DNA of 48,539 nucleotides. Source: Planctomycetota bacterium (lineage in GTDB: Bacteria > Planctomycetota > Planctomycetia > Gemmatales > Gemmataceae). Under the pieces are notes generated by a model. The model worked only from the letters and a program-made list of their open reading frames with translations. It had not been told where the DNA came from and did no database searches. Below, in pieces: positions 1 to 48,539 of this stretch. The stretch lies in the NCBI GenBank assembly GCA_016873095.1, contig VGYC01000031.1:1-48539 (forward strand), read 5' to 3'. Positions within the stretch are counted from its first letter, which is position 1, and each line of letters starts with the position of its first letter. Position numbers and translations under genes: made by a program.

Positions 1-78
1 CAAGTGCCGAATCAGCGCCAGCACCGCTGCGGGTGTCGCGGCGAGATCAGCTTCAGAAACAACCGGAGAAGCATCCAT
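1..78 (-). CDS. N-terminal fragment of a possible transposase (runs off left edge)
   Basis: An ATG at 78 on the minus strand opens 26 codons (MDASPVVSEADLAATPAAVL...) that continue off the left edge. The short Asp/Glu-rich leader followed by an Ala/Leu helix resembles the N-terminus of IS66-type transposases, which carry a similar leader before a coiled coil. This is recollection of family style from only 26 residues, so the family assignment is weak. No clear ribosome binding site is visible. If it is an insertion element, it sits directly upstream of a complex I cluster that starts abruptly with nuoH. Confidence 0.35.
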   Translation of the reverse strand, partial: MDASPVVSEADLAATPAAVLALIRHL

Positions 79-380
79 GCCAGCTGCAAGGATACCCCAT
101 TCCGAGTAGAAAACGCTAGACTGACCTGTGAACGGTTACGGTTCTTCCCGTGTGCCTTGTCAGGTCCATTGCGGCCGTCTCCGCCGACGGTCCGGAAACA
201 GACGTACATTACCTTTGATCGATGCCTTCGCAATTCTACCAACCCGACCGCTCGCCGCCACTCCCAACTCGACTCCTGATCCCTGCTGCCTGGCTCCTGA
301 CTCTTGACCCCAGCCCGACACTGGCCAACCGCCGCGCTGCACCATAAAGTAACGCCCATTACGCGAGGAATCCATCCGGT
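79..380. other. Intergenic region upstream of nuoH
   Basis: This is a 302-bp spacer between the leftward partial gene and nuoH. No ORF in it has recognisable protein character. A GAGGAA stretch at about 365-370 may be the ribosome binding site of nuoH. The spacer must hold the promoter of the nuo genes if they are transcribed from here, but no clear -35/-10 pair could be picked out. Confidence 0.5.
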
Positions 381-1673
381 TTGGAGCGGGATGCCGTGGG
401 CGAACTTCTCAGCGGAATTTTTTCCTCTCCTTACTGGCCTTACGCGCTGGCCTTGGTCTCGGCCATGCTGCTCATCGGCTTCATGCTGGTGTCGGCCATC
501 TTCTCGGTTTGGATGGAGCGAAAGGTCGCGGGCCGTATCCAGGATCGACTCGGTCCAACGCGCGTCGGCGGCAAGTTCGGCTGGCTGCAAACCCTCGCCG
601 ACGGCATGAAGCTGCTCGTCAAGGAAGACATCATCCCCGCCTCGGCCGATCACTTTCTCTTCCGCCTGGGGCCGTATATCGCCCTGGTCGGCTCGTTCCT
701 GGCGTTCATTGCCCTGCCCTACGGCAACAATGTCGTCGCCAATGACATGAACATCGCCGTCTTCTTCATGCTGGCGGTGCTGTCCACGGAAGTTTTCGGC
801 GTCATCCTCATCGGCTACGGCTCGGGGAGCAAGTGGTCGCTGTTTGGCGGCATGCGCGAGGCTGCCCAGATGGTGAGCTACGAGGTGCCAATGGCCCTGT
901 GCGTCATCGTGCCGGTGATCGTGGCGCATACGATGAACCTGAGCGATTTCGCCCGCGTCGATCCCAGCGCGCCGATGCTGGAGTCACGCAGCCTGATGTG
1001 GAACTGGTACATCTTCCACGACCCGTTCACGTTCTGCGCCTTCTGGACGTACTTCACCTGCGCGACGGCCAGCTGCAAGCGCGCTCCCTTTGACCTGGCC
1101 GAGGCGGAGAGCGAACTCGTGGCCGGGTTTCACACGGAATACAGCGGCTTTCGCTGGCTATCGATCTTCATGGCCGAGTATGGCAGCATGTTCGCCGTCA
1201 GCGGCATTGCCTGCCTGCTTTTCCTGGGCGGCTGGCACATCGGAGTCTTGCCGGACGATATCAGCAATCTGCTGGGCGGATACAACGGCGCCAGCAACAT
1301 TTACCTTTGGGTTCTGGGCAATGTCGTCAACGTCGTCGTCTTCATTGCCAAGGGCTGGACACTGGTGTTCATCATGATGTGGGTGCGCTGGACGTTGCCG
1401 CGGCTGCGCATCGATCAGGTGATGATGACCTGTCTCAAGTATCTACTGCCGATCAGCTGTGTCCTGCTCATGGGAGTGAGCATGTGGAGCCTGCTGGTCC
1501 CGTACGTGGTGCAGAAGTACTTTCCATGGGGCATGTTCGCCGCCTGCATCCTCCTCGGACTGATGGTCCTTCGGCAGATGATTTTCTGGGCCAAGGAGCC
1601 GCCCGGCACCGGCATGCCCGGCATGTGGAGCATGACGGGCATGAGCAGCTATCAAGGAGCAAAGCCAAAGTGA
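381..1673 (+). CDS. nuoH: NADH-quinone oxidoreductase subunit H
   Basis: Subunit H (ND1 family) of complex I joins the peripheral arm to the membrane arm and forms part of the quinone-binding cavity. Typical segments are present: SVWMERKVAGRIQDRLGPTR near residue 43, LADGMKLLVKEDIIP, YGSGSKWSLFGGMREAAQ, and the APFDLAEAESELVAGFHTEY segment with its conserved acidic cluster. Several hydrophobic helices follow. The 430 residues are longer than the ~325 of E. coli NuoH, with extra sequence after SGFRW and at the C-terminus. The start is taken as TTG at 381 because an in-frame stop lies at 345-347 and no ATG or GTG precedes the first conserved helix except GTG 396; GAGGAA lies about 10 nt upstream. 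It is the first gene of an H-J-K-L-M-N run. Confidence 0.95.
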   Translation: MERDAVGELLSGIFSSPYWPYALALVSAMLLIGFMLVSAIFSVWMERKVAGRIQDRLGPTRVGGKFGWLQTLADGMKLLVKEDIIPASADHFLFRLGPYIALVGSFLAFIALPYGNNVVANDMNIAVFFMLAVLSTEVFGVILIGYGSGSKWSLFGGMREAAQMVSYEVPMALCVIVPVIVAHTMNLSDFARVDPSAPMLESRSLMWNWYIFHDPFTFCAFWTYFTCATASCKRAPFDLAEAESELVAGFHTEYSGFRWLSIFMAEYGSMFAVSGIACLLFLGGWHIGVLPDDISNLLGGYNGASNIYLWVLGNVVNVVVFIAKGWTLVFIMMWVRWTLPRLRIDQVMMTCLKYLLPISCVLLMGVSMWSLLVPYVVQKYFPWGMFAACILLGLMVLRQMIFWAKEPPGTGMPGMWSMTGMSSYQGAKPK

Positions 1674-1686
1674 TTATTGAAGTTTG

Positions 1687-1711
1687 ATTTTTTTGATTGC
1701 CAATCAAAAAA
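1687..1711. repeat. AT-rich hairpin between nuoH and nuoJ
   Basis: TTTTTTGATT (1689-1698) and AATCAAAAAA (1702-1711) form a perfect 10-bp stem around a GCC loop, followed by further CAAAAATC copies up to about 1724. It is far more AT-rich than its surroundings. It occupies the place between nuoH and nuoJ where nuoI often lies. It could be a weak terminator/attenuator or a repeat-family member. Confidence 0.6.
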
Positions 1712-1738
1712 CAAAAATCAAAAATTCAAGCGTGTGAT

Positions 1739-2377
1739 ATGGACTCAGTTGCGCAGCCAATTCTGTTCTGGATCATCGCGACCGCGACGGCGACCTGCGC
1801 CATTGCCGTCGTGGTGTCGCAGAACATTGTGCGCGCGGCGACGTGGCTGTTGTTTTCGCTGGGTGGGACCGCGGGCATCTTCTTCTTGCTCGGGGCCGAC
1901 CTCGTTGGGGCCACGCAGATTCTCGTCTATGTCGGCGGGACGCTGATTCTGCTGGTCTTTGGCGTGATGCTGACAGCGCAGGGGCCATTCATCACCATGA
2001 AGACGGGAGCGGCGGAGTGGGTGATCTCGGCCGTCGTTGGCTTGCTCTTCTTCGGCGTGCTCGCCGTGACGGCGTTTTCCGTCGGCAGCGTTGCGGCGAA
2101 GAACGACGGCAGACTGGAACCGCCCGGCCGCACCGTCAAGGAGTATGCACCCAAATTGAACCTTGTGGAAGCCTCGAAGTCGGCGAGTTCCTCCGCCATC
2201 CTGGGCCAGGGTTTTCTCGGCGTCGGTGTCGGGCCGGCCCATCTGAATGCCAAGGGCAAGCCGGAGCGGGCCAACTACTTGCTGCCGTTTGAAATCGTCT
2301 CGGTGCATCTGCTCGTGGTGCTGATCGGCGCCGCCTATCTCGCCCGGGCCAAGCGACGGCGACGGGGGACGGCATGA
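1739..2377 (+). CDS. nuoJ: NADH-quinone oxidoreductase subunit J
   Basis: Subunit J (ND6 family) is a small membrane-arm protein that couples quinone chemistry to proton movement. The conserved ND6 segment LLGADLVGATQILVYVGGTL is present within the second and third hydrophobic helices. The protein is 212 residues from ATG 1739, near the usual size; an upstream TTG at 1697 would add 14 residues translated from the AT-rich hairpin region and is less likely. A polar stretch rich in Lys, Glu and Ser lies between helix 4 and the last helix. The last four bases overlap the nuoK start (ATGA), so the two are probably translationally coupled. Confidence 0.93.
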   Translation: MDSVAQPILFWIIATATATCAIAVVVSQNIVRAATWLLFSLGGTAGIFFLLGADLVGATQILVYVGGTLILLVFGVMLTAQGPFITMKTGAAEWVISAVVGLLFFGVLAVTAFSVGSVAAKNDGRLEPPGRTVKEYAPKLNLVEASKSASSSAILGQGFLGVGVGPAHLNAKGKPERANYLLPFEIVSVHLLVVLIGAAYLARAKRRRRGTA

Positions 2378-2688
2378 GCCCGATCGGCCTGGAACATTAC
2401 CTGACCTTGGCGGCGATTCTGTTCGTGTGCGGGGCCGTCTGCATGGCCACCAAGCGCAACGCCATCGGCGTGCTCATCGGCGTCGAACTGGTCTTGAACG
2501 GGGCCAACATCAACCTCGTCGCCTTTGCCCACTTCAATCCTGCCTTCGAGATCGAGGGCATGACCTTCGCCCTCTTCGTCATCGTGCTGGCGGCGGCGGA
2601 AGCGGCCGTGGCGCTGGCCATCGTCCTCAACTTCTACAACAACCACACCACGGTGGATGTCGATACGGCCGAGGACCTGAAAGGTTAG
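2374..2688 (+). CDS. nuoK: NADH-quinone oxidoreductase subunit K
   Basis: Subunit K (ND4L family) is a three-helix membrane subunit with conserved helix glutamates involved in proton transfer. The family pattern is clear: GLEHYLTLAAILFVCG, then GVLIGVELVLNGANINLVAF with the conserved Glu, then LFVIVLAAAEAAVALAIVL with the second Glu. The length of 104 residues matches the family (about 100). The start overlaps the nuoJ stop by four bases, and nuoL begins nine bases after its stop. Confidence 0.96.
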   Translation: MSPIGLEHYLTLAAILFVCGAVCMATKRNAIGVLIGVELVLNGANINLVAFAHFNPAFEIEGMTFALFVIVLAAAEAAVALAIVLNFYNNHTTVDVDTAEDLKG

Positions 2689-2696
2689 TGACTGTA

Positions 2697-5381
2697 ATGC
2701 TTCCCCTGGACAAGCATCCCGGTTTGATCTACGTGGTGGCGACATTGTTGCCGCTCGCGTCGTTCGTGATCCTGCTGATCGCGGGCGGGGTGCGTCAATA
2801 CCTGCGGCCGCGCAAGCAAGAAAGCTCCCTGGCTGGTACCCTGTACACGTTGCTTGGCGGCGACGCGCCGGGCAAGACCGCCGCCTACGTCGCCACGGCC
2901 GCCATCGGCCTGGCCTTTCTGTGCGCTGTTTACGGCTTCGTCAAGTTCAACAGCGAGGCCCATCATCTGAGCCACGAGATCAAGCACCTCAAGGAAGCGA
3001 TCGTCGAGCTGAAGCACGAGGCCGAGCACGAAGGCGACAAGTTCGAGGCCAAGCTCAAGGCCAAGCAGGGCGAACTTGCGGAGAAGGAAGGACGCTGGTC
3101 CGGGCGCGTGAACTGGGTCGTGATCCTGCCGGGCGGCCTGAACGACAACAAGCACGGCACCGCACTGCAGGTCGGCTTCTACATCGATCAGCTCTCGGCC
3201 GTGATGTTCGCGATGGTGACGTTCATTGCCACGCTCATACATCTCTTCTCGATCGGCTACATGAGCGAGGAACTGCACCAGCCTGTGGCCGATCACGAGG
3301 TGCACACCGCGCACGGGCACTTGCATCGCCGCGGCCGCTTCGGCCGCTTCTTCCTGTTCCTGTCGCTCTTTTGCTTCTCGATGCTCAATCTCATCATCGC
3401 CGACAACCTGTTTCAGGTGTTCGTGAGCTGGGAGCTGGTGGGCATCTGCTCGTTCCTGCTGATCGGCTTCTATTATGAGCGCACCAGCGCGTCGAACGCG
3501 GCCAACAAAGCATTCATCACCAATCGCGTCGGCGACGCCGGCTTCATCATCGGCCTGCTGATCGTCTGGACCTACGTCGGCACATTGAACTTTCAGGAAG
3601 TGTTCGCGCGGATTCGCTGTCCGGACAAGGCGTTCTCGGCCGCACGCGGCGAGCACGGCAAGGTCGTGTCGCTGGAGTACGCCGGGCTGATCGTCCGCGC
3701 CAATCCGCAAGGCTCCAAGTCCGCCAACGAAGGTGACATGGTCAGCATCCTGAAGCCGGACGAAAGCATTCGCGCTGACACCCGTGTCATCATTTTCCCG
3801 CGCGAGCCGGACGGACACTTCGAGGGCGTCGGGCCGCAGTCACGCGCCGAAGTCAAGGAAATCGACGTGTTCGAGCGGCCCAGGCCCGACCAGTACAGTT
3901 CGATGCCATACTGGCTGCTGGTGGCGGCGGGGCTGGGAATCTTCCTGGGCTGCGTCGGCAAGTCCGCGCAGTTTCCGCTACACGTCTGGTTGCCGGACGC
4001 CATGGAAGGCCCGACCCCGGTCAGCGCGCTCATTCATGCCGCGACCATGGTGGCGGCGGGAGTCTATCTGGTCGGGCGTTGCTTTCCGCTGTTCACGCCG
4101 GAAGCGCAGCTGGTGATAGCCTACACCGGGGCCATCACGCTCACGGTGGCGGCCAGCATCGCCGTGGTCATGACCGATATCAAGAAGGTCCTCGCCTATT
4201 CCACCGTCAGCCAGCTCGGCTACATGATGCTGGCCCTGGGCGTCGGCGGCTGGGTGGCCGGCCTGTTCCACCTCATCACGCATGCCTTCTTCAAGGCGCT
4301 CTTGTTCCTGGGCTCCGGCAGCGTCATCTATGGCTGCCATCACCAGCAAGACATGCTCAAGATGGGCGGGCTGTATCCAAAGATGAAGATCACGGCCATC
4401 ACCATGCTGACGGGCGTGCTGGCCATCGGCGGCATCCCGCTCTTCAGCGGCTATTACAGCAAGGACGCCATCATGGCCGATGCGCTCGGTTTCTTCATGG
4501 TCTACAAGCAGCACTTCCTGCTGTTCTTCCTGCCGCTCATCACGGCCGGCATCACGGCGTTTTACATGTCGCGGATGTGGTTCCTGACCTTTACCGGCAA
4601 GCCGCGTGACGCGCATGTCCACGAGCACGCCCACGAGTCGCCGTGGATCATGACGGTGCCGCTCATCATCCTGGCGTTCTTCAGCGTCAGCATCGCCTGG
4701 GGACCGGAGGAGGTCGCGCTGGAAAACACGTTGCATCACGCCATGCCGCACGCCGTGATGGCAGACTTTGGCGTCGAGCCGCTGGTGGACTCCGTGATCG
4801 TGCGAACGCCCGACGGCAGCAAGCGACGCGAGTTGACCTGGTCCGGCGGCAAGACGAAACCCTTGAGCGAGAATAGCCGGCACCTTGCCCATGAATACCA
4901 CGATCTGGCCGGCACGATGGCACTGGGCATGGGCTTGGCGGGCATCTTGCTGGCGGCGTTGCTCTACTACTTCCGCGTGCTGGACCCGGCCGATAGCAAG
5001 GAGCAGTTTCCCGGCGTCTATCGCCTGCTGGCCAGCAAGTGGTACTTCGACGAGCTTTACAGCGCGATCCTGGTTCGACCGGCGCTGGCGGTCGCGAACT
5101 GGTTCCGCGCTTTCGACACCAATGTGATCGATGGTGTGGTGGATAGCACGGCCCTGGCCACCGTGAAGACGTCGTTCTGGAGCGGCCGCTTCGACAACGG
5201 CATCATCGACGGCCTGGTCAACTTGACGGCGAGCGTGTGCTTCGCCATCGGCGCCTGGTTGCGCCGCTTCCAGACCGGCTACATCCGCAGCTATATCCTG
5301 TTCCTGGTGCTGGCGGCCGTCGCCATCTGGGTCATCATGAGTTTCCTGTTCGGCACCGGAGCGCCGGCCGCAGGACATTGA
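2697..5381 (+). CDS. nuoL: NADH-quinone oxidoreductase subunit L, enlarged
   Basis: Subunit L (ND5 family) is the terminal antiporter-like proton pump of complex I and carries the long lateral helix. Conserved signatures: SWELVGICSFLLIGFYY with the proton-channel Glu (about residue 246), GKSAQFPLHVWLPDAMEGPT with the TM7 Lys (about 422), and VSALIHAATMVAAGVYL. It has 894 residues against 613 in E. coli. Two hydrophilic additions stand out: a charged probable coiled coil at about 86-135, and a soluble block of about 95 residues (305-400) in the loop just before broken helix TM7. ATG 2697 is chosen; GTG 2688, overlapping the nuoK stop, is in frame and possible. Confidence 0.94.
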   Translation: MLPLDKHPGLIYVVATLLPLASFVILLIAGGVRQYLRPRKQESSLAGTLYTLLGGDAPGKTAAYVATAAIGLAFLCAVYGFVKFNSEAHHLSHEIKHLKEAIVELKHEAEHEGDKFEAKLKAKQGELAEKEGRWSGRVNWVVILPGGLNDNKHGTALQVGFYIDQLSAVMFAMVTFIATLIHLFSIGYMSEELHQPVADHEVHTAHGHLHRRGRFGRFFLFLSLFCFSMLNLIIADNLFQVFVSWELVGICSFLLIGFYYERTSASNAANKAFITNRVGDAGFIIGLLIVWTYVGTLNFQEVFARIRCPDKAFSAARGEHGKVVSLEYAGLIVRANPQGSKSANEGDMVSILKPDESIRADTRVIIFPREPDGHFEGVGPQSRAEVKEIDVFERPRPDQYSSMPYWLLVAAGLGIFLGCVGKSAQFPLHVWLPDAMEGPTPVSALIHAATMVAAGVYLVGRCFPLFTPEAQLVIAYTGAITLTVAASIAVVMTDIKKVLAYSTVSQLGYMMLALGVGGWVAGLFHLITHAFFKALLFLGSGSVIYGCHHQQDMLKMGGLYPKMKITAITMLTGVLAIGGIPLFSGYYSKDAIMADALGFFMVYKQHFLLFFLPLITAGITAFYMSRMWFLTFTGKPRDAHVHEHAHESPWIMTVPLIILAFFSVSIAWGPEEVALENTLHHAMPHAVMADFGVEPLVDSVIVRTPDGSKRRELTWSGGKTKPLSENSRHLAHEYHDLAGTMALGMGLAGILLAALLYYFRVLDPADSKEQFPGVYRLLASKWYFDELYSAILVRPALAVANWFRAFDTNVIDGVVDSTALATVKTSFWSGRFDNGIIDGLVNLTASVCFAIGAWLRRFQTGYIRSYILFLVLAAVAIWVIMSFLFGTGAPAAGH

Positions 5382-5386
5382 TTTCC

Positions 5387-5480
5387 GTAGCCACAAGCTG
5401 CCAGCTTGTGGCGGAACGGGCTGGGGACTTGGAACGCGGATCTTGACGAAGAGCCGACAAGCTGGCAGCTTGTCGCTACG
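5387..5480. repeat. Pair of inverted palindromic repeats between nuoL and nuoM
   Basis: Two related palindromes lie in inverted orientation: CCACAAGCTG with CAGCTTGTGG (5391-5411), and CGACAAGCTG with CAGCTTGTCG (5455-5475). Each has 10-bp arms around one centre base. The unit is flanked by GTAGC on the left and GCTAC on the right, so the whole 94 bp is roughly symmetric. This looks like a dispersed repeat pair inserted in the operon spacer. Confidence 0.75.
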
Positions 5481-5493
5481 AGAAATGCTAGCC

Positions 5494-7407
<1,914 letters not shown>

Positions 7408-7418
7408 TCTGAAGATCG

Positions 7419-7509
7419 TTTTCAGTGTTCCGTTTTCAGTGTTCAGCAAGAAAGAATACCAAGAATTGAACACTGAAAACTGGCACTGAAAACTGAACAC
7501 TGAAAACTG
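7419..7509. repeat. TTTTCAGTGTTCAG repeat cluster upstream of nuoN
   Basis: Two direct copies of TTTTCAGTGTTC (7419-7430 and 7433-7446) are followed by three inverted copies of the same core (GAACACTGAAAAC and variants, about 7468-7509). Together they can fold into a large hairpin in the nuoM-nuoN spacer. The same core recurs at 9792-9808 and 14730-14776. Confidence 0.85.
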
Positions 7510-7514
7510 TTGTC

Positions 7515-9161
7515 ATGACTCCGCGAACGCTGATCAATCTGACCGATAACATGAGCCGGGACTTGCCCGCGTTCTTGCCCGAGCTGGTGCTGTGCGGGGC
7601 CATCGTGCTCATGCTGCTTTTTCGCCTGTTCGCACGCTTCGATCAGAAACACATGGGCTGGGTCGCCCTGGTTCTCACCGTCTACGCTCTCATTGTCAGC
7701 ATCGTGCAATGGCAGGGCGGCATCTACGATCCCCGACCCGTTGACGTCAAGTCGCTGGAGCTCTTCTCCGGCATGCTCGTCTACGATAACCTGACGATCT
7801 TCCTGCGCATGTTTCTGCTGGCCTTCGCGGTGCTGCTCATCTGGCTGTGCTTGATGACCGGCATTCCGGATCGTGAGGATTCCGCCGACTTTTTTTGCCT
7901 GGTGCTCGGGGCGACGCTGGGGATGTCGATCATGGCGTCGGCCAACCACCTGCTCATGATTTTCATGGGCGTCGAGATGGCGAGCTTGCCGAGCTACGCC
8001 CTGGCCGGCTTCCTCAAGGGCCGGCGGCAAAGCAGCGAGGCGGCGCTCAAGTATGTTGTGTACGGCGGCGGCGCCGCCGGCATCATGCTCTACGGCATTA
8101 GCCTGCTGGCCGGCCGCTTCGGCACCGGCTATCTTCCCGATGTCGCCGCCTTCATGGCCGCCAATCCGCTCGATCCGCTGGTGCTGCTCGGGACGCTGTT
8201 CGTGCTGATCGGCGTCGGCTTCAAGCTGGCCGCCGTGCCGTTTCACTTCTGGTGTCCCGACGTGTTCGAGGGGGCCAGCGCGGAGGTGGCGGCGTTCCTG
8301 TCGGTCGCGTCCAAAGGGGCAGCTCTGGCCATGCTGGCTCGCATCGTGCTCGGCCTGGGCGGACTTGCCGAACCACAGTTCGATCCGCAGGTCTGGGAAC
8401 GCGTCGCGCCCTATCTGGTCCCCGTGCTGGCCGTGTTCGCCGCAGTCACCGTGACTTTCGGCAACCTGGCCGCCTACACGCAGACCAATCTCAAGCGCCT
8501 GCTCGCCTATTCGACCATCGCCCACGCCGGCTTCATGATGCTCGGCCTGGCGACCATGACGCGCGACGGCGTCAGTGCGGTGCTCGTCTATCTCATCGTC
8601 TACCTGTTCATGAATCTCGGCGCCTTTGCGGTCGTGGCTTTCCTGCGAAACGTGACCGGCTCGGAAGACATGCGCGATTTTCGCGGCCTCATCCACCGCG
8701 CTCCGGTGCTGGTCGTCACCCTCGCCGTGTTTCTGTTGAGCCTGCTGGGCTTGCCGCCGCTGGCGGGATTCGCCGCCAAGTTCCAGATCTTCAGCGCTCT
8801 CTTTGACGCCGGGCGCAATTACGGCAGTCCGGGCGTCGGACAGCCTGGACTCAGCGGCGTGATGTATGCCCTCCTCGTCATTGGCGGCCTGAACACGGTC
8901 CTGAGCCTTTTCTATTATTTGAAACCGCTCAAGATCATGATCCTCGACAAGCCGCTGGAGGAAGTGGAGGACCGACCCTGCGAGCCGTTGCCCATTCCCT
9001 GGTTGCCCAACCTGTACGCCGGGTTTCTGGCCTTCGTGATCCTGGCTGTCGGCATCTTCTGGGGGCCGCTGGCGAATGCCGGCGGCGAGGCGGTGAATCG
9101 CTTCCATGCCGCGTCCGCTGAGACGGGCGGTGTCCCGGTGGCGCGCGGAGGTCAGCCATGA
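7515..9161 (+). CDS. nuoN: NADH-quinone oxidoreductase subunit N
   Basis: Subunit N (ND2 family) is the third antiporter-like pump of the membrane arm. Conserved features: FMGVEMASLPSYALAGFLKG (channel Glu), GFKLAAVPFHFWCPDVFEGA (TM7 Lys and broken helix), and LKRLLAYSTIAHAGFMMLGL. It is 548 residues, slightly longer than E. coli NuoN (485), and lacks a large soluble block like those in its NuoL and NuoM neighbours. ATG 7515 follows directly after the repeat cluster; Met13 (7551) is an alternative start. Its stop overlaps the ATG of the next gene by four bases, making that gene part of the same transcript. Confidence 0.94.
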   Translation: MTPRTLINLTDNMSRDLPAFLPELVLCGAIVLMLLFRLFARFDQKHMGWVALVLTVYALIVSIVQWQGGIYDPRPVDVKSLELFSGMLVYDNLTIFLRMFLLAFAVLLIWLCLMTGIPDREDSADFFCLVLGATLGMSIMASANHLLMIFMGVEMASLPSYALAGFLKGRRQSSEAALKYVVYGGGAAGIMLYGISLLAGRFGTGYLPDVAAFMAANPLDPLVLLGTLFVLIGVGFKLAAVPFHFWCPDVFEGASAEVAAFLSVASKGAALAMLARIVLGLGGLAEPQFDPQVWERVAPYLVPVLAVFAAVTVTFGNLAAYTQTNLKRLLAYSTIAHAGFMMLGLATMTRDGVSAVLVYLIVYLFMNLGAFAVVAFLRNVTGSEDMRDFRGLIHRAPVLVVTLAVFLLSLLGLPPLAGFAAKFQIFSALFDAGRNYGSPGVGQPGLSGVMYALLVIGGLNTVLSLFYYLKPLKIMILDKPLEEVEDRPCEPLPIPWLPNLYAGFLAFVILAVGIFWGPLANAGGEAVNRFHAASAETGGVPVARGGQP

Positions 9162-9613
9162 ACGAAATGATTGAGGCAACCGTTGATCCCGCCAGCCTGG
9201 CCATCCTCCATGACCTGGTCCGCCGCGAGGGTCGCTCATTGCTGCAATACGTCAGCGAGTCGTTTCCATGGACGACGCCTGATGAACGCGCCGCACTCCT
9301 CGAGTTTCAGAAGATTGTCGACGAGGACCTGGAAGGCGCTGCCCGCATTGCCCGTTTCCTGAACCGCCACAAAGTGCGAACGGGCGGCCCGCTTGGCCCG
9401 TTTCCGATGGCCTTCACCAACATCAACTACATGTCGCTCGAGCACCTGCTGCCGATCTTGCAAGACAATCAGCGCCGCCGCATCGATGAGCTGACCGCTG
9501 ACCTGAAGAAGGTCGCCGATCCCGAATGCCGGCGCCATCTGGAAGCCTTCATCGATCTCAAGCGCCGTCATCTCGCCAGGCTGGAAAGCATGCTCAGGCC
9601 GCTTGCTTCCTGA
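9158..9613 (+). CDS. Small helical protein translationally coupled to nuoN
   Basis: This 151-residue soluble protein starts inside the nuoN stop (ATGA overlap). It has no signal peptide or membrane segment. It is predicted to be nearly all helical, with acidic/aromatic stretches such as LLQYVSESFPWTTPDERAAL, DEDLEGAARIARFLNRH and HLEAFIDLKRRHLARLE. The repeated Glu/His pairs give it a ferritin-like or four-helix-bundle look, but no metal-binding pattern can be proved. The family was not recognised. Its coupling to nuoN suggests a role with complex I, for example assembly, but this is inference from position only. Confidence 0.75.
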   Translation: MNEMIEATVDPASLAILHDLVRREGRSLLQYVSESFPWTTPDERAALLEFQKIVDEDLEGAARIARFLNRHKVRTGGPLGPFPMAFTNINYMSLEHLLPILQDNQRRRIDELTADLKKVADPECRRHLEAFIDLKRRHLARLESMLRPLAS

Positions 9614-9629
9614 CTCCCAGCTGCTGAAG

Positions 9630-9703
9630 TTGCGGGAGCGGGACTCGAACCCGCGTCGTAGGGCTTATGAGACCCTGCTGGTACCTCTCCAGTCCACCCC
9701 GCA
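9630..9703 (-). tRNA. tRNA-Met (CAT)
   Basis: The minus strand gives a 74-nt cloverleaf: acceptor TGCGGGG with TCCCGCA, anticodon stem AGGGT/GCCCT around CTCATAA (anticodon CAT), and T arm GCGGG-TTCGAGT-CCCGC. Discriminator is A; CCA is not encoded. The 1-72 pair is T-A, which argues against an initiator tRNA. The D arm pairs only as CTGG/CCAG, two bases later than usual. A tRNA-Ile2 with modified CAT cannot be excluded. Confidence 0.88.
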
Positions 9704-9717
9704 AGAAACTCGACGAC

Positions 9718-9789
9718 TGATCCCGGATGGATTCGAACCATCGCTTTCCTGGATGTGAGCCAGGCTCCCGGCCACTGGACCACGGGACC
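9718..9789 (-). tRNA. tRNA-Val (CAC)
   Basis: A 72-nt cloverleaf on the minus strand: acceptor GGTCCCG/CGGGATC, anticodon stem CCTGG/CCAGG around CTCACAT (anticodon CAC), T arm GATGG-TTCGAAT-CCATC, discriminator A. CCA is not encoded. Confidence 0.92.
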
Positions 9790-9791
9790 AT

Positions 9792-9808
9792 CTGAACACT
9801 GAAAACTG
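9792..9808. repeat. Single copy of the GAACACTGAAAACTG repeat between tRNA genes
   Basis: CTGAACACTGAAAACTG lies between tRNA-Ser and tRNA-Val. It matches the inverted-orientation core seen upstream of nuoN and between the two mcsA genes. Confidence 0.8.
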
Positions 9809-9816
9809 TGATGCAG

Positions 9817-9903
9817 CGGAAGGGACAGGACTCGAACCTGCAAGGGCTTGCGCCTCGCCCGGTTAGCAACCGGGTGCCATCGTGCCAGTTGGCTCGCCCT
9901 TCC
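9817..9903 (-). tRNA. tRNA-Ser (GCT)
   Basis: An 87-nt minus-strand tRNA with the long variable arm typical of class II. Acceptor GGAAGGG/CCCTTCC; anticodon stem CCCGG/CCGGG around TTGCTAA (anticodon GCT); T arm GCAGG-TTCGAGT-CCTGT; discriminator G, as expected for serine. Confidence 0.94.
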
Positions 9904-9928
9904 AATCAGGAAACAGTCACTCCGAAAG

Positions 9929-10000
9929 CTGTCCCGGTAGGATTCGAACCTACACCCGTCTGGTTAACGGCCAGCCGCACCACCGTTGTGCTACGGGACA
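9929..10000 (-). tRNA. tRNA-Asn (GTT) with C at position 33
   Basis: A 72-nt minus-strand cloverleaf: acceptor TGTCCCG/CGGGACA, D arm GCAC/GTGC, anticodon arm CTGG-CCGTTAA-CCAG (anticodon GTT), T arm GTAGG-TTCGAAT-CCTAC, discriminator G as expected for asparagine. The base before the anticodon is C where nearly all tRNAs have U33. Confidence 0.9.
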
Positions 10001-10012
10001 ATCAGTCAACAG

Positions 10013-10086
10013 TATCCTCGGCGGGATTCGAACCCGCGATCTCCGGCTTGAAAGGCCGGCGGCCACTCCGCAGGCACCACGAGGAC
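10013..10086 (-). tRNA. tRNA-Glu (TTC)
   Basis: A 74-nt minus-strand tRNA: acceptor GTCCTCG/CGAGGAT (first pair G-T), anticodon stem CCGGC/GCCGG around CTTTCAA (anticodon TTC), T arm GCGGG-TTCGAAT-CCCGC, discriminator A. The D arm pairs poorly in the standard register. It is the promoter-proximal member of the five-tRNA array. Confidence 0.9.
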
Positions 10087-10225
10087 TCATCTGCCACCAG
10101 CAAAGACCAGCATCAGCCCGTGCAGGTTCACTTTTTTTCGTGTCCAGGCACTGCCTGGGACCGCGTTCCGAGTTCATAGAATCTCAGCGTGGATGCGCAG
10201 GCGGACACCTATGGAGTTATCCTCG

Positions 10226-11119
10226 ATGAAGACCGTTTCCTGGCACGGCGTATATCCGGCCGTCACGACGCAGTTTCATGACGATCAGTCGCTCGACTTG
10301 AGCGCGACCGCCAAGCACCTCGACACGCTGCTCGGGGCAGGCATGGACGGGCTCATCATGCTCGGCACGGTCGGCGAGAATTGCTCGCTGGAGTATCAGG
10401 AGAAACTCAACGTGCTGAAGATGACCGTCGAGCACGTCGCCGGCCGGGTTCCCGTGCTCACCGGAGTGGCCGAGTGCACGACGGCGCTGACCTGCCGTTT
10501 CGCGGCGGATGCTCGCAAGATCGGCGTCGATGGGCTCATGGTCTTGCCGGCGATGGTGTACAAGTCCGACCCGCGCGAAACGATTGCCCACTTCCGTGCC
10601 GTTGCCGCCGCCACCGACGTGCCCATCATGGTCTACAACAACCCCGTCTCGTATGGGGTGGACATCACGCCGGCGATGTTCGCCGAACTGGCTGACGCGA
10701 AGACCATCGTCGCCATCAAGGAATCGTCCGAAAACGTCCGTCGCATCACCGACCTGAAGAATCTGCACGGCGACCGCTTCATCCTGTTTTGCGGCGTGGA
10801 CGACCTGGTTCTCGAAAGTATTGTGCTGGGCGCGGTCGGCTGGATCTCCGGCCTGGTCAATGCTTTCCCGGACGAGAGCCGCCGGCTGTGGGACCTCGCG
10901 TCCGCCGGCAAGTATGAGGAGGCGCTGCGCATCTACCGCTGGTACACGCCGCTCCTGCATCTCGACACGCACGTCAAGCTGGTGCAGTACATCAAGCTGG
11001 TGTCGAAGGAATGCGGCCACGGCTCGGAGATGGTCCGCCAGCCGCGCTTGCCGATTGCCGGCAAGGAACGCGAGGAGATTCTGAGCCTGGTGCGGCGCGC
11101 CAAGGAAACACGTCTTTGA
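10226..11119 (+). CDS. DapA-superfamily aldolase/deaminase (dihydrodipicolinate synthase family)
   Basis: A class I aldolase-fold lyase of 297 residues. Family features are a GTVGENCSL loop, the catalytic Tyr in IMVYNNPVSYGVD and the Schiff-base Lys in VAIKESSENV. True DapA has two adjacent threonines in the first loop (GTTGE); here the second is Val, so lysine biosynthesis is unlikely. The opening WHGVYPAVTTQF and the GRVPVLTGVAECTTA segment are reminiscent of 1-pyrroline-4-hydroxy-2-carboxylate deaminases of hydroxyproline catabolism; N-acetylneuraminate lyase-like or keto-deoxy sugar aldolase roles are alternatives. ATG 10226 is preferred because GGAG lies 9 nt upstream; ATG 10211 is in frame. 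No catabolic partner genes sit beside it. Confidence 0.88.
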   Translation: MKTVSWHGVYPAVTTQFHDDQSLDLSATAKHLDTLLGAGMDGLIMLGTVGENCSLEYQEKLNVLKMTVEHVAGRVPVLTGVAECTTALTCRFAADARKIGVDGLMVLPAMVYKSDPRETIAHFRAVAAATDVPIMVYNNPVSYGVDITPAMFAELADAKTIVAIKESSENVRRITDLKNLHGDRFILFCGVDDLVLESIVLGAVGWISGLVNAFPDESRRLWDLASAGKYEEALRIYRWYTPLLHLDTHVKLVQYIKLVSKECGHGSEMVRQPRLPIAGKEREEILSLVRRAKETRL

Positions 11120-11152
11120 GTCAGGCTGGACGACCTCGCGATGGCCGCCGCT

Positions 11153-11620
11153 TCACGCCCGTTCCGGCTCCGAGCGGAACAGGAATACCTTGCGACTGGT
11201 GAAGTTCCAGGTGAACGAGAAACCGAGGGCGATGATCTTGGCGAGCGCGTAGTTGAGATGGCCCTGGACGTGCAGGCCGTACATGGTCAGCCAGGTGATG
11301 CCCAGGCCGACGAGCGACAGCAGCGTGAAGGCCAGGAAGCCGAAGGCGTGATTGCCGGGCGATGCGGGGAAGACCCAGACGGAGCACAGGATGTATTGCA
11401 GCACGCCACCGGTCAGATAGCTGACCACCGACGCCGGCAGCGGCTGCCAGTGCAGCTTCTCGACCAGACCAATCAGCAGCAACACATCGAGTGACGACAC
11501 CACCACTGCGGCGGCCAGGGCGCGCGGGACCTGTCCCAGAGTTGACTGCACGGGCTCGGTCAATGACAGGTAGATTTTCCGCAAGGAGGACTCCAGCTGC
11601 TTGGCAGGTGAAAAAGGCAA
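11153..11620 (-). CDS. GtrA-like integral membrane protein
   Basis: A 155-residue protein with four hydrophobic helices and the GtrA C-terminal hallmark FTWNFTSRKVFLF. GtrA-family proteins are thought to help move lipid-linked sugars across the cytoplasmic membrane or to partner glycosyltransferases. The start is TTG at 11620, the only reasonable start before the first helix. The N-terminus has about 30 polar residues before helix 1. It is transcribed toward the DapA-like gene, ending only about 33 bp from it, so the two are convergent. No glycosyltransferase gene is adjacent. Confidence 0.85.
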   Translation of the reverse strand: MPFSPAKQLESSLRKIYLSLTEPVQSTLGQVPRALAAAVVVSSLDVLLLIGLVEKLHWQPLPASVVSYLTGGVLQYILCSVWVFPASPGNHAFGFLAFTLLSLVGLGITWLTMYGLHVQGHLNYALAKIIALGFSFTWNFTSRKVFLFRSEPERA

Positions 11621-11965
11621 TCAAGCCGGGCGAAGCACAGTCAACTATAGATCACGATCGTGCGGCTCGCCGTGTCCCGGCGAAACGATTCGGGACAGCA
11701 CGGCAAGGCCGGTCGGCCCAGTTGTCGCAAGTCATGGTGGCGATTGCCGATGCGACACACAACGGCAACTTCTCGGAAAGTCTGGGTTGAAGCGGCCGAG
11801 GGACGCGCGTGGGTGTGTAAAACTCGCAAGCGCAGCGCAATCCAGAATGCCGCACCCAGGGGAATTGAGAACCTGCGAACAATGCTGTTGGCGGCATGGG
11901 CGGCGCGCCCCCTTTTTTGCGGGCGGCTGGCTGGCATGGCGTGCCTTACTCATACAACATCCTTC
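11621..11965. other. Divergent intergenic region
   Basis: A 345-bp spacer between the leftward GtrA-like gene and the rightward CBM9-like gene. Open frames extend through it, but their residue composition is not protein-like and no family is recognisable. It should contain both promoters; no confident elements were identified. Confidence 0.5.
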
Positions 11966-12622
11966 ATGCCGTTGCTGCCACATCGCTTCCTGTTGCGTGT
12001 ATCTCATCCATGCCGGCAGTGGCGCGACATGCCGCGCGAAAACGATGATCGGCTGCTGGACTTGCCGGCAGAATGTCGCATCGACAACTTCGCGGAGCTT
12101 GACGAGCAGCGCAACTTCGCCGACGTGCGGCTCGCGTGGAACGAGCACGGGCTGGGCGTGCAGGTGGAGGTGCGCGGCAAGGAACAGCCGCCACAGGGCA
12201 ACGCCGACCGGCCGCGCAGTTCCGATGGTGTCACGCTCTGGCTGGATACGCGCGACTCGCGCGCCAGCCATCGCGCCAGCCGTTATTGCCATCAGTTTCA
12301 CTTGCTGCCGATGGGCGGCGGCCCGGACCAAGACGAGCCGGTGTTCGCGCAGGCGAAGATCAACCGGGCCCTGCATGACGCGCCGCTGTTCTCGGCCGGC
12401 ACCATCTCATTTCGCGCGCGCCTGATTCGCGGCGGCTACCTGCTCGAAGCTTTTCTCCCCGCCACCGCCCTCAATGGCTTCGACCCGGAGCAAAGTTCGC
12501 GACTGGGCTTCTACTACGTCGTCCGTGACGGCGAGCTGGGCGAGCAGTTTCTCAGCGTCGGCCCGGAATTCCCTTACTGGGAAGACCCAAGTCTCTGGAG
12601 CGTGCTGCATCTGCAGAAGTGA
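11966..12622 (+). CDS. CBM9/DOMON-like beta-sandwich protein
   Basis: A 218-residue protein without a strong signal peptide. Its central part, with FADVRLAWNEHGLGVQVEVRG, DGVTLWLDTRDSR, FHLLPMGGG, ISFRARLIRGGYLLEAFLPA and LGFYYVVRDGE, has the strand order of carbohydrate-binding module family 9 / DOMON-like domains, which bind sugars or haem in secreted proteins. The N-terminus MPLLPHRFLLRVSHPC is polar with one Cys. ATG 11966 is chosen because upstream in-frame sequence is not protein-like; ATG 11936 is an alternative. The role is unknown. The next gene, a xylose-isomerase-like protein, faces it, so no operon link exists. Confidence 0.75.
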   Translation: MPLLPHRFLLRVSHPCRQWRDMPRENDDRLLDLPAECRIDNFAELDEQRNFADVRLAWNEHGLGVQVEVRGKEQPPQGNADRPRSSDGVTLWLDTRDSRASHRASRYCHQFHLLPMGGGPDQDEPVFAQAKINRALHDAPLFSAGTISFRARLIRGGYLLEAFLPATALNGFDPEQSSRLGFYYVVRDGELGEQFLSVGPEFPYWEDPSLWSVLHLQK

Positions 12623-12691
12623 TGCGCAGCGCGACCTTCGTCGCGGAGTTCCCGGACAAGCGAGCCGCTGGTGCGACGACGGCGCGAACGG

Positions 12692-13723
12692 TCAATCACC
12701 CAGCAGGTGGTTGATGATGTACAGCTCCAGCCCCTCGTAGTCCCGTTCGCCGCGAAAGTGCTCGACCTTCTTTTCATCGACGGAGCGAGCGAGGTCGAGC
12801 AGCCGCAGGAAGATGGCCTTGCTGTTGGCAAGATGCCGCGTCTGCTCGTCCGCACGAGTGGTGCGCATGGCCTTCACGTCGAGACCGATGCAGCCATCGT
12901 AGCCGCCGCGCTCCAGGACCCAGACCGTGTTGAACGCGCGCCGCAGGTCCACGGATCCGAACGATTTATCCTGGTCGTATTTCAAGCCATTCTGATCGTT
13001 GAGGTGAACGCTCCAGAGCTTCTTGTGCCAGAGAGCGAAGGCCATGTCATCGGACGGATCGAGGCCGGCGAGGATGGAATGGGCCGACTCGATGAGCACG
13101 CCGACACGGCTGGGATCGGCCGTGCGGTAGAGCAGACCCATGAAATGGCCGACCGTCGGCAAATATGCCTGGTCCATCGGCTCGTTGGGCTTCATCTCGC
13201 CCAGAATGCGGATGGTCTTGTCGTGTTCCAGGAGCGCGTTAATGGCCTCGACAATCCGGCCGACGGCGGCAACGGGATCCTTGGCTTCGCGAATGTAGGA
13301 GCCCTCGCGGGCCAGCCACAGGACGATGTCGCGGCAACCCATGCCGCGGGCAATGTCCACGGCGCGGCGTGAGCGGTCGATGGCATAGCGGCGCTCGGCG
13401 GCGCTGTTGGACGTGTAGCCGCCGTCGATGGTCTTGGGATGCTCCCATAGCCGCGGGGCAACGAACTCGCAGAACAGTCCCTCGTCTTCGAGCAACTTGC
13501 GAACCTTGGCGACGCCCTTGTCAGTCGCCTTGGGGTCGAGGTCGGCCTCGACAACATCGTCGTCGTGAAACTGCACGCCGTCGAAGCCGAGTTTCTTGTA
13601 CTCGCGTATCTTGGCGGCGAAGGCAACCTCCTTGCGGACCGGCGGGCCGAAAGGATCCGCCCCGGTGCTGATGTTCCAGGGACCGAAGGTGAAGCGATAA
13701 TTTCGTTTTGTCGAGCCGGCCAT
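12692..13723 (-). CDS. Xylose-isomerase-like TIM-barrel protein
   Basis: A 343-residue protein of the AP-endonuclease-2/xylose isomerase TIM-barrel superfamily. Several segments line up with xylose isomerase motifs: FGPWNISTGADPFG at the N-terminus, ILGEMKPNEP (compare the metal-binding Glu region IEPKPKEP), VGVLIESAHSILAGL (compare NIEANHATLAG), and SVHLNDQNGLKYDQDKSFGS near the third metal site. It should bind two divalent metals and isomerise a sugar, but the substrate cannot be read from sequence. The start ATG 13723 is supported by GGGAGAGA just upstream. It is divergent from the small zinc-ribbon gene. Confidence 0.85.
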   Translation of the reverse strand: MAGSTKRNYRFTFGPWNISTGADPFGPPVRKEVAFAAKIREYKKLGFDGVQFHDDDVVEADLDPKATDKGVAKVRKLLEDEGLFCEFVAPRLWEHPKTIDGGYTSNSAAERRYAIDRSRRAVDIARGMGCRDIVLWLAREGSYIREAKDPVAAVGRIVEAINALLEHDKTIRILGEMKPNEPMDQAYLPTVGHFMGLLYRTADPSRVGVLIESAHSILAGLDPSDDMAFALWHKKLWSVHLNDQNGLKYDQDKSFGSVDLRRAFNTVWVLERGGYDGCIGLDVKAMRTTRADEQTRHLANSKAIFLRLLDLARSVDEKKVEHFRGERDYEGLELYIINHLLGD

Positions 13724-13836
13724 TAAGTTCTCTCCCGTGAGTGTCGATAAATGAGATTAAGCCTGCGCACAGGGCAAGGGCCACACGCCCTACCTACTTT
13801 GTATATTGCCCATTCTCTTCCGAACCGGGGTGAGAC

Positions 13837-14037
13837 GTGGAAGGTTTGACGATTGTCTGTGAAAGCTGCGAGCACAACTGGTCCGCCGACCACGCCTACT
13901 CCGTCTACGAACAGCAAGTGCTGGAATCGCGACCTTGCCCAAATTGCGGTTGCTGCACGCTTAGCCTGGCTCACGTCCCCGAGATTCCCTGGCGTCGCCA
14001 GCGCCTCCCCGTGACGGCCTACGGCAAGGCGTCGTGA
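13837..14037 (+). CDS. Small zinc-ribbon protein
   Basis: A 66-residue protein with CESC (residues 9-12) and CPNC (34-37, followed by GCC), enough to form a treble-clef or ribbon zinc site. The rest is polar with a basic tail. GTG 13837 is the start; a GGGGTG stretch lies just upstream. The function is not recognised. It precedes the mcsA-mcsA-mcsB operon by 200 bp, separated by a possible promoter, so it is probably not in that operon. Confidence 0.6.
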   Translation: MEGLTIVCESCEHNWSADHAYSVYEQQVLESRPCPNCGCCTLSLAHVPEIPWRRQRLPVTAYGKAS

Positions 14038-14151
14038 CATTCCGACAGCAACATGGCAACTGTGGCAGCAGTGGCAATGCGTCGAGAGATGCAGGCACGT
14101 TGCCGGCACGCTGCCGCGCCTTGCGCCGGCCGGGCGAATTCTGACGTTTCT

Positions 14152-14178
14152 TGACAGCTTTGCCCCCCTTGTTAGAAT
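14152..14178 (+). promoter_or_regulatory. Candidate sigma70-type promoter of the mcs operon
   Basis: TTGACA at 14152-14157 is followed after 15 bases by TAGAAT at 14173-14178, about 60 bp before the first mcsA start. The -35 is a perfect consensus; the spacer is shorter than the usual 17. No CIRCE or CtsR-type operator was recognised near it. Confidence 0.5.
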
Positions 14179-14240
14179 GGCGCAGAGGGTGAAATGCACG
14201 ACGCCAGATGCCGTTCCAGAGCCTGCACGAGAAGCGCGCC

Positions 14241-14729
14241 ATGAAGTGCCAGAAGTGCCACAACCAGGCCACGCTGCACATTACCGAGGTCCTGAGCGAC
14301 GACCAGTTCGAGGAACTGCACCTGTGCGAGGGCTGCGCGAACAAGTACCTGCTCGAGGCGCAGCAAAAAGGGGGCGCAGGCAAGACGGGCGTTGCCGAGG
14401 CGGTTCGCGAGGCCGAGGAAGGCTTGTTCGGCCAGCACGAGTGTCCCTCCTGCGGCATCAAGTTTGTCGAATTTCGCAACTCGGGTCGGCTGGGCTGTCC
14501 CAACGATTACCAGGTTTTTCGCGAAGAGTTGTTGCCGCTTCTTGAGAACATCCATGGCGAGACGCGGCACTGCGGCAAGTCGCCGCGGCGCTTGCCTCAA
14601 GACCAGCAGACGCAATCGGAACTGATCCAGTTACGCGGCCGGCTCAAGCTCGCCGTCCAGCAAGAAGACTATGAGGAAGCCGCCCGCGTCCGCGACCGCA
14701 TCCGCCAGCTTGAAGAGGGAGTGGTCTAG
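14241..14729 (+). CDS. mcsA: McsA-like zinc protein with UVR motif, copy 1
   Basis: McsA is the zinc-binding activator of the protein-arginine kinase McsB, which marks damaged proteins for ClpCP. The protein (162 residues from ATG 14241) begins MKCQKC, has a second pair CEGC, a third pair CPSCGIKF, and then GRLGCPNDYQVF, where the last Cys of the fourth CxxC is replaced by Asp. The C-terminus carries a UvrB/UvrC motif (ELIQLRGRLKLAVQQEDYEE and onward). An upstream in-frame start at 14208 would add 11 residues before the conserved MKCQ start. A close paralogue and mcsB follow. Confidence 0.88.
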   Translation: MKCQKCHNQATLHITEVLSDDQFEELHLCEGCANKYLLEAQQKGGAGKTGVAEAVREAEEGLFGQHECPSCGIKFVEFRNSGRLGCPNDYQVFREELLPLLENIHGETRHCGKSPRRLPQDQQTQSELIQLRGRLKLAVQQEDYEEAARVRDRIRQLEEGVV

Positions 14730-14776
14730 TTTTCAGTGTTCAGTGCTCAGCAAAACTGAGCACTGAACACTGAAAA
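14730..14776. repeat. Perfect 21-bp inverted repeat between the mcsA copies
   Basis: The left arm (14730-14750, beginning TTTTCAGTGTTCAG) and right arm (14756-14776) are perfectly complementary over 21 bp around the 5-base loop CAAAA. It starts directly after the stop of mcsA copy 1 and continues with one more GAAAACTG copy before the next ribosome binding site. It could act as an mRNA hairpin inside the operon and belongs to the same family as 7419-7509 and 9792-9808. Confidence 0.93.
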
Positions 14777-14795
14777 CTGAAAACTGGAGCTACGC

Positions 14796-15293
14796 GTGAA
14801 GTGTCAGTCCTGTGCCAAGGCCGCCACCGTGCACCTGACCGATTTTGTCAACGGTCACAAGAAGGAGCTGCACCTGTGCGAGGACTGCGCCGAAAAGCAG
14901 CAGCTCCTCAAGCAGCAGGAAGTAAACCTGTCGTCAATCTTGCAAACGGTGATCGGCCAGCACATCGGTCAGTTGACGGATGAGCTGGGGCGATTGACCT
15001 GCCCGGCGTGCGGCGTAAAGTATATGGAGTTCAAGGCGGAAGGACGGCTGGGCTGCCCGCACGATTATCAGGTTTTCCAGACTGCCCTGGAGCCGCTGCT
15101 GCAGCGGATTCACCGGGCCGTCCGCCACGTCGGCAAGAAGCCCCGGCACGGGCGAATCCACGCCGCCCATCTGAAAGAGATCGTGGAACTGCGACGCCAA
15201 TTGCGAACCGCGGTCGAGACCGAAGCTTACGAAGAAGCCGCTCGCATCCGCGATTTATTGCGAATAAAGGAAGCCACGGATGAACCTGGATAG
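14796..15293 (+). CDS. mcsA: McsA-like zinc protein with UVR motif, copy 2
   Basis: A second McsA-like protein (165 residues) with the same layout as its neighbour: MKCQSC, CEDC, CPACGVKYMEF, GRLGCPHDYQVF (Asp again in place of the last Cys), and a C-terminal UVR motif around residues 130-160 (IVELRRQLRTAVETEAYEEA). The start is GTG 14796, with GGAG six bases upstream. It overlaps mcsB by 14 bp, so these two are surely co-translated. The linker between the zinc ribbons differs from copy 1, so the pair is an old duplication rather than a recent one. The two may form a heteromeric activator, but that is inference. Confidence 0.9.
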   Translation: MKCQSCAKAATVHLTDFVNGHKKELHLCEDCAEKQQLLKQQEVNLSSILQTVIGQHIGQLTDELGRLTCPACGVKYMEFKAEGRLGCPHDYQVFQTALEPLLQRIHRAVRHVGKKPRHGRIHAAHLKEIVELRRQLRTAVETEAYEEAARIRDLLRIKEATDEPG

Positions 15294-16347
15294 CATGACC
15301 CAAGCCAGCGGCGAATGGCTGCGCGGCACCGGGCCAGAGGCGGACATCGTCATTTCCAGTCGCATCCGCCTGGCTCGCAACCTCGCCGCCTTCCCGTTCA
15401 CCAACCGCGCCAGCGCCCATCAACGCAACGAGATCGAAGCACTGTTGCGCGAGCGCATCCTGCGCCTGGAAGTGCAGCCGCCTTTCGACTACGTCGGTCT
15501 GAGCGGGCTCACGCCTCTGGACCGGCAGTTTCTGGTCGAGCGGCAACTCATCAGCCGCGAACTGGCCAACTCCGAAGGACCGCGCGGCGTCGCCCTCGGC
15601 GCCCAGGAAACCATGAGCCTCATGATCAACGAGGAAGACCACGTGCGCATTCAGGTCATGCGCAGCGGCTTCTCTCTTGACGAGGCCTGGCAGGACATCG
15701 ACCGCCTCGACGACCTGCTCGAGCAGCGCGTCAGCTACGCCTTCAGCGAGGAATTCGGCTACCTGACCGCCTGTCCCACCAACGTCGGCACGGGCATGCG
15801 CGCCAGCGTCATGCTGCACCTGCCCGCGCTTGTACTCACCAAGGAGATCGAGAAAGTCTTTCGCGCGTTGCAAAAGATCAACCTTGCGGTCCGCGGCCTT
15901 TACGGCGAGGGCAGCCGCGCCTCCGGCGACTTCTACCAGATCTCGAACCAGGTCACGCTCGGCAAGACGGAAGCCGCCGTCTTGAAGGAGATTCGCGAGG
16001 TTATCCCCACCATCATCGGCTATGAGCGCAAGGCTCGGGCCACGCTCACCAAGGAGAGCCGGCAAGCGCTGCACGACCGCGTCAGCCGCGCTTTCGGCAC
16101 CCTTCGCTCCGCGACCATGATGACTTCCGAGGAGACGATGGAATTGCTGTCCGCGGTCCGCCTCGGCATCAACCTCGGCTTGCTTGAGGACATCGGCATC
16201 CCGATCATCAACGAGCTGTTCATCCAGACCCAGCCGGCCCACCTGCAAAAGCTCATGGGCGCCCCCCTCGACGGCGAGGAACGCAACTCTGCCCGCGCCC
16301 GCTACTTGCGCAGCCGCCTGCGTGAAAACGGCTCGGCGCTGAACTAG
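15280..16347 (+). CDS. mcsB: Protein-arginine kinase McsB
   Basis: McsB phosphorylates arginine side chains in proteins and belongs to the guanido (creatine/arginine) kinase fold. Family features: ADIVISSRIRLARNL at about residues 21-35, MINEEDHVRIQVMR at 115-128, the active-site Cys in CPTNVGTGMRASVMLHLP (C165), and SNQVTLGKTE. The length of 355 residues equals the family norm. ATG 15280 overlaps the upstream mcsA copy by 14 bp. No ctsR, clpC or clpP lies in the window, so the usual stress operon of Firmicutes is not preserved here. Confidence 0.95.
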   Translation: MNLDSMTQASGEWLRGTGPEADIVISSRIRLARNLAAFPFTNRASAHQRNEIEALLRERILRLEVQPPFDYVGLSGLTPLDRQFLVERQLISRELANSEGPRGVALGAQETMSLMINEEDHVRIQVMRSGFSLDEAWQDIDRLDDLLEQRVSYAFSEEFGYLTACPTNVGTGMRASVMLHLPALVLTKEIEKVFRALQKINLAVRGLYGEGSRASGDFYQISNQVTLGKTEAAVLKEIREVIPTIIGYERKARATLTKESRQALHDRVSRAFGTLRSATMMTSEETMELLSAVRLGINLGLLEDIGIPIINELFIQTQPAHLQKLMGAPLDGEERNSARARYLRSRLRENGSALN

Positions 16348-16561
16348 CGCAGGCACGCATGATGGGTGTATCCAAGAGGGCGAGGTTCCTGCCGAGCCGC
16401 CGCCTGGTACCTGGCTATGGTGTAACTCGCCCGCCTCGCCCTCCCTCAATCGATCCACGACTAGGCACTCCAAAGCATCAAGTCGGAATCCGCAAGCAAG
16501 TTTCCTGTAACTATTTTGCAAAATCCACTTGCTATCGAGTTAATCCAGGTTAATATGAGCG

Positions 16562-16984
16562 ATGATGAAATGGCGTAGCACAGGGCGGCGACTGATGACC
16601 CTCGCTGGGTTGGCGGTCGCCGTGTTGGCTGCCGAAGCGCTGGCGCCTGCAAGGGCGGTCGCCTCCTGCGGAGATTATGTCAGCGTTGCCGGCGACGAGC
16701 AGCGACCCGTTTCCAAGCAACGACCCTGTTCCAGGCCAGATCACAGTTGCCCTTATCAATCATTGCCGGGCAAGGCGCCCTGCCAGGGGGCCGAGTGCTC
16801 CAAGGGCGAGGTGCCGCCGCTTGTCCCACCCACTGTGCCCACACAAACCAGCCATGAGTTCACTTGCCTGGGGGTTGCTCCCTGGGCAGTGGATTGTCCG
16901 ACCACCTTTCGGCCGGCTGATTCGACGCCGGTTACGCCCAGCCATCTGACCGATTCCGTCTTTCGTCCGCCGCGCTGCAGCTAG
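16562..16984 (+). CDS. Small secreted Cys/Pro-rich protein
   Basis: A 140-residue protein with a clear signal peptide (hydrophobic LMTLAGLAVAVLAAEALA, then a likely cleavage after ARAVAS). The mature part is rich in Pro, Cys and Ser, with paired-Cys segments such as RPCSRPDHSCP and APCQGAECSKGEVPP. No family was recognised. The cysteines suggest disulfide bonds in an exported protein. Either of two adjacent ATGs (16562, 16565) may start it. It stands alone between mcsB and the DUF1559 gene. Confidence 0.6.
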   Translation: MMKWRSTGRRLMTLAGLAVAVLAAEALAPARAVASCGDYVSVAGDEQRPVSKQRPCSRPDHSCPYQSLPGKAPCQGAECSKGEVPPLVPPTVPTQTSHEFTCLGVAPWAVDCPTTFRPADSTPVTPSHLTDSVFRPPRCS

Positions 16985-17239
16985 CGTTCCGTGCCGAGGC
17001 CACGTGCAGGTGCGGATCGTTCGTGCGCGCAATGGGGCGTCACGTAGCGCTTTCGGAATTTTCTTTTTTCACGTTCCGATGCCCCGTCCACCGCTGACGA
17101 TCCAATCAAGCTCGAATCTCCCTCGGCATTTTCCGCCTTTCGGTGCAAGCATTTGATCGGCTTCCGCGCTCGGCGACCGGGCCGGTGCCAAGTTTTCTTC
17201 CTTATTCATCGTTCCGTTGTTCCAAATGGGAGGTTTGCC

Positions 17240-18232
17240 ATGTCGCGTCGTCACGGTTTCACTCTGATCGAGTTGCTGGTGGTGATTGCCATCATCGCCA
17301 TCCTGATCGCCTTGCTGGTTCCCGCGGTGCAGAAAGTCCGCGAGGCGGCAGCACGCACCCAGTGCGAAAACAACCTGAAGCAGATCGGCATCGCCATGCA
17401 CAATCGCCTGGGCGATCTGAAGTCTTTTCCGCCCGGATTTGCAACGCTAGGCGTCGTCGCCAAGGCAACACAGGGTTACTCGGCGCACACGATGTTGCTC
17501 CCGTACCTGGAGCAGGACAACGTCTACAAGATGATCAATTTCAGCGTCGGCCCGGATGACCCCTCGAACGCTGCCGCCCTGTCGACACGGCTCGAGGTAT
17601 TCACCTGCCCGTCCGATCCGATCTACGCCGCTCCCAATGGCTGGGCGGGAAACAATTACGTGGCGAACTACGGCAGCGACGTGGCGTTTTCCCAGCCCGC
17701 GAACAACGCGAGCGGAGTCTTCTGGTGGAACAACGAAAAGCGGGCACGGGGCGCCAAGCCGGCAGATATCGCGGACGGTCTGAGCAACACGGCTGCCTTC
17801 TGCGAACGGCTGAAGGGCGACTTCAGCAATAGCATCGTGACCCCGCGCACCGATCTCATTCAGCCCGACATCAGCGCCACGTTCAAGGGCAAGACCATGA
17901 CGCGCGACGACGCCCTGAATAGCTGCCGGGCCGCGAACCTCTCGGACCCCAAGCTGCAGTGGAACTCGACCTACGGCGGCTACTGGATCAAGGCGCATCA
18001 TATGACAGTGTACACGCACACGTCGCCACCCAATGACCCCGGCTGCGGCTTTCCGACAGCCTCGCCTCCGGCACAGACCATGCCCGCCAATAGCGCCCAT
18101 ATGGGCGGCAGCGGCGTGAACCTGCTCCTGTGCGACGGCTCGGTTCGCTGGGTTTCCAATAGCGTCAGTGTCAGCACCTGGCGCGCCGTCGGCACCCGCT
18201 TCGATGGCGATCTCGTCGGCGCGGACTGGTAG
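17240..18232 (+). CDS. DUF1559 prepilin-like protein
   Basis: A planctomycete-typical DUF1559 protein (330 residues). It opens with a type IV prepilin signal, RHGFTLIELLVVIAIIAILI, cleaved between Gly and Phe, then ALLVPAVQKVREAAARTQCE and NNLKQIGIAMHN. The rest is the variable extracellular part, ending with the usual SGVNLLLCDGSVRWVS motif. These proteins form pseudopilus-like or surface structures; planctomycetes carry dozens. ATG 17240 has GGGAGG six bases upstream; upstream in-frame sequence is not part of the protein. A strong hairpin follows the stop. Confidence 0.95.
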   Translation: MSRRHGFTLIELLVVIAIIAILIALLVPAVQKVREAAARTQCENNLKQIGIAMHNRLGDLKSFPPGFATLGVVAKATQGYSAHTMLLPYLEQDNVYKMINFSVGPDDPSNAAALSTRLEVFTCPSDPIYAAPNGWAGNNYVANYGSDVAFSQPANNASGVFWWNNEKRARGAKPADIADGLSNTAAFCERLKGDFSNSIVTPRTDLIQPDISATFKGKTMTRDDALNSCRAANLSDPKLQWNSTYGGYWIKAHHMTVYTHTSPPNDPGCGFPTASPPAQTMPANSAHMGGSGVNLLLCDGSVRWVSNSVSVSTWRAVGTRFDGDLVGADW

Positions 18233-18254
18233 CGCGGACTGGTAACAGGATCTG

Positions 18255-18294
18255 CGACCGTTGCCCGGCTTCGCACGAAACCGGGCAACGGTCG
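18255..18294 (+). terminator. Strong hairpin downstream of the DUF1559 gene
   Basis: CGACCGTTGCCCGG (18255-18268) pairs perfectly with CCGGGCAACGGTCG (18281-18294) over 14 bp around a 12-base loop. There is no T-run after it, so it is either a terminator without a U tract or an mRNA-stabilising hairpin. It separates the DUF1559 gene from the selenoprotein gene group. Confidence 0.65.
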
Positions 18295-18316
18295 GATATG
18301 GTGCGAGAATCGATCC

Positions 18317-18691
18317 ATGCGCATCTCGATGAGTCTTGTCTGCGTGCTACTGGGCTCAGGTTGTGGGCGGTCACTGCCCCCGGCATCCGAGCCCGATGTC
18401 GCGCGCAAGTCACTGGAAACGGCGCTTGTCGCCTGGAAAAAGGGAGACACTCCCGAATCCCTGCAGCAAGCTCAGCCGCCAATACATTTCAACGAGCCCA
18501 GATGGCAGACAGGATGTCGCCTCGAAAGCTACAAGGTGCTCGCTCCGGAACCTTTTGGACGTGAAGTCAAGATGAGAGTCATGCTTTCCTACAAGACGAG
18601 TGACGGCGAGGCTCATGAGCACGAGACCGCCTATACCGTGGACACGGGCACGCGCATTGTCATCGGGCCTGCGGACTTCCTGGGGGATTGA
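18317..18691 (+). CDS. Small lipoprotein at the head of the selenoprotein operon
   Basis: A 124-residue protein beginning MRISMSLVCVLLGSGCGRS: a short signal with a plausible lipobox (LGSGC), so it is probably a lipoprotein anchored at Cys16. The mature part is soluble, with one further Cys (TGCRLESYKVL) and a beta-rich end (EVKMRVMLSYKTSDGEAHEH). No family was recognised. Its TGA stop (18689-18691) overlaps the ATG of the first deiodinase-like gene, so the two are coupled. It might deliver or receive electrons or ions for the selenoproteins, but the sequence does not say so. Confidence 0.7.
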   Translation: MRISMSLVCVLLGSGCGRSLPPASEPDVARKSLETALVAWKKGDTPESLQQAQPPIHFNEPRWQTGCRLESYKVLAPEPFGREVKMRVMLSYKTSDGEAHEHETAYTVDTGTRIVIGPADFLGD

Positions 18692-19875
18692 TGATGGTTC
18701 GGACTGGTCTTCTGCTAGCAGCCTGCACCATGTCTCTGCCGGTCACGCGAACGGCAGCCGGTGAGCCTGATTCTCTGCCGGCCGTCGTTTCAGCAACCGT
18801 GCGCCATGCCCCCACCTGGCTCACCGACGGCCTGGTCTGGGTCTGTGAACGAGAAGCCGTGCATCAACTCCTGCATGTTGTTTTGCACAGAAACGCCGGC
18901 AAGGACGGCGGCACGCGCTGGTATCGGCCAAGCCAGACGCGCTACACCTGGGAACGGCTGGCCAGACAACTGAGAGCAAGCGTCGATGAGCCGATTACCC
19001 GCGAGCAGTTCACGGGTCCTTCGGCGTGGTTCGATCTCCTCGATCGCGACCGCGACGGCAAGCTCACGCCGCGCGATCTGGACTGGTCGGAGGGCACCAG
19101 GCTTGGAGGCGCCAGCCAGCTCGCCAAGTCGCTGTTCTTCGCCATCGACGTCAATCGCGACGGCAAGGTCACGGCCGCGGAATGGCAAGCGTACATGAAG
19201 AAGCTGGGCCACGGCCGCGAAGAACTCGCCATCGACGATCTCATCCCGATCTTCATGAGCGAGCAGGTAAAGCCCGCCGTCGCCAGGACCAAGAATGGGC
19301 AGGTGGACCCGACCCTGCTCAGGGCGTTCATGGACGGCGACATTGGTTCCTGGTTTGAAGGGCCGGGTCTGGAAAGGCGAGCGCCCGATTTCACGCTCAA
19401 AACAGCCGATGGCAAATCGGCCATCACGCTGTCCGATTCGTTCGGCACAAAGCCGGTGGTGCTGATCTTCGGCAGCTTCACCTGACCGCCCTACCGATCC
19501 CAGTTTGGGGTCCTGGAGGACATCTATCGTCGGCACAGGGACAAGGTCGATTTCGTGGCCGTCTACGTCCGCGAGGCACATCCCAGCGACGGCTGGTGCC
19601 GGCGGAAGGATGCCATCAACAGCAAGATCGTCCAGCCGCGTAGCTACGGCGAACGCGCCGGCATCGCCAAGGCTTGCTGCACCGCGATGAAGGTGACCAT
19701 GCCGATGGTGGTGGACGCGATGGACGATCGCGTGGGGCATGCCTACAGCGGCATGCCGGATCGGCTTTATATCATCGACAAATGGGGCAAGGTGGCGTAC
19801 AAGGGCGGCCGTGGACCATTTGGCTTCAAGCCGGCCGAGATGGAGCAGTCATTGCTCATGATGCAGCTGGAATAA
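18691..19875 (+). CDS. EF-hand deiodinase-like selenoprotein (TGA 19483 = Sec265)
   Basis: Read through the in-frame TGA at 19483-19485, this is a 394-residue exported protein. Residues 1-24 form a signal peptide. Two canonical EF-hand loops follow: DRDRDGKLTPRD (118-129) and DVNRDGKVTAAE (153-164). Residues 230-394 form a thioredoxin-fold domain very like vertebrate iodothyronine deiodinases: VVLIFGSFT-U-PPYR (Dio: NFGSCT-U-PPF), AVYVREAHPSDGW with the catalytic-region His297 (Dio: EEAHxxDGW), then MPMVVDAMDDRVGHAYSGMP, DRLYIID and VAYKGGRGPFGF (Dio: LYKGKSGPW). Without readthrough the protein would end just before its catalytic residue. The start is ATG 18691 (or 18694) after a GGGGGA stretch; the lipoprotein stop overlaps it. 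The substrate is unknown; dehalogenation or peroxide reduction are possible. Confidence 0.9.
19483..19512 (+). promoter_or_regulatory. Candidate bacterial SECIS element at Sec265 codon
   Basis: The TGA (19483-19485) is followed 10 bases later by GATCCC (19496-19501), loop AGTTT, and GGGGTC (19507-19512). The 6-bp stem includes one T-G pair, and CC/GG pairs can extend it after a small bulge. The loop begins 17 nt after the TGA and has G in its second position, within the published bSECIS pattern (loop about 16-37 nt downstream, G among the first two loop bases). Confidence 0.7.
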
Positions 19876-19932
19876 TACGGCCGCCAGGTTGAGATTCGCC
19901 GCCAGGAGTGATTGGCTCGGAGGAGATGAGGC

Positions 19933-22548
19933 ATGAGACGCATCGCGCTTGCTTGCTTGGGCCTGGCTCTGCTCGCGACTGCCACGCCGGCCGCCGAACC
20001 GCCGGACTGGACAAGGTACGCTCAGCTTCCCAAGCTGCTCAAGCGCGCCGGCGACTGGGCGCTCGATCGTGAATTCACCCACATGCTCTTTTCCATGGCC
20101 AACACAGCCAGCATGATGGGCGGCCAGGGAGGCTGGTGGAAACCGGGCCAATCACGCTACGACTGGCACTGGCTGGCCGGCCGCCATGGCACCGACGACG
20201 AGGGCAAGATCAGCCGCGAACAGTTCACCGGCAGCGCCAGCCTTTTCAATCGCCTTGACCGCGATCGCGACGGCGTCATCACCGCCGCCGACCTCGACTG
20301 GTCAAGCAAGTCCGAATACCTCAAGCAAGGTCAGCAAAGCAACATGCTCTTCTACTTGCTTGACGCCAACAGCAATGGCCGCATCTCGAAAGAGGAATGG
20401 GTAAACGTCTTCGACCGGCTGGCCAAGGACAAAGGCTACATCTCGCAGGACGATGTCCGCGAGTTGTTTCGCAAGCCGACTGCGCTAGCGAAGGGCTCCA
20501 AAGCGGCCAAGAAAGAAGGTCATGCGGGGCCGTCGATGAAAGTGTTGCTCTATGGTCTACTCACGGGCGAACTGGGCTCAATGAACGAAGGCCCGCGCCT
20601 CAACCAGCCAGCGCCGGACTTCAAGCTGCCCACGCACGACGGCAAGCAGACCTACACGCTGTCGCAGTATCGGGGCAAGAAGCCGGTCGTGCTGATCTTC
20701 GGCAGCTTCACCTGAGGACCATTTCGATCCCAGTTTGGGGTCCTGGAAGACATGCACAATCGCTACAAGGACAAGGTGCAGTTCCTCGCCGTCTATGTTC
20801 GCGAGGCCCATCCCTCCGACGGCTGGGCATCGCCTGGCAACGAAAAGGTCGGCATCGCCTTTCTCCAGCCCAGGACGCTTGCCGAGCGTATCGGCGTGGC
20901 CCAGAAATGCTCCGCGGCTCTGGAGATCAACATGCCCCTGCTGGTCGATGACGTGAACGATCGCGTCGGCCATGCCTATAGCGGCATGCCGGACCGGCTG
21001 TACATCATCGACCGCGCTGGCAAGGTGGCCTACCAGGGTGGTCGGGGGCCCTTCGGCTTCAAGCCCGGCGAGATGGAACAAGCGGTCGCGATGTTGCTCC
21101 TCGATCAGGAATCGACGACGCCGCTGCCGCAGGGCCGTTTGCCGGCGCTGCAGAACAGCCAGGCCTGGAAACGATTGCCGGCCACGAACGACGAGTCCGC
21201 CATGTTGCCGGCCTGGGCACGCATGCTCGCCGGAGTCATGCCGAAGACCACGGCGCGGATGATCGAGCTGGACGCCATGCACCGCACTGGCACGCGACTC
21301 GACGCGAAGCTCCGCGCCATGATGCGCTGGTCGGCCGCCGATGAAAACCAGTGCGCCGCCGGCCGGGCCTTCGCTGAACGCGATCTGCGCGACGCGGGAA
21401 TGAGTGACAGCGAGTTGCACGCCTTCACCTCCGGCGGCGTGCGCACGCGCAGTGCCAGGGAAGGAGCGGCGCTCGCCTTCGCGCGCAAGATGATGCGCGC
21501 CGCGCATGCGGTTACCGACGCGGAGGTCAAGTTCCTCAATGACCAGTTCGGCGAGAAGCAGCTGGTAGCCATGGTGGCGCTGCTGGCGCACGCCAGCTTC
21601 CAGGACCGCATGTTGCTGGCGCTGGACGCGCCGGCGGAAAAGTCGCCCCCGTTGCTGGCGAAGTTCGCGAGGCCCAAGCGGACCGACAAGAAGTCCCTTG
21701 ACAAGAAGTCCCTTGACAAGACGTCCCTTGACAAGAAGTCGCTTGACAAGAAGTCCCTTGACAAGAAGTCGCTTGACAAGAAGTCGCTTGACAAGAAGTC
21801 GCTTGACAAGAAAGCGCTTGACAAGAAAGCGAAGTCGCAGGCGTCGTCCGGTCCGGTCGTGGCCCTGCCCCCCAGGGCCACGACTCGCCCGCCCGGCGGC
21901 GTCTCGGTGGTCGACCCGCAATGGCGGGCGCTCGGCGTCATGGACCTGCGCAGCAAGATGGATGCGCAAAAATCGCGCCCGCCGCGCATTCGCGTCCCGA
22001 CCAACGATGAGCTGCGCAAGGCCGTGCCCGGGGAGCATCGCATGGCCAAGGGCTCCAAGGTTGTCTGGAGCCAGGTGTGCTACGGCTACCAGCCGGCGCT
22101 GACGGACGCCTGGTTCAGTAGCGTGAGCACCTTCCGCGAAGAGGCCAAGCTCGACCGTGTGCTGCAGACCAGCATGTTCTGGGTGGTGACGCGGGCCTTG
22201 CAGTGCTTCTACTGAATGGGCCACTGTGAAATGAATCTCGCGGTCGCGGGACTCAAGAAAGACGAGATCGCTGACCGGACCGAACGGCTGGCCAGCGGCG
22301 ACTGGTCGAGCTTCACGCCGGCGGAACAAGCGGCATTCGTGTTCGCGCGCAAGCAGGCCGGCAACCCTGCAAGCATAACCGCCGCCGACCTGCAAGCGCT
22401 GGAGAAGCATTTCGGCAAGGCCGGCGCGTGGCAAGTGGTGTGGTGGTCGGCGCGTTGCCACTACATGACGCGCGTGGCCGACGCTTTCCAGCTGCCGCTG
22501 GAGAGCGAGAACGTCTTCATGGAGCGGAAAAAAGAGAAGCGCGAATAG
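19933..22548 (+). CDS. Double-Sec protein: EF-hand, deiodinase-like and AhpD-like domains (TGA 20713 = Sec261, TGA 22213 = Sec761)
   Basis: Two in-frame TGA codons split one 871-residue protein. Order: signal peptide (1-21); EF-hand loops DRDRDGVITAAD (109-120) and DANSNGRISKEE (144-155); deiodinase-like domain (about 225-395) with FGSFT-U-GPFR (Sec261) and REAHPSDGW (His292); a first AhpD/carboxymuconolactone decarboxylase-like helical domain (about 420-565) whose active-site motif is degenerate (NQCAAGRAFAE, one Cys only); nine KSLDK-type repeats (587-631); and a second AhpD-like domain with ALQC-F-Y-U-M-G-H-C-E (Cys758, Sec761, His764). AhpD relatives use CxxC there as the peroxidase/disulfide pair. 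The frame is unbroken on both sides of each TGA. ATG 19933 follows AGGAG..GAGG. Likely a periplasmic redox enzyme; substrate unknown. Confidence 0.88.
20713..20742 (+). promoter_or_regulatory. Candidate bacterial SECIS element at Sec261 codon
   Basis: The same hairpin as in the upstream paralogue: GATCCC (20726-20731), loop AGTTT, GGGGTC (20737-20742), at the same 10-base distance from the TGA. A 23-nt stretch covering the hairpin is identical in both genes although the codons between TGA and hairpin differ (CCGCCCTACC against GGACCATTTC). Confidence 0.72.
21691..21825 (+). repeat. Nine tandem 15-bp repeats encoding (K/T)(S/A)LDK
   Basis: Nine in-frame 15-bp units, consensus AAGTCSCTTGACAAG, encode a Lys/Asp-rich linker between the two AhpD-like domains of the double-Sec protein. 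Units differ mainly at the third base of the Ser codon (TCC/TCG); unit 3 begins ACG (Thr) and unit 9 has GCG (Ala). The unit number is likely to vary by slippage. Confidence 0.95.
22213..22255 (+). promoter_or_regulatory. Candidate bacterial SECIS element at Sec761 codon
   Basis: After the TGA (22213-22215), TCTCGC (22236-22241) pairs with GCGGGA (22246-22251) around loop GGTC, and TGA/TCA (22232-22234 with 22253-22255) extend the stem across an A-C mismatch. The loop begins 27 nt after the TGA and starts with GG. The sequence is unrelated to the other two hairpins, so the match to the bSECIS pattern is independent. Confidence 0.62.
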
Positions 22549-22558
22549 CCCGATGGGT

Positions 22559-22601
22559 GTCGAGCACAGCCGCCTACTTGGCTCGACTTTTGCCCTTTTT
22601 A
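22559..22601 (+). terminator. Rho-independent-type terminator after the double-Sec gene
   Basis: GTCGAGC (22559-22565) pairs with GCTCGAC (22581-22587) and is followed by TTTTGCCCTTTTT. It begins 11 bp after the stop at 22548, consistent with the end of the lipoprotein-selenoprotein transcript. Confidence 0.6.
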
Positions 22602-22620
22602 GCCCGTCTACGCTGCCGGA

Positions 22621-22872
22621 GCCAGGCTTGTTAGCAAGGCCGCTCGCAAACGTGGCGGACAGCCTCTGAGCTACTACTTGCTGCGCGCGTACGAAGACGC
22701 CAACGCCGAGGTGCGGCTGGACTACTGGTACACGGACGAGGGCCAGCGGGACATCGTCAAGCGCTACAGCGACCTGGCCGGCACCAGCTTGGTGGCCGTG
22801 TCGGACTACGACTACGACTGGGAAGGGCGCCTGACGAGGCTGGTGCACAAGGACATTCCCTATTGCCCGTAA
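22621..22872 (+). pseudogene. RHS/YD-repeat protein remnant
   Basis: The frame reads ...GGQPLSYYLLRAYEDANAEV, YTDEGQRDIVKRYSDLAG, YDYDWEGRLTRLVHKD and stops at 22872. The spacing of Tyr-Asp and Gly-Arg-Leu-Thr motifs matches RHS/YD-repeat proteins, large secreted toxins or surface proteins. Only about 84 codons survive, with no start and no C-terminal cap, so this is a leftover of a much larger gene. Confidence 0.6.
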
Positions 22873-23014
22873 ACTGTCCTGATACGGATTCCTCTTCTCT
22901 GTTCGAGAGAACCCGTAAGTGACCGTGCTGTCATCTTCGTGTCATCTTCGGCAACATCCGTGGCCCGGCATCCTTCTCTTGCCGCCGGCGCTGGCCTGGG
23001 CGATAATGGCGGAC

Positions 23015-23430
23015 ATGCCGCGCACAGCCCGGGCAGACGTTGGCGGGTACTGCTACCATGTGATCACGGTCCTGCGCTACATCGAACGGAATGCGTTGCG
23101 TGCGGCACTGGTCGGCCGGGCGGAGGAGTGGGCCTGGTCAAGCTTGCCCTGGTGGTTGAACCCTGGGTCGCTGCCCTTCCTGGATCCCGGCCCGGTGCCA
23201 CGGCCGGCCGACTGGCTGGAGCATGTCAATCGCCCGGCGACGGAACAGGAATTGGAACGGCTGCGGCACAGCGTTCAGCGGGGTTGCCCGTACGGTCGTA
23301 CGGTGCTGACCTGTGGGTACGGCAAACCGCCAGCGACCTCGGCCTGGACACAACCCTCCGCAGTCGCGGCTGACCAAGAAAACGGCACGAGACTGCGCGG
23401 CATCCGGCAGTGCTGTTCGAGGAGGAATAG
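23015..23430 (+). pseudogene. REP-associated tyrosine transposase, internally deleted
   Basis: MPRTARADVGGYCYHVI is the usual N-terminus of Y1/REP-associated transposases (TnpA-REP), but the next residues VLRYIERNALRAALV belong near the C-terminus, so the middle (with the catalytic Tyr and most of the HUH fold) is missing. The C-terminal part continues DPGPVPRPADWLEHVNRP, then shifts frame near 23290 to LWVRQTASDLGLDTTLRSRG. There CGA appears mutated to TGA before PRKRHETARHPAVLFEEE, ending at 23430. One deletion, one frameshift and one nonsense change make it inactive. Confidence 0.75.
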
Positions 23431-23976
23431 GGAATGTCCCGGGAATGTCCCATTTGATTCTCTTCGTCGAGCCGCGACAATACTAGGACGCTTGCCAGCG
23501 CTTCGCCCACTCCGCCCAGGAGAGCCCAGTTGGCGCCGGCAAGATGAGCCCGTGCATTTGAATGATCGTACTGGCCGACGTTGCGGTACGGCTGAATTTC
23601 TAGGGCGCGACGAGGATCACGCCGTGGCCTCCTCCCAACCCCGCCGGGGCGCAGGGGAGAGCCCAGGACAGGTACGACACCGTGACGCTGCCTCGCGCAA
23701 TCGGGAAGCCGCAAAGCAACCTGGCCGACCCCGCAGATGTGTTTGGTGCAGCACGCGCGCGAACGGTTGCAACCGCAACCCATCGCTGACAACGACGTGA
23801 CACCCGGGCGCCGCAACCACGAACCATGAAACACGCCGACGCAGCCTGGAGCGCACACTCACGGATTCGTCCTGAAGACCGCAAGGACGCCGGATGAAAA
23901 AACCAGAAATCATCCCTCACTCAGGGTGCGCGCTCTTGACTTGTGGGCCATAGATGTGTTAGCCGCGGCCGACACC
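23431..23976. other. Degenerate region without a convincing gene
   Basis: This 546-bp stretch has overlapping short ORFs on both strands, none with protein-like composition or recognised motifs. A short GGAATGTCCCG / GGGAATGTCCC direct doublet lies at about 23430-23455. A GTTAGCC heptamer at 23958-23964 resembles an integron core site, but no partner arm was found. Confidence 0.45.
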
Positions 23977-24501
23977 CTACTCGAACATCTCGTCCGCGGG
24001 AATCAACCCCGACTCTACCGCCTTATCGTAGACGGCCGGGGGCACTATTACCAGGAACATGAGCTGATCGTTTGTCGGAAGGACAATGAACCGCTCTTCA
24101 CGGCCGCTCGCTTCTAGGGCATGATTCACCACATCCAAGACACCTTGTTCGAACCAATCTGTTTCGAAGGGTACGACGCAGGAAAAAACTTTGCCCTTAT
24201 GGCGAAACGATACGCTGATGGACGTTGTGCGGCCCTTCTTGACCATTTCCGCTTTGATCTGGGTAGGTTGAAAGATATCGTTGGAATCCTTCGCCAGATT
24301 CTTTAGCAACTCGCAATACGATTCGGGGCCGTCGATGCACTCTGAGTCTAACGCGGTTTGGTTCAGCGCGAGATGCACCCAATCCGGGCTGGACTTGAAG
24401 CCCTTCTTGAACCGATCGCGAATCTCGGCATGCAGCTGCTTCGGCACGTATTTCAGCCAACCGATTTTCGTCAACTTTGTCCAGTACGTTTGTTCGGTCA
24501 C
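23977..24501 (-). CDS. Orphan protein in attC-bounded cassette
   Basis: A 174-residue soluble protein starting at GTG 24501. Segments such as YWTKLTKIGWLKYVPKQLHA, DWVHLALNQTALDSECIDGP, FSCVVPFETDWFEQGVLDVV and ERFIVLPTNDQLMFLVIVPP look like a genuine mixed alpha/beta domain, with more Lys, Asn, Ile and Phe than neighbouring genes, suggesting foreign origin. No family was recognised. It begins 20 bp after an attC-like site, as cassette genes do. Toxin-immunity or phage-defence roles are common for such genes, but nothing in the sequence proves either. Confidence 0.7.
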   Translation of the reverse strand: MTEQTYWTKLTKIGWLKYVPKQLHAEIRDRFKKGFKSSPDWVHLALNQTALDSECIDGPESYCELLKNLAKDSNDIFQPTQIKAEMVKKGRTTSISVSFRHKGKVFSCVVPFETDWFEQGVLDVVNHALEASGREERFIVLPTNDQLMFLVIVPPAVYDKAVESGLIPADEMFE

Positions 24502-24520
24502 GGCAGCACCAACGTATAGC

Positions 24521-24615
24521 GGCTAACGACTCGCTCAGCCGCCGCGGCCCTCGCTGAGCTGAATACCTCGGAATCACAAAATGGGACGCGGTCGGTCTGC
24601 AGCGACTGGTTCGGC
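24521..24615 (-). other. attC-like integron recombination site
   Basis: On the minus strand the 95-bp site starts GCCGAAC (24615-24609) and ends GTTAGCC (24527-24521), matching the R boxes RYYYAAC/GTTRRRY with one mismatch each. After an unpaired three-base spacer on each side (CAG and GTC), the arms pair as TCGCT/AGCGA, CAG/CTG, CCG/CGG and CCGCG/CGCGG, with single unpaired bases G, A and A on the left arm only. Imperfect arms with extrahelical bases and an unpaired central spacer are the structural hallmark of attC. It lies 6 bp after one minus-strand gene and 20 bp before the next. Confidence 0.6.
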
Positions 24616-24621
24616 GTGCCT

Positions 24622-24957
24622 TCAGTCCCGCGACCGCGACCACACCAACTCCGGTTCGTATTCGTTCGGGAACTGGATCACCTCGGCGTCCTCGCCGAAT
24701 ACGTCCCAGTATGCCTGCAGCCTTGCCCCGCACCGGCCGCACTCGGCGCACCACCACGCTCCGCCGGCGATCCCGCCGCTAGCCTTGCAGCCGCTCCACA
24801 TGCCACCGCTCTCTGGGATGCGGGCCACGGGCTCGCCGCATTCCGGGCAGGTATGCGGCGGGGTCGGTTGGGGTGCCCCACGCTTCGGTTCGCCCGGTGG
24901 GCCGTCGGGTTCCGCGAGCAACAAGTCCGCAGCCAGTTGCTCCAGATCGTCAGGCAT
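24622..24957 (-). CDS. Zinc-ribbon-containing orphan protein (cassette gene)
   Basis: About 111 residues from ATG 24957 (an in-frame ATG at 25008 would add 17). The acidic N-terminus MPDDLEQLAADLLLAEPDGP is followed by a Pro-rich linker, then CPECGEPVARIPE and CAECGRCGARLQ, two Cys pairs fit for one zinc, and an acidic Trp/Tyr-rich tail. No family was recognised. The stop lies 6 bp before the attC-like site on the same strand, the normal position of a cassette gene. Confidence 0.55.
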   Translation of the reverse strand: MPDDLEQLAADLLLAEPDGPPGEPKRGAPQPTPPHTCPECGEPVARIPESGGMWSGCKASGGIAGGAWWCAECGRCGARLQAYWDVFGEDAEVIQFPNEYEPELVWSRSRD

Positions 24958-25063
24958 CTCAAGCCCCTTGCTCGCCGAACATGTGATTCTGTATTCCCTG
25001 GAAGACATATTACCCGTCGGCGTGGGCGTGGGTCAAGGAGCTAGGTGATGGCCAGGAAATGGC

Positions 25064-25091
25064 TTGCATCTATTATGTACGTTTGTATAGT
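25064..25091 (+). promoter_or_regulatory. Candidate promoter in the accessory strip
   Basis: TTGCAT (25064-25069), a 16-base spacer, then TATAGT (25086-25091) in an AT-rich patch that contrasts with the GC-rich surroundings. A small possible gene starts 30 bp downstream. Confidence 0.4.
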
Positions 25092-25121
25092 ATAGGGAAT
25101 TGTGAATGCAGGAGATGCCAC

Positions 25122-25397
25122 ATGTGTTTTCGGCCAACTTTGAAGAAACTCAGACAATCGCAGCGACAACGGCGTCGTCGTGCCCGATTTGTCACATGCT
25201 GGTCATCCGTGTCATGCTGCCGCGCCCGGCCAAGATGTGCCACAGCCAGTCGGCCTGCGGCCGGTCCATCGCCACAACGTATTGTCTGCACACAACTTGC
25301 GATGGCCTGGCGCTCTTGGATTTCGCCTTGGGCCTGGAAAAAAAGGTGTCACATTCGGGTGGCGCGCGCTGACATGAATATCAATTGTCATCTCTAG
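25122..25397 (+). pseudogene. Possible decayed small Cys-containing ORF
   Basis: ATG 25122 (MCFRPTLKKLRQ) has AGGAG eight bases upstream and a candidate promoter before it, so an expressed start is plausible. Past the first dozen residues this frame becomes Arg/Cys/Trp-rich and not protein-like, while another frame shows CPICHMLVIRVMLPRPAKMC, which looks like a zinc-ribbon. A frameshift in a small zinc protein would explain both. This is a weak call. Confidence 0.25.
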
Positions 25398-25413
25398 TGC
25401 CTCGTCAAAGCTA

Positions 25414-25506
25414 AGATTTCGGGTTGGGTGCCATGGCCACGGCCTTGCGTGGCCATGCTCACCCAAAGCGGTGAGCATGGCACCCCAAAAAGACTAACCC
25501 GAAAAT
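25414..25506. repeat. MITE-like nested palindromic element
   Basis: Outer terminal arms TTTCGGGTT / AACCCGAAA bound about 90 bp. Inside, GGGTGCCATG pairs with CATGGCACCC (25476-25485). The interior holds CATGGCCACG/CGTGGCCATG (25432-25441 with 25448-25457) and GCCATGCTCACC/GGTGAGCATGGC (25452-25463 with 25470-25481). The two interior hairpins share the GCCATG segment, so they are mutually exclusive folds. No coding capacity. Confidence 0.75.
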
Positions 25507-25589
25507 TAAGGTTGGACAGAGCACTGGGAGGCTGCATCCATGCCAAGCCGCGATCATGGCGTTGGCCAGTTCGATCGTGAATCGAGCTG

Positions 25590-27149
25590 CTACTTGCTGC
25601 GCGCGTGCCGCAGCACTTTTCCGGCCCGCGTCCCGGTGAAGCGGCCGGCGTTGATTGTCAGCTTGCCATTCACGACGAGATAGACGACGCCGGTGGCGTA
25701 CTGGTGCGGCTGGTCGAAGGTGGCGCGGTCGCGGAAGGTCTTCGGATCGAAGACGACGAGGTCGGCGAAGTATCCCGGCATCAGATAGCCGCGTTTCGGC
25801 AGATTCAGGATGTCGGCCGGAAGGCCGTTGCAGCTACGCAGCGCCTTCTCCAGCGAGAGGATGTTATCCTCGATGGCGTAACGGCCGACCTTGCGCGGGA
25901 AGCAGCCGTAGCTGCGCGGGTGTGGCACGGTCTCGGCCGGCAGCATCGAGGCGCCGTCGCTGGCCGTCGCCACCCAGTCTTCCTTCATGAACAGCCGCAC
26001 TTCCTCTTCCTTCATGCCGAAGCTGACGACGCTGGCGCCGCCGTTCTTCTGGATCTCGACAACCAGGTCGAGCAGCGGCTTCTTTTCCATGGCGGCGATG
26101 GCGTCCAGGTCCTTGCCCTGCCAGTCGCGGCGCGGCGGATAGCTGGCGATGCGCAGGCTCTTGCCTCCCTGCCGGCCGTCGATCAACAGCTCGATGTCCT
26201 TCATGATGCGCGGGCCGACCTCGGCATCGTCGAGCCGGGCCAGCAACTCCTTCGCCGAGCCTTCGCGATAGCGCGGCGGGATGACCATGGCGGCCAGCGA
26301 CGTGCTGCTGGCCATGTACGGATACTGATCCGCCGTCACGGGCGTGCCCTTCTTGCGCTCGCGGCGGATGAGCGCGATCATGTCCGGGGCCCGGCCCCAT
26401 GCCCGCCGGCCCGATACCTTGATGTGCGAGATGTGCACGCGCAGTCCCGCCTTGTGGGCAATCGCCAGTATCTCCGCCAGGGCGTTCATCACCTCCAGGC
26501 TCTCGTCGCGGATGTGGCTGGCGTAGAGTCCACCATGCCTGGCCGCGACCTTTGCCAGGGCGATGAGCTCGTCGGTCTTCGCATAGGCGCCGGGATTGTA
26601 GATGAGTCCGGTGGCGAGGCCCCAGGCGCCGGCCTTCATGCCGTCGTCCACGAGGTCCTTCATCTGCTGCAGCTCGTCGGCCGTGGGCGCGCGGTTGGCA
26701 TTGCCCATGACCTTGTTGCGGACGGCATTGTGCGGGACCTGGTGGATGACGTTGCAACCCTGGCCGAGCTTCTCCATCCTGGCGAAGTAGTCGGGCACGT
26801 CCACCGGGCCGAAGCCGCAGTTGCCGGTGACGACGGTGGTGACGCCCTGGGCGAGATAATTGAGGTTGGCGGCCGTCGCCCTGTCCATGAGCGGAAAGTC
26901 GCTGTGCGTGTGCAGATCGATGAAGCCGGGCGTCAGGATCAGCCCGGTGGCGTCCAGCACGCGCGGCTTGCCGGCGACCTCGAACTTGCCCACGGCGACG
27001 ATGCGCTCACCCTTGATGGCCACGTCGCCCACCTGTCCCGGCTTGCCGGTTCCGTCATACAGCGTGGCGCCGCGGATGACGACATCGGCCTCGATGGCGG
27101 CAGCGCTCCCCAGAGAAAAGGCCATCGTCAACAAGGCAATGCTTGACAT
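25590..27149 (-). CDS. N-acyl-D-amino-acid deacylase-like amidohydrolase, secreted
   Basis: A 519-residue amidohydrolase-superfamily enzyme with signal peptide (MSSIALLTMAFSLGSAAAIE). D-aminoacylase features are visible: GFIDLHTHSDF (HxH metal ligands), VVTGNCGFGP with the conserved Cys, YASHIRDES and VHISHIKVSG (metal His residues), and ATASDGASML with the catalytic Asp, then the C-terminal beta-sandwich strands PGYFADLVVFDP. It probably hydrolyses N-acyl-D-amino acids or related D-amides outside the cytoplasm. ATG 27149 is preferred: GGAG lies upstream and the signal peptide starts there. Its last codons form one copy of a 23-bp near-repeat shared with 22668-22690. Confidence 0.9.
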   Translation of the reverse strand: MSSIALLTMAFSLGSAAAIEADVVIRGATLYDGTGKPGQVGDVAIKGERIVAVGKFEVAGKPRVLDATGLILTPGFIDLHTHSDFPLMDRATAANLNYLAQGVTTVVTGNCGFGPVDVPDYFARMEKLGQGCNVIHQVPHNAVRNKVMGNANRAPTADELQQMKDLVDDGMKAGAWGLATGLIYNPGAYAKTDELIALAKVAARHGGLYASHIRDESLEVMNALAEILAIAHKAGLRVHISHIKVSGRRAWGRAPDMIALIRRERKKGTPVTADQYPYMASSTSLAAMVIPPRYREGSAKELLARLDDAEVGPRIMKDIELLIDGRQGGKSLRIASYPPRRDWQGKDLDAIAAMEKKPLLDLVVEIQKNGGASVVSFGMKEEEVRLFMKEDWVATASDGASMLPAETVPHPRSYGCFPRKVGRYAIEDNILSLEKALRSCNGLPADILNLPKRGYLMPGYFADLVVFDPKTFRDRATFDQPHQYATGVVYLVVNGKLTINAGRFTGTRAGKVLRHARSK

Positions 27150-27515
27150 CGTGAATCTCCTGTAGCAGCACTTCCGCGCGTCGACTCGTTGTGACCCGCC
27201 AATCTCGTCTCCAATGTTGTAAGAGGCCCTGAAGAAAGGGGACAGGACGTCTGAAAACGCCCATGACATCCATGCAAATATGATGTTGCGTCATCGCCGC
27301 GTTGCGGGTTTCATTCAGCGTCCGCTGGCCCGTTGAACGCAATCGCGCAACATGCGTAAACATGGGTTGCTCGGCCGCGAGCGCGCGAGGTGGCCACGCC
27401 GCTGTTGATTGCCTCACCAGAACCGGCGTGCCGCAGATAACACACCACGCGGCCGCGATTGTTGTAAAATCACCTGTGGTCGAGCCGCGATCATGAGCAT
27501 TGGGGAAACGAAGCC
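27150..27515. other. Divergent intergenic region
   Basis: A 366-bp spacer between the leftward amidohydrolase and the rightward DUF1501 gene, expected to hold two promoters. A TGTAAAAT box at about 27461-27468 could be a -10 element for the DUF1501 gene, but no matching -35 is clear. No ORF here looks real. Confidence 0.45.
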
Positions 27516-28985
27516 ATGAATATTGCAAACCCATGCCATCCAGCGCCGGACCGGCGTGCGTTTTTACAGGCCGGGACAATTGGGGCGCTGGGGTTGTCGA
27601 TGTCGGGCATCGCCGAGTTGCGCGGCGCAGCAGCGGACAGAGCGGCCGGCCAGGCCGGTCGGCCAAGGGCGGTGATCTTTCTATTTCTCACGGGCGGGGC
27701 TTCGCAACACGACACTTTTGACATGAAGCCGCACGGGCCGGCCGATTTCAAGGGCGAATTCAACCCGATCGCGACGCGGACCCCTGGCATCCAGATCTGC
27801 GAGCACTTGCCCATGCTGGCCCAGCGCAGCCAGCACTGGGCGCTGGTCCGCTCGCTGACACACGGCAACAACGGACACGACGCGGCCACCTATCTGATGC
27901 TCACGGGGCGGTCGCAATTGCCGAACACCTTCCGGTCGAGCCGGCCGCAGGGAACAGATTTTCCCTCGATCGTTGCCATCGCCGGCGCCATGACGCGGCG
28001 GCGCGGCATCTGGCCAGGCAGCGCCGTGCTTCCCGAGAAAATCTATCACTCGAACACGGGCGTCTATCCCGGACAGTTCGCGGGACTTCTGGGCAGCCGG
28101 CACGAGCCGTGGTTTCTCGAGATGACCGACAAGCCGCACGCCTATCATTCCTATTCCGGCGCGTTTCCCCAGTACCTGTTCGACCTGCACAGGGGCGAGC
28201 TTTCTGATCGGCGCGACTGGCGCTTCGAGGTCCCGAACCTGACGCTGCCCGAAGGCGCTCTTGATCCACGGCATCGGCGGCGCATGGATTTGCTGGGGCA
28301 TATCGAAAGGCAGCAGCGGCAACTCGACGCGACTGCCGCCGTCGCCGGCTACGATCGCGTCCGGCGGTCGGCGGCGACGCTGCTGACCAGCCCGCAAGTG
28401 CGCCACGCCTTCGACGTCCGCCAGGCCGGCCCGCGCGTTCTCGAACGTTACGGCAACAACTCGTTTGGCTGGTCGCTGCTCATGGCGCGCCGGCTTGTCG
28501 AGGCGGGCGTCAACATGGTGCAAGTCAACATGGGCAATTTCGGCTCCTGGGACCTGCACGGCAATAACTTTCCATGCCTGAAGAACTATCTCTTTCCGCC
28601 GACGGATCGGGCCGTTTCCGCGCTGCTCGACGACCTGCACGACAGCGGCCTGCTGGAAAACACGCTGGTGGTGATGGCAGGTGAGTTTGGCCGGACGCCG
28701 CGCATCAGCCACATCGCGCGGAACATCTACCGGACGCCGGGCCGCGATCACTGGGGCCGGGTGCAGACCGCGTTCTTTGCCGGCGGCGGTGTCCGCGGCG
28801 GCACGGTGATCGGAGCCTCCGATGCCAACGGCGCTTATCCGGCGGCCGATCCGCAAACCCCAGAGAACTTCGCAGCCACCATCTACGATGCCCTTGGCGT
28901 TCCTCGTAGCGCCGAGTGGCACGACGCGACGGGGCGGCCCTATGCGGTGCACATGGCTGAGCCGATCAGGGGATTGCGGCGGTAA
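27516..28985 (+). CDS. DUF1501 protein with Tat-like signal
   Basis: DUF1501 proteins (489 residues here) are alkaline-phosphatase/sulfatase-fold proteins abundant in planctomycetes and usually exported by Tat. The N-terminus has DRRAFLQAGTIGALGLSMSG, a Tat-type signal with RR. Typical segments: VIFLFLTGGASQHDTFDMKP (metal-site region), LLMARRLVEAGVNMVQVNMG, LVVMAGEFGRTPRIS and DHWGRVQTAFFAGGGVRGGT. In many genomes DUF1501 genes pair with a DUF1549/DUF1553 cytochrome-like gene; none is next to this one. The substrate is unknown. ATG 27516 follows GGGGAAACG. Confidence 0.93.
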   Translation: MNIANPCHPAPDRRAFLQAGTIGALGLSMSGIAELRGAAADRAAGQAGRPRAVIFLFLTGGASQHDTFDMKPHGPADFKGEFNPIATRTPGIQICEHLPMLAQRSQHWALVRSLTHGNNGHDAATYLMLTGRSQLPNTFRSSRPQGTDFPSIVAIAGAMTRRRGIWPGSAVLPEKIYHSNTGVYPGQFAGLLGSRHEPWFLEMTDKPHAYHSYSGAFPQYLFDLHRGELSDRRDWRFEVPNLTLPEGALDPRHRRRMDLLGHIERQQRQLDATAAVAGYDRVRRSAATLLTSPQVRHAFDVRQAGPRVLERYGNNSFGWSLLMARRLVEAGVNMVQVNMGNFGSWDLHGNNFPCLKNYLFPPTDRAVSALLDDLHDSGLLENTLVVMAGEFGRTPRISHIARNIYRTPGRDHWGRVQTAFFAGGGVRGGTVIGASDANGAYPAADPQTPENFAATIYDALGVPRSAEWHDATGRPYAVHMAEPIRGLRR

Positions 28986-29062
28986 GGACTGATCTCCCGC
29001 CAGCTACGCGCGAACCCGGATCTTTTCTTGTCTCGGTCCCTGTGCAAACCGATAATGTCGCC

Positions 29063-31465
29063 ATGCCGCGCACAGAACGGTCCGACCTGAAGTCTCACCA
29101 TTTGCTGATGCTCCTGGCAAGCGCATGGGCCATCCCCAACGCGATAGCATCGCCCGGCACCGTCCCTGTTCGGGAAAAGGCCGAGGAGAACATCCGGACC
29201 ATTGTCCGTGTGGCGCCTCGGGACATCGGCAGGCGGCCCGGAGACGAGATGCCTGCCGAATTCCGCCTGACCGCGGCGGACCTTCCAGGAAACCGGCGTC
29301 TCGACCCCGCCAGCCTCCAGGTGGTTCGCTGGGATGCCGGCGCGAGTCGGCCGCTGAGCAAGCCATTGCCCCTGCGCTGGTACGACGACGCCATCCCCTA
29401 CGATTTCCCGGAATGCGAGCAGAATGTCCATGCCACTGACGGCCTCAAGCTGTCGTTCGTGAAGCGGCCGCGCTGGGGCGACTATTACAATCTGCTTGGC
29501 GACGGCGCGGGCGGCCGGCTCGTCTGGACGCACAAGCAGGAAGGGAACAAGCCCGCATTCTATTCCATATCTTTCCGGCTTCTGCCGAAAGGAAGAGAGC
29601 CGGAGCGACTGGCGCCGAGCGGTTTTGTCGGCGACGGCAGCCACCGCCGTGCGCCGCTCGGGCACAGCACGACCGGGATGATCCATAGCCGAGTCACGGC
29701 TGCCGACTGGGACGGCGACGGCCTGGTGGATTTCCTCGTCGGCGGCAGTCGCGGGCACATCCTGTTGTACCGCAACCGCGGCACCAGGAGCGAACCGCGC
29801 TTCGGGCCGCCGCGCATGCTGATGACTGCCGACGGCCGGCCACTCGACGTGGGCTGGAGCGCGGCCCCGTGTGCCGTGGACTGGGACGGCGACGGCGTCA
29901 CCGATCTCCTGTGCGGCGCCGAACGCAACCGCGTCCTGTACTTCCGCAACGAGGGAACCAGCAGCCGGCCGCGCCTGGTCAACAAGGGATTTGTCCGGGT
30001 CGGCGACAAGCCCCTGGAACTGCCGGTCGCGCCGGTGCCGAAATCGCCACAGGGAGTCTACACGCTGGATTACTACCCGGTCCTGGAAGCGGTCGACTGG
30101 AGCGGTGACGGCCGCATCGATCTGCTCGCCGGCGGTTACATCACCGGCCGCGTCTACTTTTACGAAAGCGTCGGGAAAAACGCCGACGGCACGCCGAAAC
30201 TGGCGTTCCGCGGCCCTCTGCAGGCCGATGACAGGCCGCTGAACGTCGGCGACTGGGCGGCGCCCTGCGCAGCCGACTTCGACGACGACGGCGATCTCGA
30301 CCTCATCTGCGGCAACTTGCCCTTGAACGCGGGCGGCGGCGACGACCAGGATGCGAACCACTTCCTGCGCTATTACGAAAACGTCGGCTCGCGCAGGCAG
30401 CCGCGTTTGCGCGAGCGGCCCTTCCCACGCAAGGGCAACTTCCCTTCGTCCGGCCTGGCGACGCCACGAGCCGTGGACCTTAACGGCGATGGCCTGCGCG
30501 ACCTCGTCGTCAGCGCCGGTGAGAACATCTACATCTTCTTCAATGTCGGCACCAGGACCAGGCCATTGTTCGCCGTTCACGACAGGCCTCTTCCCGGTGA
30601 ATGGGGCAGCATGTCGCTGCCGACCTTTGGCGTGCAGATGATCGACTGGGACCGCGATGGCCGGCTCGACCTTCTCAGCGGCCGATCGATCTACCTGCGC
30701 AAGGGTCCGGACGTGTTCGAGAGCATCAGCCTGCTGGCGCCGGGCAACCGGATCGAACATCCGCCGCCGCGCGGCGATGGCTGGACGTTCACGCAACTGG
30801 CGGACCTCGATGGCGACGGCAAGGTGGACCTGCTCTACGGCACGCACGAAGGCAACATCTGGCTGCATCGCAACCTGGGCGGCGCGCCGCCGCGCTTCGA
30901 CGAAGCGGGCACGCTGCTGAGAACGGCGGACGGCAAGCCGTTGCACGTCGGGCCGACTCCCGGACTGAAACTGGATTTCGACGTGTTGCAGGGGGCGCGT
31001 ACAACTTTCTCCGTTGCGGACTTCGACGGCGACGGCTGGCTCGACCTCGTCGTCGGCGACACCTACGGCAAGGTGCGCATCTATCGCAACACCGGTTCCA
31101 GGAAGGCGCCGCAGTTCACACTGCCCCGGGAGATCGGCGACATGAAGATCCGCATGACCCCCTTCGCCGCCGACTGGGACGGCGACGGCAAGCCCGATGT
31201 CGTCGGCAGCAGCGCCGACGGCAAGGTGTGGTGGTGGCGCAATCTCGGCCGGGGACGATTCGACTCCGACCGACCCATCAAGATGCCCGACGTATGCTAC
31301 GGCCCATTCGCCGCGGTCGTTGACTGGAACGGCGACGGCGACCTCGACCTGCTCGTGGGCACGGCTTACGGCTACTCGTGCTGGTTCGAACGCTCGTTCC
31401 TCGAGCACGGCTACGCCGTGGCCACGCGTGTCCCGGAGGCAGGCAAACGGATCATTCGGGAGTAA
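29063..31465 (+). CDS. Secreted FG-GAP/VCBS beta-propeller protein
   Basis: A large exported protein (800 residues from ATG 29063; GTG 29042 would add seven). A hydrophobic signal around LLMLLASAWAIPNAIAS precedes about nine repeats with Ca-binding loops of the type D-x-D-G-D-G-x-x-D: DWDGDGLVDFLVGG, DWDGDGVTDLLCG, DWSGDGRIDLLAGG, DFDDDGDLDLICG, DLNGDGLRDLVV, DWDRDGRLDLLSG, DLDGDGKVDLLYG, DFDGDGWLDLVVG, DWDGDGKPDVVG and DWNGDGDLDLLVG. These repeats build integrin-like beta-propellers, usually extracellular binding modules. The partner is unknown. It ends 14 bp before the flavin-binding gene and probably shares its transcript. Confidence 0.92.
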   Translation: MPRTERSDLKSHHLLMLLASAWAIPNAIASPGTVPVREKAEENIRTIVRVAPRDIGRRPGDEMPAEFRLTAADLPGNRRLDPASLQVVRWDAGASRPLSKPLPLRWYDDAIPYDFPECEQNVHATDGLKLSFVKRPRWGDYYNLLGDGAGGRLVWTHKQEGNKPAFYSISFRLLPKGREPERLAPSGFVGDGSHRRAPLGHSTTGMIHSRVTAADWDGDGLVDFLVGGSRGHILLYRNRGTRSEPRFGPPRMLMTADGRPLDVGWSAAPCAVDWDGDGVTDLLCGAERNRVLYFRNEGTSSRPRLVNKGFVRVGDKPLELPVAPVPKSPQGVYTLDYYPVLEAVDWSGDGRIDLLAGGYITGRVYFYESVGKNADGTPKLAFRGPLQADDRPLNVGDWAAPCAADFDDDGDLDLICGNLPLNAGGGDDQDANHFLRYYENVGSRRQPRLRERPFPRKGNFPSSGLATPRAVDLNGDGLRDLVVSAGENIYIFFNVGTRTRPLFAVHDRPLPGEWGSMSLPTFGVQMIDWDRDGRLDLLSGRSIYLRKGPDVFESISLLAPGNRIEHPPPRGDGWTFTQLADLDGDGKVDLLYGTHEGNIWLHRNLGGAPPRFDEAGTLLRTADGKPLHVGPTPGLKLDFDVLQGARTTFSVADFDGDGWLDLVVGDTYGKVRIYRNTGSRKAPQFTLPREIGDMKIRMTPFAADWDGDGKPDVVGSSADGKVWWWRNLGRGRFDSDRPIKMPDVCYGPFAAVVDWNGDGDLDLLVGTAYGYSCWFERSFLEHGYAVATRVPEAGKRIIRE

Positions 31466-31479
31466 GACGGGAGAAAGAG

Positions 31480-32115
31480 ATGAGATCCACTTGGTTTCGC
31501 CAGCAACTGACGTCCACCGACGAGCTGGCAGGACTGATCGGCGTGCCCAGCGAATTGTCGGTCAAGAAGCAACGATGCGAACTCGATCAGCACATGCAGG
31601 ATTTCATCGCCCAATCCCCGTTCGTGTTGCTCGGCACGGTGGGCCGCGATGCGCGGTGTGATGTGTCGCCGCGCGGCGACGCGCCGGGCGTGGCCAGGGT
31701 GCTGGATTCACGGAACCTGGCCATCCCCGACTGGAGTGGCAATCGTCGAGTCGACAGCCTGCGAAACATCATCGAGACCGGCCGGGCAGGCCTGCTGTTT
31801 CTGATTCCGGGCCTCGGAGAAACGCTGCGCGTCAATGGCCGGGCGTGCGTGACTCGCGATACCGAACTGCTCTCGGCCATGTCGGTTCAGGGCAAGCAAC
31901 CGAAGCTGGCCATTGGTTTCGAGATTGAAGAGTGTTTCCTGCAATGCGCCAAGGCGTTGATCCGCTCCAGGCTCTGGGAAAGCGCCGCCGAAGGACACAT
32001 GTCGTCGCTGCCTTGTTTTGCGGAAATCCTCCTGGAGCAAACGAAGATCGATGGGCAAACAGTAGAATCGCTGAGCCAGGCCATAGCGGAATCCTACAAG
32101 AACCGGCTTTACTGA
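31480..32115 (+). CDS. Pyridoxamine 5'-phosphate oxidase-family flavin-binding protein
   Basis: A 211-residue protein of the FMN-binding split-barrel (PNPOx-like) family. Visible features: FIAQSPFVLLGTVGRDARCDVSPRGD, DSRNLAIPDWSGNRRVDSLRNI, GRAGLLFLIPGLGETLRVNG and CFLQCAKALIRSRLWE, which match the subgroup annotated as MSMEG_1061/DR_2398-type oxidoreductases. It should bind FMN or F420 and reduce a small molecule. ATG 31480 has GGGAGAAAGAG upstream. It lies directly after the FG-GAP gene and converges on the GYF gene; the 212-bp convergent spacer carries nothing recognisable. Confidence 0.88.
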   Translation: MRSTWFRQQLTSTDELAGLIGVPSELSVKKQRCELDQHMQDFIAQSPFVLLGTVGRDARCDVSPRGDAPGVARVLDSRNLAIPDWSGNRRVDSLRNIIETGRAGLLFLIPGLGETLRVNGRACVTRDTELLSAMSVQGKQPKLAIGFEIEECFLQCAKALIRSRLWESAAEGHMSSLPCFAEILLEQTKIDGQTVESLSQAIAESYKNRLY

Positions 32116-32327
32116 TTCTCCAGCGGCGAGACGGCGCAGTGGCGAACTGGGAAAACTCTCGCAGCGACGGCAAGGACCTGAATGGCGGCGGCGCTGATCG
32201 CGCATTGAAAACTGCCGCTCGGCGCAGAAACGCTTCGGTGTGTCGCACCAGAGCAAGCAAACCTCTCTTATCGACTGCCACAATCAGGGCACGTAGAATG
32301 CTCCAACGACAAGCCGATTCTCCTCAG

Positions 32328-33284
32328 CTACTTTCCCTGTCCACTGACGGCGCGGTAGTATTTGCGGCGATTCTCGATCATGAACTCCAGATGCTGGTTT
32401 AACTTCTGCTCGAGGCTGCGGCCGTAGCCGGCGTATTGCTGAAAGAGCGCGCGCAGCTCGGCGTTCTTGTGGATCTCCGTCATGTCGGCGTACAGGACGC
32501 GCAGGCGGTTGGCGTCGTCGTCCACCCAGCGCTCGATGGCGGTGCGCGCGGCCCGGAATGCCTCCATGAGGGAGTCGTGGCTGATTGCCGGGCCGCCCTT
32601 GCTCGTCCGCTGTTTCCATTGCCGGAAGCGCTCGGCATCCACGATCCTGCCCGTGCGAAGATCGAACCCGGTTTCCTTGACGCTCTGGTCCGCGAGTTCT
32701 GAGGCGGCTGATGACCGCAGCGACACCGGCCTGGCCAGCGGCGCGCTCTCGGCCGGCGGAGACGCCTTGATTTCTGCCGCGGCCAGGGGTTTCTCTGGCG
32801 GAAGCGGCGCAGGCTCGGGCGCTTGCGACGTGGTGGCAGCTGCTTGTCCCGGCGGCGTCAGCCAGCCATCGAGCCAGTCCGGCAACGGCGTCGTCTTGGT
32901 CGCGTCCGGGGGCGACGGAGCGGCGTCCTCGGCCGCCGCCGGCCTGGGCTGCTTGTCGGCCGCGTAAGCTTCCAGGCCCATCCACAGGCGCAGATCCTCC
33001 AGCCACGCGGGCGCTTCTGCGGCCGGTGGCTGCGCCATCTTACCTGCCTCCATGGGGGGCGGCTCGCCGAGCCAGTCAGGTGTGGACCGCGGCACGTTTG
33101 GCAGGTCCGAGAATATGAAGACTTCGTCGGCGGGGACAGCCTTGCCCGGATCGTCCCCGGCGGGCCAGATGGGAATGGTCTTGGGAATCTTGCCCTGGGC
33201 GACCAGCCCCTTGATCTTGTCAGCGTCGTAGGGACCCAGGGTCTTGCCTGCGAGCGCATAGCACCATTTCTGAAACAGTGCCAT
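32328..33284 (-). CDS. GYF_2-domain protein
   Basis: 318 residues. The N-terminal 55 residues (WCYALAGKTLGPYDADKIKG, LVAQGKIPKTIPIWPAGDDP) fit the GYF_2 domain, a small protein-interaction fold with conserved Trp/Gly-Pro and a 'xWPxG' end. The middle (about 60-200) is Pro/Ala-rich and disordered. The C-terminal 110 residues are charged and helical (FRQWKQRTSKGGPAISHDSL through KLNQHLEFMIENRRKYY). It starts 15 bp after the stop of the giant kinase gene and is surely in the same operon, so it may be an adaptor for the kinase. Confidence 0.8.
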   Translation of the reverse strand: MALFQKWCYALAGKTLGPYDADKIKGLVAQGKIPKTIPIWPAGDDPGKAVPADEVFIFSDLPNVPRSTPDWLGEPPPMEAGKMAQPPAAEAPAWLEDLRLWMGLEAYAADKQPRPAAAEDAAPSPPDATKTTPLPDWLDGWLTPPGQAAATTSQAPEPAPLPPEKPLAAAEIKASPPAESAPLARPVSLRSSAASELADQSVKETGFDLRTGRIVDAERFRQWKQRTSKGGPAISHDSLMEAFRAARTAIERWVDDDANRLRVLYADMTEIHKNAELRALFQQYAGYGRSLEQKLNQHLEFMIENRRKYYRAVSGQGK

Positions 33285-33299
33285 TCCAGCGCTAAGAGA

Positions 33300-36200
33300 T
33301 CACTTTGAGGGGCGATGGAAGTACATCTCCGGCGGCCGCTCCATCTCGCCCATTGGCAGCGGCGCCATGTGCCAGTCGAATCGCGGTGGATCGCTGGTAC
33401 GATACTCGATCTGCAACGAGTGCAGCCCGTCGGCCAGGAACACCCTGGTGCGCTGGTTAAAATCCTTCTTGCCGGTCTCGAGGACGGGCCTGTCATTGAG
33501 GGTGATTTTGGCGTGGCCCGGGCCCATGCAGACGATAATGTAATGATTGACGCGTGGCACGGACACATAGCCGCTCCAGCGTGCGCTGCGCACGCTATCG
33601 GCTTGCTCGCCGAGACAGTCCCATTTGCCCCGTAACGGCCCATATTCAAGCCGTTCCTTGAAGGGCTTCCTGGCCAGTGCGCCCTTGGCGTCGAAGTACT
33701 CGGCGAGTAAGCCCGGCAGCAGATATCCAGGCGCAAACTTGAACTTGAGCCGCTCCACAACCCTGTCCTGGTCCTCGCCGCTGAGTTGCGGCAGCGCGCG
33801 ATAGTAACGGTACTTGGCGCGGTCCAGGATGTTGCTCTTGGCGAAGGCCGATTCATCCTCGGCCAGCGTCCACCAGGCATCACCCAGTGCGGCGTCGCCC
33901 TTGGGATCGCCGGCATTGACATACTCCTGGCGGGCCGCGGCTGCCGTGGCGGCGTCGGGGGACAGACGCAGCAGGGCCGATCCGGCATGCCAATCTTCCT
34001 TGAAGTAAGCCAGGTAGCGGCCCACCATCCGCGCCGCTTCCTTGTCGTTCGGGTCGTCCTTGAGTCGATCCTGGAACGGCTTGACGATGGCGTGCTCCTG
34101 CCGGATGACTTCCAGGTCGGCCCGGTGCCGCTCGAATACGCCCTTGAATTCCTTGGGATATCGCGCCGCCAGTTCGCCGCCGATGTCCAGCACTCTCCTG
34201 GCAAGGTCAAATGCATCGGCGTGCTTGACTTGCTCGAGAACCCTCAGCATGACCACAAAGGTTTCTTCATCCACGAACTTGCTGCGCGGGTTTTTCTTGT
34301 TGTGGTCCCGGAGAATCTCGAGGATGCGCACGTAATCCTCCGCAGCAGTGCCGTCGAATGATCTGGCGATGCTCTGCACGGCGCGCCAGGCAAAGTGCAG
34401 CATGCGTTCCCTGACGGCGCGGTCACGCGCCTCGCGGAGGTAGGTCAGGCGCAATGCCGGGTCATCTTGCTTTTCCGCCTCCTTCTCCAGGACGCGGAGG
34501 AATACGAAGTTGCGGCGCTTGCCAAGATCCTTTTCCGCCAGTTCGGCCTTGAACGTCGCACGCATCTGCTTGGCGGCAGCTTCAAGAGCAGCGCCCTCGG
34601 GAACGGGCAGCTTCATGCCGAGCGGCGGCGGCGTCACCTGGGAGGGAGTGGCAGCGCCCTTGTTGCCGAACCGGAGGTTACGGACGCGGCCGGCGAAGCC
34701 ATTCGGCTCCGGCGTGAGTGCGCCCACGGTCAGCTTCATCGGAGGACCCGGTTCCGTCAGGGCAAATGGCAGATCGCGGGTGGCCGGCGGACTACCTGGC
34801 ACCTTGAGCGTGAAGCGTCTGGCCGCGGCATCGAAGGAAAGCGTCACGGGATACCATTGCTCCGTCATGGCGTCCTGCGGCAGCGAGGCGCCGAAGCTCA
34901 CGCCCTTGCCGCTTGGTTGGGCGGCGGTGACGTTGATGCGCCGGCCGTTCTGGACCACCTCGAAGGCTTTGTCTTGCGCCGGCCCGAGCGTGATGAACCT
35001 GCGGCGCAGTTCCTTCCAGTCGGCAGGTGAAACATCGAGGGCAAGCTCCCAGTCCTCGCGGACCTTGAATGTGCTGCCGACCGAAAATGTGTGATTCTGT
35101 TTGCTGCAGTCGAGTTCTTGTCGCACGAGCAGTCCATTGGCCAGATTCTTGGGATTCTCGCCGGCGACCGACACCGGGGCGACATTGCCCATCTTGATGT
35201 TGCGGACCTTGCCGGGGAAGATCTCGCTGTTCGCCAGCTGGCCGATGTGCACCGGCAAGGCGCGGGCGCTGGCCGCGGACCAGCGAAACGGCAGCCCCTG
35301 ATTGCGGGCCGTTGCCGGATGTCCATTCACGATGGCCGCAATGTTGCTCAGGTCGGCCCGAAAACTCACCTCCACGGTCGCCCAGTTCCGCGGCGGCGGC
35401 AGCGCTATCGAGAAGCTCACGTCCTTGCCGCTCTGCGGCTCGCGCATATCCAGGCGGATCGTCTTGCCCTGCTGTCGAATGGCAAAAACGCTGGACGCCT
35501 GATCTTTGCCGCACAGCAGGATGATGCGCCGGCCCTCGTCCTCGCCGTCCGGCGTCCAGAACTCCAGCGACAGTTTCCAGTCCCTGGAGAAGTCGAAGGT
35601 GTTGCCGAGGACATTCACATGGCCCTCCCTGGCACAGTCGAACTCCTGCGCGAGCGACAGACCGTTTTCCGCTCCCGGAGGGCTCCCGCCGGCAACGGGC
35701 GTTGGCGTGAAGCCGGCATTGGCGAAGAGCAGCTTGCGGACCTTGACGCTCGATTTCTGTCCGCCGCGCGTGCCGACTTGAAGCAGCGCCGGGCCGGCTG
35801 TCAGCGGCTCACGCAGCATGAAGTTCTGATCGGTGGCCTTCGTCTGGCAATGGAGATTCCTGGTATCGGCCTTGTAGGACAGCTTGAATTCGGCCCAGCT
35901 TTCTTGCGCCAGCTCGCCCAGATGCACGGGATAGGTGGCCGCGCCCTGGTTCGACAAGAAGGCGATGAAGACCTGCTTGTTCTGCAGCAGCAGATTGAGC
36001 GGACCGCAGCTGAGAATGGGATTCTGCTTTTCCCAGTCCTGTGCCCACAGTTCCAGAGACAAATCCCAGTCCTTGCCCAGGTCAAACCCACCCATTCCGA
36101 ACGAATTGCTCTTGGCGCCATCGACCTCGTACGCGAACGACACGCCGCCGCTGGTGGACGGCGGCGGATCAGTCGGCAGGTCGGGCAGGACCGTCACCTC

Positions 36201-37916
36201 AAGCGACTTGACATCGATGCTGTGTTTGGGCGAATCGATCCACACCAAGCTGCGCTGCGCCTTGGGCCACTGATTCACTCTGCGATTAACAAGCCGACCA
36301 TCGACGTGAAGATCTATTTCGCGATTGGTGATGCGTAGGCGGACCGTTTGCCATATTTCGGGAGTCAGCGTGACTGCAAAGGTGTTCTGCAGGCCGCCCA
36401 CAAAGGTGAAATTGCCGGAAGTGCGCACAACCGCTTCTGCCAGGATCGGCGCCGCATACGTGGCCTTGGTCGCCACCTTGCCCCCCGGCTCGACGTGGAT
36501 GTGATCGAGTTCAAACTTGCCATTGGCGACGTCCAGGTGCCGCCACTGCTGCGGGACATCGACGGGCTTCTTCTTGTCGCCGGGATCCTTCTTGACGTCG
36601 GGATCCTCGCTCGCCGTCTTGATGTCTTTCTTGTCTTTCTTGTCCTTCTTGTTCTGAGCGAGATTGGCATTGACGGGCGATGTGCGATTGCGCGTCAACG
36701 AGAAGACCAGGCCTGCGACCAGGAAGAGCAGACAGGCGCCCCCGACAATCAGAGGCCAGCTCAGGGGCCAGCGCGTGCGAGACTTGCCGCGGCGGTGTGC
36801 GACACGCACGAGCGGCTCGCTGTCAGCGGCGGCGAAATCAACATCGCCCGCGGCGGCCGGCGCCGTGGTCGCAGCCGTGGTCGCAGCCGTGGTCGCAGCC
36901 GCCGGCCGCAGCACCGTGATCGGCATGCGTTGCACCTGAGCGCCTTGCCCGAGAATGCTCGCCACCTGATCTTCCTGGGCAGGCGTCAACGGCCGTACGG
37001 TGTCCTGGATCATCAGCTGATCCAGCACCGGCGCCTGTTCGAGCGGCGCCTGGCTGGCCAGTGCCAGGTGGCCGATCAGGTCGTGCAGCGTGGCATCCTG
37101 TACTTGCCAGAACTCCTTGAACAGGGGCGATGCCGCCGGCTGGCGCAGGTCCTTCTCGCGGAACAGGAGATTGTCGCCGTTGTCGTAGCGCTGCCAGACG
37201 TCCTTGCCGCCGACCACCAGGCCACGCAGCGCGCAATAGATCGACAGCAGGGGAAAGCGATCGAGTTCCGCGTTGTACAGGCCCTCGCGAATGCGCTGCG
37301 GATGCTGATACGCTGGATGTCCCACCTCGCCCGACTTGCTGCTGGCCAGTGCGGGGACAAACATGCCATCATAGTCGATGAGCTTGACGGCCAGCGATGT
37401 CGCACGGCTGCCCGGGACCAGAATGACGTTGCCATGCTGCAGGTCGGCGTGCGCCAGGTTTGCCTCCCGCAACCGCCTGGCCATGCGCACCCAGATCTGC
37501 CCCAATGCTTCCAGCTGATTCTTCTTGTCGAGCGCGGCGCGTACGAACTCATTGAGCAGCAACCCTTCGACCCAGCGCATCTTGAGGATGGGATACCACT
37601 CTCCGCGGATGCGGACGCCTTGCTCGAGGTACTGGAAATCGACCGTGAACGGCAGCTTGGCCTGGCCCAATGCCTTGCTGATCTCAAGGTAGCGCTCGCG
37701 CAGGCCGGCAATCTCGCGGGTGAAGCACTTGACCGCCCAGCGATTGCCGCTGGACTGGCATTCGAATTCATAGACGTCGGCGAAGTTGCCGGACCGCGGC
37801 ACCGGCATGCCCAGCGGGTTCAAGGTCGGCTGGCCGGATCTCAGTTCCGGATCGGCAAGCGAGCTTGCCGGATCCTGAATGGCCTCGTTGTAGTCTTGCG
37901 AAAGTGGCCAAGCCAT
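33300..37916 (-). CDS. Membrane-anchored kinase-like protein with LamG-like repeats and PA14-like C-terminus
   Basis: A 1538-residue protein from ATG 37916. Residues 35-290 form a eukaryotic-type kinase-like domain: RSGNFADVYEFE (degenerate Gly loop), AVKCF (Lys63), HADLQHGN (156-163, catalytic loop) and IDYDG (181-184 in place of DFG). One membrane helix follows (about 383-408, PLIVGGACLLFLVAGLVFSL). Outside are three or more repeated 170-residue jelly-roll units resembling LamG/concanavalin domains (each with F..DW.L.LE/LD.W), a helical stretch, and a C-terminal PA14-like domain (LLAEYFDAKGALARKPF, VFLADGLHSLQIEYRTSDPP). It likely senses carbohydrate outside and signals inside. The VWA gene precedes it in the operon. 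Confidence 0.88.
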   Translation of the reverse strand: MAWPLSQDYNEAIQDPASSLADPELRSGQPTLNPLGMPVPRSGNFADVYEFECQSSGNRWAVKCFTREIAGLRERYLEISKALGQAKLPFTVDFQYLEQGVRIRGEWYPILKMRWVEGLLLNEFVRAALDKKNQLEALGQIWVRMARRLREANLAHADLQHGNVILVPGSRATSLAVKLIDYDGMFVPALASSKSGEVGHPAYQHPQRIREGLYNAELDRFPLLSIYCALRGLVVGGKDVWQRYDNGDNLLFREKDLRQPAASPLFKEFWQVQDATLHDLIGHLALASQAPLEQAPVLDQLMIQDTVRPLTPAQEDQVASILGQGAQVQRMPITVLRPAAATTAATTAATTAPAAAGDVDFAAADSEPLVRVAHRRGKSRTRWPLSWPLIVGGACLLFLVAGLVFSLTRNRTSPVNANLAQNKKDKKDKKDIKTASEDPDVKKDPGDKKKPVDVPQQWRHLDVANGKFELDHIHVEPGGKVATKATYAAPILAEAVVRTSGNFTFVGGLQNTFAVTLTPEIWQTVRLRITNREIDLHVDGRLVNRRVNQWPKAQRSLVWIDSPKHSIDVKSLEVTVLPDLPTDPPPSTSGGVSFAYEVDGAKSNSFGMGGFDLGKDWDLSLELWAQDWEKQNPILSCGPLNLLLQNKQVFIAFLSNQGAATYPVHLGELAQESWAEFKLSYKADTRNLHCQTKATDQNFMLREPLTAGPALLQVGTRGGQKSSVKVRKLLFANAGFTPTPVAGGSPPGAENGLSLAQEFDCAREGHVNVLGNTFDFSRDWKLSLEFWTPDGEDEGRRIILLCGKDQASSVFAIRQQGKTIRLDMREPQSGKDVSFSIALPPPRNWATVEVSFRADLSNIAAIVNGHPATARNQGLPFRWSAASARALPVHIGQLANSEIFPGKVRNIKMGNVAPVSVAGENPKNLANGLLVRQELDCSKQNHTFSVGSTFKVREDWELALDVSPADWKELRRRFITLGPAQDKAFEVVQNGRRINVTAAQPSGKGVSFGASLPQDAMTEQWYPVTLSFDAAARRFTLKVPGSPPATRDLPFALTEPGPPMKLTVGALTPEPNGFAGRVRNLRFGNKGAATPSQVTPPPLGMKLPVPEGAALEAAAKQMRATFKAELAEKDLGKRRNFVFLRVLEKEAEKQDDPALRLTYLREARDRAVRERMLHFAWRAVQSIARSFDGTAAEDYVRILEILRDHNKKNPRSKFVDEETFVVMLRVLEQVKHADAFDLARRVLDIGGELAARYPKEFKGVFERHRADLEVIRQEHAIVKPFQDRLKDDPNDKEAARMVGRYLAYFKEDWHAGSALLRLSPDAATAAAARQEYVNAGDPKGDAALGDAWWTLAEDESAFAKSNILDRAKYRYYRALPQLSGEDQDRVVERLKFKFAPGYLLPGLLAEYFDAKGALARKPFKERLEYGPLRGKWDCLGEQADSVRSARWSGYVSVPRVNHYIIVCMGPGHAKITLNDRPVLETGKKDFNQRTRVFLADGLHSLQIEYRTSDPPRFDWHMAPLPMGEMERPPEMYFHRPSK

Positions 37917-37979
37917 GCTGAGCGTCTCCTGGGAACGCCGGGCCAGCGAGACAATCCTTGTGCGTTGCACGCGCTGCGT

Positions 37980-38018
37980 GCGGCACACGCGTTTCGCGCG
38001 TCAGGCGCGGTGTGCCGC
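37980..38018 (-). terminator. Hairpin between VWA and kinase genes
   Basis: GCGGCACAC (37980-37988) pairs with GTGTGCCGC (38010-38018) over 9 bp, with further CGCG pairing inside, starting right after the VWA stop on the minus strand. No T-run follows, so it may be an attenuator or stability element rather than a full terminator. Confidence 0.45.
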
Positions 38019-38020
38019 CA

Positions 38021-38860
38021 TCAGCGCACCGTCTGGGCGGCACGGGTGCCGATCTCCAGGAAGCGGATTACCGACACCAGGTCGGCATTGAACACGAAGC
38101 CGCGCGTGTTGTCGTTGACGGCAAAGCCTTCACCCTTGGCCGCCTCGCGAAACTTGCGCGGCAACACGCTGGACATCCGAAACAAGATTCGCGCCTCCGG
38201 ATCGGGCAATTCCCCTTCCCGAGAAGGAAATTCTATGGCCCGAACCGGAGACGATGACAGATGGGCGTTGAAAAGCATCACCGCCCCGTCGCTCGTTTGC
38301 AGCTTGATCCGCTGGCCGGCAGCTTGCTCTGGATTGCCGTCCGTCGCCTTGCCGTCGGTGATGTTGATCACCAGCGGAGGAAACGCATCGGGAAAACGCT
38401 CGATGAAGCCGGCGATCTCCTTGGATGCCTCCCCCAGCGCCTTGCACATGGGCGTGCGACCGCCCGCCGTCGCCTCGAACCACACCGGAAACTTGAACTT
38501 TTGCTCGATCAGTCCCCCCGCCCCGTCGGATACCTTGCGCGTGCGCGGCTCGATCCGCAGCGGATGACTGGCGACATCGCTGATGGGCGTCAGCTTGCGT
38601 CCGGTCAACTCGCCTCCGAGGGCCCAGCTCACCTGCCCTCCATAGCCGATCACGCCCACATGAAAGTAGTCGCGGATGCCGTCGCTCTTGGCGCACTTGA
38701 GTATCAGGTTTTGCAAGAGCCGATTGATGCTATCGGCCACGCCGCTCGACTTCGCCTGCTCCGGCTGCGCGCCGAACGGCTCGGCCATCGAACTCGACTG
38801 ATCGATGAGAAATACCAGACACGTCGGATTGGCGCGGCTCAACTCGGCTTCGTAAGCCAT
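38021..38860 (-). CDS. VWA-domain protein (TerY-like)
   Basis: A 279-residue von Willebrand A domain protein. The MIDAS metal site is intact: DQSSS at residues 20-24 (DxSxS), a Thr in GGRTPMCKAL and an Asp in NITDGKATDG. It has no signal peptide and is presumably cytoplasmic. Small VWA proteins of this kind (TerY-like) commonly sit next to a Ser/Thr kinase and a PP2C phosphatase; here the kinase follows immediately and no phosphatase is present. The open C-terminus (RGFVFNADLVSVIRFLEIGT) is family-typical. First gene of the VWA-kinase-GYF operon. Confidence 0.9.
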   Translation of the reverse strand: MAYEAELSRANPTCLVFLIDQSSSMAEPFGAQPEQAKSSGVADSINRLLQNLILKCAKSDGIRDYFHVGVIGYGGQVSWALGGELTGRKLTPISDVASHPLRIEPRTRKVSDGAGGLIEQKFKFPVWFEATAGGRTPMCKALGEASKEIAGFIERFPDAFPPLVINITDGKATDGNPEQAAGQRIKLQTSDGAVMLFNAHLSSSPVRAIEFPSREGELPDPEARILFRMSSVLPRKFREAAKGEGFAVNDNTRGFVFNADLVSVIRFLEIGTRAAQTVR

Positions 38861-39132
38861 GATGCTGTTCCAAGAAGTATGCGTTGCACAACCTCATCCA
38901 TTCTCTCTACCAGTCCCCTCAGGTCAAGAAGAAAAGGAGATGGCGCCAAGGCCAGCGGGCCAGATTGCACCGGTGAGACGAGTCGCGTTCCGGCGCGCAA
39001 CCCGGCCCGGTAAGGCGGGATTCACACCAGCTGCCAGCGCGAGAGTGCGCGGACAAACCCACGCGTTGCGGCCAGGCGGCGCGCGGCTCCAGCGCCATGC
39101 TCGGCCACGCCTCGCGCAATATCGTGCGAGCT

Positions 39133-39877
39133 TCACTCGACGACTGCGGCACCCCAGCCGTCGTAGTCGACGCCGCACTTTTCCGCCAGCTCCGCGTGGG
39201 CCTGCGATGCTGCGACGATCGCATCCTCATCAAGGACCATCTTCTTCACCATCACGATCTGATTCTTCGCGTCCGGGGCTTGCTCGACATAGCCGCGCTG
39301 CTCGAGACGTCGCGCTACCCGCCGCAAGCCGCTCTCGTTGCCGGTGAACACAAACTCCAGCGCGTGTTCCTTGGCCGGATCGCTGCCTGCCCTGAGCAGT
39401 TCGCGCACGACGCTCTGGTCGGCCAGCATCAGCCAGATCGCCGGCGTGGGACGGACACACTCGTCGAAAAACGTCCAGCCCTCGTGCTCCGAGACATCGA
39501 TGTCGTACTTCTTGTGGGATAGCATCCATATCCCGACCGGCGGGCGAAAGGAGTCCCAGTCATCGAGCTGGAACACCAGCTCGCGCTGGCCGTTGTGCGT
39601 GAGCCGGCCGACCAGACGGCAGGCCACGCGTTCGCGCTCCAGGGCGGCGCACAGCTCGTCTTCGAGAGCGTAGAGGCGGTCCGTCTCGGGGGGGACCGGT
39701 CCGCCGTTACGGTTTGGCTTGCGAATCGGAATGATGACGCGCGCAATGGGCCAGCGTGTCCGTGATATCTTGCCTGGCTGCCTCGACGTCGAACGAGACG
39801 AACAGCGGCTTGTCGTCGGACTGGGCAACGTAGCTGTCCCAGTCGTCGAACACGACCTGACTTTGCTTTTTGGGCAT
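39133..39877 (-). pseudogene. DUF695-RraB-like protein with a frameshift
   Basis: From ATG 39877 the frame gives MPKKQSQVVFDDWDSYVAQS, then KPLFVSFDVEAARQDI and DTLAHCA, and runs to a stop soon after. The matching continuation RVIIPIRKPNRNGGPVPPET lies one frame over and runs to 39133. Together they form a DUF695 domain (W-D-x-Y start, PxRxPNxxG, LEDEL, VGRLTHNGQREL) fused to an RraB-like domain (ALEFVFTGNESGLRRVARRL, VMVKKMVLDEDAIV), of a type that modulates RNase E. The shift falls in the ACGCGCGC run at 39737-39746; adding one GC pair restores a single frame. It may be a real slippage mutation, a phase-variable site, or a sequencing error. Confidence 0.75.
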
Positions 39878-39924
39878 GTGCTGGATTACTCACTGATGGC
39901 ATTCCGACGGCATCCAGACACCGC

Positions 39925-41325
39925 TCAGCCGATCAGTTCGGAAATCGGCGTGCCGAAGGGCAACAGCGATATCGGCCGCCCGGCGTGGTTCAGGAACTGG
40001 TGCTCATGGTTGATTCCGAGAAACCTGTAGATGGTCGCCAGGAGATCCTGGGGCTGGACGGCCCGCGTGGTCGGATATTCACCGAGGCGGTTGGTCGCGC
40101 CGATCACCTGCCCCATCGGCATGCCGCCGCCGTAGACGAGGGCACAGCCGGCCGCTCCCCAGTGTTCCCGGCCGGGACCGTGGCCGGTGTTGAACGTCTC
40201 GCCGTTTGCGTACGAGATTCTCGGAGAGCGGCCAAACTCGCCCACGACCACGAGCAGGACATTGCGATCCAGGCCGCGTTGACCCAGATCCTCGACCAGG
40301 GCCGACACCGCCTGGTCGAACTGGGGACCGCGACGCTTCATGACCGTGAAGATATTGCCATGCACGGCATGATCGTCCCAGCCGACGCCGCTCCTGTCGG
40401 CATCGCCGCGACCGTCGGGTGAAAAGCGGACCGCCACCACGCTGACGCCGGCTTCCACCAGGCGGCGGGCCAGCAGCGCCTGCTGCCCCGCGGTGTGCAA
40501 TCCATAGCGCTCGCGCACGCGACGAGGCTCGCGACGCAGATCGAACGCCGCCGTCGCGCGCGGGCTCGTGAGCATTTCCAGCGACCGCTGACGAAATCGG
40601 CCCTGCGCTTCGGTCTGACCGGCAATGTCCAGGCCAGGCATGGTATCGAAGCTTGCCAGGAGTCTGCGGCGGTCCTGAAGGCGATTGCCCGAATTGGCCG
40701 GATGAGGGCGGAAATGATCCACGCGGAAATCCGGCTGGGCCGGGTCGCCCGTGGCGACGAACGGCTTGTAGGCTGTGCCGAGATAGGCCGGCCCGCCCCG
40801 GTGCAGACCGGCGGCATACGGGCCCATCGCCACATATCCGGGCATCGCATCTTGCCGACCGCTTCGCAAGCGATGAATCACCGCGCCAAGATCGGGGTGA
40901 GCGCTGGCGCCGGTCGCGTCGGCATCGACATAACCCGTGAGGAAGTAACGCGAACCGTCGGGATGGCCGGAATAAGGCTGATGCAGCGACCGCACGATGG
41001 CCAGCTTGTCGGCCAGCCTGGCCAGGCGTGGCAAGATCTCGCTGAACTGAACGCCGACGAGAGCGGTGCGGATGCCACTCAGTTCGCCTCGGTACTCCGC
41101 CGGCGCGTTCGGCTTCGGATCGAAGGTCTCGCAATGGCTCGGCCCGCCATCCTGCCAGAGAAAGATCAAGGACGTGTCAGGGCGCGATGGCGCCGACCCG
41201 GCCTCGGCCTGCAGCTGCAGGATGCTGCCAAGGTTGAGCGTGCCGATGCCGGTCATGGCCTGCCAGAGAAACGCGCGACGCGCTTCCATGGCTCCGCCGG
41301 CTGTGGCTGACCTGCTGTTTGCCAT
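39925..41325 (-). CDS. DUF1501 protein
   Basis: A second DUF1501 protein (466 residues). N-terminal EARRAFLWQAMTGIGTLNLG resembles a Tat-type signal with an RR pair. Family segments are SLIFLWQDGGPSHCETFDPK, LLARRLVEAGVSVVAVRFSP, DDHAVHGNIFTVMK and LLVVVGEFGRSPRISYANG, then REHWGAAGCALVYGGGMPMG. It differs from the copy at 27516 in spacing and is not a recent duplicate. The start at 41325 has ATG and an alternative Met13 just before the RR motif. No DUF1549/DUF1553 partner is adjacent. Confidence 0.92.
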   Translation of the reverse strand: MANSRSATAGGAMEARRAFLWQAMTGIGTLNLGSILQLQAEAGSAPSRPDTSLIFLWQDGGPSHCETFDPKPNAPAEYRGELSGIRTALVGVQFSEILPRLARLADKLAIVRSLHQPYSGHPDGSRYFLTGYVDADATGASAHPDLGAVIHRLRSGRQDAMPGYVAMGPYAAGLHRGGPAYLGTAYKPFVATGDPAQPDFRVDHFRPHPANSGNRLQDRRRLLASFDTMPGLDIAGQTEAQGRFRQRSLEMLTSPRATAAFDLRREPRRVRERYGLHTAGQQALLARRLVEAGVSVVAVRFSPDGRGDADRSGVGWDDHAVHGNIFTVMKRRGPQFDQAVSALVEDLGQRGLDRNVLLVVVGEFGRSPRISYANGETFNTGHGPGREHWGAAGCALVYGGGMPMGQVIGATNRLGEYPTTRAVQPQDLLATIYRFLGINHEHQFLNHAGRPISLLPFGTPISELIG

Positions 41326-41456
41326 TGCTTCTCAATGTCTGAATGAGACAAGCGCAGGAAACAAGCGGGCACGGTTCCTGGCCGATGCCCGACTAGATGG
41401 TATGTGATACGCCGGCCGGAGTCAATGGACCTGAAAGACGGCTTCGACGGTCACAG

Positions 41457-42761
41457 TCACTTCGTCCCGCCGGTTGACCGACTCGTCGTTCCGATGCGGT
41501 ACAGATGCGACCTGGTGCGCAGGATGAGGTCGTTGCCGGCGACGGCGGGGGAGGCCATGACGTCGTCGCCGAGGTCGCCGCGGCCGACGAGCGTGTACTT
41601 GCGTGCGGCTTCGACGATGAAGGTCTTGCCGTCCTTGCCGAAAAAGTAGATCCGTGAGCCGGCCACCAGCGGCGTGGCGCGGAAACCGTCGGTCAGGCGT
41701 TGCTTCCAGATTTCCTGGCCGTCCCTGGCGTCCACGCAGATGGCGACGCCGTTGTTCGTGGCGAGAAAGACCAGGCCTCTGGCGACGACCGGGCTGGCGG
41801 CGTCGGGCGTGGCGCCGGCGTATTTCCAGGAGACGTGTGTCTTGTTCACGTCGCCGGCGCCGCCCGCCTTGACGGCGAACAGCGGCCCTTTCATGCCCTG
41901 CACGGCATAGACCGTGTCGCCAGCCAGCGTCGGTCCGGAGATGACACGGTTGCCGGTGAAGGCGCTGCAGCGCCAGAGTTGCTTGCCGGTGGCGGGGTCG
42001 TAGGCATCGAGCACGTTGCCGCCGAAGACGATCAATTCGGTGCGGCCGTGGGCACGATGCAGGATTGGCGTGGTGTAGGAATCGCCCGGTTCATCGAAAG
42101 CGCCGGTGTTGCGCTCGACGTACCAGGCTTCCTTGCCCGTGAGCTTGTGCAGTGCGACGACGTAGCTCTTGCCGCCCCCCTTGGGATCCTGAACGCACTG
42201 CGAGATGAGCAGATCGTCCACGATGACGGGGGAATTGGCATGCCCCCACCAGATCGAGTACGGTCCGAAGCGTTCCGTCAGGTTGAGCGCCCACTTCTTG
42301 TTGCCGGCAAAATCGAAGCAGACGAGATCGCCGGTGCCGAAATGGGCCCAGACGTGCTTGCCGTTGGTCGTTGGCGACGGGCTGGCCATGTTGTGCTCAT
42401 CGTGGTAGCGGCCGACGCCCACCGGGCCCTTGCGCCGCGGCGTGCCTTCGCCGATGTCGCGCCGCCAGACGATCTTGCCCGTCCTGGCGTCCAGCCGCAG
42501 GAAGACCAGCTGCTTGTCGTCGATCTGCGTGGTCACGAAGATCGCGTCTCCCCAGATGGCGGGAGTCGAGGTGCCCCAGCCCGGTAGCGGCGCCTTCCAG
42601 ACCACGTTCTCGGTCGCGCTCCAGTGCGTCGGCAGCTTGGCGCTGGCCGTCACGCTGTCGCCGGTGGGGCCGCGCCATTGCGGCCACGTGTCCACCGCCT
42701 GTCCGACAGCGGCCTGCCCCATTGTCAAGCACGCCAGCAACGCCATTGCGCACGAGGCCAT
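41457..42761 (-). CDS. Exported PQQ-like beta-propeller protein
   Basis: A 434-residue outer-wall-binding-like protein. Signal peptide MASCAMALLACLTMGQAAVG, then repeats with the PQQ-propeller pattern A-x-D-x-x-T-G-x-x-x-W: LDARTGKIVWRRD, LHKLTGKEAWYVE, YDPATGKQLWRC and VDARDGQEIWKQ. WPQWRGPTGDSVTASAKLP at the start is typical of planctomycete PQQ-binding-like beta-propeller proteins. Most lack PQQ and have no proven enzyme activity. AAGGAGAG lies eight bases before ATG 42761. It follows the alpha/beta hydrolase gene by 113 bp on the same strand. Confidence 0.9.
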   Translation of the reverse strand: MASCAMALLACLTMGQAAVGQAVDTWPQWRGPTGDSVTASAKLPTHWSATENVVWKAPLPGWGTSTPAIWGDAIFVTTQIDDKQLVFLRLDARTGKIVWRRDIGEGTPRRKGPVGVGRYHDEHNMASPSPTTNGKHVWAHFGTGDLVCFDFAGNKKWALNLTERFGPYSIWWGHANSPVIVDDLLISQCVQDPKGGGKSYVVALHKLTGKEAWYVERNTGAFDEPGDSYTTPILHRAHGRTELIVFGGNVLDAYDPATGKQLWRCSAFTGNRVISGPTLAGDTVYAVQGMKGPLFAVKAGGAGDVNKTHVSWKYAGATPDAASPVVARGLVFLATNNGVAICVDARDGQEIWKQRLTDGFRATPLVAGSRIYFFGKDGKTFIVEAARKYTLVGRGDLGDDVMASPAVAGNDLILRTRSHLYRIGTTSRSTGGTK

Positions 42762-42874
42762 GTAAACACTCTCCTTGAAAGTCCAGCGGCGACTCCAGGA
42801 ATATTGTGGCACAATTTCGACGCGGAGGACAGGCTCCAGGCCTGGCGAAATGAATTCCATGGCCTTCGCCCGCT

Positions 42875-43951
42875 TCATTGCCGCGCTTCCTTCAACCAGC
42901 GATCGAGGAAGTCGTAGGCCGTCTTGCGGACCTGCGGCGGGAAGTCGTGGGCACAGTCGGGATAATTCGCGGCCAGCCGGTCTCCGGCGCCGCGCAAGGC
43001 GTAGACCGGCCGTGCGGCGGCGATGCAGTCCTTGACGCCGGAGACTTCGAAGTTGCTGTCGCGGAGCGGAGAGCTGGCGAGGAACGGCCGCGGCGCAAAC
43101 GCCGCCACGATCTCGGGAAAATCGAACGGTACCCTGGCCGGCGAAGAATCATAGAGCCTGGCGATGCGCGGCATGTAGCGATCGCTGGTCCAGCCGCGCA
43201 GGTCGCCTTTGTAATACTTCGGAAAGGCGTTGAAGCCGCAGTTGGAAACGAGGACCTTGATGCGCGGCTCGAACACGGCCGTGAACATGGTGTTGTGCCC
43301 GCCCAGCGAGTGCCCGATGCAGCCGATGCGCTCGCCGTCCACCTGGGGCAACGACTGCAACAGATCGATGGCCCGCATGTTGTTCCAGATGGCCTTCATC
43401 GTGCCACTGACGAACTCGCTTTTCTTGAAGTCGAACGGGTATTCGCCGAAGCTGGGATAATCGATGGCGAGTGTCACGTAGCCACGCTCGGCCAGGTGCA
43501 GCGCGTAGTGCAGGCTGGGCAGCCCGCCCAGCCCCGCCGGTTCCTTGCTGCCGAGCGCCCCGTTCGTCTGATGCAGACACAGGATGCCGGGGACCTTGTC
43601 CTTGACGCCGGCCGGCAGGAACAGGTAGCCGGGCACGCGCTCGCCCCTGGCGACTGCAAACGTCAACTTCTTGCGGATGAATCGCGGCGTCCTGACCTCG
43701 TCGAGGTACTTGACGTCGAGCGGAACCTTCTTGCTCGCATCCGGCAACGGCCCCATGACCTTTTCCATGTTGGCGACGATGTGGGCGCGCCGCTTGGCCC
43801 AGTCGGCCGGCGTCTTGACGGCATGCTCCTTGCCGGACGCGTCGCGCCAGACGAGCAGCTTCGTCTTGTCCGCATAGACGGAAACGGGTTCCTGACCGGA
43901 GACGACGGCGGCCGACGCGCTCAGGAAAATGATGGCGATCACTTTGTTCAT
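42875..43951 (-). CDS. Exported alpha/beta hydrolase (dienelactone hydrolase/acetyl-esterase type)
   Basis: A 358-residue secreted hydrolase. Signal peptide MNKVIAIIFLSASAAVVSGQ. The alpha/beta-hydrolase core shows ILCLHQTNGALG (oxyanion region), DYPSFGEYPFD, the nucleophile elbow GCIGHSLGGHNTMF, an acidic segment near ALRGAGDRLAANYPD and the final His in CAHDFPPQVR. Such proteins in planctomycetes are often annotated as acetyl xylan esterases or dienelactone hydrolases; the real ester is unknown. The Uma2 gene stops 15 bp upstream, so both may share a transcript. Confidence 0.85.
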   Translation of the reverse strand: MNKVIAIIFLSASAAVVSGQEPVSVYADKTKLLVWRDASGKEHAVKTPADWAKRRAHIVANMEKVMGPLPDASKKVPLDVKYLDEVRTPRFIRKKLTFAVARGERVPGYLFLPAGVKDKVPGILCLHQTNGALGSKEPAGLGGLPSLHYALHLAERGYVTLAIDYPSFGEYPFDFKKSEFVSGTMKAIWNNMRAIDLLQSLPQVDGERIGCIGHSLGGHNTMFTAVFEPRIKVLVSNCGFNAFPKYYKGDLRGWTSDRYMPRIARLYDSSPARVPFDFPEIVAAFAPRPFLASSPLRDSNFEVSGVKDCIAAARPVYALRGAGDRLAANYPDCAHDFPPQVRKTAYDFLDRWLKEARQ

Positions 43952-43966
43952 GGTTCAACCTTGGTA

Positions 43967-44596
43967 TCAAGCGGATTCTTCTCTGTCCGTGCGCCGGCTC
44001 CAGCGGCGGGCCAGCGTGAAGATCGGGGCGAGCGGCAGTTCGAAGCCGGGCAACAGCGGCGTCCGGTAAATTTGCCCTTCGCGAAAGACGCGCTTCTTGA
44101 TCCTGCCGCCGACTCGCGAGTAGACAGTCATCGTGTCGCGGAAGCGGTCGAAGATCCAGTACTCCTGCACGCGGATCGCCATGTACTCGCGGCGCTTGAC
44201 ATCGTAATCGCGATCCTGGTTGCGCTTGCCCTTCGAGACAACCTCGGCAATGATCGTCGGCGGCTCGTTCTTGCGCGGCAAGCGGCCCAGACCCGCCCAG
44301 ATGACCCGGTCGGCCTTGCGGCGATGGCGACGGTTGCGACCGGTGCGCACCGTCTGCTCCGGCAAGGTCGCGTCCAGCGCGCCCCCCTGGGGATGGGTCT
44401 TCTGATAATGCAATAATTGGTAGCCCAGTTCCTCGTTGGGGCCGGTTTCGCTCTCGGATGGAATCGGCGACACGACGAGCGCTCGGTTGATGAGTTCGTA
44501 GCGCCGGCCCGCGACGAACTCGGCGCGATCGAACTCGCGCGGCGACATGATGACGCCGCTGGCACGCGGACCGAGTTTTTCCAGCAATGCCGCCAT
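43967..44596 (-). CDS. Uma2-family putative restriction endonuclease
   Basis: A 209-residue DUF820/Uma2 protein. The family has a PD-(D/E)XK nuclease-like core: RRYELINRALVVSPIPS, a DRVIWAGLGRLPR strand, TIIAEVVSKGKRNQDRDYDV (Glu and Lys of the core, followed by D-xx-K-R), YMAIRVQEYWIFD and the C-terminal FELPLAPIFTLA. Uma2 genes multiply in planctomycetes and cyanobacteria and their targets are unknown. ATG 44596 has GAGGAGAT upstream. It begins 10 bp after the metallopeptidase gene ends. Confidence 0.9.
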   Translation of the reverse strand: MAALLEKLGPRASGVIMSPREFDRAEFVAGRRYELINRALVVSPIPSESETGPNEELGYQLLHYQKTHPQGGALDATLPEQTVRTGRNRRHRRKADRVIWAGLGRLPRKNEPPTIIAEVVSKGKRNQDRDYDVKRREYMAIRVQEYWIFDRFRDTMTVYSRVGGRIKKRVFREGQIYRTPLLPGFELPLAPIFTLARRWSRRTDREESA

Positions 44597-44606
44597 GACG
44601 ATCTCC

Positions 44607-46313
44607 TCACTGGCTGCGAAAGTCCTTCGCGAACGCCGCCGGCGTCAGGTCCGCGCCGGTGGCGTGGCGGGTCAGCTGGTTCCAGCTCAGCGTGCGGCCG
44701 GGGTCGAAGACACGCTTTTGCATGAACGCGCCGACCTTCTTGTTGCCGACGTAGACCACGCCGTCCGGTTGTGCCCCGCCGTACACGTCCCGGGCGATGG
44801 CGTGGTGCACCTGCGAGGCGAACATCTCGCCCATCATGTAGTTGTGGTAGTAGACGGGGGCCACGATGATGTGGATCTTGCTGCCGTAGTCCGGAGCGTT
44901 GCGGCCCTCGGGGCGGCGCAGCAGTTGATAGCGCTCGACCTGGTCCCACCAAAGCTTGTTGAGGTCCTGGTCCGGGTTCTCGTACATGCCCTTCTCGAAG
45001 CGCAGCATCACCTGGCACCAGCGCGAGAAGACCAGCAGCTTGTTGCGCATCATCTTGCTGGCCGTCGCGTCGAACGCCTTGGGATCGGCGACCTCGACGC
45101 CCATCTTCTCCAGCCAGCCACGCCGCTTCGACAGCCGCTCGAAGAGCATGGCCACGCCCTCGGTCGCCAGGATGTGCGAATCGGTGCGCAGGACATACGG
45201 CAGCTTCTCGGGAATGTTGATGCTGGAGTACACCGCGTGGCCGAACTCGTGCAGCATCGTGGACATCCAGTACTCGTTGGGGACGATGTTGGCCAGCACG
45301 CGGACGTCCGTGCCATCGCGGGTGATGTCGGTGCAGAAGGCATGCGGGTTCTTGCCCTTGCGCGGCGCAAAGTCATTGTTGGAGCGCTCGATGACCAGGT
45401 CGATGGGCAGGCCGATGCCGCGATAGAAGTCGCGGCACAGCCGGACGATGTCGGCCGTCGCGAAGATCTTGTCGAGGTCCGTCTTGAAGACGCCGGGCGC
45501 CTCCTGGAAGAATGGATCGTGGTAATGCCAGGGCCGCAGCTCATCCACGGTGACGTTGCAGTTCCTGGCCAGGATGGCGTCCATCTCCGCCTTGGCCTGC
45601 TTGAACGGCTCGCGCGTCAGTTCATCGAGCTCGTCGAAGAGCTTGATGAGGGCGTCGCCGTTCTGTTCGTTGAGGAAGAGCTGCATGGCGTGGAAGTTCT
45701 TGAAGCCGAGCTTCTTGGCGGCCTCGTTGCGCAGGCCGACCAGCTCGCGCAGCTCCTTCTCGACGACCTTGCCGACCTCCTTGCTGGCTTCCCAGACCTG
45801 CTTGCGCTTGGCGGACAGCGTGGACTTCTTGAGCACGTCGCGGACCTCGCCGTCGGTCAGCTCCTTGCCGTCCACCTTGGCGCGGAAGGTGGAGAACTTC
45901 TTCTCGATGGAGTTGCCGAGGGCCGTCATCTTCTTGAGCAGCTCCGGCTCAAGCTGCTTTTCCAGGTAGATGAGGTAGATGACATCGACAGCCCGGCGCA
46001 CGATCGGGTTATCGATCCCGGCTTCCTTGACAAACTTGATCTCGGCAAAGGCAGCCTTGTCGGAAAGGACGGCGTCAATCTTGTTCTGCGCCTCTTCCTT
46101 GCGCTTGTAGTCCTCGTCCTTGCCGGTGATGTTGGCATCCCACCAGGCGCGGTTGGCGGCGATCTCCAGCGGCCGTACGATCTTGCTGTAATCCGCCACG
46201 ACCTTGCGCGCCGGCGCGTCGCCGTCCTGGGCCGCCGCGGATGGCCGCGAAACCATCCATTGCAAGCAGATGAGCAGCAAGCCAACCGATAGCAAGATGC
46301 GAAGCGCCAGCAT
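44607..46313 (-). CDS. Gluzincin metallopeptidase (M2/M3-like)
   Basis: A 568-residue zinc peptidase. A signal peptide (MLALRILLSVGLLLICLQWM) is followed by a long helical domain. The zinc site is MLHEFGHAVYSSI (HExxH) with the third ligand Glu in ATEGVAMLFERL. The overall shape, with a helical lid and HExxH late in the chain, fits peptidyl-dipeptidase/oligopeptidase families M2 or M3; the exact family was not settled. It should cleave small peptides outside the cytoplasm. ATG 46313 is preferred; an upstream ATG would precede the signal with 17 polar residues. First gene of the minus-strand peptidase-Uma2-hydrolase-propeller run. Confidence 0.88.
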   Translation of the reverse strand: MLALRILLSVGLLLICLQWMVSRPSAAAQDGDAPARKVVADYSKIVRPLEIAANRAWWDANITGKDEDYKRKEEAQNKIDAVLSDKAAFAEIKFVKEAGIDNPIVRRAVDVIYLIYLEKQLEPELLKKMTALGNSIEKKFSTFRAKVDGKELTDGEVRDVLKKSTLSAKRKQVWEASKEVGKVVEKELRELVGLRNEAAKKLGFKNFHAMQLFLNEQNGDALIKLFDELDELTREPFKQAKAEMDAILARNCNVTVDELRPWHYHDPFFQEAPGVFKTDLDKIFATADIVRLCRDFYRGIGLPIDLVIERSNNDFAPRKGKNPHAFCTDITRDGTDVRVLANIVPNEYWMSTMLHEFGHAVYSSINIPEKLPYVLRTDSHILATEGVAMLFERLSKRRGWLEKMGVEVADPKAFDATASKMMRNKLLVFSRWCQVMLRFEKGMYENPDQDLNKLWWDQVERYQLLRRPEGRNAPDYGSKIHIIVAPVYYHNYMMGEMFASQVHHAIARDVYGGAQPDGVVYVGNKKVGAFMQKRVFDPGRTLSWNQLTRHATGADLTPAAFAKDFRSQ

Positions 46314-46651
46314 GTGGTTCTCCCTATGCGCTGAAGCCGACCGATGCGGCCGAGTTGCGTTCATCCTATCGATCCGGCGACGGCGTCAGTAGTCGCTCGC
46401 GCCCGGAATAGTCTAAGTTGGATCGATGAACGCCTGTGATTTGCCTCCAAGGAAATACAGAAAGCCGACCAGAAATCCGGCTCCGGGTCGCAGCGAGAAC
46501 AAGCCGCGATCCTGGCGGCGTCTCGGGGCGTTCGACGACTTGCCCATAGAATTGTCGATGGCACAGCTACGTCATCGTCGTCCTGGCCGATTGAGGCCCT
46601 CGCGTTTCCGGCTTCATAGCGGCCTGGGAACCGCGGCGGGAGATTTTCGCC
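46314..46651. other. Divergent intergenic region
   Basis: A 338-bp spacer between the leftward metallopeptidase and the rightward kinase. An 80-codon ORF from 46426 is Arg/Pro-rich and overlaps the kinase start, so it is not believed. Promoters for both genes should lie here; none could be assigned with confidence. Confidence 0.5.
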
Positions 46652-48418
46652 ATGTCATCCAGTCCTGAGCCGGCCCGCGCTACCGAGTCCTACCAGCCCG
46701 ACTGGGAGGCCGACGGCGCCGGCGACCTGTTTGCCGGGCGTTTCAAGATCCGCGAAAAGCTCGGCGAGGGCGGCATGGGGCGTGTCTACGTCGCCGATCA
46801 AGTCCAGCCCGTTCAGCGGCGCGTCGCCATCAAGGTGCTCAAGGCCGACCTGGAAGGCGCCAGCGCCCTGGCCCGTTTCGAGCAGGAGCGGCAGGCCCTC
46901 GCCCTGATGGACCACCCCAACATCGCCAAGGTCTTCGACGGCGGCACCGACGAGCAGGGTCGGCCCTTCCTCGTCATGGAGCTGGTCAAGGGCATCCCGA
47001 TCACGAAGTATTGCGACCAGGAAAAACTCACGCCGCACGAGCGCCTGGAGCTGATGGTGCCGGTGTGCCAGGCGGTGCAGCACGCGCACCAGAAGGGCAT
47101 CATTCACCGCGACCTCAAGCCTTCCAATATTCTCATCGCGCTTTATGACGGCAAGCCGGTGCCGAAGGTCATCGACTTCGGCGTCGCCAAGGCGACCGCC
47201 CGGCGGCTGGCGGAGCACACCATCTACACGGAAGCCGGCACCATCGTCGGCACGCTCGAGTACATGGCCCCCGAACAAGCGGAGCTGAACAACCTCGACA
47301 TCGACACGCGGGCCGACATCGACTCGCTGGGCGTCATGCTCTATCAGCTGCTGACAGGCAGCCCGCCATTCACGCGCGATCAGTTGCGCGGCGTCGCCTA
47401 CGGCGAGATGCTGCGCCTGCTCCGGGATGTCGAGCCGGCGCGGCCGAGCACGCGACTGTCGAGTTCCAACGAACGGCCCGTCCTGGCTTCCCAGCGCAAG
47501 CTGGAGCCGAAACGGCTGACCCGATTGCTGCGCGGCGACCTCGACTGGCTCGTGATGAAGTGCCTGGAGAAGGAACGATCGCGGCGCTACGACACGGCCA
47601 ACGCCCTGGCGCTGGACTTGCAGCATTTCCTGCGCGACGAGCCGGTCTCGGCAGGTGCGCCGAGCGCCGGCTACCGGCTGCAGAAGTTCGTACGCCGGAA
47701 CAGGGGGCCAGTATTGGCGGCCGCGCTCGTGATGCTGGCCCTGGTCGTGGGAATCATCGGCACGACCTGGGGCCTGATCCAGGCCGACGTCGCGCGGCGC
47801 GACGCAGAGGCGGCGCAAGAAAGGGAGGCGAAGCAGCGCCAGGCGGCCGAGGCGAAAGAGAAGGAGGCCAAGGAGGCGGCGGCCGAGGCCAAGGCGGTTC
47901 TGGAGTTTTTCCAAAACAAAGTGCTGGCCGCAGGTGGTCCGGAAGGGCAATGGGGCGGGCTCGGCAGGGACGTCACGCTGCGCAAGGCTCTCGATGCCGC
48001 CCGCGTCGAAGTGGGTAAGCGTTTCAAGGACCGGCCCATTATCGAGGCGGCGGTGTTGAAGGTACTCGCCGACACCTACTGGTACCTTGGCCAATGGGAG
48101 GAAACGATACCGATGTTCGAGCGAGCCCTGGCGCTGCGGCAGGCGCACCTGGCGAAAGACCATCCGGACACGTTGTTGAGCATGCAGGATCTTGGGTTCG
48201 TCTATTGCCATACCGACAGACTGGATAAGGGACTGCCGTTATACGAACAAACCGCAACCCTCATGGAGGCGCGGCATGGCGCCGATCACGCCGACACCCG
48301 CGAGGCTATCGCCGAGCTCGCCTGGACTCATGTCAACTTCACCGGCCAGTACGACCGGGCGGTCACTCTTTTTGAGCGTAGCCTGAAGTCAGCCACGCTT
48401 CCCGCAGGTTCTTACTAA
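46652..48418 (+). CDS. Membrane Ser/Thr protein kinase with TPRs, probably truncated
   Basis: A Hanks-type kinase of 588 residues. Kinase motifs are complete: GEGGMGRVYVA (Gly loop), VAIKVLK (Lys), HRDLKPSN (catalytic loop), IDFGVAK (DFG), GTLEYMAPEQA and DIDSLGVMLYQLLTGSPPF. A juxtamembrane region leads to a membrane helix (about 350-375, VLAAALVMLALVVGIIGTTW), a charged Ala/Glu/Lys coiled coil (about 378-415), and TPR units (YLGQWEETIPMFERALALRQ, LGFVYCHTDRLDKGLPLYEQ, FTGQYDRAVTLFERSL). Relatives usually carry many more TPRs; here the chain stops after about three at TAA 48418, next to what looks like an insertion element. A tail LPAGSY may be encoded by the element. Confidence 0.92.
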   Translation: MSSSPEPARATESYQPDWEADGAGDLFAGRFKIREKLGEGGMGRVYVADQVQPVQRRVAIKVLKADLEGASALARFEQERQALALMDHPNIAKVFDGGTDEQGRPFLVMELVKGIPITKYCDQEKLTPHERLELMVPVCQAVQHAHQKGIIHRDLKPSNILIALYDGKPVPKVIDFGVAKATARRLAEHTIYTEAGTIVGTLEYMAPEQAELNNLDIDTRADIDSLGVMLYQLLTGSPPFTRDQLRGVAYGEMLRLLRDVEPARPSTRLSSSNERPVLASQRKLEPKRLTRLLRGDLDWLVMKCLEKERSRRYDTANALALDLQHFLRDEPVSAGAPSAGYRLQKFVRRNRGPVLAAALVMLALVVGIIGTTWGLIQADVARRDAEAAQEREAKQRQAAEAKEKEAKEAAAEAKAVLEFFQNKVLAAGGPEGQWGGLGRDVTLRKALDAARVEVGKRFKDRPIIEAAVLKVLADTYWYLGQWEETIPMFERALALRQAHLAKDHPDTLLSMQDLGFVYCHTDRLDKGLPLYEQTATLMEARHGADHADTREAIAELAWTHVNFTGQYDRAVTLFERSLKSATLPAGSY

Positions 48419-48539
48419 GGTTTTGCAAAGCTGCAGCTGGCCTTGTCAAAATGGGCAATTTCGTTCAAATTCCTGGTAATTTCACATGGCGCACGACGAC
48501 CACGGAGGGTCCGGTCATGCCAGGGATTGTCGAGTTCCC
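48419..48539 (+). mobile_element. Left end of a probable insertion sequence with transposase start
   Basis: Just after the kinase stop the sequence loses coding character, then GGAGGG is followed by ATG 48519, opening MPGIVEFP to the window end. Transposases of one planctomycete family (recalled as IS701/DDE-type) begin MP-x-I-V-x-FP, with a ribosome binding site like this. The element end cannot be placed without the other terminus; the candidate boundary lies near 48410-48440. Confidence 0.4.

Follow-up and report, generated by a model that had tools for sequence, protein, structure and literature searches.

Two tandem planctomycete genes probably encode exported deiodinase-like selenoproteins, one of them a double-selenocysteine fusion with two AhpD domains that together resemble Sestrin

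The stretch of DNA analysed here, from a bacterium of the Gemmataceae (Planctomycetota) (the window: all 48,539 nucleotides of contig VGYC01000031.1) contains a TGA codon at the position where deiodinases carry their catalytic selenocysteine (Sec), raising the question of whether this codon is read through and what the resulting enzyme would do. The reading that we favour, with a probability of roughly two in three, is that two tandem genes encode exported selenoproteins, of which the second would be a double-Sec fusion of EF-hands, a deiodinase-like (DIO) domain and a Sestrin-like pair of AhpD-like domains, working as a redox relay.

An earlier note on this DNA had described gene 1 as a deiodinase-like selenoprotein with upstream EF-hands, and this description holds. 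The frame is open (18691-19872) across a single in-frame TGA at residue 265 and closes at TAA 19873-19875, and the protein contains the FGSFT-U-PP motif as well as the three downstream motifs that the note had listed (EAHPSDGW, DRLYIID and YKGGRGPF). Pfam T4_deiodinase (PF00837) matches it at 105.4 bits (gathering cut-off 27), together with two EF-hand stretches ahead of the DIO domain. The structure model (pLDDT 73.1, pTM 0.73) has mouse Dio3 as its best fold match (E 6.8e-9), followed by Dio2, ResA and AhpE-type proteins; Dio3 is also the top PDB match of the DIO domain by sequence, with Dio2 the next closest solved relative. In the comparison with deiodinases that had been proposed, the TGA aligns with the catalytic residue of mouse Dio3 and Dio2, which is Cys in place of Sec in the constructs compared. 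What does not stand is the view that the architecture is unusual, because NCBIfam NF038285 (deiodinase_rel, a hypothetical equivalog) covers EF-hands and DIO domain in one model and exceeds its cut-off in 100 of the 297 genomes of the class; gene 1 scores 397.8 bits against it (curated cut-off 250), in a match spanning both parts.

The note placed gene 1 correctly and missed the fusion gene adjacent to it. Gene 2 starts 57 bases past the end of gene 1 and is its EF-hand/DIO paralogue, scoring 103.4 bits against PF00837 (cut-off 27) and 456.7 bits against NF038285 (cut-off 250); in a profile search of the genome the PF00837 match lies at 20596-21081, with one in-frame TGA inside. Beyond it follow two AhpD-like domains separated by a DKKSL-rich tandem-repeat linker (Table 1). 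After the second TGA, at 22213, a further 110 in-frame codons lead to TAG 22546-22548. The context of this codon is CFYU-MGH; fused relatives read CFYU-MGH or CNYC-MGH there, and at the same position AhpD-like relatives further off show different CxYU or CxYC motifs. Gene 2 seems to hold two selenium sites because its DIO part is also fused to a second, Sestrin-resembling redox enzyme, and it probably encodes one protein carrying two selenocysteines. Ordinary annotation is expected to break it at each TGA. The signal-peptide-like N-termini of both proteins would fit export and the EF-hands.

Table 1 Features of the two tandem genes (positions in the window).
Feature	Position	Strand	Description
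Gene 1	18691..19875	+	394 residues, Sec at 265 (well supported); signal-peptide-like N-terminus (by eye), two EF-hand loops, DIO domain
Gene 1 EF-hand loop 1	19042..19077	+	residues 118-129; Pfam EF-hand match
Gene 1 EF-hand loop 2	19147..19182	+	residues 153-164; Pfam EF-hand match
Gene 1 Sec265 codon	19483..19485	+	TGA in FGSFTUPP; aligns with catalytic Cys of mouse Dio3/Dio2 constructs
Gene 1 SECIS-like hairpin core	19496..19512	+	apical loop GUU, 17 bases past UGA
Gene 2	19933..22548	+	871 residues, probable Sec at 261 and 761; Pfam, NCBIfam and model evidence
Gene 2 domain order	19933..22548	+	signal-peptide-like N-terminus (by eye), two EF-hand loops, DIO-like domain, linker, two AhpD/CMD-like domains
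Gene 2 EF-hand loop 1	20257..20292	+	residues 109-120; Pfam
Gene 2 EF-hand loop 2	20362..20397	+	residues 144-155; Pfam
Gene 2 Sec261 codon	20713..20715	+	TGA in FGSFTUGP; column where DIO relatives have Sec or Cys
Gene 2 hairpin core after Sec261 codon	20726..20742	+	17 bases identical to gene 1 core
Gene 2 first AhpD/CMD-like domain	21136..21648	+	about residues 402-572; active-site motif degenerate
Gene 2 tandem repeat	21685..21827	+	15-base unit, 9.5 copies, codes DKKSL linker; in none of five aligned relatives
Gene 2 second AhpD/CMD-like domain	21910..22503	+	about residues 660-857; model, Sestrin2 alignment, relatives
Gene 2 CFYU motif with Sec761	22204..22215	+	TGA 22213-22215; active site of last AhpD-like domain
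Gene 2 hairpin core after Sec761 codon	22236..22251	+	GGUC loop, 26 bases past UGA

The nature of the AhpD-like pair was assessed from the gene 2 model (pLDDT 76.2, pTM 0.53), in which the relative placement of domains is not reliable. Residues 405-857 of this predicted structure align to Sestrin2 (Z 25.2, rmsd 3.6, 296 aligned residues, 12% identity); fold matches otherwise cover residues 217-393 and 402-572, and Sestrin2 alone extends to 857. The first AhpD-like domain has further fold matches of its own at Z 13-15, among them the debrominase Bmp8 (Z 13.5, rmsd 2.8, 156 aligned), and the last has no single-domain fold match among the matches listed. By sequence profile against solved structures, PA0269 is the closest match of the first domain (E 2.4e-8) and Bmp8 that of the last (E 4.3e-5). 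The CFYU of gene 2 fits the AhpD-like pattern described in PMC3141380, a helical hairpin that bears CxxC or CxxU and has Tyr or His between the two active residues, the hairpin being seen in the model only. The AhpD relay is incomplete, with His at U+3 and Thr at -12, where the same source places a His four residues past the second Cys and a Glu 12 ahead of the first. Gene 2 shares the CFYU AhpD-like active site with NF041238 (CFYUT AhpD-related) and TIGR01926 (peroxidase-related), yet falls far under both cut-offs (22.9 of 175 and 33 of 81.8 bits, respectively), and also below that of PF02627, and its His spacing is off that of AhpD by one. It has the Sestrin trait of two AhpD-like domains in a single chain (as judged from the model), as do the Sestrin-like fused AhpD dimers described in bacteria (PMC11429811). 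We do not class it as a Sestrin, because its last domain retains a CxxU active site at the place that an acidic hinge takes in Sestrins (PMC11429811), and it is in addition fused to a DIO-like domain.

The likeliest function, argued by analogy, is that of an exported thiol/selenol redox enzyme in which the AhpD-like site would re-reduce the DIO-like site. We posit that SelB, together with the hairpins described below, inserts Sec at the UGAs, and that both proteins would be exported (signal peptides judged by eye) and stabilised by calcium bound to their EF-hands. The DIO Sec would attack an oxidised or halogenated substrate and would then be re-reduced by the AhpD-like CxxU, much as AhpD serves AhpC; the gene 1 protein may rely on a separate partner, perhaps the gene 2 module acting in trans. 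That DIO-like and AhpD-like parts are fused itself points to the CxxU site as the likely reductant of the DIO Sec. Deiodinases have been described as carrying a peroxiredoxin motif (PMC11592359), AhpD as the adaptor that restores AhpC (PMC3141380), and the Sec-to-Cys protein of Dio2 as not helped by Trx or Grx (PMC11592359). What reduces the deiodinase Sec is a vexed question in the vertebrate enzymes, and the fusion offers a concrete guess at it within one polypeptide. In its strictest form, which we hold only tentatively, gene 2 would be a self-contained exported relay of two seleniums, in which the DIO Sec dehalogenates a substrate (or reduces a peroxide) and the CxxU of the same chain recharges it. 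If so, both halves of an AhpC/AhpD-type pair would be joined in one polypeptide, and gene 2 would, to our knowledge, be the first relative of the deiodinases to bring its own reductase.

The same double selenoprotein could instead act outside the cytoplasm to dehalogenate aromatic compounds reductively, with the DIO Sec and the AhpD-like CxxU both taking halogen, or the second re-reducing the first. The solved proteins closest to the DIO domain, mouse Dio3 and Dio2, are reductive deiodinases, with which the window genes share the thioredoxin fold, FGSxT-Sec, EAHPSDGW and GGRGP, and the EAHPSDGW motif is intact, including the Glu and His of the deiodinase proton relay as assigned in PMC11592359. 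Bmp8 is a debrominase and the best solved profile match of the last AhpD-like domain, although its fold match is to the first domain and it is only one of several weak AhpD-family matches. The second active-site His of deiodinases (Dio2 His182, within QHR) is replaced by Pro in both genes, which read QPR, and in place of the N-terminal transmembrane region of the vertebrate enzymes both have EF-hands and a signal-like N-terminus. The authors of the Sargasso Sea survey also expected another, possibly redox, role for such proteins in bacteria (PMC1088965). We regard this alternative as unlikely and retain the thiol/selenol redox enzyme as the preferred function.

Whether this genome can insert Sec depends on its decoding machinery. 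The earlier note had called for a search of selA, selB, selC and selD, and had named a lack of selB/selC as speaking against its proposal. Of the four, selA, selB and selD are present over their cut-offs: selA (571.4 bits) and selB (381.4 bits) are adjacent on contig C81, and selD (286.6 bits) lies at C117:11091-12014. The selD match sits within an open frame of 1439 residues and may therefore be part of a fusion. An intact selC (tRNA-Sec) was not found in the draft assembly (548 contigs, 95.5% complete), which yielded two fragments only: a 5' piece of the first 40 bases, including the anticodon loop, at C6:70507-70546, followed by unrelated DNA within the contig, and a 17-base match to the 3' end at C242:9229-9245 in unrelated surroundings (selC-piece loci L153, L155 and L191). 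Rfam gave 17 tRNA-Sec matches in this genome; ARAGORN called no tRNA-Sec in the first eight that were scanned, and it assigned those three that exceed the cut-off to tRNA-Leu and tRNA-Ser. The match lying at the end of a contig (L016, 44.8 bits) has a GCT anticodon, from which we take it to be tRNA-Ser, and is called tRNA by Rfam. A tRNA-Sec pattern search returned one match. In many relatives, tRNA-Sec is about 94 bases long and scores 64-80 bits, and ARAGORN called tRNA-SeC in all nine loci tested.

The selC gene is either intact in an assembly gap or interrupted. If it is interrupted, genes 1 and 2 would be genuine selenoprotein genes that are silent or truncated in this genome, as the break after 40 bases on C6, the 3' end on C242 and the failure to find a second copy in the assembly might suggest. 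We consider this rather improbable, since an intact copy may sit in a gap of a 548-contig draft, and since three TGA-type DIO genes persist alongside intact selA and selB. The third of these DIO genes (C58:25961-26422, L024) has its in-frame TGA in GSLTUTP and is without an EF-hand motif; in the PF00837 search of the genome, all three loci found had one in-frame TGA each. The selC site may be an insertion hot spot or an interrupted gene. Neither Pfam nor PHROGs gave family support for a mobile element in the DNA beside the 3' piece, and so such an element is a guess.

Across an order-level set of 102 genomes, PF00837 occurs in 56, of which 26 have the TGA form. As selA is over its cut-off in 24 of these 26 and likewise in 24 of the 30 genomes whose DIO genes lack TGA, it separates the two groups weakly; tRNA-Sec matches at E 1e-11 or better, counted by eye, are found in 22 of 26 and 25 of 30, respectively. 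The two TGA genomes without selA over the cut-off are G031 (69% complete) and G040 (95% complete). G040 has a double-TGA fusion gene (L097) with neither a selA match nor a strong tRNA-Sec match, which counts against the Sec reading.

Conservation around the codons favours the Sec reading. At the TGA column, all 68 scored DIO sites, those of genes 1 and 2 included, have U (33) or C (35). This count leaves out matches below 65 bits, L128 (whose aligned stretch is another thioredoxin-like part) and L148 (whose frame is broken at the site). Between genes 1 and 2, the segment after the DIO TGA has a dN of 0.30 and a dS of 0.86; after the second TGA, the values are 0.32 and 1.14 for gene 2 against L138, and 0.087 and 0.41 for the close pair L097/L121. 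Over all comparisons with finite dS, dN/dS ranges from about 0.09 to 0.44, dS frequently approaching saturation, and two control segments ahead of the second TGA give 0.33-0.39. Judged from these comparisons, the coding regions past both kinds of TGA are under purifying selection. The earlier note had named a genuine stop at this codon in homologues, together with a lack of downstream conservation, as speaking against its proposal; neither was seen, and the reading of TGA 19483 as Sec is well supported by sequence comparison.

Each of the three TGAs is followed by a hairpin resembling a bacterial SECIS, lying shortly past the UGA and having a small apical loop with a G, the loop feature given in PMC1088965. 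In 24 Sec sequences of the DIO site, seven pairs at bases 11-27 past the TGA were 93.5% paired, with 28 double-change cells; slid partners used as controls gave 33-51% and at most six such cells, and the same positions in 35 Cys homologues gave 30.6% and ten. The 24 were chosen out of 33 by CAG at bases 16-18 past the TGA, a choice that by itself favours the 5' side in two of these seven pairs. EF-hand motifs are missing from the other nine Sec sites, of which seven form a hairpin whose loop is at a distance of 21 bases; the last two deviate. At the AhpD (CMD) site, with pairs defined from gene 2's own hairpin, all six pairs form in 29 of 30 distinct Sec sites (177 of 180 pairs overall), compared with 72 of 108 pairs in 18 Cys sites; the exceptions are the Sec site of L108 (three of six pairs) and the Cys site of L091 (all six). 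Random synonymous recoding matched the observed stability of the three window hairpins in 31, 42 and 40 of 2000 trials. A free search for bSECIS-like hairpins separated Sec from Cys DIO genes poorly (medians -12.2 and -10.8 kcal/mol; 33 and 35 sites), and only fixed-position pairing separated them well; at the CMD site, the free search gave medians of -12.1 (Sec, 10 sites) and -7.6 kcal/mol (Cys, 8 sites). Taken together, the comparison shows all three TGAs to lie in conserved coding sequence, in Sec/Cys columns, with a conserved hairpin after each.

These data bear on the suggestion that translation truly ends at the TGAs, the frames beyond them being remnants or genes with independent starts. 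Downstream open reading frames with starts of their own do exist (for example, 19555-19875 and 22216-22548), and an intact selC was not recovered from the draft genome. The U or C at every scored site with conservation continuing through it, the dN well under dS downstream, the Cys homologues that run as continuous proteins across the same junctions, and the fixed-position hairpins retained in Sec forms and mostly missing from Cys forms make this very improbable. That this lineage reads TGA as a standard amino acid, which the read-through at three places might suggest, can be rejected as the least probable of all, since the adjacent upstream frame (18317-18691) stops at TGA, the three read-through codons are confined to redox motifs with Cys in relatives, and the genome contains Sec machinery.

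We also examined how the two-Sec fusion is distributed among relatives. EF-hand-like loops, identified by motif within 200 residues ahead of the site, are found in 47 of the 68 DIO frames. An AhpD-like module is fused in 16 of the 68 and nearby in eight more; among the 47 EF-bearing frames, the figures are 15 and eight. In three of the eight nearby cases, the neighbour is the fused gene itself, and the sixteenth fused frame (L106) is cut off where its contig ends. The module was absent within the fetched stretch from all 18 Sec DIO frames without an EF motif. Written as DIO site/AhpD site, the 16 fused frames, gene 2 included, comprise five Sec/Sec, three Cys/Sec and eight Cys/Cys, and Sec in the DIO site with Cys in the AhpD site occurs in none of them. 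This series amounts to a natural experiment on why each site keeps Sec. Two planctomycete records, L196 and the 5'-truncated L198, are double-TGA fusions with exactly two TGA codons in frame each; L196 is also tandem, with the single-Sec gene first and the fusion second. G040 has the same tandem order, but its first copy has Cys. In L193, the two are not fused, and an AhpD-like Sec gene directly precedes the DIO gene. Unfused AhpD-like frames with CFYU or CYYU occur near DIO genes in L097 (9844-11398), L121 (9704-11180), L106 (3016-4441) and L108 (5934-7212). A DIO-like domain with an in-frame TGA was also seen outside planctomycetes, at about position 3845 of L206, a Bryobacteraceae MAG that we take to be acidobacterial; no EF-hand motif was found in its frame.

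Set against known systems, EF-hands with a DIO domain alone constitute the known planctomycete family NF038285, and it is the double-Sec fusion that is new. Both genes are far over the cut-off of that family, which mostly has Cys where the window genes have Sec: 29 of 30 loci that were read have Cys at the site (GNFTC), several being Cys/Cys fusions, and among the over-cut-off matches listed, 19 have one TGA and most have no internal stop. Gene 2 adds to it the two AhpD-like domains and the second Sec. The bacterial deiodinase-like selenoproteins from the Sargasso Sea (PMC1088965) have in common with the window genes PF00837, Sec at the catalytic position and a bacterial SECIS. That family is listed with one Sec in the review PMC13188914, whose main text does not contain the terms 'EF-hand' and 'Planctomycet'; compared with it, the window adds EF-hands, a tandem copy, the fusion and the second Sec. 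Deiodinase-like, CMD-like and CFYU AhpD-related selenoproteins have been described as separate families, as have multi-Sec fusions, one with an AhpD domain (PMC1088965, PMC13188914, PMC2398784, PMC9312934), and among the bacterial families consulted in the review, few contain several Sec (PMC13188914). The arsenite methyltransferase/AhpD selenoprotein NF041537, likened here by its description in PMC13188914, is also a multi-Sec fusion (three Sec) whose AhpD domain has a CxxU, though its partner domain is not deiodinase-like. Judged by titles and the openings of abstracts, in a search mostly outside subscription journals, we found no earlier report of the EF-hand/DIO/AhpD-pair fusion or of its two Sec.

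Elsewhere in the window, a gene at 15280-16347 has an ATP:guanido phosphotransferase catalytic domain and is presumably of the protein arginine kinase type, and a cluster of five tRNA genes (Met, Val, Ser, Asn and Glu) lies on the minus strand at 9629-10086.
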